Positions 1 through 64,000 of a DNA stretch of 64,000 nt are shown here, one piece after another. The notes beneath the pieces were generated by a model that ran no database searches, had not been told where the DNA came from, and worked only from the letters and a program-made list of their open reading frames with translations. Location of the stretch: contig NC_063151.1 in assembly GCF_020921035.1 (NCBI RefSeq), positions 33,300,934-33,364,933 of the forward strand, in the 5' to 3' direction. Each line of letters opens with the position of its first letter. The stretch's first letter is position 1. The position numbers were made by a program, and so were the translations under genes. Source of the stretch: Rhodamnia argentea. Lineage: Eukaryota > Streptophyta > Magnoliopsida > Myrtales > Myrtaceae.

Positions 1-2648
1 ATAGATGCGCATCCTCGCCGTTTCCAGATGTTTCGACTGGTCTGGGTTGCTGCAAAACTAAACTTACATAAAAAATGTCTTCAAATACTCAATCAGAATG
101 GAGCCAGCATCTGCCACTATAATATACCACAACCTAATTCAATCAAAAAATATGAGAAGATATTCATGTAATAAGAAGTTCCAAATTCAACTATGCCAAC
201 GAAACCAAATTTCATGACTAACATACAAAAACAAGTTAAGAGAGAATTACAGGAGATGAAAACGAAAAGGCCTTCTACGGAGCTCGGGAAGACAGTAGAC
301 CTTACCAGATAATGAGACCAAAGAAAAAAATCGAGGGGCAAAAACTGGAGCAAAAAAGGGGTTCTCAGAAGTAAATACTTCATCCTGCACACACTACTTA
401 ATCCACTTAAAGTGAACCATTTGCTCTTCACTTAATCATATTTCAAAGCCCTTGGAAAAATTAATGTAAGAAGGCCAATTATCTCAATTTGAATAAGATT
501 TTGAAAGCGTTGATTCCCTCCAAGAGTGGCTTTATCTCTTGGGAGACTGCTTTACAAATCATGAGGTGATCCACTTCTGATGACAGTCTCCCTTTGGAGG
601 GACATAGGGTTCGTAAGATATGCACGAGATTGGCAATTGGAACCCCTCTTCAACTTATTTGATTTACTTAATAGTTCTTGGGTTGTGCTTTGAGGTCAGT
701 GAAAAGCAGTGTGACCACACAGATAGAAATGGATTGTATATAAAATGTCTAGCACTTCAAATTTTGTTAAGTAAAAGAAACAGTTAATCATGAAGAATCA
801 AGTCTTTTATCTTCAAAACAGCAATCTCTATGCCTTCAAAACACTCTTTTAATCCTCTTCCTTCGCACTTTTAGCTGGCATTGCTTGATCCCAAAGTCTT
901 AGTTTTTTGAGCAAGTATTGTGCACCTATTCCTCTTTAATTTATACTCTAGTGAACACTCCTTTCGAGTCTTTCCTTTTCTCAGTGACGAAGAAATCACT
1001 ATGTATGAATTGGGTGGCACAATAAACAAACAACCACAGCTCACATTATAAACTCCCGATGAAGAATAAACAACTGATCAACACTCACTCATAAACTTCA
1101 AGTCAAATCATACATTCACACATTAAAATATGAAAAGATAATAATTTAAGACGAAAGGCAAGCACAAAGCTCAATGTACCTTGGGATAACAGCCAGACCT
1201 TGTGCCTCTTCTCCTGTTGATGCCAAATATTGGGTAACCTTATCAACGAATGTACTACCCAACATGTCATCAAGTGCGATATCGATATCATAACACTCTT
1301 TCCCTAGAAGCTGTAAAGATGAGATAACATGAGTTTGTTCATCATCTTCTCGAAAGAAAGGTCTAACACAATAAATCCGCCAATTTCACAATGTCATTCA
1401 CATCGATTCAAGTACAATAATTATACCATCTCTACAAATCATTCCAGCTCGAACATGATAAATGATTCTGAGCAAAAATTTTGCTGAAAATGACCGACAG
1501 TAAATCATTTATATCAGTTTGAAAGAATCTCGGGGACTTTCCAGGAACATATAATCTTTCTCTACTCAAATAATTACCCTGACACCTTGTCGAATGTTGG
1601 AAAAGGTCCTATCTATTGAGGGTTCTAGGAAAGGGGCATCACCACCCAATAACAGGTTATAGCGATGATACCACCACGAAATTTTCGTAATCAATAGTAG
1701 CACATAAAATGTGAATGTGTGCATATACATAAGAGAGTAATTCATAGATGCGGTGCCAAGGGAATGCTAACTCTTCATAGAACTAAATTCACCTGTCTAA
1801 ATGTCAGTCACTGATATTACATGACACATAAGGGCACCCAACTGGCTCAAGATGGCAGCGGCTGAGAGTAATACTAAACATATCTAAAAATGACTGTGAA
1901 ATCAACCATTCACATTCTTAAACTCGAAGATTTATTAGTTACATCACCATTAAGTTATCCCCTGCAAATAATAACGCTCAATGACTAAAAAATAATAATA
2001 AAATGCAGTCTCAACCCCAGTAGCTTACAAACAATAGAACCACAACGACAAAGACCTAATTAGCTGATGTTCTTACTGATTGTAGAAACAAAACTTCATA
2101 AGGAGAAACAAAAGTACTGCATTTTCTAAATACTTCAAAGAAAAAAAAAACCCCAGTCAAACAAATAAAGCACGCATATTATGGGAAGGGAAAAGTAAGA
2201 ACTTGAGTTGGATATAAATAAACATGTAATTGGAGAAAAATATCTCAAAAGAATCACAAAACAACATGCTTGTGCACGATTAGTACCGCAAAAAGAACTT
2301 AAAGGCACATCGAATTGAACACCCTACTGCACTAGCAAATACACCAACCTTATCACGGACCCAGCCACCAGCAACGCGCAGCTGGGTAGAGAGATCAAAA
2401 TGGCGAATGGTGGCAAGAAGCCTATCAAAGATCATCTTCTCCTTCTCTGTCAAATCGATCTTTTCCTTCACTTGCACCACAGGCGAATCCGTCGACATTG
2501 ATTTGCAACGCAAGAACCCAGCTGCTTTAGCCGGGTTTCGCGCCTTAAGAGGTCTCCAAACGCTTCCTAAAGCAAGAGAATTGCCACTACCGAAGATGCT
2601 TCTAAGAAAAAAGCTTGAACTGTTGCCGTTCAACAATGACACTCTCAT
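1..2648 (-). CDS. CCA-adding tRNA nucleotidyltransferase, 5' part (exons 1-3, truncated by window edge)
   Basis: This enzyme adds or repairs the CCA 3' end of tRNAs in nucleus/cytosol, mitochondria and plastids. Exon 1 is 2648-2349 (100 codons, ATG at 2648), exon 2 is 1310-1180 and exon 3 is 49-1, continuing beyond the window; all borders are GT..AG and the frame joins cleanly (phase 0, then AG|C making Ser). The protein shows the class II poly(A) polymerase head: LRVAGGWVRDK (about residues 90-100) followed by LLGKECYDIDIALDD, where D108 and D110 form the catalytic DxD pair, then SNPDQSKHLETARMR. The first 50 residues are Ser/Arg/Leu-rich and look like an organelle transit peptide; a second Met at residue 51 (MSTDSPVV) could start a cytosolic form, as is known for this family. 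Family call is firm; the C-terminal body is outside the window. Confidence 0.93.
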
Positions 2649-3290
2649 TTTCCTCCCTTACCCATGCTGGACGTCCTTGCTTCAATTCACTCGGTTTTTC
2701 CCTTCTATTACTAGGAGAATTCGGCACTCACTTGCGAAACCGATTCTTTTGCCCTTCAATTTCGAGTATTACAACTCCAGTAAGCCGAAACAAATTTTCA
2801 ATTTATCACAAGTGCAATATATGATGCCAAGGACCAATTCTCTAAATTTAACAACCCATAGGCCCACTTGCAGCTCTATACAAGAAAAAAATGAAAACGA
2901 AAATACAGCGACTGATACCTTGCAGACGAAAAGCCGCCGGAGCCTGTCCAAGCAGAGAGAGAGAGAGCGATGAGGAGTAGCTGGAGGCGTCGGTTGGCTG
3001 GGCTCGGCCGCTGTAAGGTGGCCGGGGCGACGGACGACGTCGAGAATAAATGCAGCAGCTGCTTCGGCGGCGAAGACAGGAGTTACACAGCGACGAGTGG
3101 AGGCGACACGGCGACGAGTGAGAGGCAGCAGGAGCACAAAGGCGAGGGCGGGAGAGACAGACAGAAGCCCAGAGATGAAGAGAAACTGAAAAGCTCTCCT
3201 AGTCCCATAAGACGACGCGTCGTTAAAAAGCGATAATAAAACGGGGAAAAAATCACCCAAAACCCTAAATTATTCCCACGATAAGATATT
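2649..3290 (-). promoter_or_regulatory. Upstream region of the CCA-adding enzyme gene
   Basis: This is the 5' leader and promoter side of the minus-strand gene ending at 2648. A short GA/CT tract (about 2957-2970) reads as CT repeats on the gene strand, a common feature of plant 5' leaders. A GC-richer stretch (2970-3230) follows, in which open frames on both strands carry no recognisable domain. I see no convincing TATA box. Confidence 0.35.
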
Positions 3291-4109
3291 AGGCGAAATC
3301 AAAAATCCTAAATTTATATTCGTATGATCAAATTAAAATATTTGGACTGAAATTTCAAAAATTCATCGTGAAAATATAATTAAATATTAAAATTTTCAAA
3401 AAATGTAATTAAATCTTAAAATTTATCAAATTAATTTATTGAATCCTTCGATTAATTAACGATAAATGCCAAGGTATCTTGTTTTATTACTTTCTTAAGA
3501 CGGGTGGTGATGATGTGGCGCCTATCAAGCTCCATGTCAGGAGAAAATACAAAAATTTGAGAAAAAACACAAACTAAAATAAAAATTAAAAAAGCTAAAA
3601 GCTTAAAAAAAGTTTATAAAAAAAACAAACAACATCAACAACAACTGCACACTTACCGCAGTGACTGGGCTAACAACTTCCTCTCAAATCTGGGACGAGG
3701 ATTGCGCCCTCTCCCAAATCAGGTCAGCAGGCCCTCGCGGGGAGCCGGCAATGCCCAAAGGAACTCTGTCGGCCCTTCTCGACGGCTATGACGGTGGCCA
3801 TGGCGTGGGCGACGGCTTGTTCCCCATTTTTCTTGGTTTTTAAAATATGTATCATTTTTTTTAATTTATTTAGTTAATTTAAGTAAACTTTGAAAAAGAA
3901 AATAACAAAAACAATACCATGCGGGAGAGAGAAAGTAATAAAAAAATTATCAATTCAGCATTTTTTTATATGTCAAGTTGGACGTAATTAACAGGACTCG
4001 ATTGCATCAACTTGATAAATTTTAATACTTAGATCATAACTTTTGGAAGTCTTAAGATTCAATCGTACTTTCTTGACAAGTTTTATATTTTCCAATGCAC
4101 TTTATCCCT
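3291..4109. repeat. Long terminal-inverted-repeat element with GC-rich core
   Basis: The AT-rich left arm (about 3291-3480, with runs such as AATCTTAAAATTTATCAA) reads as the reverse complement of the right arm (about 3960-4109). Between the arms lies a GC-rich core (about 3650-3835) with gcgaccc/ggcgacgg-type words unlike its flanks. The architecture is that of a non-autonomous DNA transposon. I could not find a clear target-site duplication, so the borders are approximate and the superfamily is open (Mutator-like is my guess). Confidence 0.5.
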
Positions 4110-4472
4110 AAATTTAATGATCTTGTTTTCAGATTTTCAACTTATCTGCATAACACAATTGAAATCTAAAATTTTTAATTTATGGGAATGTTTTTTTGCG
4201 CATGATCTATCCATACCAAGACACCGTAATACAGCCTTCTTCGAATGTTGCTCTAAGTATATCACCTAGGATTTTATAATGCTAAAATACTTTCTTCTAA
4301 TTGCAAAAGAAAATTTTGATGCTGTCTACATACAAATAGCCGCCACCTATAATGGACAACTTAAATTATCATTTAAAAGTTAATCCACATGAACATGACT
4401 TATATAGTGCATCTATGCATCTCTTCCAATCATTTGACAACAAATAGAAGAAGGTCCTATAGAATCTCACAT
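4110..4472. other. AT-rich spacer, no gene seen
   Basis: I see no coding signal, RNA gene or clear repeat boundary here; it separates two inverted-repeat elements. Confidence 0.4.
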
Positions 4473-5070
4473 AAGTGTTATCAATTCAGTTTTAGACTTT
4501 TCAATTGAATCAAGTTAGTTCTAAACATTTTTGCATTGATACCAATTCCATCTATCTTACCATTTTAGGTATAAAAAAAAACCGCTAAAGTGGACACCGT
4601 TCGTCCTACGTGGCACCGCTGGCACTCACGTGAACATTTTAAAATATTTTTTGTAATAAAATATTTCTAGTTATTTTTTTTCCTTTTTTTTCTTTCACAT
4701 TGGTTGGTGACCCTCACTTGCAGTAGCAATGGCCTCACCCAGGGCCACCGCGGCCTTACCTACCGTGCAGGAGGATGCAAAGGCCCTTGCAACCTCGCCA
4801 GCCGTAGAAAAAACAAAAGAAAAAAATTGAAAATACTCTTAAAAAATAAAAATACATTTTTTAGGAAAAATATTTTAAAATATTCACGTCGGTGCCATCC
4901 GTGCCACGTAGGACGGCCAGCATCCACGTCAACGATTTCCTGCTAAAATTGACTAAATGAAATGAATTGGTACTAATGCAAAAGGTTTAAGAATAAATTG
5001 TTCAATTTAAAAAGTTTAAGACTAAATTGATATCAATACAATAGTTTTAGGACTTTTTGGCACTTTTCCC
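4473..5070. repeat. Long terminal-inverted-repeat element with GC-rich core
   Basis: The left arm contains CGTCCTACGTGGCAC (from about 4610) and the right arm contains its complement GTGCCACGTAGGACG (about 4900-4915). The inverted similarity extends outward on both sides for more than 100 bases, through the 'taccaattc...' and 'tttaagactaaattg' words, and inward through TTTTAAAATATTTTT. The core (about 4700-4810) is GC-richer. The right end (ggcacttttccc, about 5070) is well formed, while the left end is degenerate. It belongs to the same dispersed style of element as the one at 60311-60718. Confidence 0.6.
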
Positions 5071-5439
5071 TAAGATTTTTGTATAGTGTGTATGCATGTG
5101 TTTGATCCTTCTAAGAAGTTATTTAATTCAATTTAAAGGCATAATTAGAAATTGTTTACTTACATGGCATAGCTCAATTTTCGCAATTCTAATAGTAATG
5201 CCTTATTTGATATCTGCAAGTACATCCTACATTAAAGAAATTATATAGAATTCCTTTTTTTAGTTTGATTTGACCTTTTAGAATATTAAAAAAAAAACAA
5301 GTACACAGAAAATCTTAAAACTTATCGTGAAAGTGCAATTAAGTTTTCAAACTTATAAAAAATACAATCAAGTCATAAATCTTGTGAATTTAATTTAATT
5401 GTGTCATTCCATTAATTCCGTACAATCTGGCTAACCAAA
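5071..5439. repeat. AT-rich dispersed repeat fragment
   Basis: About 5300-5430 carries words (cttaaaacttatcgtgaa, aatacaatcaagtcataaatc) that recur in the arm of the element at 3291 and around 11230-11345. It is probably a solo fragment of that element family. No gene is visible. Confidence 0.35.
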
Positions 5440-6440
5440 AATGCTATTCTTGTACAACTTTGGACTACGATCCTCGTGAAGATGTTCGATCGCAAAAGCA
5501 ATGTCAATGGCAATGTCTAACCTCTGCATTAGTCCCAAATGTTCTGGTTTTCCATGTCTATGTTCATACTTGACAGTCTTCTTCGTTTCTTTGGTCTATC
5601 CAATTCTCCAAGCTCCCATTAGCCATGTATTCGTGTAATAGAGCTTCAAAATCATTGCCGTGATTGTCCAAACTCGAGTAGCCGTTAAATATCCTCACGA
5701 GATTTTGGTGTCTTAAGGCCTCTAAGGTGCTTGACATTCCGAGATGAAACTCTTCGAAGTAGAGGCGAGCTACACGGATCGATCGAACCGAAAATCACCC
5801 GGACTGAACCAGCCAATTTGGTCAATTTCGAGGGCATCGGTCTGGTTTCCGGTTCCAAGAAAACCCGGATCGATTAATATTTTTATTTTATTTTATTTCT
5901 ACCTAATTTTAAGTAAGTTCGTGTTACTCACCCCTATTAATAATCTACCAATTTTATTGGACCACTAAAAAATCGGACCGAATCAGAAACCAATCACCCT
6001 CCGCATCTAAGCACCTCTTTGGCCCAAGTTGAGCACTTCAACAGCCACCCAGCCGCCTCGATATCTCCCTTTACCGGCCACATTGCTCTCGGAGAATCCA
6101 TCTGTGGCTTTAAAAAGAGTTCCTCGCAAGGAGACCCTCGAATCAGACGGCAGTTCAGTTGAAGAGACATCTTCTTTCAGACTTCTTTCTCCCATATCGA
6201 ATGATAAACAAGCAAAGACACAGAACGAAGCCCGACAAGATGGGCAGCCGCTGTGGCGATCACTACAAACTTTTTGGTCGAAAATGGTTTAGAGGTATTC
6301 GATTTGCAAGAAGGAAGGTTTATTTCTGCAACACCTCCACAGAGATTCCTATTCTCTGTGAAGAAAAGACTCCTAAGTCCATCCCGAGCCTTTTCTTCCA
6401 CCTCTCCTCTCCCATCCTCAATCATATAAGTTCCGAGCAA
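5440..6440 (-). pseudogene. LRR receptor-like kinase pseudogene fragment (EFR/Xa21-type)
   Basis: Reading the minus strand, 6440-6180 gives ENRNLCGGVAEINLPSCK and a hydrophobic stretch, typical of the LRR cap and transmembrane region of subfamily XII receptor kinases. Next, 6195-6007 gives LFKATDGFSESNVAGKG and VAVEVLNLGQRGA, the start of the kinase domain with an altered glycine loop (GKGRYRGG). After an interruption, the lower part gives SKSFISECQ, then in another frame EALRHQNLVRIF, EYMANGSLENWID and GLMQRLDIAIDIAFAIEHLH. The rest of the kinase (HRD, DFG) and the LRRs are absent. At least two frame changes, stops and an inserted hAT-like sequence show that it is dead. Family call is good; exact ends are approximate. 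Confidence 0.75.
5760..6010. mobile_element. hAT-like sequence inserted in the kinase pseudogene
   Basis: The segment begins TAGAGGCGAGC, close to the TAGGGGTGAGC ends common in plant hAT MITEs, and is rich in 'accgaaccgg/ggttccggttcc' words shared with the element at 33746-34308. It separates kinase codons for NLGQRGA from those for SKSFISECQ, which should be nearly adjacent in an intact kinase. An 8-bp target duplication could not be confirmed. Confidence 0.45.
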
Positions 6441-6731
6441 CCCAAAAGGGATAGATCGAACTCAAAAACGACGAAACAAGCACAGGCAACAACCGAACAC
6501 CAATCTGCCTTCGCTTCACAAAATCGGAGAGAAGTCCAAACCCGAAGATCAGGATGACTTCGTATTCATTAATATGATGATTTTGTTAGTGGCATGCTTA
6601 CATCAATGTCTAATCTACCATCTCCTCGTATCCATCTCTTTCTCTATATATATGTTAATGGCCATGGACTAGACTCATATAACACCGCGCATCAATCAGA
6701 TGAAAAGGAAACAAAAAAAAGAATCAACTCT
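6441..6731. other. Spacer / FUT13 3' flank
   Basis: This stretch lies between the kinase relic and the FUT13 stop codon. It would include the FUT13 3' UTR. A short TATATATA run lies near 6645. No other feature is seen. Confidence 0.4.
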
Positions 6732-9700
6732 TTATAAAGCTCGCGCATTTCTCCCACCTTTCTTGCTAATGAACTCACATAACCGGCACGGCAAGGTGTC
6801 GAGGCTTGTCGCTCGTGTGCTTCCATAATTACCTAGTACACCACATCTTCTCCATGCATGGTATTCGGCGTATGCCACTGGATCATTCGCGAGAGACTTC
6901 ACGAAAGTTGCCAATTCCTCCATGGAGCTAAACTTGCTCCCATCTATGATTGAATGCGGAGGGACAAAGTCCATGACATTGGGGGCACCAAAATAGATGG
7001 GGATCGCCCCGGAATCCAGGGCATAAAATAGCTTCTCTGTCACGTAACTTTCCGTCCAAGTGTTCTCGATTGCAAGAACAAACTTATAATGAGACATGGT
7101 GCAGTGTAAATGGTCCCACCATTTTGGAGTGACACTGGCATCGTTGGCACACTCAGGATAGAAAGAAAGTGCCTTGTCGCGACCGCCGACATTATTTAAG
7201 CACTTGCCAAATGAATGGTGAGGCAGCAATTTGAGGAGCTTTTTTGCGAGTTCATTCCTTTGAGGAAGGCAACGAGAGGAAGACCAATAAATCAGCGTCT
7301 CCTGGGGTGCCATAACAAGATTTAATACATTGAAGGGATCATAACTTAATAGGGAGAGAATCAAGACGAGACTCGAGAGGGATGGACAAGATGATCACTC
7401 ACATTGTCCTTAAAAGAAGACACGTGGTAATTTCGACCATTGTGGAAAAGTGATCCAGCATAGGTTGACTGGACATCATCTTTTGCATGGTAACTGATGA
7501 ATACATCTTCTCGGCCTGATCTCCTTCGGCCAGCCTCCAGATCCATGTATACACGTAGTGGATCCCCATTGCGCCTCTGATATTAGCATGTTCAGTGAGA
7601 GAAGATACTCTCAATTAAAGCAGCAGCAGCATGTACAACAAATTTCATAGAAGCAGATATCAATCAGGAAAATTAAAGAAATCCATTCATGTCTAAGCAT
7701 TTAAGCTGATTGTGGGCTATGCCAGTAAAATAATTTATTTAATTAGAGTGATTATTATCAAAACGCAAAAATGATCAAGACAAACAGCAACAAGAATGGG
7801 ACATGAAGAATCTACAAATGCAAAGGCATGAACCATCCATCTGACCAGGAATGCAAATAATCAGCCGTACAAATTGATGCAGTTAAACATGTGGATTTCA
7901 CGAATAACTTTTTCTTATTCCATTACAGATGTCTAGACAGCAGGGCAATTTCTTCTCACCTTTTGTTGGGTAACCAAATATGACAACAATATGGCAAAGT
8001 GAAAACATAGTCAAAGATTTCATGAGAAAAGAGTCGAGAGCAATAGGAAAAACAATTTGCAATAGCAACAACCGCCTAGTCTCTGTTCCGGGGTCACACA
8101 TCAGCATTTCAATCATATATTTGCACATGCACATATAGATGGATGGGGCCAAAAAAGAGTTTAGCAGGCACAAAGAGGAGGTTCGAAGCAAAGTAAAAAG
8201 AGCTAGGACAGCCACCGCATTAAATGAAAATAGGATACGAATGGGTATTTCCAAGAAAATCGATAAGCTTCAATTGAGCAAAACTGGAGCTGAACCGAAC
8301 AAAAACAAGCTTCAAGGGACAGCTTCCACGTGCTTATTTTTCAAGCCTCATAGCAATGTCCATGTATCACACTTTAGTAAAGAGCCTAGCCTAGCATTCT
8401 TATTGCAGAGCACCAATAAAAAGACCAAGTCGATGGAAAAATCTTTATGTTGGACTGCTATGGTTCACAACTAGCACTCGACCCAAAAAAAACAAAAAAC
8501 AACTCAATTAGAAACTGAACCAAAGAATAGCTCACAGTGAAGGCAACCTAAACCACTAGAACCTCTCTCTACAAGAATGACCAAAGGTGATTTCAAGATC
8601 ACATACATGGATATTTGAACTTGACCACAGGCATGTTGCAATCTCAGACCAATTTCATATGACATTACTTTGACAAAAGTCGGTAGTTGCAAATCCTTTG
8701 GTCGAAGACATTCAAGACTCTATAAGTTCCATGGGTTGGCTCAAGGACCTTATGCCACTGTGCCTTACGATGCCATACAATTCAAGATCATTCAATGATC
8801 CACCTCTCAATGCTTTTGGTAAAATAAGAATTCCAGACAGCTTCTCTGTGATGTCCAAGATTTTGGAAACATTACCAAAAGCAAAAACGTCTAGTATACC
8901 AAACAGGTTAGAAGTGGTTGGGACTGAGGACTAGGCAACTGGTTCAACATCTTTTTGCCAATGATGCAATTATTCTTCACAAGAAGCATGTAGGGTTGTT
9001 GCTACACCTAAGGTGCAATCTTCTTCACTTCAAGATGAATATTAACCAGAAAATAGTCGTGTTGATTGAGAAGATTCTGACTGAAATTGTGGGTTCCACT
9101 CTTGATTCTCTTTCCAAAATTCTTTGCCAGTGGACAAGATGACACACACTAACAAATTTTCTGTCGTTAGGACATGTTTTGTATTGGAATGACATGAACA
9201 ACGGGCCTTTCTTAGGTGCTGAAGTGATAGGTTTTACCAAAAGGATAGCATGGGAGAGAGTCTTCCATTTATTTAAAGGAAGGGAGGTTGCACTTTGACA
9301 AGCGCTCCCCAGAATGTTCCACTTACAATATACCTATCCTCCAATCCGATACCATTCTCAAATGACTAAAAAATCCTAAACAGCATTCTGTGAAATCAAA
9401 CCGAACGCGAAGTATGTGGCCAGTGGCTCGGTGAGGGTTCCAGGTAAAATTACTTCAGCTCATAGACTTTTTTTCTCCACTCAAAACAAAGTGGCAATAC
9501 CACGGCTGCTAGAAATTACACTGTGCTCTGAGGGTTCACATTTCAGCCATCTAATACTCTTGTAATGTCCCAGAAGGACATGCTCGTCCCCAGCAATGGA
9601 GATTTTTCCAGATGTAGAATTGCAGTGATGATAATCCTTCCCCAAAAAGATATCGCACTCTGATTTGATTCTAATTCTGTTCCTCCCAGAGCTTTCAGTT

Positions 9701-10494
9701 TCGGTTAGAAGAAAACTTGATGCGTCAGTAATTTAGAGTTGATCTGGAACGTAGATACATTAAACAGATAAAAGATTATGAATTCCATCACTCCATAAAC
9801 TTCAATACCGTCTTCTCTAATTGAGAAAAGAATTGAACTGCAGATAATTTTGTGGCACATGCCGCTCGAAAGATTGCTAATATGCAGCTAAAATTCGGAA
9901 AAGACTCGCCTTGAACATGAAATTACAACTTCTCTGTACAACTGAATTAACTGAAACTCACAAATTACAACATTAGATGACCAAAGTAAAGAAACGTACC
10001 AGAAGCGGAGGCGTCGAGGTCTCAAACAGCAACGCGTCGGGCTTGTCCGCAAGAACCGGAGATTTAGTCCACAAGCAGCTCAACCCACACCGGCACGGGT
10101 ACAGATTGTCCAAATTGTCGGGGATCCAAGTCCACCCTTTGACCAGCACACTGACGTGACTCAGCTGCAGCTCGCGACACTCCGATTCGCCATCGCCACC
10201 CACTTGGAGAGAAGACGAAGGAGAGGCCGACCTATTGAACCCATTTCCCAATTGCCCTCCGTGCCTTTCCCTGAACCGGGCACAACCCACTCGAGAGTCC
10301 CATTTCTTGAACGCGCCCACCAGATCGGTGAACGGATCGGGGGCGGCAGCGGCGTCGGAGATCCCCGGCCCGCGAGCAGAGCGGACGGAGGTGGCGAGGG
10401 AAGGGAATTCGAGGAAGCCCGAGAGGAAGAGGACGAGGATGGTGAAGGACAGCATGAGAGCGACGGTGTAGGTGTTGATGGGCTTCGATGGCAT
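6732..10494 (-). CDS. FUT13: Alpha-1,4-fucosyltransferase (GT10, FUT13/FucTC type)
   Basis: Golgi type II membrane enzyme that transfers fucose from GDP-fucose in alpha-1,4 linkage to outer-arm GlcNAc of N-glycans, building Lewis-a structures. Exons: 10494-10000 (165 codons), 7576-7403 (58 codons), 7301-6732 (189 codons plus TAA); all introns are phase 0 with GT..AG borders. The product is 412 aa; Arabidopsis FUT13 is about 400. A single signal anchor lies at residues 8-30 (VALMLSFTILVLFLSGF), followed by a stem. The luminal domain has VLVKGWTWIPDNLDNLYPC, DVFISYHAKDDVQSTYAGSL, HHSFGKCLNN and the GDP-fucose-binding motif FVLAIENTWTESYVTEKLFY (298-317) with PIYFGAP. A C-terminal CRLC (CxxC, 395-398) is typical of plant fucosyltransferases. 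The start was chosen because the anchor follows at once and a TC-rich leader precedes it. Very sure of family; FUT13 rather than FUT11/12 rests on length and motif wording. Confidence 0.95.
7577..9999 (-). other. FUT13 intron 1 (2.4 kb)
   Basis: The intron is bounded by CTTCTG|gtacgt and atatcag|AGGCGC on the gene strand. Short open frames inside it have no recognisable domains and no codon bias. I see no transposon ends. Confidence 0.6.
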
Positions 10495-10716
10495 GGTGAG
10501 GGAAGGGAGTTTCGTGACGGCCGTCCTCTCTCTCCCTCTCTATATCTCTCTCTGGTAGAGAGAGAAGTCGGAGGAGGGAGATGGTCAATGGGTCGGACGC
10601 ATTGATGTGAGAAAAGGTCCGAGGTCTGATGGCGGCTCCGGAACTGCAGTCCCTCGGCAAGTCTTCCATTGTTCTGGACAACGAGACCGTCAATCTACAT
10701 TAATTTATTTAAAAAA
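10495..10716 (-). promoter_or_regulatory. FUT13 5' leader with GA/CT-rich tract
   Basis: Upstream of the ATG at 10494 on the minus strand, 10525-10562 is dominated by ct/ga dinucleotides. Such pyrimidine-rich tracts are common in plant leaders near transcription starts. No clear TATA box was seen. Confidence 0.35.
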
Positions 10717-11192
10717 TGATGAAGTTTAAACTGATACATCGATAATAAATTTATCACAAATTATTTTTTATTATAAAAAATTTCAAATTAATATACCAAT
10801 AATAAATCTATCCCATAGTATTTTTTTTATAAAAATAAACCTTAAACTAGTACATCTATGACAAACTTATCATAAATGAACTTTTTTTACCACGAAAAAC
10901 TCAAAACCGGTATATCCGTGATAAATTTACCTTCCGTTAAATTGGGTTAATACCTAAAAAATCCCAAATTAACATATCCGCGATAAACATAGGGTAAAAG
11001 CCTCAAATTGAAATACTCATGAATTGTCACACGTCATCCAACTCAAGAATTTGTGAGTTAGATTTAACGAAAACTAACATAGGGTAAATTTATCACAAGT
11101 ATACAAATTTAACATTTTTTGTGATAAAAAAAATAATTGGGAATAGATTTATCATAGGTGTGTCAATTTGAGATTTTTCGTGATATTAACTC
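10717..11192. repeat. AT-rich inverted-repeat element (same family as 62500-62838)
   Basis: Arms carry repeated 'gataaatttatcac', 'caaattgacaca' and 'tttttcgtgata' words that pair in inverted orientation across the middle, with an internal 'cgttaaattgggttaa' and 'cacacgtcatccaactcaa' core. Very similar words occur at 62500-62838. A possible 9-bp flank TTTAAAAAA lies on both sides (10708-10716 and 11193-11201), but it is low complexity. Probably a Mutator-like MITE with partly tandemised arms. Confidence 0.5.
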
Positions 11193-13300
11193 TTTAAAAA
11201 AATATTATAACAATCGCATATCTATGAATTTTTTTAGCTTAATGTGTAATTAAATAATTAAATTTTAATAGTTCCCAAAAAATACAATTAAATCTCACGT
11301 ATTTTGAATCTAATGCAATCAAATTCTCCTAGCGATCATAAAATCACTTAGCTGACTTGGCACGCCCAAATACAAAGTGGAGTTTCTAAAAACTCGTTGC
11401 CGTATGTGATACTAATGTGACTTGATAAGGCAAGAGCTAGAGTTGTCAAACGGAACGGATTTTTTTTAGGGCATGCCATACATTCAGAGGCTACGTCTCG
11501 TTCGGTCCGAAACATTACGATCTTGACATGGGCCCATGTGCCACGTCATATAGGCCCATCTATTCTTGTAATGGACTGGACGAGGGCAACGCTGGGCCTT
11601 GGGATTTGGGCTCACTGTTCCCAGGTTTAAAACTCATGAACTTGTCTGCTGCAGTTTTATGATACAATTCATTTTCTATTTCATTTTATTTTCGCGTCCG
11701 TTGTCCTAATTACGACTTGGAGTCGATAAAACATGAAAAAATCATTCCGAATGTCTGAAATTTCTACTTACTCTAGTTAGCAAAACCTCGAAAACCGCCA
11801 AATCTTAGGTGCTCCTGCTGTTTGAATTTGAAGCTGGAACATTGTCCACGTCACTGATTCACACAAAGAAGTTGCTGAAATTTGAAGCTCCTAGTTCAGA
11901 TTGAATATTATGTCTTTGGTCTGGGCTCAACTCTATGGATCTCTTGCCTCGGGTTCTTAAATTTGTTGGCGCACACAACACGTTTTAGCCTTTAACATCA
12001 TTCGTTTGTTAAAATCATACATAAAAAGCTTTCAAATTGAGCAAATTCCAAATATCTGCAAAGCAACTTAAGTCCCAGAAAGCACACATCAGAGTATAGC
12101 CTTGCGGTTGTAAGCACGCTCTTGGTTGTCGCGGCAAACGCTTGGCCGCCAATTTACCGGATTCAGTAATGAGTATGTGTCGAAATGATTCGAGAAGGAT
12201 CGGTGCTTAAAAAAAAAACATGTGCGTCTTGTTTTCGCTCGAGTGATGCACGTTTCGCGCCAATTTATCAGCATCGCCTTGTGGTCCACAGAAGATAATA
12301 AAAGAAGGATTTTTTTTTTATTTTTATGAAAGGTCGTGATATGACGATGCATGGCAACAACGAACGAGGTAAGCTGGGCCACAGGCGGAGCCCCGACTGA
12401 TAGATAACCCATCGCATCAGATCCGATAACCCATCCCTCTTGACATTTATGAAATCGACCAGAGAACCGGGTTGCCTGTCGGCATCGTTGACCTTTACCG
12501 GCTTTAGCGGGGCGATCTGGGTCCAATTGGACGGAGGAAACACGTTTTGACCAGAAGCAACGCGTGCGTGCTCGCTCTTGCTTGCCATTGTCCCAAAGTC
12601 TTGTCCTAACCAATACAAATTAACACTACTAATACTTTAAAAAAACAAAGACAAATCCCCTGTCCGGTGCACGATAACGAGGAGCCGCCAATGTGATTTT
12701 GGTCAATATCATACAAAAGAAAGAAAGCCAAAAAAAAAAAAGAAAACCAAACTTCAATAAAGTACCAGCAAGGAAATCGCATGGAGCACGCCATGGTCGA
12801 GCACGATAAAAGCCCAAAAAAAAAAAAAAAAAGAGAAAGGAATTTCCCTTTTCAGGCCTTTTTTTTACCTGATCTTTTATTTTTCTTGTAATTTATTTCG
12901 TGGTATCGATATTTACATAAGAATTGTCTAAAAAAAGTGTCAAAGTCTAGCACTAATACATATGAAATAGAGGTTACATAATAATAACATACCGAATTAA
13001 TGCGCGGAGAGCATGGATTTGCCATATAAACTTGAACAATTTGTACCAATCTTGACCCCCGATGAGTGCTTTATAGTGTATCCGATGCTCGATTAGTCTC
13101 ATTTGGGTACGTTAGCATACGAAAAGCATACTTACTTTACGACCCAGAAGGCAATACCATCTTTCGCAATTCCTCCGGTGAAGATCAACCAAAAAAAAAT
13201 TAATATATAGACAACTAGGCGGCAACCCATGTCAAAAAAAAAAAAAAAACAACCCGTTAATATAAACTTTTTATTCGTATAATTAACGTTAATGTTTTTA
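11193..13300. other. Gene-poor spacer
   Basis: It holds AT-rich sequence with a dispersed-repeat fragment at about 11230-11345, an hAT-end-like start (gctagagttgtcaaacggaacgg) near 11440, and a minus-strand open frame (12089-12613) in GC-richer DNA that I cannot match to any family. Poly-A/T runs occur at 12725, 12815 and 13230. Nothing here is a supported gene. Confidence 0.4.
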
Positions 13301-13785
13301 GAGAAATTTTCAAATAAGAGCTCGAACTGCCTTTATTTTCTCAAATAAATGCATAAAGTACTCTCATTATTTCAAGAATGGCTTCATCGAGGGAATTTTT
13401 GCCATTTATTTTTCTTTAATGGCAAGGCAGCCCTTGCATGGATTTGGCGAGGCCCGACTTGGCCTGGGGCCAATAAAGCCGACAAGCAACCCTTGCCCTA
13501 CCTAGGCAAGGCAACCCTCGATGGCCCAGGCAAGGCCAATGTGGGTTGTCCTCGCCTGTGGGTGACAAGGGCGTCGGTGGCCGGCCATTGCCTAAGACCG
13601 GCCATTGGCGAGAAGGATGGGAAAAAAAGGAAAAATTTATAAAAAATCAAATGACAAAAATGTCTTTGATCGGACCCTTTTTAGAAAAAGTGAGAGCACT
13701 TCGTGCCCTCATTTGAAATAAAGTTCATTTCAGATTTTTATTTGAGAAAATGAGGACATTTCGGATACTTATTTAAAAATTTCCC
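13301..13785. mobile_element. Mutator-like non-autonomous element with 9-bp target duplication
   Basis: The element starts GAGAAATTTTCAAATAAG and ends with the inverted counterpart CTTATTTAAAAATTTCCC. The inverted similarity continues inward through TTTTCTCAAATAAA on the left and its complement on the right. It is flanked by a perfect 9-bp direct repeat ATGTTTTTA at 13292-13300 and 13786-13794. Long TIRs plus a 9-bp duplication are the hallmark of Mutator-like elements. The core (13425-13625) is strikingly GC-rich, with repeated 'gcaaggc/aaccctcg/ggccg' words, and has no transposase. Confidence 0.85.
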
Positions 13786-15589
13786 ATGTTTTTATGTTCA
13801 ATGTCCAAATTTTCGGAGAGAGTTAGATTATATAAGAAAAAGGAAGGAAGGATAAAAATAAGTCTGTCCTAAAGTTTATGCCTTGCGAATTCCTTCGTCG
13901 CTGCCCATGCGTGGAGTCGACGAAAACCATTCCTTCTCTGTGACGTTGATTATTAATTATTTTCTTAAGAGGGAGTTATAACAAGATGAAGATACAATCG
14001 GCCTCTGCTTTTGCAATGATCACGCCCGAAGATTTCATTCATCTATTAAGAAAGTCGTTCTCTGCTGGAAATTTAGGCTTGCGGTACCGCTACATGCGTA
14101 GATTAACTCACTTTTCTTTGTAATGGTCACGTTAATAATAAAATTTATCGCTTCAACAATACAAAAGAGCCTGTAAATACTCATGCAACGTCTCCTGTTT
14201 ATAGATCTGCGGCCGTCTTTATACAGTTACATCATTAACATTTTTTCTTAATCACTATACCATTGAAATGAAACACTTAACTATTCTTTCAATAAGCAAA
14301 AGTTAAGTCAAAATTAATCATTTTCTTTTAAGATGTGGAAATTGGAAATGGGACAAAGGATGAAGTTAATTGCACTTTGACCCAGTACATAGTTTCTCTC
14401 CTAAATTATAGTTTTCCAAAAGATATGCTCTTTTTGGTTAATTGGGACTCGAGAGTGCTTTTCAGCTTAACTTGATTTGGGACCTAAGTCTGGGAATTTG
14501 ATCTTTATTGAACAATTTTTCCACGAGGAATATAAACTGTTTCATAAGAATTGAGTTGAATTACATATTATAAACATCTTAATCAAGCTAGCTCTTGTTC
14601 CTTTTTTTTTTTTTTATGGTTGGGGCATATCATGCGTTTCTTTCCAAGGATCTCACATTTGTTTGCGTCCGCGACATTTCATTCTCTTTTGGACAGGTCC
14701 ATGCGACAGTGATGTTCGATTAATGAAAGCAAGAATCTCACATCATTGTTAAAATAGATTAATTTATGGTCTGTTCATTTCACTGTAAATAAATAATTTT
14801 AAAAAACGGGCCCTTATATCTATACAAATGAATGCACAAAAAAAAAAGCATCGATAATGGAAATATTTTCATAGACTAAGTGTTTTTTGAAAAAAAAAAA
14901 ATTGAATCATTCATTTTCGGAAAAACAAATAAAGTCGCAAAGGCTAATTTATTTCACAGGATCCGGAGGGTTTTGTTCCTAAGAATTTTACGAGCGAACG
15001 CTCCATTAAATTTCCCATCCTTCATCAGCACGTTTCTTCGAGGAAAACCTCGAAAAGTGACGTCACAATTATAAATTGAAATATTGCGATTAGCTTAGAA
15101 AATATGGGAAGTGAATTTGCACAATAAATCTTTTGATGACTGGGAATCGGGGCCCACTTTGTCGAGAAATGCAATCGTATATCTGACTCTGGACGCTGAA
15201 TTGACTATAAATTCATACTAGACCATGAGAAAGTCAAATTGGGTTTTTTCCTCCTCGTGCCATTGACCATGCTTAACAGTCTAATCCCAATTATCGTCAA
15301 ATTGTGCAACTACCGGCAGTTGACTCGTAATTCGTGGTCATGAAAAACATAACAATGGAACAATATATACAAGTATATAATTTAGGTAAACGCAGGCATA
15401 AGGTATGTACCCGTGCAAGTTTATGTCAATGCATGCAATGCCCACCGGTGATTTTGTGGGGATTAGGACACTACACGCTTTCTTTCTTTGTTTTTGACGA
15501 CTCGAGTGTCATAACTTCTACAAAATGTCAGCTTAAGTAATGTAACTTTCAACCGATTAGGTGAGTGTCGTGACTTTTCAATGGTATTC
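13786..15589. other. Gene-poor spacer
   Basis: AT-rich DNA with a few mononucleotide runs. Open frames are short and lack family signatures. Nothing else is supported. Confidence 0.35.
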
Positions 15590-15980
15590 ACTCAAGTGAT
15601 TTGTGTGCGGCGCTCACTTTAGTACCAATTTTTTTTAAAAACGATTTTTTCGGTGCCAACTCCGGTGAAGTTTGTTGGAAATCTGACATGACATCTACGT
15701 AGCTTGCCGGAGCTTCCAAGTCGATTAAAACAATAAATTAAAAAATAATAAAAAATCCACAAAATATTAAAAAATTTAAAAATAAACTAATAAAAAATAG
15801 TGAAGCGGTTGCAGCAGCGATGGATCACAACCCTCGCCGCCGCCGCCGCCCCACCATCGTTGGCAATGGCCGGCGAGGGGTGGAGGATGGCCGAGGGGGT
15901 TCGCCGAGCCCGACGACCCCACCGAGGCCTCGCAAACCCACGGCGAGGCCGACCTCGCCCAGATTTGGTAATTTACTAAA
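15590..15980. repeat. Transposon-like fragment with GC-rich core
   Basis: An AT-rich arm (about 15590-15800; 'gagtgtcgtgacttttcaatgg', 'gtaccaattttt', 'gtgccaactccggtgaag') leads abruptly into a GC-rich core (15800-15965) with CGCCGCCGCCGCCGCC and 'ggcgagg/cgaggcc' words. The layout matches the other core-bearing elements in this window. The second arm was not found, so it may be truncated or nested. Confidence 0.4.
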
Positions 15981-17895
15981 AAAATTAACGTAGAATTGTT
16001 GAAGCTTGGTAATTTATTAAAAAAATGAGAAATTCTTGACACCAACTCTTCTCCTCCAAGCCACGATATGTTATTACCAAAATAATATATTTAAAAAAAA
16101 AATCCCTGCTTGATGACTCGGATTGCGTCAATTTTGTCCAAAATCCCGTGGAAATCTTTTGTCCCTGCAATTCAGTTTAGGACAGCGATGTCCGTGAACC
16201 TTAAGATACGTCGCCTCTGTATTCTTTAGAGAGGGGAATTTGGTTAGTGAAAGAAGCTTTGATTCAATCAATGCTATAACCTAAAATCAAAAATTGGTTA
16301 ACGGGTACTCAAGGAATCTCCGGCAAAGATTATTAATTTTTTTTTTCAAACCAGACAGTGTAAACGTGTGTTATGTCGTCGAGTCGATTAAGTAATTTGT
16401 TTACTAGACAATTCAACCGCGCTAAACGCCAGTGGTTAATTTTGAGCGTAGTACCAAAATACTGATGGCATTTATCTCTGCAAGTACTATGTCCCGGTCA
16501 ATGGATGTGAGAGACAGGTGCCCTATAAAATGGCCCCAATAAGCTTATTAAGGGCAAATATCTACACCGGTTTAAAGATCAATCAGAGATGGGTCGACCT
16601 ATTTTCGAGTATTCCAGTAAGATTCACAATTCCTTATCGGATCTACATGTGAACGAAGAGATTACGATCTCAACTTCGTGAGATCGATTAACTACGAACA
16701 AGTCAAGATCGGGACAGGATAGCTTTTAATGGAAATCCATCGGTTTCATTGGCCTTGAGTCGGGGTTTCTAAATATGCGCGAATCGTTTTTAGCATCACA
16801 CCACTATTTTACGGAAAATTATTAGATGCTTTTGATCAAAGAGCAATTTCGAAAAACCTAATTTCAATAATTAAATCACGACAGTATGGATAATTTCAGA
16901 TTCATGTATGGACACAATTCATTAAACGATTCCCCTTGAACAGACACGAGAAGAAACCCTTTTTTTTTCGAACAACACAAGGTACAATTCGAAAAAGCGA
17001 ACCCAAAAAGAAAAAAAGGTGATTTTACTTTTGGATATGCTTCATTCTATTTCCAACTCGAGGAACCTATACTGTGAATGCTTTCTGGAGAAAAAATCAA
17101 TTTAGACCGCAATATCGATTATCTATGGATGGAACATTCCCCTTTGTCTTCGGAATCCGAAATTCCTCCAATTTTTGGAAACTTTATTTTCCAAGATCTC
17201 AAAATTTGGACCGAGGGCCGGAGACCGCTCTCGGTCGGAACCGAAAACATTTTTCATAGTCACGTGAAAATTTTGAATTCCTCGTACCATTGTTTCGCAT
17301 AAATCCAACCAAAAAAAAAAAAGGAAACCCTATAACTTTATCCTCTCCATCTCCACTTTCCCCCCCAAAAAAAAAGAAGAAGAAGAAAGAAATATATTTA
17401 ACTGGATAATTAATATTGTGGATAAGGAATTAAAATGGCTAATATTATTTCCATAAACGGGATGAAGAAAGGAACTTCACCGGAGCAGCTCCGGCGAGAG
17501 AACGGGGAGATACTCGGTAAATACAGAGGGGAGAGAAGGGTAGTTACCGGTGACCGGTGAACACTGCCTCCCCGCCTTCCCACCTAACCCTCGGTAAATA
17601 AATAAATAAAAATTAAAAAAATAAAAAGACCGAATCGCCAACTTGGCACTGGGGAGGTCCCCCAATCTCCGAGGTCAGACTCGCGTCCTTATTATCCACG
17701 TAGGACTGCCCTAAATTTTTTTTATTTTTTATTTTTCCTATTTCGCCCCCACCCCTCGTGTCCCCACTCCACCGGCTATTGCCGGTATCTTCTCTTACAT
17801 AAATATAAAACTTTTCATTTAAAACATCCCCAAAATAATCAGCTTGTGATCTCTCTCTCTCTCTCTATCTGTCTGGCTGCCTGCCTGGGCTTTGC
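15981..17895. other. Gene-poor spacer and distal invertase promoter
   Basis: No gene signal. About 17020-17290 contains frames on both strands with 'GPNFEIL/NLDRGPE' wording that I do not recognise. A CT-rich tract (17851-17866) lies just upstream of the TATA-like box. Confidence 0.35.
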
Positions 17896-17903
17896 TATAA
17901 ATA
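17896..17903 (+). promoter_or_regulatory. Candidate TATA box of the invertase gene
   Basis: TATAAATA occurs in a compact context about 850 bases before the invertase ATG and just before a pyrimidine-rich leader. It is the best TATA match in the upstream region. The transcription start would be expected about 30 bases downstream. Confidence 0.45.
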
Positions 17904-18745
17904 ACAGCTCGCGACGCCATGCCTCTTTTTCCCCCCTCCTCCTCTCTCTCCCTCCCCCATTTCCTATCCGCGGAGAAAGCGCCGGCGACCGGCCGGAGAA
18001 TATCCTCTCGCTCTTCTCCCCTGCCCGGCGGCGTCCCCTCGAGGTTCGGGTCCCTGTCTCTCGTTCTCGGAGTTTCGAGTGACGGTGTCGTCGCTGTTTT
18101 TCCCCTTGGGTCTTTGATCGGTGTGCATTAGCGGGTGCGGCAGATCTGGTCTTTTCTTAATTAGCTTCACCCTCTGGTCAAAGCCTGCAAATTTAGCTGA
18201 TCCTTTTGGTGCTCCATGCGTTTGGCTCCGTTTTGGAGGTGGATCTCGCATTTGACGCCGTGCGTGTTGCCGTTTATATTGCGTCCCTTCTCGAGAGTCG
18301 GGAATCTGTTTGCTTAGTTTTTTTGCATTTTGCAGTCATCGTTGAGAATGTCGCATGTTTTTCCTCGACGTTTGGTGGTATCTTTGTATGTAGAGGATAT
18401 GAGGATTCAGAATGTGCATGTAGATTCTAGCTGCGGGCTCTGTCTGAAACTTCTCGTGTTGACAATCTTGCTCTATAGTAAAAAGAATGTGACTGATTGG
18501 TTTGGAAAGGGTAATCAGCAGCTAATTGTGGTAAAAAGTAGGCTTCGCTATTATCTTGCAACCCAAAAAGAAAGACTATCAGGCATACTTTGGGTTTTGA
18601 GCTGGTCTTCTGCTATGATCTTATTCCTTTTGCTGTACTAATCTCTTTTGACCATCAAGTAACCCTGTGATTTCATATGTTGGAAGACAGAGTCCTCTTT
18701 CACTGTGTGGTTTATAAGGAGCGATAACAAGGAGAAGGAGAAAAC
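17904..18745 (+). other. Invertase 5' leader, probably with an intron
   Basis: The first part (17920-18130) is CT/GC-rich, as in plant leaders, and then changes to T-rich, intron-like sequence (about 18150-18720). A leader intron is therefore likely, but I cannot fix its splice sites. Short frames in it have no homology. Confidence 0.35.
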
Positions 18746-21700
18746 ATGGACGGGACCAAAGAGACAGGAATGCGCAATGTTAGCTCGCACTGCTCGATCA
18801 ATGATATGTTTGACGAGGATTTCTCCCGTCTTCTTGACAAGCCGAAGCTTAACATCGAGCGGCAGAGATCTTTCGATGAGAGGTCCCTCAGTGAGCTCTC
18901 AATTGGGCTCACGAGGGTTGGATTGGATAACCTGGAGAGCACATATTCACCTGGGAGAAGGTCGGGGTTTGACACCCCAGCATCATCAACTCGCAACTCT
19001 TTTGAACCTCATCCTATGGTGGCTGATGCCTGGGAGGCTCTAAGAAAATCTCTGGTGTATTTCCGTGGTCAACCAGTGGGGACAATCGCTGCTGTTGACC
19101 ATGCTTCTGAGGAAGTCTTGAACTATGACCAGGTATAGGAATGGACCAAACAATGAAGGCTGTTCAGTGTTGGGTCAGATTCTACAGTTTGTATGGAATG
19201 CATCACAAAACAGGGATCAGAAATGCTTAAATTATATGCTAAAGCGGACCCTTAGAAATTGGCTGATTAAAACTATTGTAGCTTGGGACATTAGAACTCG
19301 ATAAAATGTGGAAAAGTCCCATTCGCCTCTGATTTCTAGAAATTCATAGATACGATTAGAATGATGTAGTGATGGTATCGATAAGGGGTAAGTTAAGAGT
19401 TGAGAAAGTGGTCTAGATGAGATTTTGATAATCATGTGCAGTATTTGTTGGGCTTGTCAGAGTTGATTGTGATGAACTTGACTGCCCTCGTAACTTGATT
19501 GGTGAGACAGTAAAGTTTAACGCTTTGAAACTTTCCTTTCGTCCTTGTGCTTGTTTAGGTGTTTGTTCGGGATTTTGTCCCCAGTGCACTGGCTTTTCTA
19601 ATGAATGGGGAGCCAGATATTGTCAAGAATTTCCTGTTGAAGACTTTACGTCTTCAAGGATGGGAGAAAAGAGTAGACAGATTCAAGCTTGGGGAAGGGG
19701 CAATGCCAGCTAGCTTCAAAGTCTTGCATGATCCTTTACGGAAAACAGATACTCTTGTTGCAGATTTTGGCGAGAGTGCAATTGGAAGAGTTGCACCAGT
19801 TGACTCCGGGTTTTGGTGGATTATCCTGCTTCGTGCCTATACGAAGTCCACGGGAGATCTGTCTTTGGCAGAGACGCCAGAGTGTCAGAAGGGGATGAGA
19901 CTTATATGTTCTCTTTGCCTGTCTGAGGGTTTCGATACTTTTCCTACTTTACTTTGTGCTGATGGTTGCTCAATGGTTGATCGAAGAATGGTGAGTAAAC
20001 CTCTCTCGATAACCATTTTTGTTCATTACATGTCATAATAGTAAGTGGATGTTAATGCTATTCTGGCTGTATCTAACTTCACTATCCCTCATTACCTATC
20101 ATTCCACCTCTCTGTAATTATGGGTGTTAGTGAACCGGCAGCCATTAAGGTATTTTTCACACATTTATTCAAAATTTTAAGTTGGCTAATCAGCCTAAAT
20201 GAACTATTTCTAGTTTTAATTAGATTGTGGGAATTCTGCCACCTTGTAGGTGAGATTTATGGAAGTAAATGAACGGAATCTGTAACCTTCACTTGATCTG
20301 ACAAAGCATTACTTAGACTCGCAACTATTACCATTTCGGTGATAACTTGCTCTGGTCATTGTAGAATTCCCTCTCCATTCAATTATGCGAGGAAAGTGAC
20401 GAGGATTATGGATAATGTTAGTCAAACTGGACTTTATCTTCTCTTATCCAACAAGCTTTTTATTTGTTAGTCTGACCTTATCTTTCCTTTAGGTCTTAGT
20501 CGAGTGTATTGAGAACTAAGTGATTATGTCACCAGTCGAAAGTTTGTACATGAATGAAACCTAATTTGACCTTCAGATAGTGCTATCAATGATGTGCTGC
20601 TGATTAAAGTGACCATCCACACTTATTGGTTCGTGGAGTTCCTTCGTCTCCGATGATCAATTTCATGTGAATTGGATTAACAATTTAGTGCATCTCTCAC
20701 TTGCATGGTAGACAGCTTCTTTAACAGCTATAATTTTTCATATTTGTGTTTTAACAACTGAGAATTGAATGAGATGATAAATCTTTACTTTCTCTAGTTG
20801 TGTTGCATGCCAAGAGAATGAGATGATACATCTGATTTTCCGTTTGCCTTCACTAGTAACTAAAATCATTTTCCCATTAGTTCTTGGGAAGAACTTATAA
20901 CATCGTATATGGATGTGTTTTCAGTTTGTCTTTTGACTTTATACTCTTTCCACGTACTGTAGCTGGCTTCTACTGGCTTTATATTATCTTGAAGGTTGGC
21001 ATTGACGCCTCTTTCGTTGAACTGATTTACAGGGCATCTATGGCTACCCAATAGAAATTCAGGCACTTTTCTTTATGGCTTTGAGATGTGCTTTGGCAAT
21101 GCTAAAACATGATGCGGAAGGAAAAGAATGCATCGAGAGAATTGTCAAACGCTTACATGCCTTGAGCTATCACATGCGAAGTTATTTCTGGCTTGACTTC
21201 CAACAACTAAATGACATATACCGATATAAAACTGAGGAATATTCCCATACTGCAGTAAATAAGTTTAATGTTATTCCTGATTCAATCCCGGAATGGGTAT
21301 TTGACTTTATGCCGACGCGTGGTGGTTACTTTATTGGCAATGTCAGTCCTGCAAGGATGGATTTCAGATGGTTTGCTTTGGGTAATTGTGTAGCAATATT
21401 GGCATCACTTGCTACTCCGGAGCAATCAATGGCTATTATGGATCTTATAGAAGCTCGCTGGGAGGAGTTGGTGGGGGAAATGCCTCTAAAAATAAGCTAT
21501 CCTGCTTTGGAAGGCCATGAATGGCGGATAGTGACTGGTTGTGATCCTAAGAATACCAGATGGAGTTATCACAATGGAGGATCTTGGCCAGGTCTGTTCC
21601 TTTCTTTTCTGATATATTCCTTCAAGTTATTCAGATTTATCATTTGGGAAACTTTCTTATATGTGATTATCATGTCTACGTCTTTCAATTGAAAAAATCT

Positions 21701-23428
21701 GGTCGTTGTTGGTATTCAATGATTAAGATGAATGGATTTATGAGTGGCTGTTAACAGATATGATGACATTAGAGCTTTAGGGAAGGGAGGAGTGGGAGAA
21801 TATGTTTACTGATAGTTCTGTTTTCTTACTTGGGTGTGCTTTTATGAGCTCTTTGGTTGGCAAGGACTGAGATTAAAAACAGTTCAAGAAGTAGCATTTA
21901 ATGGTAAAGCCACAAACCTTGGGTGTGCAAGGGATGCTCCTTCCTTCTTCCTTAATTGTGTGTGGAAACTGGGTGTCTGATCATTTTGTGGACTTGGAAT
22001 GTTTTCTTAAGAAGATCTTTACTAATAACACTCAGATTTAATATAATAAAGCCTTCACGGAGGCAAAGCAAAAATTGACTGCAAGCCTAGAGGCACCAGT
22101 TACTTGAAACCAGATAAATGCTTTATGTTACTTAAAAGAGTAACTAAGCGAATGAAACCACAATTTCACCTACTTGCCTTGGCAGTGGGGCAAAGTCAAA
22201 GCTAGTGTGGTTGAGATTCAGATAGCTGCTTCATCTTGACCTGGATGATGACGAAATATGCTCATATAACTGCTTCGGTGATTTACTTTATGCCCACGTG
22301 CATACTCGGGCTATTCACGTCATCTATGTGCATGATTCCCCAAAGTTGACTTTTATTGCCCGTAGTTATGATTTCTTAGTTGCTTGTTATTAATAAATGC
22401 ACATAAAAGAAAGTTTTTGGAAATTATGGACAAAGGATATGGTATGCTTATGATTTCTTAGTTGCTTGTTATTAATCAATGCACATAAAAGAAAGTTTTT
22501 GGAAATTATGGACGGAGGATATGGTATGCTTCTGCTGCTTGCATATATTTCCTGCTTTCAAACAGGGTAGATCATTTGGGGGGCGCAAAGATATTGATCT
22601 GAATCGATATGAGAACGAGACATCTTAATCTTCCCAAGTTTTGTCACTGGAATTTGTTGAAACCCTTTGTATTTAAGTGCACATTAAGCTCAATCATCTT
22701 CAATGATAGGTTGGTCTCCAATTAACTGATGATTTTGATAGGATCCACCATACTTCTTTGAACCCGATTTACTTCCTGCTGTAGCCGCTACTACGTATGA
22801 AGTCCAGGTCTAGCGTACGAACGAGCCAAGGGTCTAGGATTTTTTCTAAATAACTTTCAACCGTTTAATAGACAGCTCCTTTGAATCGGGTGCCCCCACA
22901 GTAAGAACTCTTGTAGTATGAAAGGGATGGCTGTAGGATCTCCACAATAACCTTGAGACTGATTATTTCAGTTGTGAATCCTTGAGCATGATTCAGTTTT
23001 AGGCATTTTAATAAAAGCAGATCCAAGTCCTGACTCTTCTTTCAGACTTTTTCCAAGCTATCTCATTCTTGGCTTGTGTTTCTAACTCAGCTCTCTCTTG
23101 GTATTACTGTTGCTCCATCATAACCAATGCAGTGCTTCTGTGGTTGTTAACGGCTGCTTGCATCAAGACTGGGCGGCCACAAATTGCGAGACGAGCAATT
23201 GATCTGGCTGAGACCCGTTTGTTGAAGGACAGCTGGCCGGAATATTATGATGGTACACTAGGTAGATATATTGGCAAGCAGGCAAGAAAGTACCAAACAT
23301 GGTCTATAGCAGGATATTTGGTGGCGAAGATGATGCTGGAGGATCCTTCACACTTGGGAATGATTTCCCTGGAAGAGGACAAGCAGATGAAGCCAGTGAT
23401 TAAGAGATCTTCTTCTTGGACTTGCTGA
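18746..23428 (+). CDS. Alkaline/neutral invertase (GH100), cytosolic CINV type
   Basis: Hydrolyses sucrose to glucose and fructose in the cytosol, feeding root and general carbon metabolism. Exons: 18746-19132, 19559-19990, 21033-21591 and 23133-23428; introns are GT..AG and the frame joins throughout, giving 557 aa (Arabidopsis CINV1 is 551). The N-terminus has the family's serine-rich regulatory region ([14 protein letters not shown]) and [12 protein letters not shown], with no transit peptide. The (alpha/alpha)6 barrel is complete: [41 protein letters not shown] with catalytic D211, and [20 protein letters not shown] with catalytic E436. It ends with [20 protein letters not shown]. The ATG is the first in frame at the exon start. 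A candidate poly(A) signal AATAAA is at 23606-23611. Neighbour genes match the Arabidopsis invertase/TCP blocks (At1g35580, At1g72000). Very sure of family. Confidence 0.96.
22367..22530 (+). repeat. Tandem direct duplication, 2 x 82 bp, in invertase intron 3
   Basis: The unit beginning TATGATTTCTTAGTTGC at 22367 recurs at 22449 with only a few substitutions. Near-identity suggests a recent duplication. It lies deep in the intron, away from the splice sites. Confidence 0.9.
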
Positions 23429-25875
23429 AAAAATCCCGACAGTAGGAAAAAGGGCAGAGAAATCGAAAAGAGAACACATGTGAGATTAGCTTGTTCTTAC
23501 GGCCATATTCTTTTGGTGATTTGCCTCTTGTAGGTTTGTTTTGAACCCTTCTGAAAGTTTGGTTTTGTGTACAATAGCAACTGCTAAATTGCATCAAGCT
23601 TGCTGAATAAAAAGGAGAACATTCTGGTACTGGTGCAGTTTTGTAAATATTTTGCCTGCAGTATGAGCTGTGCTCTCCTATCTTGCGAGTGATTCTCAGT
23701 TTCGCTAACATGATGGTAGAACTTTGGGCAAAATTTTGGGACATCCATGCCAAAAAGATGCTTTGTTTTACCAGTCATTAATGTGTTCAAGCTGCTGGTG
23801 TTGTTCTAGAAATGGTAGGTATCCTTGAGAGTCTATGTTCGATTGAGTTTGCTATGTTGGTGGATTTCTTTTTTGACCTTTCTTGTAAACTATTTTTTTA
23901 GCAAGTGTTTGAGATTTCTTTTGTGGCCTCTTGATTTCACCTTCAAGCCTGGTTGGAGGCTTAACAAAACCTGTCGAGCCCACCCGTCATGATAAGTTGG
24001 TCATCAGTTTTGATCTTGATAGTCCTGAACATAGTGATCCCTTACAATTTGACTCTGCCTTGGGGCTGTCTATCTTTGATAAAATTCGACTTTCATGAAC
24101 GAAATGTCTGGCGAAACCCAAAGTCATGCGAATAATCGAACTTAGAATACTTCATTTTAAACATGTTTGGCAACAATTTAAAAATTTACATTGACATGAT
24201 TGGATCCGAATAATAAGTCGAATTAGACACTTGAACATAACTAGTGATGTAGACCCGACTAAGATAGAGCGTAGGCAATCTCAATAAGTTATTAGTCGAT
24301 TTTGACAATAGCTTGAACCTTCAATAGATTTCTCTTCGTATTGGATCAATACACAAGATAAGAAATTTTCTCCCCAATTCACAACATCACACGCTGACAA
24401 AGCAAAGAGAGATCCAACATTATTTGTATGAGGGATAATCACGTAAATAACTACGAATTTCGGCCCAATGTGCAATATTTTTCTTGAACTTTCAATTTAT
24501 TTAACATAGTCATCGAACTTTCGGCACATGTTCAATTTAGTCTCCGAACCATATGAAAATATTCAACGTTATTTTCGAACTTGAATTAATAAAATGACAA
24601 CATTTGAACATTTTCATACAATCCAAAAATTAAATTGAATAAATAGAACAAATTGAAAGTTTGCACGGCACGTCATGCTAAATTTCGGGGATCATTTTTG
24701 TTATTTCTCTTTCTACAAAAAAGCCCACCTCCACATAAGGGAATGTGTGTGTGTGAGAGAGAGAGAGAGAGAGTCCGTAAGCTATAGCAGAATGGTCCGT
24801 ACAAGACCCATCAAGTTTAGGGCGTGTTGAAAGAAACTTTGCATTTCATCTCAGGAGTTGACAAAGCTTTTGCCACATGCAAAGTTTTCCCGCTCGTAAA
24901 CGGGGCCGTACGTGTCGGAACGACAATGTACGTACTTTGTCCCAATCATTTTCCCCATAGGCATGTCTGAGAATCTCGAAGAATGGGATTAATCTTTTAT
25001 ATGGGGGCAAAAAAAAATTAGCTCTCCCCGCATAGCCCGAGCAACAACAACAACGATTTAACCTGTCCATATCCTCTTGCCCCTCGTAGAGATGGAAGAA
25101 AAAAAACATGCTTTTCCCAATAATTGAGACATAAATTAATCCCCCTCCCCACAAAAAAAAAAAGTTGCTGATGTGAGGAAAAAAAAAAAGGTGCGTGTGA
25201 TGGGGAATCTGAGGTGGGTTTTTTGCTTTCAGGCGACTCAACTTGGACTTTGTCAAACGTGTTTCACCAAAAGATTACAAAGTTCGCGTCTTTTGTGCCT
25301 TTTTTTTTTTTTTGGCCTTTTTTGAAGTGGAGCAAGGTGGAGTTGACTGGCCGATGCCCCTGTGAGCAGCCTATAATAAGTAGTAGTCTGCTGCCAAGTT
25401 GGCACAAATTTTTTGTTGCTGTATTATTCCATTGGGGGGTGGGGGGGCTCACTTCTCAGGGCTGTGATTTGAAAATTTGGCCCAACCGAAAACAATGAGG
25501 CAAATTAGACCGCCAACGAGGCATCGGACGAGTTGATAAGACGCCTAGATTTTAGACAGTTAAATTGATGAGTCCCAAATTTGACTTCTAGCAATCACGT
25601 CTTGGGGACTTATCCGGTGGTATTGGAAAATTTTTTATTATCCCGTGGAATAGTTTATTGTACGTGAGAAATTTCGGTTATAAAAAAAAAATAAAAAGGC
25701 AAAAAGAGAAAGTGAGAGAAATCACAAAAAATTTTAGAAAGGAAAGAAAAGGAAGAGTTGGGGCTGGTGTTGGGGAATGAGCTGTCTCCCGTCATTAGAT
25801 GCTCATCTGAGCTGTCTGGCTTCTGCTTTGAATGTCGTACCATAATTGCCATGTTGCCGTGGTCCCACCAAACTC
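23429..25875. other. Invertase 3' UTR then gene-poor spacer
   Basis: The first 200-300 bases should be the invertase 3' UTR. After that come AT-rich DNA, a dispersed repeat at about 24470-24720 ('cgaactttcggcacatgttcaatttagtctccgaacc') with related words at 34320-34610, a short GA run at 24752-24773, and T/A runs. No gene is supported. Confidence 0.4.
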
Positions 25876-25901
25876 GTCTCTCTCTCTCTCTCTCTCTCTC
25901 T
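25876..25901 (+). repeat. (TC)n microsatellite
   Basis: About 12-13 uninterrupted TC dinucleotides in gene-poor DNA between the invertase and TCP genes. Confidence 0.85.
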
Positions 25902-27376
25902 GTCATGTTGCTTTTCCATATTTCATTTGACTCCCCGGATGAATTCTTGTTTGCTTTAGGCGGCGGGTATGTTTTTGTATTTACGTGCGGTCGATTCTTA
26001 AAACTTGAAATCTTACGGTCACACGTTTGCTGTATTCATCTCTCTCAAGTGGGATAGAATTCGCAACCCCGTACTGCAAAATCCCTAACTTTAGTACTTC
26101 TTCTCTCCTCGCATCGCGACGTTCCTGACATTTTTCAAAGAATCTTGGGTCCGCCACGGGTCAGCGCCCGAGCCGTGGGCGTCCGTTTTAGATTGGAAAA
26201 CTCGAAAGCCCCGGGCCGGTCGGACCCCAATTTTGACCTCGTATCTGCCTCTTCTTTTTCCGACCGGGCATGAGATGCTCAGACCGACCTGCATCACGCG
26301 CTGTTCGGTTCGATCTTGTGGTTACAATGCCGAAGAAGGGTGGCGACGTGCACGGGGAATTGGGATCGCAAGGTGTTCGACGAAATGCCACAACGGCGAG
26401 GGTCGGACCCTTGTGAATGAGCAAGTAACGAACAACATGTTTTCATCAAACAGTGCCAGGGGGAGAGGGGAGGGGAGCGGAGCGGAAGGAGTTTTTGACT
26501 CGTGGGTTTCTGTGACGTGCAAGGGAGGACAGGGAGGAGAAAGAGAGGGGAAAATGAGTGGCTGTTGCTCAATGATCGAGGAGAGGGAGGGAGTGGACCG
26601 ATAAGAGTTTAGAGTCGTAGGGGACCCTGAAGTAAAGATCTGGCGCGAGGGTGGTGAATTTCATATGAGAACCAGAGCATTTATGAGGAGGCTCTGTTGA
26701 TTCTGCAGTACCCTTTTTGTCTGCACTCGATTCATTGCTACTTGGTCGCTCCCCCGCCCTCTCTCTCTCTCTCTCTCCCCCGCCTCTTGGCCAGGATGAG
26801 TAAAATCGAACTACAAAGTCGTCCTCCGCTCGGTTTTGTCTTCGGCACGCTTGGTAAAGTTTGAGCCATGCCGGCTAACTTTGCTGTTTCATGTGGAGAG
26901 AACTATGAACTGCGAACAACGAAACGCGGGTGGAGTTGTAGGGGACACCCCTCAACGTGACTTCAGGCCAGGTTGATTAGTATGCACCGTGTCCCGAACC
27001 GATCGGCGGGGCCCACCCGAGACTAGACTCCCGCGGTCGACGTCTCCGATTAACCTGGACTCATGCAGAGTTCGGATCTGATTAAACATTTCACTCTATA
27101 CGCCGAGTAAACTATGAATATCTCGCGAGCAGTGTGAAAACACGTGTATTATAATAAATACCTATTATACAATCAATGTCGGTCATTCATTTTCGCTCTC
27201 CTTCACTTATGGAAAAAAAAGGACATATTAACGGGTGTTCTCGAGCGACCGCCGAGTAAATTTGGTTTAGAAAGGAATAGAGAGCATTAGAAGTTCTAAA
27301 ACTTGTTACGGAAGTGCGATTATGCTCTGAAAACGTTAAACGGATCCAATTAAGTCTGGAAACTTATCCTAACGAG

Positions 27377-27381
<5 letters not shown>
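25902..27381. other. Gene-poor spacer with possible PPR relic
   Basis: Unusually GC-rich for this interval. On the plus strand about 26335-26400 encodes NWDRKVFDEMPQRRG, which resembles one pentatricopeptide-repeat unit, but no flanking repeats were found. A CT run lies at 26759-26777. Nothing else is recognised. Confidence 0.3.

Positions 27382-27431
<50 letters not shown>
27382..27431 (+). repeat. (GA)n microsatellite, about 25 units
   Basis: An uninterrupted GA dinucleotide array of roughly 50 bases, the longest simple repeat in the window, about 1.4 kb upstream of the TCP gene. It is likely to be length-polymorphic. Confidence 0.95.
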
Positions 27432-27434
<3 letters not shown>

Positions 27435-28430
27435 TAGACTTAATAAGCGTCATCAGGATCGTCATTGTCAACAAAGTGGCACGGATCAATAATCAGCGAG
27501 GAGTGAGCGAAGGAGGGAAGGGAACCAAAAAAAACAAAAAAGTGACGAAAGATGCCAAAAAAGGGGCAGCAAAAAGACCCTTGATAAAAAAATTTGGTCA
27601 TTTTCTTATCCTTTCTTGTCTTTTCTTTCCCTCGAGTTTTCAACTTTTCCCTTTCCCCCCCTCCCACTCAAAAAAGTCCGACCCCCTCCGCAAATTAATT
27701 ACGACTTTTTTCACTGTTGCCCTCTTTCGGACAGGACAAAGTGCGTGGACAAATAGATGGAAAATAGTTTTTGGATAATAGCAAACTCTTTGAACCCCCG
27801 ATGATGGGAAATTTCAAAATAAATGCCCCAGCAAGTACAATCCTCCTCATGCTGGGAAAAGATTTTAAAAAAAAAAAAGAAAAAGAGAGAGCTGACTTGA
27901 TTTTATTTGTTTATATATATATATATATGGTCAATATAACGTTATCCATTCCAATAAAAAAATATATATATATCGTTGTCCTCTTCTCTATCCGTATGTT
28001 TTTCCCTAATACTGTCAAGCTATATTGAATACGAGCCATTAAATTTGCATTGAAAATAAAAGTGGTTCAATTTAGATTGAATCATGTTCTGACTAGATCG
28101 GAATTTGGCCCAATCCACCTGTTTGACAGGGCTATAGACGAGTTTCTCGATTGTTACGGGCAAAGTGAGTTTTGTAATGTCGAAAGCATGATGGTTTGAA
28201 GATGGGCTTGTAACGTAAACGAGGGGGTTGGCTTCAGCCTTCATCCATCCCGTATCTGTAAAACGAATTCCTGCGTATATTCGACAGACACATGCATAAC
28301 ATACATCCGTGAAACACATGATGTAAGAAAAAAACAAAGAAAATTCCTAACGAGTGGGGGCCAGTGGCTCCATTGGAGAGGGTCCCCCACCTGCAACCAG
28401 TTGGACCCCATCACCCAACCCCAGCTCACA
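27432..28430. other. TCP upstream region
   Basis: It includes two short (TA)n runs near 27913-27930 and 27962-27972. No TATA box can be singled out because of them. No gene seen. Confidence 0.35.
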
Positions 28431-28868
28431 CTCGATTCTTTCTCTCTCTTTCTCTCTCTCTAGCTTCCTCCTCCTCCTCCTTCTCCTTCTCCCACCTACT
28501 CTTCTCTCTCTACAAACAGAGAAGACAGCAGTCAATCACAAGAAAGAAAAACAAGATCCCCACGCACTTCCACTGGTCCTCTTGTGTCTGCCTCTTTCGA
28601 TTTCCCTCCTCGCCATAACCAATCCACTCTCCTCATTTTTTTATTTTTTTTGGTGCCCTTTTTTAATATTCTCTCTCTTTCTCTCTCCACAATATCTTTG
28701 CTGCAGCGGCAGCAGGAGGAAGAAGGAAGGAAGGGAAGTTGCAAGGGAGGCCCCTGTCGGAAGAAGCAGCTCAGGATCGCCCCCACCATGTGTCCTGAAA
28801 ATCGGAGCGAGGGTGGTTCCAGCTTGATGATGATGAATTGTGTTTGAATTACCCAATTACGAGAAGCT
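28431..28868 (+). promoter_or_regulatory. Pyrimidine-rich 5' leader of the TCP gene
   Basis: Between 28437 and 28510 the sequence is dominated by CT and CTC units (tctctctctttctctctctc, then ctcctcctcc), with a second CT tract near 28670-28690. This is typical of plant 5' UTRs and may bind GAGA-factor-like proteins. The TCP ATG follows at 28869. Confidence 0.45.
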
Positions 28869-30230
28869 ATGGAGTCCCAGAGCAACACCAACCAAAGCAG
28901 CAGCAATTCGGGCTCCGACCACCACAAGCACGACTCTGCCCCCACCGCTTCTCTGCAACTGGTCCCTCTCTCTTCTTCCTCCAATTCTGCTGCAGAACCC
29001 GGTCACTCTCACGGGTCAACCCTCCATGGCCCATTCATGGGCTCCATCTCTATCCAACCCCCAACTAAGCCCCCTAACCCCCCCTCCCTCCCTCCCAGCT
29101 CTACTTCTCCCGGTTCCAACCCCACCACCGCCATTACCAAGGCCGCCAAGAGGCCCACCAAGGACCGCCACACCAAGGTCGACGGCCGCGGCCGCCGCAT
29201 CCGGATGCCCGCCGTCTGCGCCGCCCGCGTCTTCCAGCTCACCCGCGAGCTGGGCCACAAGTCCGACGGCGAGACCATCGAGTGGCTCCTCCAGCAGGCC
29301 GAGCCCGCTATCATCGCCGCCACCGGAACAGGCACCATCCCCGCCAACTTCTCCACCCTCAACGTCTCCATCCGCAGCAGTGGGTCCACCATCTCCGCCC
29401 CGCCCTCCAAGTCCGCCCCACTGTCCTTCCACGGCGGTCTCAGCCTCTACGGCGACGGCGGCGACGCGGGTAGGCGGCTTCTTGCCGGCGGCGGCGGGGC
29501 GCTCGGGTTCCACCACCAATTGTACACGCAGGTCCTCGGCTCGGACCAGGCCGGCGGCGGCGGCGGCAACAGCGATAATCCCGGAGACAGCTACATGACG
29601 AAGACGTTCAGGGAAGACCTCTTCAAAGAGTCCTCCCACCAGAGCAGCCCCGACGCAGCCTCCGCGGCTTTGCAGGCCGGTAACAAATCCGGAAGGCCCG
29701 GAATGCAAGAACAAGTACCCACCTCGGCCCGGTCCTCGTCGGGGGTCCTGCCAGCTCCCGCCATGTGGGCAGTGGCGCCCGCCACCACGAACGGCGGGAG
29801 CACGTTCTGGATGCTGCCGGTGGGGGGCGGAGGAGGGGGAGCCGCGGTGGCCGCCCCGGGGGCCGGGATGCACGAGGCCTCGATGTGGACGTTCCCGGCG
29901 GGGGCGGGAGGGGCGGCGATGCAAAGGGTGAACTTTCCGGGAGGGGGGAGGCTGACGCCGGTACAGCTAGCGGGTTCGATGATAGTACAACAGCCAATGG
30001 GACTAGGGATGACGGAGACGACGAGTATGGGGATCATGGGAGCACTAGGAGGTGGATACGGCAGTGGTGGTGGTAATAGCGGGAGGGTCAATCTGGGGAT
30101 GAATTTGGAGCAGCAGCAGCAACAGCACCACCACCACCACCACCACAAGCAGGGCCAAGCTACGGGCGACGGCGGCGGGGGGAGTGATGGAGAAGATGAT
30201 CATCACCATAATCATCCCACTGACTCGTGA
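28869..30230 (+). CDS. Class I TCP transcription factor (TCP22/TCP23 clade)
   Basis: Nuclear plant-specific bHLH-type factor that binds GGNCCCAC-like sites and regulates cell proliferation and growth. It is a single uninterrupted exon of 453 aa. The TCP domain lies at about residues 97-151 ([20 protein letters not shown]... then [20 protein letters not shown]); the short basic region is that of class I (PCF), and C117 is the conserved class I cysteine linked to redox sensitivity. The tail has [21 protein letters not shown] and MWTFP, the wording of Arabidopsis TCP22/23, plus Gly-rich runs, a Gln-His stretch ([12 protein letters not shown], encoded by CAG/CAC repeats at about 30106-30150) and an acidic end. 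Longer than TCP22/23 because of the low-complexity insertions. GC content is much higher than in the flanks. The invertase next door supports orthology. Very sure of family, fairly sure of clade. Confidence 0.96.
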
Positions 30231-31219
30231 TAACGATGACGACGAAGGCGATAAGCAATAAGTTGCAGGTACATACTAAGTTGTGAAATCGGGTTTCGCT
30301 TTGGATATACTTTTTGGTTTTTGCCCTTTTGTCCACTGATCAAGTCAAGTGTGCGTGTAATTTCTCGATTTGTGGAGAGTAATCATTCTTGCTCAGGATT
30401 TTTAGCAGTCGTGTGCTCCTTCAGCTTAGAGTTATGATGAATTCTCCCTTTCTTTCTTGTCGTTTTCTTCTTTGGGGTGGGGGGGTTTGGAGCATTCCCC
30501 ATCGTCTTCTTCCTCGGGATCTGCTGCTTTGATGCTGGTTCAGTTTCGGATCTGGTTTTTAGCTTTGGGTTCTTCAAAACGATGCCAATCATTTCGTCAC
30601 AGCTCGAACATGACCTTAGATTTGCTGGGCTGCACTGGCCTCTCTGTCTCTCTCGCGCTGCAGAGTTGGCTTCATTCTTTTGTCATGATTAGAGCAATAA
30701 TCAGATTATAATTATGGTTGTGAACTGGCGGGGAAGATGGAGGACAGCGACCAAACGACATCGTTTTCACGCTGACAGAGAAGTTCACGAGTACAGATTA
30801 TTTAATTAGCTGGCAAATTTGGATCCTGGCTTCGCTTAGAGGGAAGGAATAGAGAGAGAGAGAAAACAGTATAAAAAATTTGGTACATATGTTCTGATGA
30901 ATGCATTGCATTTGAGCATTGACATCTGCGTTATTCTTCGCGTGATCCGGTTCCATCCGCACGACCGAACGAGGCCTTAGGACTCGGACTCGTGTCCCGT
31001 TCTATCCCGAACCGTCTCGTCCCTTGCCACCGGGGTCCCATAATGTACCGAAAGTTTTTTATGTTGTCGCGTTCAATAATTTTTCTTGACCCCTTTAATT
31101 GGCATGATTACTATGATTGAGCGGTCCAATTTGTTTTACCTCTCTCGTATGAAGATGTTTTGTATGTAGTATGGTAAATGGAATCAACTGCAAAAAATAA
31201 AGTAAAGGTATAAGATTAT
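30231..31219. other. TCP 3' UTR and spacer
   Basis: TCP 3' UTR followed by AT-rich DNA with no gene signal. A short GA run lies near 30850-30862. Confidence 0.4.
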
Positions 31220-31984
31220 GGGTGCGTTTGGTTCAGCATCTTGAAAGCTCGTAGGGAAAAATTTTGGATGCTTGGCAACCACTCTCAAAGAGTTTAAGGG
31301 TGAAAGTTGGCCTTGGTAGTACGGAAAGCTCAATGCTGATAGGGACTAATATTGAGATTTTAGCATTATTGAAAAATAGCCAGTTGCCTATTTTTCCCCC
31401 AAAACTTTACTAAAAATCTAATTTTACCCCTCTTAAAAAGTGAAACCTTAGATCGTTGTTCATCTTCCTTCTTGAGCTAGGGTGATCGGAAGAGAGGCGG
31501 CGAGGGTAAATCTGACTCGAGGGCCGGCGAGCCCTTACTAGGGGACCCCTAGTAAGGGCGCCCTGTGGTCGGGCGACCTTCGACAAGGGTAGCCTTGGTC
31601 ATGCGACCTTGACAACGGTTAGGTGTGTCGGGCGACCATGTCGAGGGTCGCTTTGTGTAGCGTGACCTAGGCAATGGCAGCCTAGGTCTCGTGACCTTCG
31701 GCGTTTGTCCTTGGGTCGCACAACTTAGGTAGACTTAGCCAAGCGCCATCGACACTAGATCCGACTCACTGTTGGCAAAGGGTTTTGATATTTTAATAAA
31801 AAAAATGAAATAATTCTAGCCAAAGTCCTTTCCAATTATTTTTTTGCCAAATACTACTCGATCTAAAGTTGTCTTTCAAGTGAGTTTTAGTTGAAGGCCA
31901 TTTGCATTTCCTCAAAGTCCATTAGGCTAAAGATATTTGCATTTTCTCAAAACTCATTTCGAAAGTCAAACGAAACGTGCCCTG
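31220..31984. repeat. Candidate TIR element with GC-rich minisatellite core
   Basis: The left end GGGTGCGTTTGGTT and the reverse complement of the right end (GGGCACGTTTCGTTT) are similar, as in PIF/Harbinger- or hAT-type MITEs. The core (about 31490-31770) is GC-rich with repeated 'gggcgacc', 'gcgacctt', 'cgtgacct' words. The inverted similarity is limited to the tips and I could not find a target duplication, so the class is uncertain. Confidence 0.4.
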
Positions 31985-33745
31985 TGTATATAAATTGTCC
32001 GAATCAATCAAAACCCTATGCTATGTTATTTTTTATGTTTCGATAAAAGAAATTACTTATACTCTATTTTTACGTTGTCATCAATCATTTTCATCTCATT
32101 ATTTAGGAAAGAACTCTTCGAGTTTGTTTTTTTAAACTTCTCTTAATAATCGAAGCAATGATTAATTAAGGAGTTAATAGATGATCATCCAAGGAGTCAT
32201 TTATGTCGAGAATTTCTTCGGCATTTCAAGCCACAAGAACAAAAGACGTCGATGTAAAACTCTCGAACACCATACGAAATGTGTCGATAAAGCTTAATTT
32301 AACTGTATATTTCGAGGGAAACAAAAAATTGAAGATAAGGGGTTACGTAATCGAGCTCCTTTCAACCTTGAAGGTACAATCAGACGGCCAACATTCGAGA
32401 TTAAGCAAATTCCTTTCACGAACAAAAACGAAACATAATTGTTTGTAAAAAGACAATTAATTCTGTCGAATGCTTGCTCGACAGCCGTAACGGATTGGGC
32501 CGTCGCTCCTCAAGTGCAGAGGCTAATATGATTGGTTGTGACTTTGTGAAGATTCTCATTGGTCACGTGCCACGTCATCAATTTCTTGTCTAACTTTTCT
32601 GTTCATTGGAAATTAATTGTATTCCGTGCCCTTGTATATTCCCAAATTTAAAACATTTTTTCATCTTAAAAAGGGGGAAAAATAAAAAAGCTTGTCGGGA
32701 CTAGAATTTGATGTCCTCCGATGAAGCTGTATAACTCGACATTGTGCCTGAAAAACCTCCGTTGTTTAGTCTCCTGTTCGGTCCATTGACGAAATTCACC
32801 TTCTCTTTTGCGAGATCGATGTTAGGTTTGGAGGGCAAACTCTTCATCAACCCTTTTTTTTTATTATTATCAAAAGTTTCATCCACTTTCTTAAAATATA
32901 GGTGAGAAATATCGCAGTTCAACTGCAAATCAAAATACATCCCATGCGACTTGGGAACAAAACAAGCTCCGAATAACAAAATAAATACGAGTGACGTGCT
33001 CAAAGAGCAGATCTATGACTTTTTCACACCATAATTGGTGGTTGATTACCGAATCTGTCTTCAACAATGAGTACACACCAAGAACTCTATTTATTGCTAC
33101 GGCTTTGCTTTTCGGCAATGCACGCCTATGTTTGGCGTTCCTAACACCATCACAAAGTAGAGTAAAAAGGTCGAATGAGCATAAATTTGACACGAGTGAA
33201 CTCTTCTGATCTCCTTCGAAACTAGATTTGTTCATCGACAAACCCAAGGAGAGCGAAACCTCAAAAACATACACACATAAAATCTCAAATCTAAACTAGA
33301 TCGAGATAGAAATCTTTCGAAAAGAGAGAGAGAGATAGAAACTTCAAGATTTAGGTTAAATTGGAAGAGAAAAACTCCCAAACGGGAGAAAAGTAAGAAA
33401 AAGGAAAAAGAACATCAAGATAACAATTTCTAACACAACAAGGGTAACGACAAGGGTAACGACACTCAAAAGCTTTGACTTGTGTAAATCATCTTCGCGT
33501 CCTTACTTGACGCAACCAATGAACAAGGCATGTACATGTCTGGTCTACATAGTTCAAACTTAACACATATGATGCGTATAGTTATGTACGTCATATTGAC
33601 TAGATTAAGGGAAAAGCTTGTATTAGCACAAGATTTTAGGACGCGTAACCCTAGTCATCTAAGGAATTACAATAATCGGAGCCATTAGTTATGGTTATCC
33701 TCATCAACTATGGTGATAGTTCCAAGTTCTTCATAAGCTTGTAAT
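31985..33745. other. Gene-poor spacer
   Basis: Minus-strand frames at 32701-33274 contain a hydrophobic stretch (LVFILLFGACFVP) but start without ATG and match nothing I know. A 12-base unit CAAGGGTAACGA is duplicated at about 33438-33462. No supported gene. Confidence 0.35.
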
Positions 33746-34308
33746 TAGCGGTGAGCATGATCCGAGTGGATAGGTTCTAGATCTAGAACCCGAAACCTAT
33801 CCCGTTATAACTGGTTTCCAATTTTTGAAATCTGGAATCTATCATTTTTGTCCTGGAACCTATTTTGGAACATAGTCCGCTTTTTCGATCCGGTTCTAGG
33901 GTCTATCCAAGAACCCGTTTTTCTTTTGTTTCTTTTTCTGATTTCATTTTTTCTAGCAAAATAATACGAATAGCAATTAAACAATTCAAAATAAAAGATG
34001 AATAATAAAACTCGCTATTATCAAAAAACAACAATTCCTAATATGAGCAATAGAAATTAAAGTCCACCAAAAACAAAGGGAAAATGGGGTGAGCGAGATT
34101 AGGTTTTCTTTTTTAACAGTAGTTAAAAATCGGTTCGACAATTGATCCGGTTCCCAAGTGGGTCTTCACTTGGAATCGGGATCTGGATTAGCTCCAAATC
34201 ATTAGAACCTATTCCTGGACCGATTTGAACAAGAATTGATTCTCGAACCCGTTATTTGGGTGGTCCGGTTCGGTTTCCGAGTAAACCCGGTTCGGTTGCA
34301 AACCCCTA
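33746..34308. mobile_element. hAT-like MITE
   Basis: The left end TAGCGGTGAGCATGATCC and the reverse complement of the right end, TAGGGGTTTGCAACCGAACC, fit the TAGGGGTG-type ends of plant hAT elements. Internal 'gaacccg', 'ccggttc' words are repeated in inverted orientation. Flanks CTTGTAAT (33738-33745) and CTTGTGTA (34309-34316) may be a decayed 8-bp target duplication. No transposase is encoded. Confidence 0.6.
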
Positions 34309-37046
34309 CTTGTGTAATGTTGTCCTCGATTTTTATTTTATTTTTATTTTTTCAGTGTGGTTCATGAATTTTGGTCCAATGTACAATGTTATTCCCGAAC
34401 CGTTAATTTTGTATAATATCATCCTTGAACTTTTAAACTTTCTTATAATATGAAAATTACATTGAATATTTATTAACAGTTCATGAACCATACCGAACAA
34501 GTTAGAACCCTAAAAATAGCATTGCACATTAAGTTAAAGTTCGAGATCACGTTTTCACAAATTCAAAATTCTCGGACAATATCACACGTTGAACTAGAGT
34601 TTAAGAATCATTCGTGCTACCATCCTCCTCCTCTTCTTCTTTGTTTTTTTTTTTTTTTCCGCGTGAATTTTCTCGCTTCTCGAAGCAAGAATCGAGCTGA
34701 TCGCACTGACTTTAGTAATTATGACAGTCCGCACTTTTATTTGGATCCCAAGATCCGGTAACGCACGAAGAAAGTTGCAAAAAGATGGATCATGATCATT
34801 TAACCCGCGAGCTAGAATGACACTGGCACTGACACTGACACTGACACTGAGCCATCGGCCTATATATAAATACTATGATTAATCATTAAAGAAGGCAATT
34901 ACAGCTAAAAAAACAAAAACAAAAAAGAATAAAAAATTATCCAAAAAGCATACTATAGCTGTGGAAAATTTTGATGGCGTCCAAGTTGGACTACCCACAA
35001 TTCTTGACCTCGTGATATCGGCTGGCCCCTTGTGCTTATCCAAAAGTATAATTACAACCGACAAACCAAGAAGCTTCTAAACGAATATATTTTTTACGGC
35101 CCGTTTGATTTTAAAAAGTTTTTTTTTTCCAAAATTTATTTTGATGGTAAACAAATTATTGTTCTTTTCCATATCCTTGAAATCGGACTTGGGAAGCAAA
35201 AAGGGCATCTCTAGACCGAAAATAGTGAGCGTATACTTATACTTTACCGAAATCGCAACATTATCAAAGTATCGGATTATTTGAAGAGTTCCTTTTTTTC
35301 CACAGTGACCTTAAATTCTCATAATTTTTCAATGTCGAGTAGAAATGAGCAAAAACAGTGGGGAATAAAATAGAGAAAGCAAGTAGATTAATGGATAGTC
35401 GACTAAGGTCTGAATTTGACAGCTTTATTGTGTGGGAAAATTTTACCAACACTAGATATTATATTGGTAGGGTTTCGTCATTTGGATTCAGAATGTACAT
35501 GTCAATTCCGCACTGCTTTGCTATATGAGATTACGTGGTAGCTCTTTTGATATAGACGTTCATACGGTTAGACGTTCTCTTGAGATCAAGTCAAGCCGGG
35601 TCAACAGAACATGAAATTGCTGCAACTTATTGTTGCCAAGGTTGGTCCTTCTGGCCCTTCCTTGAGAAATGGAACTGTCAAGTAATCCACAGCAGAACAC
35701 GAAATCACAGCGGTGCCTTGACTCACTACTACTATTACACACTCCCGAAATCCGGGAACCCGATTCGACTCAGCCTTGGCAGCGTGATGTAGTTAACGAG
35801 AGAGACAGAGATTATACACCTTTCGGGCGACAAACAGACAGATTAATCCTCTCCAAGTTCATTGGAGGACTTACTACGACCATCCATCCCACGTTGCACG
35901 CTCAGTTGAGTTTATGCCGTCGAATCACATAAAAACTAATTCAGGGACGGCAAAGAGAGAACAACATTTCATCAGCAGTATAAACAGAAGGAATCTCTGA
36001 GACAAAGTGAAGGTCACTTTGAGGGGTTAACTCTAGGTGGATCCTTCATCATCTTCGTGTCCAACAAAAAGTTACCTCATACTTTAACCAGTACAACTAA
36101 GAATTCTACATTTCCTTTCCTCTTCTTTAGAGTCCATAATAACTTCGACCTGTCTCCTGTTAATATGGGTATCGATGGGGGACGCATTTTCAGTTCCCCA
36201 TCCCCAATAACAACGGAACGTTTAAAACTTGCCCATGTTAACAGTACCTCCAAAAAAGGAAGTGGGATCCTCTTCTACTGTCGGAAACCACTTTAGACCA
36301 GTTTGAAGCATCACAAAAGCATAAAGGAAAGAACAAAGCGGGCAACCATAAGATTAATAGAATCTGGCCGAAGAAAGCGCAGATTGACCAAATGCTCTGG
36401 GCATAGACGTTGATAGTCATCTCGATAAATTCCCGCAAGTGAAACCAAAGGAGCGCTCAGCACTCAGCTCCGCTTCAGGTTTTGGGCAAGAAGTCCAAGA
36501 CTAAAACTGGACAAGGGTTTCCTTACCTAACTGCGATCCTTGGTCTCGAGAGTTTTAATGTCTTAAGAGAAGGGCAATTAGCTAACATGAAGTGAGGTAA
36601 CAAAATGCATGAATCACGGTTCTATTTGACATACCACCCAAAAGTTGCTGTACACTTTTTAGTCTTTTCAATTCGACAAGTTTTTTCATGCATCCCCTTT
36701 ATATATATGCAGAGGCCCTGCACATTTCATTCAGCACAACTCTTAGAATCAAGCATGTACAAGAAAAAATTGGAACAGCTATCCTCTCTTCCCCAAAACA
36801 CATGAGCAGACAACAAAAATAAACAGATATTACTCAGGAAATGTATGTACCGATATATCAATAGCATGGCCAAATCAAAAAACTTATTCAAGGCCTTCCA
36901 ACCGAGGAGACTTTAAAAGCTTAAACCAACAAAAAGACACAATATTCAGTAGGGAAACAACTAAAACCATACCAGCAGGCAAAGGCCTACTATCTTGGGC
37001 ACTGGGCAAAGAAGTCATTATTGCAGTGACAAGGCCTTACCAAGTC
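34309..37046. other. Gene-poor spacer
   Basis: 34320-34610 carries a dispersed repeat ('ttggtccaatgtacaatgtt', 'cccgaaccgttaatttt') related to that near 24480. The remainder shows no gene; the last part is the 3' flank of the minus-strand gene ending at 37047. Confidence 0.35.
34819..34852 (+). repeat. Hexamer minisatellite (TGACAC)n
   Basis: About five copies of the hexamer TGACAC, one carrying a C-to-G-type variant (TGGCAC). It is short and isolated. Confidence 0.8.
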
Positions 37047-38913
37047 TTAACCGGAAGAAGCCTTTTTCTGCTGAAAAATGACAGCATAGACGGGCACAGC
37101 GGCCCCAATGCTGAAGGCAGTAAAAACAGCAAGAGACATCTTCAGCGCTTGATGACTCATCCTGTCCAAGTTGTACATATGCTTGGCATGAAGGTAGTAA
37201 GGCTCGTCATGGCCATGTGCATGCCCACCTCCCATCCTTTTCACCCCAGTTGAGTGGATTTCTCTGCTGACTGTCAAAAAAGGAAATGCACCAATCACAA
37301 GGGCTAAAAATTGCAAGTTGGTCTTGATGATGCATCCAATCATTTATACTATCTGTCGTATTCTAAACACTGAGGAAATGAGATTTCTTTTCAAGTTAAA
37401 ATATAAAGCAAGGACATAGTTAGATCGACCAAGTACACTACCCACCATGTTAATAAAGACAGCCAAATGAGATTTGTTTTAAAGTTAATGATCATTCAAG
37501 AAACTATCTTGAAACTCTGAGGCCAAAGCTCAGCTAAATGATTGCTCTGACCAACAATGGAATCATGAGTGAAAGCGGCAGTGGTCATGATTCCCCACTG
37601 GCTCACCAATCCAACCCTCTCTTGCTCCCCACCCGACACATTGCAATAGGCAAGCTCCTCGACCCGCTAAAATAAGAAACACCAGGCATGTGCAACTGAG
37701 ATTAAACCAGCTGAAAACAAAATGGAAAAGCTCTATGCATTTTTCCACATGCAAAGAAACTTCTGAATACAGTCCCATGACATCTAGTAGCAGTTAGTAG
37801 GATCAAAATGTATTCCTATGCATACATATAAGGCACTGAGCAGCCGTCAACCCTGATGAGCTTGTGATTAAACAGAACTAGGATAGAAGAAATTGAGCAT
37901 GATTCCGCATGTCACGGGTACATGCAAGCACAACCAAAAATAAGAGTAAAGTAAAAGTACTGATTTTGCAAAGTATTGTGCACTCAGGGCAAGTAAGGGC
38001 ACACAAAATGTACTGAAAAGGAGTAGCATCCCGGCAATTGAATGAACATGTCAAACAATTTACACTTGATTAGATGAGGGGGTAAGAGACCAAAGTTTGC
38101 CAGAATGTACGCATTTGTCCATCAAATAAATACACATGAACTAAAGGAAGACGTCAAATGCGTACACATAATAGAACTCCCTGCAATCTACACCCCCACT
38201 GTTAAATAAGTCAAAAACCAAAATTTGCCAAAATGTCTCTGCTCATCATCAGCAGTATGCGAACTTAGCAAAAGTAAGTAAGTTTTCAGGATCATCAATG
38301 TCATAGCTTTCGCTTTACCTAATCCAAATGTCAACAATCAATCAGAGTAAGTCCACATCCTATGCACGCTAAAGCTCAATTCCACTCTATAAAAAGTTTC
38401 CCAGGATACATCATTCCTCTTTAAAAGGCTCTAAAATCTAGGGGCGTGAGGTTTCAAAGACGCCACCATACCATCAATAATCTAAAAATAAAACTGCAAA
38501 TATCCAAAACCCTAAGTGATGATAATCCAAACTCCATATTATAGCATATCCTTACAATCTTTGAGTACGATTAAGCTCTCTTTCCTATCACAGCACAACG
38601 TTACCGCCAAAGTGAAACCATGGGAGGCCAATCGTACAGAGAGACGGACTATTTTAACAAAGATCTTCATCTCTTCCTCGTTCGAATCTCAGAACCGGTC
38701 AAAATCACTAAATCCAAGAACTTGACCATAAAAATCCTTTCACCCGATCCATTTTCAAGTGAAAAAGCACGAAAACAGGACGACAGGAAGCTTGGAGAGA
38801 GCGATTCGGAGGGTCACTGGCGAACCTGATCTCGGAAGAAGCGAGGCTGATGAAGAAGAAGAAGAAGAAGCTAGAAGCTTCGATGCAGATCTCAAGCTAT
38901 TACTCAACGCCAT
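37047..38913 (-). CDS. Small mitochondrial-type membrane protein (At1g72020-like)
   Basis: Two exons: 38913-38826 (29 codons plus one base) and 37270-37047; the intron of about 1.55 kb has GT..AG borders and the join gives Val. The 103-aa product starts MALSNSLRSASKLLASS, a Ser/Leu/Arg-rich stretch without acids that looks like a mitochondrial presequence. Then comes REIHSTGVKRMGGGHAHGHD (about residues 32-51), a His/Gly-rich patch, and DEPYYLHAKHMYNLDRMSHQ. One membrane span follows at about 74-96 (LAVFTAFSIGAAVPVYAVIF) and a basic tail QQKKASSG. The wording and position match the conserved plant protein At1g72020, labelled in databases as 'TonB-dependent heme receptor A', a name the sequence does not support. 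A small subunit of a respiratory complex is a plausible alternative. Reaction unknown. It is divergent from FANCM. Confidence 0.85.
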
Positions 38914-39724
38914 AATGACTCTTGCAAACGATCAATCACCACCAGTCTCAGACAGGTCTCTGTCCTCTTCGCTTCTTCTCGCTCTCTCTCTCCCTATGTT
39001 CTGCGACGGCTTTTGCAGAGAATTGAGGCGAAAATGCGATACATTTCCGGTTGATCTGCGGATCCGGAAAGCCCGTGATAGATGGGTCGGGCTCGCAGGC
39101 TACTTCATGGGCTTAAATTGCGTTTTATGGTCTAGATTTCTGCCTAAAATATATAAGTCAGATATGTTCGTATCTTATTCGGTTTATTATTTGGTATTTA
39201 AGATGTATGGATATAAGTGAACCTGAAAATGTACAAATGAAGACCATAGGAACCGCCCAATTTATTGTTTAGTTCTTCAAAAGCGAACACAGTTTTCTAA
39301 GCGTCATCGATGTGAAGATCGGAGAGAGTGAGAGGCTGAACAAAGAAGTAATTGAATTTCAATTAGAAAAGAGGACGATTGTTTAACGATGAGAATCAAG
39401 TTAATTGGTGCAATCTTGCCATCCAACTGGTGAGCAGGAGTTTTGCTGTTGTCTTTATGATCTGCTTTTTGTAATTAGGAGATAAAAGATGCTTAAGCTT
39501 GAAGAAGCTGTACATCTTTGTATGAAAATGGCTCACGAGGGATAATAATATGGGCCAGGCTATGACTTCGAGCAGCCCATGTCCCATCTCGTCTTTCTCC
39601 TTCCCTCTGAATTCAATCGTCTTTTCAAGTTTTTGCCGCCACACACGCACTCACTTCCTTCCTCTCTCTCTCTCTCTCTCTCTCTCTCCCCGTGCCTTCT
39701 GGGTCTGACTGACGGTCCATTGTC
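38914..39724. promoter_or_regulatory. Shared promoter interval between divergent genes
   Basis: These 811 bases separate the ATG of the minus-strand membrane-protein gene (38913) from the ATG of FANCM (39725). Both leaders and both promoters must lie here or overlap it. A CT tract at 39662-39688 sits in the probable FANCM leader. No TATA box is evident, which fits housekeeping-type bidirectional promoters. Confidence 0.5.
39662..39688 (+). repeat. (CT)n microsatellite in the FANCM leader
   Basis: About 13 CT dinucleotides, ending 36 bases before the FANCM ATG. Confidence 0.85.
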
Positions 39725-42700
39725 ATGACTTCAAACGCTCCTCATGTAATCGTCGACGACGAGGAAGACGACGTGCGTCCCTTCTTTTTCTTCTCCTCTC
39801 TTTGATGTTCTGAACTCTTTAACTGCAATGTTGCATTCGTTCTCCTTGTTCAGCATCCAACTGATTGACCTTCGTCTCTCTCTCTCTCTAGGATTTCGAC
39901 TGGGATGCGGCTGTCAGAGAAATCGACGCGGCTTGCGAGAGCTCAAGATCGTCCGCTTCTTCGGACCCATTTAAAACCCCCCACGTCGCGTTCCCCGCTT
40001 TGGATAATGCGGAGGTTCCTCGCTTGTTTAGCAAGAAAAGCAATGGGGTTTCTCGACAATCGACGCTCGATAACTTCATAGGGAGATCCTTGACGAGAAC
40101 CGACCCGGACAATTTGGCGATTCGGGTTGGGGAGCAAATCCGGGTCGACTGTAATGATGCAGCGAGCTGCGTCGAAATTGATCCCGAGGCAGCCAAAACT
40201 TGGATATACCCAGGTTTCGATTGGGTTAAATCAAAGACTTCTTTGTTCTGTCCGTTTGGTTTCCTTGGTGTCGGGGCAGGGTTATTGATCATCAACATTA
40301 TGTTGTTTCTTGAAACAACATCTTCCATTTTATTTTTATATCATTCTTTATGGTTGGAGCTCGCTACTCGGCAACTGTCTTGGCGCTGCCTTCCCGGGCA
40401 CATTTCCTTAGTATTTGCCGGGCATTATTTGTTGTTAGTTTATTTTTTGTCGGAATATTTGTTGTTAGTTGAAGTAATGTAAAATATCAAGACTTGCTGG
40501 ATGAGTGATGTGGTAGAATGTTGAATTGATAGGGTGTGCTTTTGCCGATAAGTTTAAAATGGAAATTCTCTTTTTGCCTTTTATTTTTTCTTCAATGTGT
40601 TTGTTGTTGTTCCTGTGTTAGACAGCAGTTTAAGTGTACGAATTGCGCTGTTTTTTGAATCCAACTATAGTCTGTGAATTTGACTCTTTGCTTCCTTGAA
40701 GGCATAAAGTCCTTTGGTGTGGAACTTGGCTTCGATTTATGCGGGTCATAATTTGTCAGAAGCAAAGTTATCAAATTCAGGTTTTGTTTGTAGCCCTGAA
40801 ATCCAAACTATTTTTTTTCTTTGGTTGCAGTGAATGTGCCACTTCGCGATTATCAGTTTTCTATAGCAAAGACTGCACTTTTTTCGAATACTTTGGTCGC
40901 ATTGCCGACTGGACTTGGGAAGACACTTATTGCTGCAGTCGTGATGTTTAACTATTTCAGATGGTTCCCCGAAGGTAATACGATCGTATTACTGTTCTTC
41001 AACACCACTGTCTGGTTATTGATCCATATATTTTGCAAGTTTTAAGTTCATGTGCTCATGAAGAGGATGAGGGTGGGGGCAAGAAGGTTTTAGGTTCACC
41101 ATGCCTTTCCTGGGGCAAATGACTGATTAGCAACCACTTTCAAGAAGTAAACATTTTTAGTTTCTGCTCGGAAAATTTTCATGCTTGGTCATATTGCTCG
41201 ATAACATTGTCTGCCAGAATTACATTTTAATTTGTCCCTCACATTAAACCAGTCTAATTGGTTGAACTGGCTGGTCAGGTTTTAAAACATTGCTTCCACG
41301 TTACCAGCTGTATATGGGCATCATTAACCATTTCTTGCAATTCTTTTTTCCATGGTAGGGAAAATAGTCTTCACTGCTCCCTCTCGTCCACTTGTGATAC
41401 AACAAATAGAAGCATGCCATAATATTGTCGGAATACCACAGGTTAGGTTCTGCGTTTACTCTCTGTAAGACTCACTGTTACTGACTTGTCAAAGTCCTAT
41501 TCATATGAAAAATATTGCAGGAATGGACGATCGACATGACTGGCCAGATGAGCCCTGATAAAAGAGTTCACTTTTGGAAGAGTAAACGAGTATTTTTTGT
41601 TACTCCTCAAGTGCTAGAGAAAGATATTCAATCTGGTGTGTCTCTAGAAGCTGCTATCACATACCATGTTTGGGATTAATGCTGATGAGGGAGATATTTA
41701 TAGTTTGTCAAGCTGACTCAATGACCTATCAGGATTCTATGTATTTGAGTCCTTAGTAGAATTGGGTAAATTTTGCACGAATTTTCAAAGTGAGATCATA
41801 TCTAGCTAAGTATCATTCTAGGTTGAAACTTTGGATCCCATTCGTTCCCCTTGCTTTCATCTCTCAGTGTCGGTGTTATGTTTTTCATGATTTGAGGAAT
41901 GTACATTGTAGTACTTAAAAATAAGTTTGTGAAAGAAATGGTAATATAGATGCAAAATTCTTAAGACGTCCACCTTAAGCCACATAAGTTGAAGCCAATA
42001 AGGAATCCATCCTGTCTCGAAGCTCTTACGTCGAGTGGAAGTGGAACAGGGTTATTGTTTGAAATTGGTTTTGAAATGAGTCTTTGTTAAAGCTACTTTT
42101 CGAGTCTGCCAAATGAGAATTAATGGATCTCTAACATTGAAGTGTACCCTCTTAAGTTAGACAAAATAAGTAAGTTCTGTTACAGGTTTAGATTACTCAT
42201 ACTTTTGAATGAATGAAGTAGAAGGAATCAATGGTTGGTTGAAGTAAAGCCCGAGATTATAAGTTGATCCTTATAAGCTGGAGGGAATAAATTAATAGCA
42301 GGTATATTGTATGCTTGTACAAGCTTTGCAATTTAGCCATCTCATTCACTTTCTATTTTACATTTGAAGTGGCAAAGTCCATAAATACCATTTTAATGGA
42401 TGTTTGATCTTGGAATTTAAACTGTGGAAGGCAATTCAGAGGACATGTATAATTACCTAGATAATCTTCTCTCTCTCTCTCTCTCTGTGTTTATCATTTG
42501 CATGTAATAGCTTCACTTTTGGTAAGATAATATTTATATTGCTTTTTGGAGTTATGGTGTTGGAGTTTCTGTTTGTTGGCATGACCATCTAGCATTTCAC
42601 ATATGATAGTTGTCTGCACTAAACTTAAGTACTCTTGAAGTGCACGAAGCATATGCCATTTCAATGCCTAGCGTGAAAATGATTGTTCCTTGTGCATTTT

Positions 42701-45700
42701 AGTTGAGCCTACATAAACTTTTGGGAACTTTTGTGGCTGCACATGTTAGTAGCATAATATTTTGATTATTAGTTCTTATGTTGTTAGGAAAATCATTCGT
42801 AGGTTGCTAGATTTGGCTCTTCAGTTTCTGTTGTTGAAATTTATCTTGCTAATAAGTTTGAGTTTTTGCAGGCACATGTTTGGTGAAGTATCTGGTCTGC
42901 CTGGTGATTGACGAGGCCCATCGGGCCTCAGGAAACTATTCGTATTGTGTTGTCGTTAGAGAGGTTAGTCTTCCTTTCTTCTAATTCTTGGTGAAATTTT
43001 TGGTATTATCTTTTCCAGGAGATAGAGTACATGTATTTTGTTCAAGAGTGCATTTAGGTTCATCTTTTGTGAAAGGATAGAAGGCTTATATTCGAAATTT
43101 CCAGTTGATAGCCCGACCTGTGCAGCTGAGGATATTAGCTTTAACAGCGACACCAGGATGTAAGTATTGTGACTACTGTTTACATATGTTTTAGAATGTA
43201 ACAATAGGTTACTCATATTCTTACATAAGGCAATTGTCAGCAAAGCACCAGACCATTCAGCATGTAATTGACAATTTGATCATATCAACCCTTGAATATC
43301 GCAACGAAAGCGACCCTGATGTCAGCCCATATGTTCATGACAGAAAACTAGAGTTGATTGAGGTATATAATTTACTGTCTGTCATTTTGTTTATTCTTGA
43401 ACATATATGTGCTGACTTATACTTTCTTTAATGCCACCAGGTAGCTATGGGCAAAGAAGCTATCGAGATAAATGATTTGCTTTTGAAGGTCATCCGCATC
43501 TATGCAGCTCGTCTTAATGCAATGGGCATACTGCTGAATCGGGATTATCAAGCTGTATGATTCGATCTACTTTACATGTCCATAGTCCATAGACACCTTA
43601 TGAGCTAACACAAATTCAAATTTCGTATATTGCTCCATTTTTGTGTTTCCAATGTTTGACTTTGTAATCTGACCAAAAAAAATGTTTCCCTTTATACCCG
43701 TTGAACTTTATTGGGGGCACAGATTGTCAACATGCTGGCACACTATCAAAATCCCATGACGAAAATCCCGGAAGTTTGTGATGTCCCCTACCTTTTGTGA
43801 TGCTCAACTGCCCTTTCTACTTTTAAAAATGGATAAATTACGAGATCTTTGTCACAGAGTGCAGTGGATATATGATTGATAACATAACTAAGATCTGTAT
43901 AACAATGTTGTCCGAGATCTAAACTTTTTGTTTTTGTTTTAAGATATTTGCTATGCAGAACACTACGTAGTAGGATTTTAGTTTCATGTTTTTCTTGCTG
44001 TATTTTTATTCTATATCTTATTTGATTTAATTACTAAGATGGATTTTACACGATCATTATTCTCTAGAATTTGTTTGGAGAAGATATGAAACATACCTTA
44101 TTGAGGGAGAGATGGCCTAAGGCATCTTGTAAACTCCTTTATGCTACTCTTAGATTGCCCATAAGTTATAGATTGTTGGAGTATTATCCCACATCGCTTG
44201 ACAACGGGTCCCGAATGCTCTTTACATTCATGTGGTCTCCCTCCACCTCAGCTTAAGCTTTTGGGTTGGAATTTCTAATATGGTATTAGAGCCGATATTA
44301 TGCCTTTGCGAATGTGCGTGGTCAAAACTCCACGTGAATGTGCATAGTCAAAATTCCATATGCCACTCGTAATCCGGCTTGTATGTGAGAGGAGGTGTTG
44401 AAGTATTATTTTACATCGCTTGACACGGGTTCTAAATGCTCTTTATATTCATGTGGTCTCCCTCCACCTATCGGCTTAAGCTTTTGAGTTGGACTTTCTA
44501 ACATAGAAATGTAACTTAAAACTTCCGTTCTGTGGAATGGCGATAACTAGTGGGGCGTTTGTGTAAGTGAAAAAGTATGTTTGACCTTGCATCATCCTTA
44601 GTGCTTGTTATGGAGATATTGAACGGCTGAACATGATGAATGAGTATTGTCTTGTGAATGATGATAGCTATTATGCTGGAAACAGAGGCTTCCTGACCAT
44701 TATCATTTTGGATTTGAATGGTGCCCCTTCTGCTCTCGGATAAGATATTATTGATTAGGTTCTGATTGCTTGCTTTAAGAAGTTGCGCATGATAGACAAG
44801 TTTTTCAGGAAAGTATGCCTCGGTAAGTGCTTAAAAAATGTACATTTCCTTAAAAAATTTCATCGCAATTTTTTTCCCCTTCTGTGTGGGTTACATTTGA
44901 TTTTCTCCTGTGTGTTGCCCGGCTTAACTTTTGCTTTTCCTTAGTTACTGTCATTCTTCATTATTCCCCGAATGCACATGACAATAATCTTTTAAACTTT
45001 CGCAGTTGAGTCCATCAGACTTGCTTACTTCAAGGGATAAATTTCGTCAAGCACCTCCGCCTGAACTTTCGCAAGTGAAATATGGAGAGGTTGAAAGGTT
45101 TTTTGGAGCCCTTATCACTCTTTATCACATTCGCAAATTGCTCTCAAGCCATGGCATAAGGCCAGCCTACGAGATGCTTGAAGAAAAGTTGCACCAGGGG
45201 TATGGCAAGGTTCATGTGTGTGATTTATTTATGTGTTGCGAAAAAGATGAAAATTCTTTGCTCTTGGAGGCATGCTGCCTTAGTTTGTTATTCTCTAGAG
45301 ACGTAGAGCTTTTTGGATGTAGATGACAGTTACATATACCTGCAATGCCCTGAGTGTTCAAAAGTATTTTTAAGAATGGTACGAGATTGTACACCCTTCT
45401 CTCCCACATTTAGCCAATTATAGAATAGGATTCTAAAAAATGTGGCTCTTGAGTGGATATGACCCCTTAGTTAAATTTGTTTTTTGTTCTCTACTTGACA
45501 CCCCATAAAAACCCTCCTATGCCCCACCAGTGGTCAAAAACCACTTATTGCTTCCCGAGTTTTGAACACGTGTGGTCACCCGTTGTATGGCAAGTTTGGT
45601 TTCACTGCACCAAACTTCTATTGGTTGACAACCACTTATGCCCCACAAGTGGTAGAAAACCACTTGTTGCTTACCGAGTTTTGAACACAGGTGGTGACCT

Positions 45701-48700
45701 GTGGTATGATAAGCTTGGTGCAGTGGCACCAGGCTTTTATTGGTCATGAAATTTTCTTTTCTCTTATTAACCTTACCTGCATTTTCTATGTACATGACAA
45801 ATTAAGGAAGAATAAACATAGCAGCCTTCATATGAGGATGGGTTTGCAGGTGGTGAAATCATAGTGAGACCCTCTGATTTGCTTCTGCAGTAAACATTTT
45901 GTCCACTTTAATTGATCATCTGAGAGGAATATCTATTCGAGATAACAGTATATATCTCCTTGTATCTTGCTTTTATTCGCTTACACGGGTTATGATCCTT
46001 TTTTCACTTACTCTAATGACAGAATTGTACAAGTTTTAAGCAAATTACAACCATCATCTCACAGTTGCCATTTTTACCATGGTATAGTGTCAAATGTTGA
46101 GATAAAATAGAACATATTTCTGAACTCTATTTAAATTCTGCAGGTCTTTTGCGAGCTTGATGAGTAGAAATGAAGATATTAATAAAGCGAAACTCTTAAT
46201 GCAGCAAAGCTTATCTCATGGCGCACCTAATCCAAAGATATCAAAAATGTTAGAAGTGTTGATTGACCACTTCAGTACGTGAACACGGTATTCTTTAAAT
46301 TTGCAAGTACTTGAATTATACCACCTATATACTTTTGCCTTTTGCCAGTGATGTGCTAGATTATGTTATTGGTTGATCCTTTTTGATGTTTAGTTTTCAG
46401 TTTTTGAATCTGTATAGAGTGAATGTTGATAAACTACAGATTTGCGATAGTCATGCAATCGGAAAGTTTTAGAGAATTAAATATTACTATTGGGGTTTTT
46501 CCTTTTCTTTGCTCCTTCTTGTAACTGCTGTTTGTTACTCTTAAGTTGTCTTTATTGCTATTTACATCTCCAATTTTTCAATTACAATTTAGACCAAATC
46601 TCCTAATTATATTACTCTTAAGTTACCATTGGTTATGCACTCTGAAATTTCATTTAGATGTGTAGTGCCGCCGTCTCATCATACCATGAAATAGGGCATT
46701 GGCAGGAACATATGCCAAGAAGAAATCATACAAAGTTTAACAGGATTGTTCGCTAATATCAATTTGAGTTCCGATTGTCTTTGCTGATACCACAAGCGAC
46801 ACGGAGAAAATAATCTATGCAAATTAGTGAATGGAAACTAGAAGCATTTCTAATTAGCAGCTAGTTGTCTAGCTTCTACCATCATCTATAATTCACTATA
46901 AAATGTTAATTATTAATTAATCGGTTGATGATAGAAGAGGTATTATTTGACAAATGTGATGATCAAACTACATAACAGTTACAGAGACCGATGCTATTGC
47001 TGTAGCTTATCTGCAAAGGTCTTTGAGCAGATGGCACAGGCATCTTGTTAGCTTACAACAGACCTTATAACCTAGGAAATGTTCTTTTGCGATATCTTTC
47101 ATGTATCCAATTATGGATCTTACAGTCTGGGATTCAATATGATGCCTATTGTTGTCTGCAGAAAAAAATGATCCTCAACAGTCAAGGGTTATCATTTTCT
47201 CAAACTTTAGGGGAAGTGTCAGGTAAAATGTCTATGGGCGTCTTGTTGCTTGTTGCAGTATCTCTTGAAATTACTTCATCTCATTTTTTAAGGGGACTTC
47301 TTTTGCTGTATCTCTTAATTATACTTGATTCAGGGACATTATGGATGCATTGTCAAACATTGGGGATATAGTCAAAGCAGCACAATTTGTTGGTCAAAGT
47401 TCAGGTTTATTTTTCCCTAAGAATATGTTACTTTGCCACCATGAGATTTCTAGGAATTATGTCTTATCCATGTCTTTTTGCTTAGCACTCACTTTGTCAT
47501 TTTTAAATTATGAGGTAACTTTTCTAAGAAGTAGCTGTCGGATGAACACGAGTATTAAGATTTACGATCGAGTTCTCTGCATAATACATTGAGAAATCGC
47601 TTAACAAGGGAAATAACGATGAATGGATATGGATGTGTTGCAATGCAAATGCAAAAAGCGTAGCTTGTCGAGGTAGAGATATCAAGCAGTCAGTCAGCAA
47701 CATTTCTGGATATATGCTACTAGCACTGCTGCAAGAAAGCCATCACTTTTTGCCGATTTCAAATCATCACGGCCAACTTTGAGTACTATTGCATGCGCTC
47801 TCTGAAGTGTTCTTCCGTCGAAGATACGTGGGTTCTCCATCGAAAAAGCTTTGAGGCACTCCAATTACTTGATGGATAATTAGAGTCATCTGGAGAATAA
47901 CCTGGACTGAAAAGATGGCCTCTCCCTCCTTTCTATCTATTGACTGCTTGATAAGGCCATTTTCTCTTTACATTATTTGAGAAGTAGGATTTATAATTGG
48001 GTAGTGACGATTTGCTCGTTAGGAGCTATATATGTGTACTGCAGTAACAATCTGGGTTACAGGTTTCATAACTGTCACAAAATCAAAAGAATTCATTTAT
48101 GATATGATTAAAGGGGAGGAAAGGATCAAATATTCTTTTTGAAATGCAATTGTTGGAAATTTGTGGTTTTCATTTGAATTTCCAGTCCTGGCAAGTAGCA
48201 AATTTAGATTTTGATTTAGTATCTTGATAATACTCAATCATGAACATGGGAAGAAATGAAAGAAGGCAAACTTTTGTCATTGATTTTCACCGTTGAACAG
48301 CATGGAATTTGGACTTGTTGACTTCTAATTACTGTGACTTCTAATTACTGCATTCATGCTTGGTTTCTGTTTCGGGATTTCCTCTCCATTAGTGTGGTAA
48401 TTATAAGCTGACAGTTCAAATCTTAGAGATGGGAAATCTTATGATGGATGGAATTTTCTCACGTCTACCCTTTTTTCCATGGAAGATTGCTTTTCTAATT
48501 TTAATGTGCATTAGTCTGATATATGAATTGTGGGCAATGTCAAACAATTTGTTGATCGGCATTCTTTTACAGGAAAATCACTAAAGGGACAGTCACAAAA
48601 GGTTCAGCAGGCTGTTCTGGAGGTAATGAGGTGATCATATGCTGCTTCTCATGACCCTTGAGTTATTCTGACTTTGCTTCCCTGCAGAAATTTCGAGCTG

Positions 48701-51700
48701 GTGGATACAATGTCATTGTGGCCACATCCATTGGTGAAGAGGGTCTTGATATCATGGAAGTTGATCTAGTAATATGTTTTGATGCTAATGTCTCACCTCT
48801 ACGTATGGTGCAGCGCATGGGAAGAACCGGAAGGAAACATGATGGACGTGTGGATATCCTTTGACATTTTTTTATACAATTGACCAGGTTGAGTATTGTT
48901 CTGGCCTTAAAAAATGATTAAGTTGCTTGTTACTTTCATGTAAGGGGTATATGGAAGCCAATCCGTTATTTATTCTTTATTCCAATGTTTTCTTTCTCCT
49001 CTCTCTCTCTTTGCTTTTCTTGAGGTCCTATATCATCATTGTTTGTTGACTACTTAAAGCTTGCCTCAAATTGTCCTTGACTAAGTTTACTAGTGTTAGC
49101 TTGTGAGGGGTCAGAGCTGAAGGGTTACAGACGAAAGCAAGCTAACAGCAAGGCAGTAAGTAAGCACATGCGGAATGGAGGGATTGCAAGTTTTAATTTC
49201 CATTTGAGTCCCCGAATGGTGAGATATTATTGAGTTGGAACTACATAATTTTTCCATGTCACAGTTATTCTATAACTTGGAAATATCACTTCTTGTAGAT
49301 TCCACATATTTTCAAACCAGATGTCCAGTTTGTTGAGCTATCAATTGAAAAGTTTGTTCCTCGTGGAAAGAAAGTAAAAGATGATGATGTTGTTGAGATG
49401 CCAATGTGGAAGAAGAATTTAACTGTCACGGAAGCTGATATCGTTGCCAAGTATTTCAACAATTCTGGAAAGAGCTGGAAACCATCTCTTATTGCTTTTC
49501 CTCACTTCCAGACTTTTCCATGTAGAGTGCACATAGTCATGCATTCGTGCAGGACAGGTATGATGATTGATGCGATGCAACATTTGCAAGGAGTAGTGTT
49601 TTCTAGAGATAAAGAAGGTCTTCCTGTTGAGGTTTGTTCCTGTCCCATCAATCCATTGTTGTACATTATTTTCTCTGCCAGTGTTACTTATTCATGCATC
49701 TGATTCAGGAGAAAGAATTCTTAGTTGAACAACATGGATCTAAGCCGTTAGAACAACACAACAACTGTTGTCAAGGTATTGTAGTTTGAGAGCCATCTAC
49801 AATTTAAGTAATTTCTGGATGAGATGTTCTTTTGAGTTGCCTACTTGAAGGTTTTTCGTTCTGGAATGAAATAAATATAGCCCAACAAAACTATACAACC
49901 CACCGTACGATCCATTGAAGCAGTCCATTTAGTTTTCAGCAATGGTTGTTTGTCATCGTGCGCGTGTGATCTTTCTAGTTTTCCAAAACTATCTGAGGGA
50001 ACAAACTGTCAAGAGGGGTAGAACGTATGAGGGTTCATAAACACGGAAGACATCATGAACTTCTATCAGAATCTGGAGAACTGTCATTTGACGTTATGGG
50101 CTGAGTTGCTGTTGTTAATAGCATCTAATATTTGTGCATACACTTATTCTAATAACAAGAACCTCATTAAATAGTTTGTACCATGTTCATGGACAAAAAT
50201 AGCTACAGCAGGTTGCTGCATATTGACTCATTTTGTCTTTCCTAAATAGATGCACACCGCAGGTTGTATGTATGAGTCAGTGTGTGTGAACATGTATATT
50301 CTAGATGCACACAGTAGGTTGTATCTGAGTCTCTGTGTGTACGCATGTACTCATTGATTTTCTTCTGAGAACTTTGTTGATTTAATGAGTATTGTATTGG
50401 TCATTTATAGCATTCATGTTTTCATCTTATGTGCTCTTAGATTAGTTTATGGAGTGAGTATAGTGTTTTCCAGAAATTTTATTGACTAAATTAGGAGTTC
50501 GTATGATAGCCATATTTCTGTTTTTCCTCATCTCTTATGTACATGCATAATTTTCCACTTTCAGATAATTACATGCTTGGAAAATGCTTTTGTGTTGATT
50601 CTTTTGACAGATTTGCTGAACTTTGATGATTGTCCTGATATATATGAGCAAAGGAGTATGTCAGACACACCTGTGCAGACCTCAGAAAATGCAGATCGCA
50701 ATTGCTTGTCTACTATAGCTAGCAAAAGTTCTCCAGTGCACTCTTACCTCTTTAGTGCAGATTTCGTGTCTGTTGACAATCTTGGAAATGTCCTTATTTT
50801 GTCTGTTCCTTCACTTCCTTCCCCAAAAGTCACACAAAGTGATGACATATACCTGAAATGCCCCAAGAAAGATTCTGGCCGTTTCTTAGCTGCAGCTCAA
50901 AGATCAGAAGAAGTACGCATGCCATTTGGGGATTCTGTGCAACGAGCTTCTGCTCAGACAAGATGTCTGAAGAGTGAAGCTCGGGCTGTATCTACAGTTT
51001 TCGACTTTGAAGCTCAGCAAAATGAACCAACAGTTATGGACATGAAGAACACTGAGATAGAAAACGTGATTGGAGTATTGCCAGATGGAGGAGATGGTAC
51101 CAATGGAACACCAGATGCCTTAAAAGTCAAAGAGCCATTTCCTCTAGCCAGTGCATGTAACGATGATGAGGAAGATGCAGAACTCAGTCCCCGACTTACG
51201 AACTACATGGAAAGTGGAGTTGTTCCTGAATCTCCTATTAATGGTATCACGTGTCCTAACATCTCTCTTTATCCATTTGTTTTCCTTAAAATCTGTCAAC
51301 TAGAAATTTCCTCCGACCAACATTAATGTTGTGGGCAATATGGCTTTGCAGGAGAATCAAATGGTAAAGACAAAAGTGCCTTTGTCATCCCAGATCTTGT
51401 TTTGCCTCCCATTTGCAGCAACCACCTCTTTATGTCGTCAAGTCAGGGGAAAAAGAGGGAACTTATAAAAGAATTTGATTCATGCAGAGGAATTGTTTCT
51501 GGTTCCCCTACATATAACAGAATACAAACTCCCTTAGCAAACATTAAGGATGGTTCCAACAAAAGTAAATGTGGCCATGCTTCTCCAGACAATCAGATGA
51601 CACCGGAAAATGATATCACCAGCGGCCATAGTAAGAATTGGTGTCTGACTCCCAATAATAATTCAAACAGTGTGAAAGGTAGAAAGAAGCTCAGAAGGCT

Positions 51701-54273
51701 GCGAAGAGTTGGAGACTGTGTACGTAGGCGGGGCCTGAATCACAAAGATAATGACATTGTCCCCATTGTGGAATCTGATCGATCTTTTCCTGGGGCCAGT
51801 ACATTTCAAAATCAAAATAACTATAACCAGGGTAACAGACCTTTTAAGCATTTTTGTTACATTAGTCCAGTTTCTCAATTCTGGGATCCTAACTTTCATT
51901 CTATCATTTACCGTGCTATAAGTCATTGTGCTTCAACGTATGTACCATTAATGGATCTACATGCATATTTACCAACGTGGTGTTCATTTTAACTTTAGGT
52001 GAAAAGAAGACAACCAACAATGGCAGAGCCTACATTGAAGAGGAAGCTGAGTGAGTATTTACTCTAATTATCCAAGCTTGCAGCAAACAACTTCTTTTGA
52101 TGTGTTGCTATTGTAACAGGATTGCTCTGGTTGATATTTGATATAACATGGCAGTAAATTATAGACAGAGAAAGTCTTTAAGGAGAGGAGCTGGACTAAG
52201 AAATGATTGCATATTGGCCATTCTTCTTTTTATCTGAGTTGGTAATTTTCTAGATTTCGAGATTTGAATTTTGGATACACGAAAGGAAGATGATAGATTT
52301 TTCCCTTTTGTGGAAGCCAATCTGCTCATATATAGTGTATACTTTATATGTCATACTAAACTTTTCTTTTTGTGCCTAATGTCTCCTTAAACTTGTTGAC
52401 AACTGAAAAGTACCTATCATGGCCATCAGTAGGAACGTCGTGCAACATAAAGATTACAGGATGAGAACTTGCAGCAACCAAACTAGTTAAGACTTAAGAT
52501 CCATTTGACAATTGAAGTAATCAAAATAATAAACACCCCACATTACAAAAGTTCTCCAGACAAATTGGAAATCTTGAGAAAAAATAGGTGATCTATTTGA
52601 TCTTTCCTAGTGCATGGGCTTACTTTACAGGAGTTCATTTTGCTGTCTGTTTTACATACATAAATGGGGAGGCTATTGCATAGAGCTTAACACTAAGGTT
52701 CAATTACCTTATTGTATTACATGTTGACTGATTTGCTTGCTTGCTATATGGTTCTGCTTAGGGTATCTTCTGGAGCTGAAGCATCTGAGGATGAAGAAGA
52801 TGACCTTGACGGAGATACATATGAGGATAGCTTCATAGATGACGGGACAAATCCGACAGCAGCAAGTACTCAAGATATTACTTGTACGGTTGATATGATG
52901 GCAGTGTACAGGTCATCCTTTCCTCTCTGTCTTTCTCTCTTCTCCCTCTTCCTGTGTCTGTCTGTGCATGCCCACAGCATCTATAAGAGGTGATATGCAG
53001 AAAGCGGATGCATGGCAATCTAGCAAACTTTAGGCTTGCAATTGCCATATTAAAAGAAGGCAATGGAATTTCGCTGTGCTGTTATGTGGAGAACTTGGAC
53101 ATTTGTTTTTCAGTCTACTCCGTCAGCAAATCAATAGTAGAATTTGGAAAAGAAGTAATATTTGCTTAGAAAGGTTTCTGTCCCTCAGACCTTTCATGCA
53201 GAAAACTGGGAACTGGAAAATCTTTATGCATCTCGCGAAGCAGCTCAGTTGAAAAACATAACATCAGTTAATCACTTGCACTTAAATGCAGGGTGTTTTC
53301 AAGGCTAACAAAGCTCAACCTTTTGTATTCATCAAGTGCGATAATTTCAAATACAAAGCAACTAGCTGAAGTTTTAGAAATCGACAGAAAAAAAGAAAAA
53401 TGCTGAGTGTTTGCTCTTCTATACAGCTGAGGACAGCAGCAAATAGAGATGGATATAGAAATATTTAAATGGTTTAAGTTCAAAGTGTGGTCAGCCGACT
53501 CAGGACTGACCTGATGTATGAGAGAGCCCTGTACATGTTTAGTTTCTGATATTGGTTTATTCTATGTTCCAAGTTCCATTTTGTATGTATTGTGCTAGCC
53601 AAGGATAAGTAAATTAATCAAATGTAATTTCCAATTCTTCATCGCATAGCCAGGTAGTTCCCTGAATTGTGGGGCGGCTACTGTTCTTTCTTATATTGAT
53701 AGACTGTCATGGATCCATTACTATTTTCTTCTTGAAAGCAGGCGTTCTTTGCTAAGTCAGTCACCAAATGGATGGCGGATGAGTGAAAGCACAAGTTCTT
53801 CAGGAAAGAATCTGCACTCTCTATATGCACCCGGCAGCAGACTGAAAAATCAGTCTGAAGGCGGAAGTGCTGAAAGCTTGTCGGAAGGCCATGAGAGAAT
53901 CCCGAAAAGGAGGCCTTCTATGGCAAGTATTTCCACAACAGATGGGGGGAGTGATGTGGAAAGATTGAAGAGGAAATCGAGGTTCCATGATCCGGATTCT
54001 GTTCCCGCAATCAACCTGGAGAGAGAATTCCTTTCTCAGGGAGATTCTGGAAATGAAGAACCGGTCCATCAGAACCAGGCTAATGGAGTTCCTGCCGATT
54101 TCGACCTCTTCTCTGATGATCACTTCTACGAGGGTGTCGATCTCGACGCCCTAGAAGCTCAAGCCACATTGCTTCTCCAACGCAGTTCTGAGTGCTCGAA
54201 GGAGAAGAAAGAGACGATTCCAAAGCCAAGTGTTGACCATGCCGGCTCTCCAACCTTCGATCTCGGAATATGA
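39725..54273 (+). CDS. FANCM: FANCM DNA helicase/translocase
   Basis: Nuclear SF2 (XPF/Hef/Mph1-type) translocase that unwinds recombination intermediates; in Arabidopsis it limits meiotic crossovers. I model 23 exons: 39725-39772, 39892-40213, 40831-40974, 41359-41441, 41521-41635, 42872-42963, 43105-43159, 43241-43362, 43441-43554, 45006-45199, 46144-46274, 47162-47222, 47334-47404, 48573-48622, 48688-48853, 49091-49218, 49299-49631, 49709-49775, 50611-51243, 51352-51831, 51999-52050, 52762-52911, 53742-54273. The sum is 4143 bases, exactly 1381 codons (1380 aa; Arabidopsis about 1344). Motifs: Walker A LPTGLGKT (148-155), DEAH (251-254), LTATPG (281-286), motif [10 protein letters not shown] (576-583). 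The C-terminal half is polar, with an acidic YEDSFIDDG block. No ERCC4 nuclease domain, as in plant FANCM. All introns are GT-AG except intron 15, which is AT-AC. Confidence 0.95.
44174..44503 (+). mobile_element. TRIM (miniature LTR retrotransposon) in FANCM intron 9
   Basis: Two direct repeats of about 107-108 bases form LTRs: 44174-44280 (TGTTGGAGTATTATCCC... to ...TTTCTAATA) and 44396-44503 (TGTTGAAGTATTATTTT... to ...TTTCTAACA). Right after the first LTR is TGGTATTAGAGCC, a primer-binding site for initiator methionine tRNA (canonical TGGTATCAGAGC). Just before the second LTR is the purine tract GAGAGGAGG. The 115-base interior has no coding capacity. Flanks TAGAT and TAGAA may be a decayed 5-bp target duplication. 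Size and layout are those of a TRIM. Confidence 0.88.
45521..45757 (+). repeat. Tandem duplication, 2 x about 119 bp, in FANCM intron 10
   Basis: The segment beginning GCCCCACCAGTGGTCAAAAA at 45521 recurs at 45640 as GCCCCACAAGTGGTAGAAAA, and the similarity runs through 'ccgagttttgaacac', 'gtggt' and 'cttttattggt'. The copies have diverged, so the duplication is older than the one in the invertase intron. Confidence 0.85.
48854..49090 (+). other. U12-type AT-AC intron (FANCM intron 15)
   Basis: The intron starts ATATCCTTT at 48854, the exact consensus of a minor-spliceosome AT-AC 5' site. It has GTCCTTGAC at 49073-49081, close to the U12 branch consensus TTCCTTRAC, and ends in AC at 49090, with 10 bases between the branch adenosine (49080) and the last intron base. 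Splicing joins GTG G to TA GTG TTA and gives [16 protein letters not shown], the conserved helicase sequence. Reading through instead gives DGRVDIL and a stop. No GT donor or AG acceptor in this interval restores the family sequence. Confidence 0.93.
50247..50352 (+). repeat. Tandem duplication, 2 x about 55 bp, in FANCM intron 18
   Basis: TAGATGCACACCGCAGGTTG at 50247 recurs at 50302 as TAGATGCACACAGTAGGTTG, each followed by a GTGTGTG-rich tail. Confidence 0.75.
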
Positions 54274-55523
54274 AACTACACCAGAAGATTACAAAGAACC
54301 TACATGTATGGCAACATTTTTCATGCGAAACATCATACGGGTCCGCAGCTGCATTGCACAATAGTGAGTCAGATGGCTTCTACAAGATTTATACAGAGGC
54401 GCCTCTCCAGCATCAGGTTGTCCCAGCCAGTCTTTCTCAGGTTGTATTTGTGTATGAGAAGTCTTAATGTAAATTATCTTAGAAACACACTTGGTACATC
54501 CCGATGTTAAAGACTAGAAATAAAAAAACACAGCATTCGGTAAATGTAATGGTATGAGCAAGGACGCACCATGCACTCTGCTTCTGTAATTTAAGCAAAA
54601 TCTAATTCTAGACAGTGATCCTCTGCTCTGAACAATCTTTGAAAACGTCTTTGTGACCGCTAACCTGTCAAATAAAACCAAATTTAATTGTGTCTTGTTT
54701 AAAAACATACTGAATATGATATCATAAAGGCGTAGGGGACAGCAGAAGAGTCGCACGTGGGGTCCTCAAAATCAAACGAGTGGACGACACGAGTCTCCCG
54801 TTCCCTGTCATTTACAGCACTTAATTACTGCAACCACCCATGATTTATTACATGTTTAATGTGGGCCCCACCCAAATCTCATTAACCCCAATTCCCTCTC
54901 TGTGGCTAAGCCTCGGATTTGTCTCTGACTCTGCCCCCAATTTTTCTCTGTACCAAAGAGGCCAAAAAAAAAAAAAAAGAATTAAAGTAAAAGAAATTCC
55001 GCCCGTTTATTTTTCTCTTTTTGTTTAATTTAATTCCCACTGTATTCCCCTTAATCCCGGTCTTGTGGGACAAACCAAACGACACAGAACCCCAGACCAT
55101 CCTAAAAAAAAAACCCTAATATTTCCCTCCACTATCGTTCGCATTCTCGCCCAACAAAAATTTATGAACATAAATTCTCGATTCTGTCGTCTGTCGTCTG
55201 TCGTCTGTCTCCTTCCCCTCTGGAAAAACCCTAGCAAACCTTTGGGCAGCACCAAATTTCGAACGAACTGTGAAGCCTCTTTTTGCTCCTCTGGATACTC
55301 AGCACTGTCTATAGGCGTTATCAGCAGAGAGACCTTGAATATCTCCCGCCTCTTTTGTCTCTCTCTTCTTTTTCTCTCTTGTTCAAGAAAGAAGGGCAAT
55401 TTCTTTCTTTCCTCTCTAGTTCAAGTTCAAGAAAGAAAGGGAATTGTCTTCTCTCCTCTCTCTCTCTCTCTCAAGTTCAAGTGGGAAAAAAGGAAGGAAA
55501 TCACGGTGAGATGCGAAGACGTG
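54274..55523 (+). other. FANCM 3' UTR, spacer and dNK leader
   Basis: A poly(A)-signal-like AAATAAA lies at about 54518-54524. A gene-poor AT-rich stretch follows. The part from about 55180 to 55500 is pyrimidine-rich (ctctctctctctct near 55455-55471) and is probably the dNK 5' leader. An ATG at 55164 is in frame with the kinase and the frame is open between them, so a 120-residue extension is possible but looks like untranslated sequence. Confidence 0.45.
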
Positions 55524-55573
55524 ATGCAGAAGCTGTTAAGCCGAAGCCCTTCTGGCCCTATCCTCCTCTGTAG
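55511..55573 (+). CDS. Overlapping upstream ORF of the dNK gene (20 codons)
   Basis: An ATG 13 bases before the dNK start, in another frame, opens a 20-codon ORF ending TAG at 55573, inside the kinase coding sequence. It could lower kinase translation unless scanning ribosomes skip it. Translation is not shown by the sequence. Confidence 0.35.
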   Translation: MRRRDAEAVKPKPFWPYPPL

Positions 55574-58500
55574 TGCCGCCAAACCTCCCATTACTCTAGG
55601 GTTTAAGTTCAAGACCAGCACCGCCACAAGAAGCTTCTCTTTCCATAAAAGCCCTCCCTTTTCTGGGTTTAACGCACCCATACACAGAATGCCTTCGCCG
55701 CCCGGTGCGCTCCAAGCCGCCAATGGCTCCGGCGGGTTGGCTCTAGCGGCTGCTCTGTCCAAGAAGCCCTCTGGCTATGTCTCTTCTCGCTTCTACTCCA
55801 CTAGCTGCAGAATCTGTCGATGCTCCATTCAGAATACAGCGCCTTCGCGGGCCTGGGTCGTGTTCAAGGAAGGCCGGGGCGGGTCGTGGCCGAAGTGGGT
55901 CCACACGGGCTCGGAAGGGTCGTTCGCGGCTTCCGCCGTCGAGGGTTCGAAGAATCTTGAGAAGGGTCTCAGCGAGAAGGATATACTGGTATCGGATGAG
56001 AAGGAGGCGAGAGTGCAGAGGAGACAGAAAGAGCCAGCTAGCGTCGCTGGTAACTTGGATTTGCTGACGATTCCGGGTGTCGGGCCAAGGAATCTGAGGA
56101 AGTTGGTGGACAAGGGGATTGCTGGAGTCGCTGAGCTCAAGCAGTTGTACAGGGATAAGGTGCTAAAACAGTATTTTCATGTCTAGGCTTTCTCGTTTAG
56201 CCTTTAAATGTGAAGTTTAGAGGGGCAGAGTGAGATGCTCCCATGTGTGTTCTTTCAGGGCTTCGTTTATGTTCATGGTTCCTACATTTTTTTTAGCTTG
56301 ACGTGCTGTGTTGCTCCTTTACTTTCTCTGAGTTATTGCGTGCCAGCATTTTATAGTTCGTGTTTTATCCAAGTCTGCTTATTTTTATGTGAGCCTGAAC
56401 TTTGCCATGGGGCAGTGATGTTCCCGAATATTTAGGTCTACTTTTGAAGATTCGACAAAGTCTCTAACTTCAGTTGTTTATTGATTGTGGTGCATAAGAA
56501 TCCTTTATGATGACCATAGGTACTTTCCTGGGGTTTACGACTGTAATGCTCACATCTTGGTTTACATAGTTGGAGTGCAGCCTTTGTTTGCCCCTATGTA
56601 ATTCTCTGCTGATATAAGGACTGTGTTAACTTGTAGTTCTTTGGGAAGTCTAGTGAGAAGATGGTGGAGTATTTACAGGGTTCTGTTGGAATCATTCACA
56701 AAAACCATGCTGAGAGTATCACTACCTACATTAAAGAAAGTGTGGAGGAAGACTTGAAGGATTCTGATATGGATAATAGGCCAGCAATGAAGAAACGCCT
56801 CACTTTCTGTGTTGAGGGGAACATCAGCGTTGGGAAGACAACATTCCTTCAAAGGATTGCTAATGAAACGCTGGAGCTGCGTGACCTTGTTGAGGTGGTT
56901 CCAGAACCTATCAATAAGTGGCAGGATGTTGGGCCAGATCACTTCAATGTATTGGATGCTTTTTATGCAGATCCAGAAAGATATGCCTATACTTTCCAGA
57001 ATTATGTGTTTGTTACAAGGTTTATGCAGGAGAGAGAATCATCTGACGGGGTCAAGCCACTCAGACTGATGGAGAGAAGTGTCTTCAGTGACAGAATGGT
57101 TTGTATTTTGTCAAACTTTAGTCAGTCATTCTGTTGTCGGCTGTTGCCTGCAAACTGTTGGTTTATTTTCTGTCACAAGTCGAAAAGTTGATAGACAGGC
57201 ACCAACGGGTGCAATGGATGTAAAAGATTAACATAAAGAAAGGATATAGAATATTCAGAGAAGTCTGTCTCTCAATAAGCTAGCCACAGGTATAGGAGTT
57301 CCAATACTTTTAAAATCCCCTCTATTTTCAGATCACCCGATAATGGGATATACATAGTTTTTCTGTTTGTAAAGCTCTGTGTTTCTCTCTATATCTATGG
57401 TACGTCAAGAATCTCTTGATCTGAAAAAAATGATGCTAAGGATGTTGGGAAGGTTGACAGCTCAATCAATCCCATGATCAATTGCAAGCAAAAACAATGA
57501 TGAAGTTGGATTCTTAGTCTGTTCCTTTTCTTGCGTAGGTACTAGTTACTATGAAGACCAACTTGTTTTGGAATGCTGATGCATTAACTAATCTTTTTGC
57601 TGACTACAGGTCTTTGTAAGAGCTGTCCATGAAGCAAAGTGGATGAGTGAGATGGAGATCAGCATCTATGACTCATGGTTTGATCCAGTTGTCTCATGCT
57701 TGCCCGGTCTCATCCCTGATGGTTTTATATATCTGAGGGCAAGCCCCGATACTTGTCATAAGAGAATGAAGCTTCGGAAGAGAGCAGAGGAAGGTGGAGT
57801 CTCCCTGGAATACCTACGAGACTTGCACGATAAGCATGAGAGCTGGCTTTTCCCATTTGAAAGTGGGAAGCATGGAGTATTGTCAGTGAGTAAACCCCCT
57901 TTTCATGTTGACAACTCGTTACATCCAGATATAAGGGACCGTGTTTTCTATTTGGAGGGTGATCATATGCACTCCAGTATTCAAAAGGTATGAGCAATGC
58001 TCTATTTTTCTCAACTTTACCAGAATTGTGTAAGCTTTTTCTGCTAACGGTTCTCTTCATTTCGAGCAGGTTCCTGCTTTGGTCCTTGATTGTGAGCCCA
58101 ACATTGATTTCAGCAGGGACATTGAAGCCAAGAGGCAGTAAGATCACTTTCCCTTAATCAATATTTTATGATGTATGCCACATATTGAAGGTTTACGGTG
58201 GTGCTTGTGGTGATTTTCCCCTACTGCTTCGTGTACGCCACATGTTGAGGCTGAGTCATACTGAACATCTCATGCAAGTTTCTTTCTACGTTCATGAACG
58301 AGATCCTTATGTTATCCCTTGCAGTTGCTTGTTTCATGCATTGGGAGGCGGGAAATTTCGCTGTTCTTTTTGTTCAGTGTGTTCTTTTCCCTGTGCCGTT
58401 CTTCCCCTTCAAGTTTTTTCTTTTAAATTAGGAATACTTGTTTGCTATGTTGTTTTTTCACGTCAATCTTCATTTTAACTTGGTGTATCTTACCTTCATT

Positions 58501-58833
58501 TGTTCCTTTTCATGGCTTTCAGCATGAAAAAGTGGAACCATTCTGTTGTATCAAACTTTTCTTCATTGAGTGTGCTCGTTATGCCCTAAAGATAGATGTT
58601 AATTATATTTATCTAATGTCAGGTATGCATCCCAAGTGGCACAGTTCTTTGAGTTCGTGAAGAAGAAGAAAGACGACGAGCCAACCAGAGTGGGAGAAGG
58701 GCCACAAGGTGGGCAGCAGCAGGTTTTGCTGCCCCACAGTGGTGGATTGTGGATGCCTGGTGGCAAGCCCTTCCCCGAGTCGGCCCTTCGATCTTTGGAC
58801 TTTAGACGAGCCATGTCCTTTATGTCTGGCTAG
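55524..58833 (+). CDS. Deoxyribonucleoside kinase with N-terminal HhH extension
   Basis: Phosphorylates deoxyribonucleosides with ATP in the dNTP salvage pathway, probably in organelles. Exons: 55524-56159, 56637-57098, 57610-57987, 58070-58137 and 58623-58833; all GT..AG, frame intact, 584 aa (Arabidopsis dNK, At1g72040, is about 580). The first 60-80 residues are Ser/Lys/Pro-rich like a transit peptide. Residues about 177-210 read LDLLTIPGVGPRNLRKLVDK, a helix-hairpin-helix motif. The kinase domain starts near 265: P-loop GNISVGKT (273-280), PEPINKWQDVG, LMERSVFSDR (ERS motif), IYLRASPDTCHKRM and the arginine-rich lid MKLRKRAEEGGVSLEYL. The end has LLPHSGGLWMPGG. The start was chosen by length match to the family. 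Lies just after FANCM on the same strand. Very sure of family. Confidence 0.94.
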
Positions 58834-60310
58834 TTATGTTTCACTCAGGTCAATGAAGTGATTTGTTTATTTATCATATGCCTGGGTTGGTCGTGATTCC
58901 GCGTTGTACAAATAGTGTATTTTCTTGAGTTTTCGTTAGATGTGTAGAGAAGCTGAACCCTTTCAATTCTCCACTTAGGTACTGTTTGGGTGGGTAGGTT
59001 TATGTACTCTCCAAGTGCAAAGTGTCTTGTTTAATTGTGTTGAGATGTGCACGGTGACTTCACAAATTTTTCTTTTGAGGTTGTCTGAGAAGTGTCAAAT
59101 TGGAATTTGGTGACAAGGCCAAGTTAAAAACAGACATTAGGCAGCCTCTAATTTCAATTGGAGCAGAAAGAGCGATCTTCCCTGAGCTTGACCATCAGAA
59201 AGGAAGGGAATGACTCTAGTTCTGCTGGTAGGACCTGTGATTCTTGACATTTAGGTAGCAAAATTTCAGTTGGGCCAATCCCTTGTCCGAGCCCCATCTA
59301 TATTAGTTAGTTTTTGACGATCTAAATGTAATTTCCACCCTAATGGGCCTGCCCTTCTTGGAGCTTAACTCCTTAATGGTCAACATGTCAAACTTGCCAA
59401 ACCATTCGAGCAGCACATTTCGACCGTTTGATGCCTCTGCAGCTTTTCAGCACGGAGACATACGCGGCCTTTCAATCACCATCATCAAATGTGGCCCCTG
59501 CCTCTCCTTTGAATAAGGCTTGGGGCAATGGGACCGCACCGAGTCTAATGTTATCTCGAAAACGAAAGACCTTCCCTTCTCTCAACCGTCGATGACTGCT
59601 GGTAATGACCATAAACTAGTCCCGGTCTGTCTGCCGCCGTTTCTCCCTCCACTCGACTTTTCATCCGGCTGATTAGGACTCTTTAAGTTCACATTATCCC
59701 TCTGATTTTGACTATGGATGGTCGTCCATCTCGGTAGACGTCGAGCATGTTAATATCATGGATGTGATTTCCATTTTGAAATTGTGCATATGATGATTTC
59801 CTTCATCAAGGTGAGAGCCTAGTCTATTAGTCTATTTACTCATTGACTACTGCTCATGTATGTTTAGGTGTTTTAAATACGTAAATTCTTCATAGGTTAA
59901 GGGCATAGATCGATTGTCAATTCTTCCATATAATCATGGTGTACTCCATGATTACGCGCATTTGGTCTTGCATGTCCTCTTTGTAGTTATAGATGCAGTT
60001 CTAGGATATATAATCTACCACAGCAAAACTGATAGAAGGGCCTTTTTACATAGATCAATAACTTGCAGTATAACAAAATGCGAGGCAGCAGAAGTCGGTT
60101 GAGGGTGAAAATCGGTAGTCAGGTCATCTTAAGTACGCTTTCGTTAATAGTCGGCCTTTAATGACAGCATGAAGATACGTAGAAGAAAGGAGACAGAAAG
60201 GAAGAGATATGCAGCGTATATTATGTAAAATAATAATACGCAGTAAAGTTATGTACTGAAAAGAGAAAGGTGTAGGGGTGTCAACACCTAGAGGCCAGGA
60301 CAACGTTAAA
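58834..60310. other. dNK 3' UTR and gene-poor spacer
   Basis: The first few hundred bases would be dNK 3' UTR. The remainder has no convincing coding frame or RNA gene. Confidence 0.4.
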
Positions 60311-60718
60311 GGGGAACTAACCGAAAAAGTCCTAAAACTTTTGGCGATTTGCTAATTCAATCCTAAATCTTTCAATTGTGTCGATTTAATTATAAACCTT
60401 TTGACGATTTGCCAATTTAGTTCTAAACCTTTCAATTGTGTTTATTTAGTCCCAAGTCTTTTGAAATTGTGTCAATTTAGTCCTAAATCTTTTGAAGTTT
60501 TTCCATTTTAGTCCTAAACTAATTGTTTTGAGTAATTAACCGGAAGGACTAAATTGACAATTTGTTAAAAGATTTAGGACAAGTTTGCAATCATTAAAAG
60601 TTTTAGGATTAAATTGGCATAATTTAAAGGTTTAGGATTGAATTAGCAAGTTGTCAAAAGTCTTAGAACCGAATTCGCATAATTGAAAGGTACAGGACTT
60701 TTATGGACAATTCTCCCC
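60311..60718. mobile_element. Mutator-like MITE with 9-bp target duplication
   Basis: The left end GGGGAACTAACCGAAAAAGT and the reverse complement of the right end, GGGGAGAATTGTCCATAAAA, begin arms that stay similar for more than 100 bases ('aagtcctaaaactttt', 'tgctaattcaatcctaaa'), so the element is essentially one long palindrome with tandem sub-repeats of about 40 bases. It is flanked by a perfect 9-bp repeat AACGTTAAA at 60302-60310 and 60719-60727. No coding capacity. Confidence 0.85.
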
Positions 60719-62499
60719 AACGTTAAACCGTCGCAAAAGGCCTAGTGATAATGGTTGGTACATCACCCAAGCTCACAAACCATTTTCAGGAGGCAAACCG
60801 ATTCGATTGTCTCCCCCCATCACGACATCGGAGAAGATGGAGAATCTTCTCTATCATGTAGTATCTACACCACGCGACGGAAAGGGCGATCCCGAAATTA
60901 CCAAGTGAAGGGAAACGCTCCGCATGTATATTGATTATGTAATGAAGTCACGTTGGCCCGAGCGTCGGATTCGACGGTACCGCACGGTGAAGAGCGTGCC
61001 CCGGAAAACTACACTGGCCTGGGCTTTATCGTCCGAAGACATGGATCAGCAGAAGGAAGATGGAGAGAAAAAGCATGTGTGCGTGTGGTGCATGAACCAT
61101 GTAGCAAAATTCCTTAGTCTTCACGTTCAAGTATGGTGCCCACTTTAAGGAACAGATAGTTAATGTAAAACTGTGAAACTGACGACGTACCCACATGTGT
61201 GTTTGACTTTAAAGAGTGGGGGGAGAAAAACAAAAAAAGACTGGCTGGATTCGGTAGAAAGGGGGGGGAGCAACTAGCAAGCTTAGCTAGCAACAGCAAA
61301 TGAGCTTTGATGCTTCATTTTTCCAACCCCACACGGTTGGCCTTTCTTCAAAAAGGGTTCATTTTCTGTTGGATAACATAATTATGAGGGGAGAAATAAA
61401 ATAATAAAAAAAAAGAAAAAAAAGAAAAGAAAAGAAAAAGAAAAATCCCATGCCCATTAATTCGGGAATCCCATTCCCATTGCCTCCTCTCTTCTGAAAA
61501 GAATATTATGTTGATAGCGCGACCGATTCCGCACGGCGTTATCGAAATCATTTGAGGATTTCCCTTTTCGGGGGCTGAATTTTTTCTTATAATTCGCCGT
61601 TCAAAACCAACGAAAATGGCCGGTCAATTAATGAGATATCACGTCGATGTGTCCGCGTGATGCAATTTTTGCATTTTTCTCCTGTCTCTCTCCGCTCGTG
61701 ACTCGACAATGGCATCAAAGGCGAGAAAGAAAAATCAAAACACAAGGTTAATCCTACTTCACCCTTAAATTAGGGATTCCATTATAATTAGCACCTAGCA
61801 CCTTTCTGTTGCATCACTCAATCACAAGCGAATGAGATAATATATAACAGTAACTATTTTTGAACTCAAACTCAAATTATCAATAAAATATGAGTTCAAA
61901 CTATAAAAGCCCTTTGGTATCCAAAGAATACTATCCTTTTAAGACCTCCGTGCTTTCCTTATCGATAGAGAGTATGAACCGCACCTTAACATGTTATCGT
62001 CGTATCTTCCTCCGCTCATGACTCAACAGTACCCATCAACCCCACCTCCACCACCACCACCACTTCCTCCCCCACCTAACTTTAACTAACCAACCGCTTG
62101 TTTTCTCCTACACTTGCGTACTCCTTTCTTTTCGCATATTTATATTTCAGCAGCAGATTCGGCTACCTACCCATCCAAAACATGTCACATGCCTTCTCTC
62201 TCTTCCCCTCCAATCAAACAGATGCTTCACATTCCCATCCAGCATGGGAAATCAATTCTTATTCACAATTGTTTTTCAATTCTTCTTGCGTGTGATTCTC
62301 CCCAAAATGCCCTACACACACACACACTCAATCTCTAGCAGCTTCAATCTCACACAATCAGCTGTACTTCACCATTGTTATTATTGATTTTTTTTTTCAG
62401 AAGGGAGTTGGTATGTGTAGGTGGGGATAGATCCATCATTTTCCCCTTGGACCCCATCTATTCAGATTCCTCCATGCACATGGCTCTTCAAATAATATA
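60719..62499. other. Gene-poor spacer
   Basis: No gene supported. It has purine runs near 61400-61445 and a CCACCACCACCACCAC tract near 62048-62063. Confidence 0.35.
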
Positions 62500-62838
62500 A
62501 GGTACGGAAAAATATAAATTTATACACCTGCGATAAATTTATCCCCAACTAATCTTATCCCAATTTGATATAACCATAATAAATTTTTCCTTCGTTAAAT
62601 TTTATCGTCAAATTGCTGAGTTGGATGACACGTGACAGTTGACGGTAGTTTTTACCCTCCATTTATCATCGATGTACCAATTTGAAATTTTTCGTGATAT
62701 TAACCTAATTTAACGGAAAATAACAAATGGTGAAATTTGTCACATGTGCATCATTTTGGGTTTTTGATGGTCAAAAAAAAATTTTGGAATAAATTTATCA
62801 AATACGTATCAATTTGAAATTTTTCGTTGTATTAACTT
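62500..62838. mobile_element. AT-rich palindromic MITE, probably Mutator-like
   Basis: Left arm 'ggtacggaaaaatataaa...cctgcgataaatttatcc' pairs with the complement of the right arm 'ggaataaatttatcaaatac...tttttcgttgtattaac'. The centre holds 'gagttggatgacacgtgacag'. Flanks AATAATATA (62491-62499) and TATAATATA (62839-62847) match at 8 of 9 positions, fitting a 9-bp target duplication, though AT-only flanks are weak evidence. Same family as 10717-11192. Confidence 0.6.
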
Positions 62839-64000
62839 TATAATATATCATTCATCATCGTCATCTGATTAGGGGTTGCTTGCTGCTTGGTTGGTCTAAC
62901 TTCAGACACTAGAATAATAATTTTTCGTGCTTTTTGCATAACTAATGTTTCTAGAAGACGTCGAACTAAACCATGGTTTGAAGAACCCTGATCTGTGCTG
63001 TCGACCTCATCAGTCTTTTGTTATTAATTTCTCTGTTAGTGCTCGGTGAGGACAAAAAGGAAGGTTTTATTCCACGTGAAAGCTGGTGAGCCGATTGAAT
63101 TTGACACATCTTTGAAAAAACTTTATGTTTTGCTTTATCATTCTTATTTTGAACTAAGCTCCGCAAATGGCAGAGCAGAACTACATTCAAACCACCTTTT
63201 TCTTTCCCTTTTTTAATTCTCTTGGCTTTTGAATCAGGGTGATATTGTGATGAAAAATTAAAAAAATGCGACCGGTCCGATCTGATTCCCCATCTTTGAA
63301 ATTGGGAAACGACCCTCCCGATCCGGTTTTTGATTCCAGAGTGGGACCGAACTGGATCGGGAACCGATTACCCCTAGTATGAATTGGTGTGGTTGAGTTT
63401 TGCAATAGTTTCGCCAAAATTTCACTATTCTTCTTTGCTTTTTGTGTGCCCTGGGAACATGCAACTTGTCTTGAGCAACTAATGAAGTTTGTTGGGTAAC
63501 ATGTACCAACTTCAATTTTCTTACGAGTGCCCTAGTCTAGTACTACAAAGAACTACTAAGTCAAACTTTTCTTTATTGGTAAGATTGTGGTTTGGAGTAA
63601 TGTGAGAATTTGGTGAGGATCTTTGTTTCGAATCACAACTCTTTTGTTCGTTCCATTTTCTAACTATTGCGTATTGCGCAACATTTGAATGAAATCATTA
63701 GAGACGATCGTTTATTGCCCACGTGTTGTCCACACACAACTTAAAGAGTCATAAGGTCCGGCTATCGAATCCGACATCAAATAGGCCGAGCTTCGAATTG
63801 TTCCAATGTGCATTTCCATTCGAGTTTTCCGGGAGTTTATAAGTTGAATAAGAAACTCCTGTAAGTTTGGCACGGATCATGCATGGTCTGCCTATTTTTC
63901 GATTGAAAGATTCTTGTAAACTTGTGTGAGTTTGACTTCTGCTCTCAGATTGGATTTATCATAAGGCTTTGAACTCCCAAAATGGGAGTGGAATTCAATA
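62839..64000. other. Gene-poor right end of the window
   Basis: No gene supported. A short hAT-like fragment at about 63256-63380 ('gaccggtccgatctgattcccc', 'ggaaccgattacccctag') ends in the CCCCTA typical of those elements. Confidence 0.4.

What the first reader, a model, noticed from the sequence alone, without database searches (positions are those of the whole stretch)
48854..49090. U12-type AT-AC intron inside helicase motif VI region of FANCM
The 5' site ATATCCTTT, the branch site GTCCTTGAC with 10 bases to the end, and the terminal AC all fit the minor spliceosome. Only this splice restores DGRVVVLACEG after the motif QRMGRTGR. Gene finders limited to GT-AG would end the protein at DGRVDIL or mis-splice it. 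If minor-spliceosome activity changes, FANCM, an anti-crossover factor, would be truncated directly after the helicase core, so this intron could act as a control point for recombination.
Basis: partly seen in the sequence, partly recalled or inferred. Interest (0 to 1): 0.75.

Follow-up and report, generated by a model that had tools for sequence, protein, structure and literature searches.

The report
Minor-spliceosome AT-AC intron in plant FANCM

Summary
The intron is real. Window 48854-49090 (237 nt, phase 1) starts ATATCCTTT, carries TCCTTGAC with the presumed branch A 10 nt before the end, and ends AC. It is the only AT-AC intron among 22 (the other 21 are GT-AG) in a complete 1380-aa FANCM model. 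The public Rhodamnia argentea isoform X2 equals that model minus 66 residues and already contains DGRVVVLACEG. Of 25 in-frame open splice pairs at the site, only this one gives that string. Of 156 listed plant FANCM models, 115 carry the junction and 41 do not; 18 of the 41 (14 eudicot genera) read GRVDIL, the AT donor translated as coding sequence. Eighteen models (6 shared) show a leucine that requires C or T as last intron base. The genome encodes U11, U12, U6atac and a homologue of CENATAC, the human AT-AN splicing factor. It is a new example of a known kind, already implicit in public annotation. No RNA reads of this species were seen.

The parts
39725..54273 (+). FANCM gene, start to stop codon, 23 coding exons, 1380 aa
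   Evidence: Exon model by script, exon 7 start corrected to 43105; equals the Rhodamnia argentea public isoform X2 except for 66 residues absent from that isoform
48688..48853 (+). Exon 15, carries helicase motif [10 protein letters not shown] and ends after the first base of a codon
48854..49090 (+). Intron 15, U12-type AT-AC, 237 nt, phase 1
48854..48862 (+). 5' splice site ATATCCTTT
   Evidence: for ATATCCTT; pairs with the genome's U11 and U6atac
49074..49081 (+). Branch-site motif TCCTTGAC, presumed branch A at 49080
   Evidence: duplex scan with U12 not discriminating
49089..49090 (+). Terminal AC
49091..49218 (+). Exon 16, begins TA|GTG TTA GCT and completes GRVVVLACEG
48848..49093 (+). 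Rival in-frame GT-AG pair (would give DGLLACEG)
   Evidence: donor score similar to the gene's ordinary donors

Best explanation
Intron 15 of the FANCM gene of Rhodamnia argentea is an ordinary, most likely constitutive, U12-type AT-AC intron removed by the minor spliceosome (U11 and then U6atac at the 5' site, U12 at the branch site). Its removal joins motif VI to the following conserved GRVVVLA stretch of the second helicase domain. The intron is old: read-through traces in public gene models show the same donor in 14 eudicot genera from Ranunculales to rosids and asterids. Shown here: the sequence, the frame, the conserved junction, and the presence in this genome of U11, U12, U6atac and a CENATAC homologue. 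Inferred: splicing in vivo in this species, the branch point, and dependence on CENATAC/DROL1-type factors.
For: Three U12 signals in register at an exon end that needs an intron; only 1 of 25 in-frame open pairs gives DGRVVVLACEG; public model of the same species has it; 115 of 156 listed plant models carry the junction type; 18 models read the donor as VDIL and 18 (6 shared) show L before VLA, which means C or T as last intron base; 6 of 6 plant-like proteins on short 'lgn' contigs, probably cDNA, have the junction; human FANCM and archaeal 1wp9 align through the stretch without a gap; U12, U6atac, U11 and CENATAC family found in the genome; U11 pairing strongest of the gene's 22 donors, U6atac second.
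Against: No RNA reads of this species were examined. The composite motif occurs by chance in 13 of 200 simulations. U11 pairing is only slightly better than that of intron 22 (-6.6 against -6.3), intron 22 beats it for U6atac (-8.9 against -6.5), and the donor ranks only 231st of 14536 12-mers of the gene for the sum. The U12 duplex scan did not single out the branch motif. U4atac was not found, though the tool says this does not show absence. Two Myrtaceae models use a GT-AG splice instead. The 156 rows are not independent: some are isoforms or close species.
Confidence: 0.95

Rival explanations
1. The intron is really a U2-type GT-AG intron, 48848-49093, giving DGLLACEG, spliced by the major spliceosome.
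For: In frame and open; the Psidium guajava and Eucalyptus grandis models contain DGLLACEG; its donor scores 6.01, close to the leave-one-out median (6.13) of the gene's 21 GT donors.
Against: Removes three residues (RVV) from a stretch whose length is kept in human FANCM and archaeal 1wp9 and in 115 of 156 listed plant models; the public models of Rhodamnia itself, Corymbia and Syzygium oleosum have the AT-AC product; it leaves the conserved donor traces unexplained.
Confidence: 0.03
2. Both splices occur: the AT-AC product is the main one and the GT-AG pair is a fallback in Myrtaceae when minor splicing is slow, giving an in-frame protein lacking RVV.
For: Depletion of CENATAC in human cells activates alternative major splice sites as well as retention (PMC8280824, passages); a usable in-frame GT-AG pair is present and matches two Myrtaceae models.
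Against: Those two models may be pure predictions; no reads seen. Other plant models use a variety of other joins, which looks like gene-finder noise.
Confidence: 0.15
3. The intron is a regulated control point: its retention tunes FANCM and so crossover number.
For: Human AT-AN minor introns show relatively high basal retention and depend on CENATAC (PMC8280824, abstract and passages); DROL1 is needed for AT-AC introns in Arabidopsis (stated in PMC11039992, passages); FANCM limits class II crossovers in plants (PMC9233680, passages); loss of the human splicing factor ZRSR2 resembles Fanconi deficiency (PMC12475092, passages), though that is not shown to act through FANCM.
Against: No regulation shown. 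A retained intron adds three residues and a stop, which predicts decay or loss of function rather than a tuned product (inference). A survey favours mostly neutral minor-intron evolution (PMC10639083, passages).
Confidence: 0.06

Closest known systems
U12-type AT-AC (A-type) minor introns of plants and animals
   Same: ATATCCTTT donor, TCCTTRAC branch motif 10 nt from the end, AC terminus, in a genome with U11, U12, U6atac and a CENATAC homologue
   Different: No difference in kind found; only the host gene. I found no paper naming it in FANCM, but supplementary lists could not be read
Plant FANCM (Arabidopsis AT1G35530; RefSeq-style Rhodamnia argentea FANCM isoform X2)
   Same: Same gene: X2 equals the model minus 66 residues
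   Different: X2 lacks the 66 residues encoded by exons 4 and 5
Human FANCM (PDB 9el5) and archaeal Hef-like helicase (PDB 1wp9)
   Same: Helicase core aligns through motif VI and the following strand without a gap
   Different: Intron content of those genes was not examined

Membership tests
U12-type intron | 5' splice site RTATCCTTT | tested here: met
   ATATCCTTT at 48854
U12-type intron | Branch motif TCCTTRAC about 10-15 nt before the 3' end | tested here: met
   TCCTTGAC at 49074-49081, presumed branch A 10 nt from the end; distance rule as in PMC2426677 (passages)
U12-type intron | AT-AC (or GT-AG) termini that give the conserved protein | tested here: met
   1 of 25 in-frame pairs gives DGRVVVLACEG; public model agrees
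U12-type intron | Pairing of the branch site with U12 snRNA | tested here: inconclusive
   Duplex scan did not rank the motif first
U12-type intron | Minor-spliceosome RNAs in the genome | tested here: met
   U12, U6atac, U11 above cut-off; U4atac not found, control silent too
U12-type intron | Removed by the minor spliceosome in vivo | not testable with these tools
   No RNA or mutant data
FANCM | DEAH helicase with both helicase domains and motif [10 protein letters not shown] | tested here: met
   Pfam PF00270, PF00271 and PF04851 in P0001 as listed and in two orthologues scanned; human FANCM 9el5 best PDB match of the Arabidopsis orthologue
FANCM | MHF-binding region after the helicase core | tested here: inconclusive
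   A conserved block follows (34 invariant of 126 columns in 7 chosen plants), but no PDB chain matched at E up to 10

The most novel reading that the evidence does not exclude
FANCM carries an AT-AC intron kept since early eudicots (possibly since early land plants), so that plant crossover suppression depends on AT-AC-specific factors (CENATAC/DROL1 type); changes in their activity would shift FANCM between full-length, retained and, in Myrtaceae, an in-frame three-residue-deleted form, and thereby alter recombination.
Probability: 0.06. Interest if true: 0.65.

Novelty: new member of a known kind. Interest (0 to 1): 0.27.

Why it matters
If FANCM splicing depends on the AT-AC branch of the minor spliceosome, then existing minor-spliceosome mutants can be checked at once for FANCM intron retention and for crossover change, linking two fields. 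In practice it flags a recurrent annotation error: 41 of 156 listed plant FANCM models are aberrant at this junction, which matters to anyone planning fancm mutants for breeding from those models.

Tried and rejected
A first branch pattern had the wrong spacing and found nothing; searches replaced it. The U12 duplex scan did not single out the branch motif: negative. The U11/U6atac scan puts the AT donor first and second among 22 donors but only 231st of 14536 12-mers. The MHF-binding region could not be confirmed against solved structures. Intron 22 (GTCATCCTTT) pairs well with U6atac, but the motif is one base out of register and I treat it as U2-type without further test. Rfam at gathering thresholds found nothing in the window. 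Conservation of the arginine after motif VI: invariant in the 23 proteins that I chose, but K, Q, N or H stands there in other listed proteins (for example P0014, P0020, P0154, P0173), so I rest on the kept length, not on that residue.

Paper searches: FANCM with U12-type intron, minor spliceosome, U12/intron/splicing/plant, AT-AC, and intron retention/Arabidopsis, AT1G35530, and general terms. No listing named a minor intron in plant FANCM. Passages checked: PMC4735120 holds both terms only in its reference list, PMC12475092 concerns human ZRSR2, PMC7042379 lists FANCM in a table, PMC4132730 gave no match to my terms. The other papers were seen as listings only. Supplementary tables could not be read, so I do not claim that the intron is unpublished.

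Full report
The feature. I read the region directly and built a complete FANCM model by script: 23 coding exons from 39725 to 54273 which, after the start of exon 7 is corrected to 43105, encode 1380 residues with one terminal stop. Twenty-one of 22 introns are GT-AG; intron 15, 48854-49090, is AT-AC, 237 nt, phase 1. It starts ATATCCTTT, carries TCCTTGAC at 49074-49081 and ends AC, the presumed branch A being 10 nt from the end.

Source. The best database match, Rhodamnia argentea FANCM isoform X2, is 100% identical over the searched region. It equals my model exactly apart from 66 residues of exons 4-5 missing in that isoform, and its contig length equals that of the genome contig holding the window (36340250). 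That public model already has DGRVVVLACEG. In the window's genome a 98-residue query from exons 15-16 gave six matches: the two FANCM exons and four weaker ones of 35-44% identity, so FANCM looks single-copy.

Chance and alternatives. The composite motif turned up at least once in 13 of 200 simulations of 64 kb and a second time in this window, so motif presence alone is weak. Of the donor/acceptor pairs tried (GT-AG, GC-AG, AT-AC, AT-AG), 25 keep the frame open; only 48854/49090 gives DGRVVVLACEG. Near rivals are AT-AG 48854/49093 (one V fewer) and GT-AG 48848/49093 (DGLLACEG). The latter string is in the Psidium guajava and Eucalyptus grandis models, and a Melastoma model (DGPCEG) matches a further GT-AG pair, 48848/49099. 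The rival donor scores like the gene's ordinary donors. Human FANCM (9el5) and archaeal 1wp9 align through the stretch without a gap, which fits the AT-AC product and not the shorter ones. The arginine removed by the GT-AG rival is invariant in the 23 proteins that I chose for alignment but is K, Q, N or H in other listed proteins, so the argument rests on length.

Conservation seen through annotation errors. No plant genome other than this one could be searched, so I used protein models. Three searches gave 156 plant or plant-like rows: the best 120 listed of 3084, 8 of the 99 (the other 91 are animal, fungal or unnamed and were left out), and the 28 new ones among the best 120 listed of 593. 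Some rows are isoforms or close species, so they are not independent. Of the 156, 115 carry the GRV(V)VLA-type junction and 41 do not: 18 read GRVDIL, 2 read GLLACEG and 21 are otherwise aberrant, one of which lacks motif VI. GRVDIL is GTG GAT ATC CTT, the donor read as coding sequence. By the listed names the 18 come from 14 genera: Salix (five models), Malus, Escallonia, Paulownia, Vitis, Forsythia, Tarenaya, Rhamnella, Linum, Orobanche, Dillenia, Cinchona, Papaver and Kingdonia. Residues after DIL differ, as expected of an intron interior. At the other end 18 models, 6 of them also in the first group, have leucine directly before VLA. Because the split codon is G|TN, leucine there means that the last intron base is C or T, not G. 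These traces put the donor in Ranunculales, rosids and asterids (placement of the genera recalled). Two of three liverwort models, one Sphagnum and one Taxus model are also aberrant here, which hints at greater age but does not show AT-AC. Two mosses, two lycophytes and a fern have the normal junction, which says nothing about intron type.

Transcripts. Six plant-like proteins come from short contigs tagged 'lgn' (3.5-5.2 kb) with uninterrupted frames of 998-1551 residues; all six have the junction.

Machinery. The genome holds U12 (87.3 bits, one place), U6atac (three places), U11 (one place) and a CCDC84/CENATAC homologue (three matches on one contig). U4atac was not found, but the tool's control says that this does not show absence; the DROL1 family did not complete. 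In a duplex calculation the AT donor is the strongest of the gene's 22 with U11 (-6.6, next -6.3) and second with U6atac (-6.5, intron 22 -8.9), but only 231st of 14536 12-mers across the gene for the sum. The U12 branch scan was not discriminating.

Consequence. Retention adds three residues and a stop, a 592-residue product ending DGRVDIL. The alignment of the Arabidopsis orthologue to 1wp9 runs past this point, so the cut is inside the second helicase domain rather than after it. Nonsense-mediated decay is expected (inference: seven introns lie downstream). Loss of an MHF-binding part is plausible from recall, but that part could not be confirmed here.

Known background. CENATAC is needed for AT-AN minor introns in human cells; these show relatively high basal retention and can switch to alternative major sites (PMC8280824, abstract and passages). 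DROL1 is needed for AT-AC introns in Arabidopsis, as stated in PMC11039992 (passages); I did not see the original paper. FANCM limits class II crossovers in plants (PMC9233680, passages). Loss of the human factor ZRSR2 resembles Fanconi deficiency (PMC12475092, passages). A survey of over 3000 genomes favours largely neutral minor-intron evolution (PMC10639083, abstract and passages), while an older paper argues for down-regulation by slow splicing (PMC2426677, passages).

Verdict. It is a new example of a well-known kind, already implicit in the public protein model of this species. The control-point idea is testable but unsupported.

Noticed in passing
41359-41635: The public isoform X2 lacks exactly the 66 residues encoded by exons 4 and 5, i.e. 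an in-frame double exon skip inside the first helicase domain.
   Followed up: partly
49090-49093: An AT-AG end three bases downstream (TAG) is also in frame and would drop one valine (GRVVLACEG), a possible tandem acceptor.
   Followed up: no
52912-53741: Intron 22 (GT-AG) starts GTCATCCTTT, a U12-like motif one base out of register, and pairs better with U6atac than the AT-AC donor does.
   Followed up: partly
38546-40104: A second composite AT donor, TCCTTGAC and AC end; it spans the region upstream of FANCM into its exon 2 and looks like chance.
   Followed up: no
L012-L014 (genome contig C7, 29611527-29614241): CENATAC/CCDC84 homologue in three exon-like matches in the same genome; a minor intron in plant CENATAC is said to be autoregulatory (PMC8280824, passages), not examined here.
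   Followed up: no
55500-58830: The next + strand gene looks like a deoxynucleoside kinase (impression from reading the sequence; not tested).
   Followed up: no
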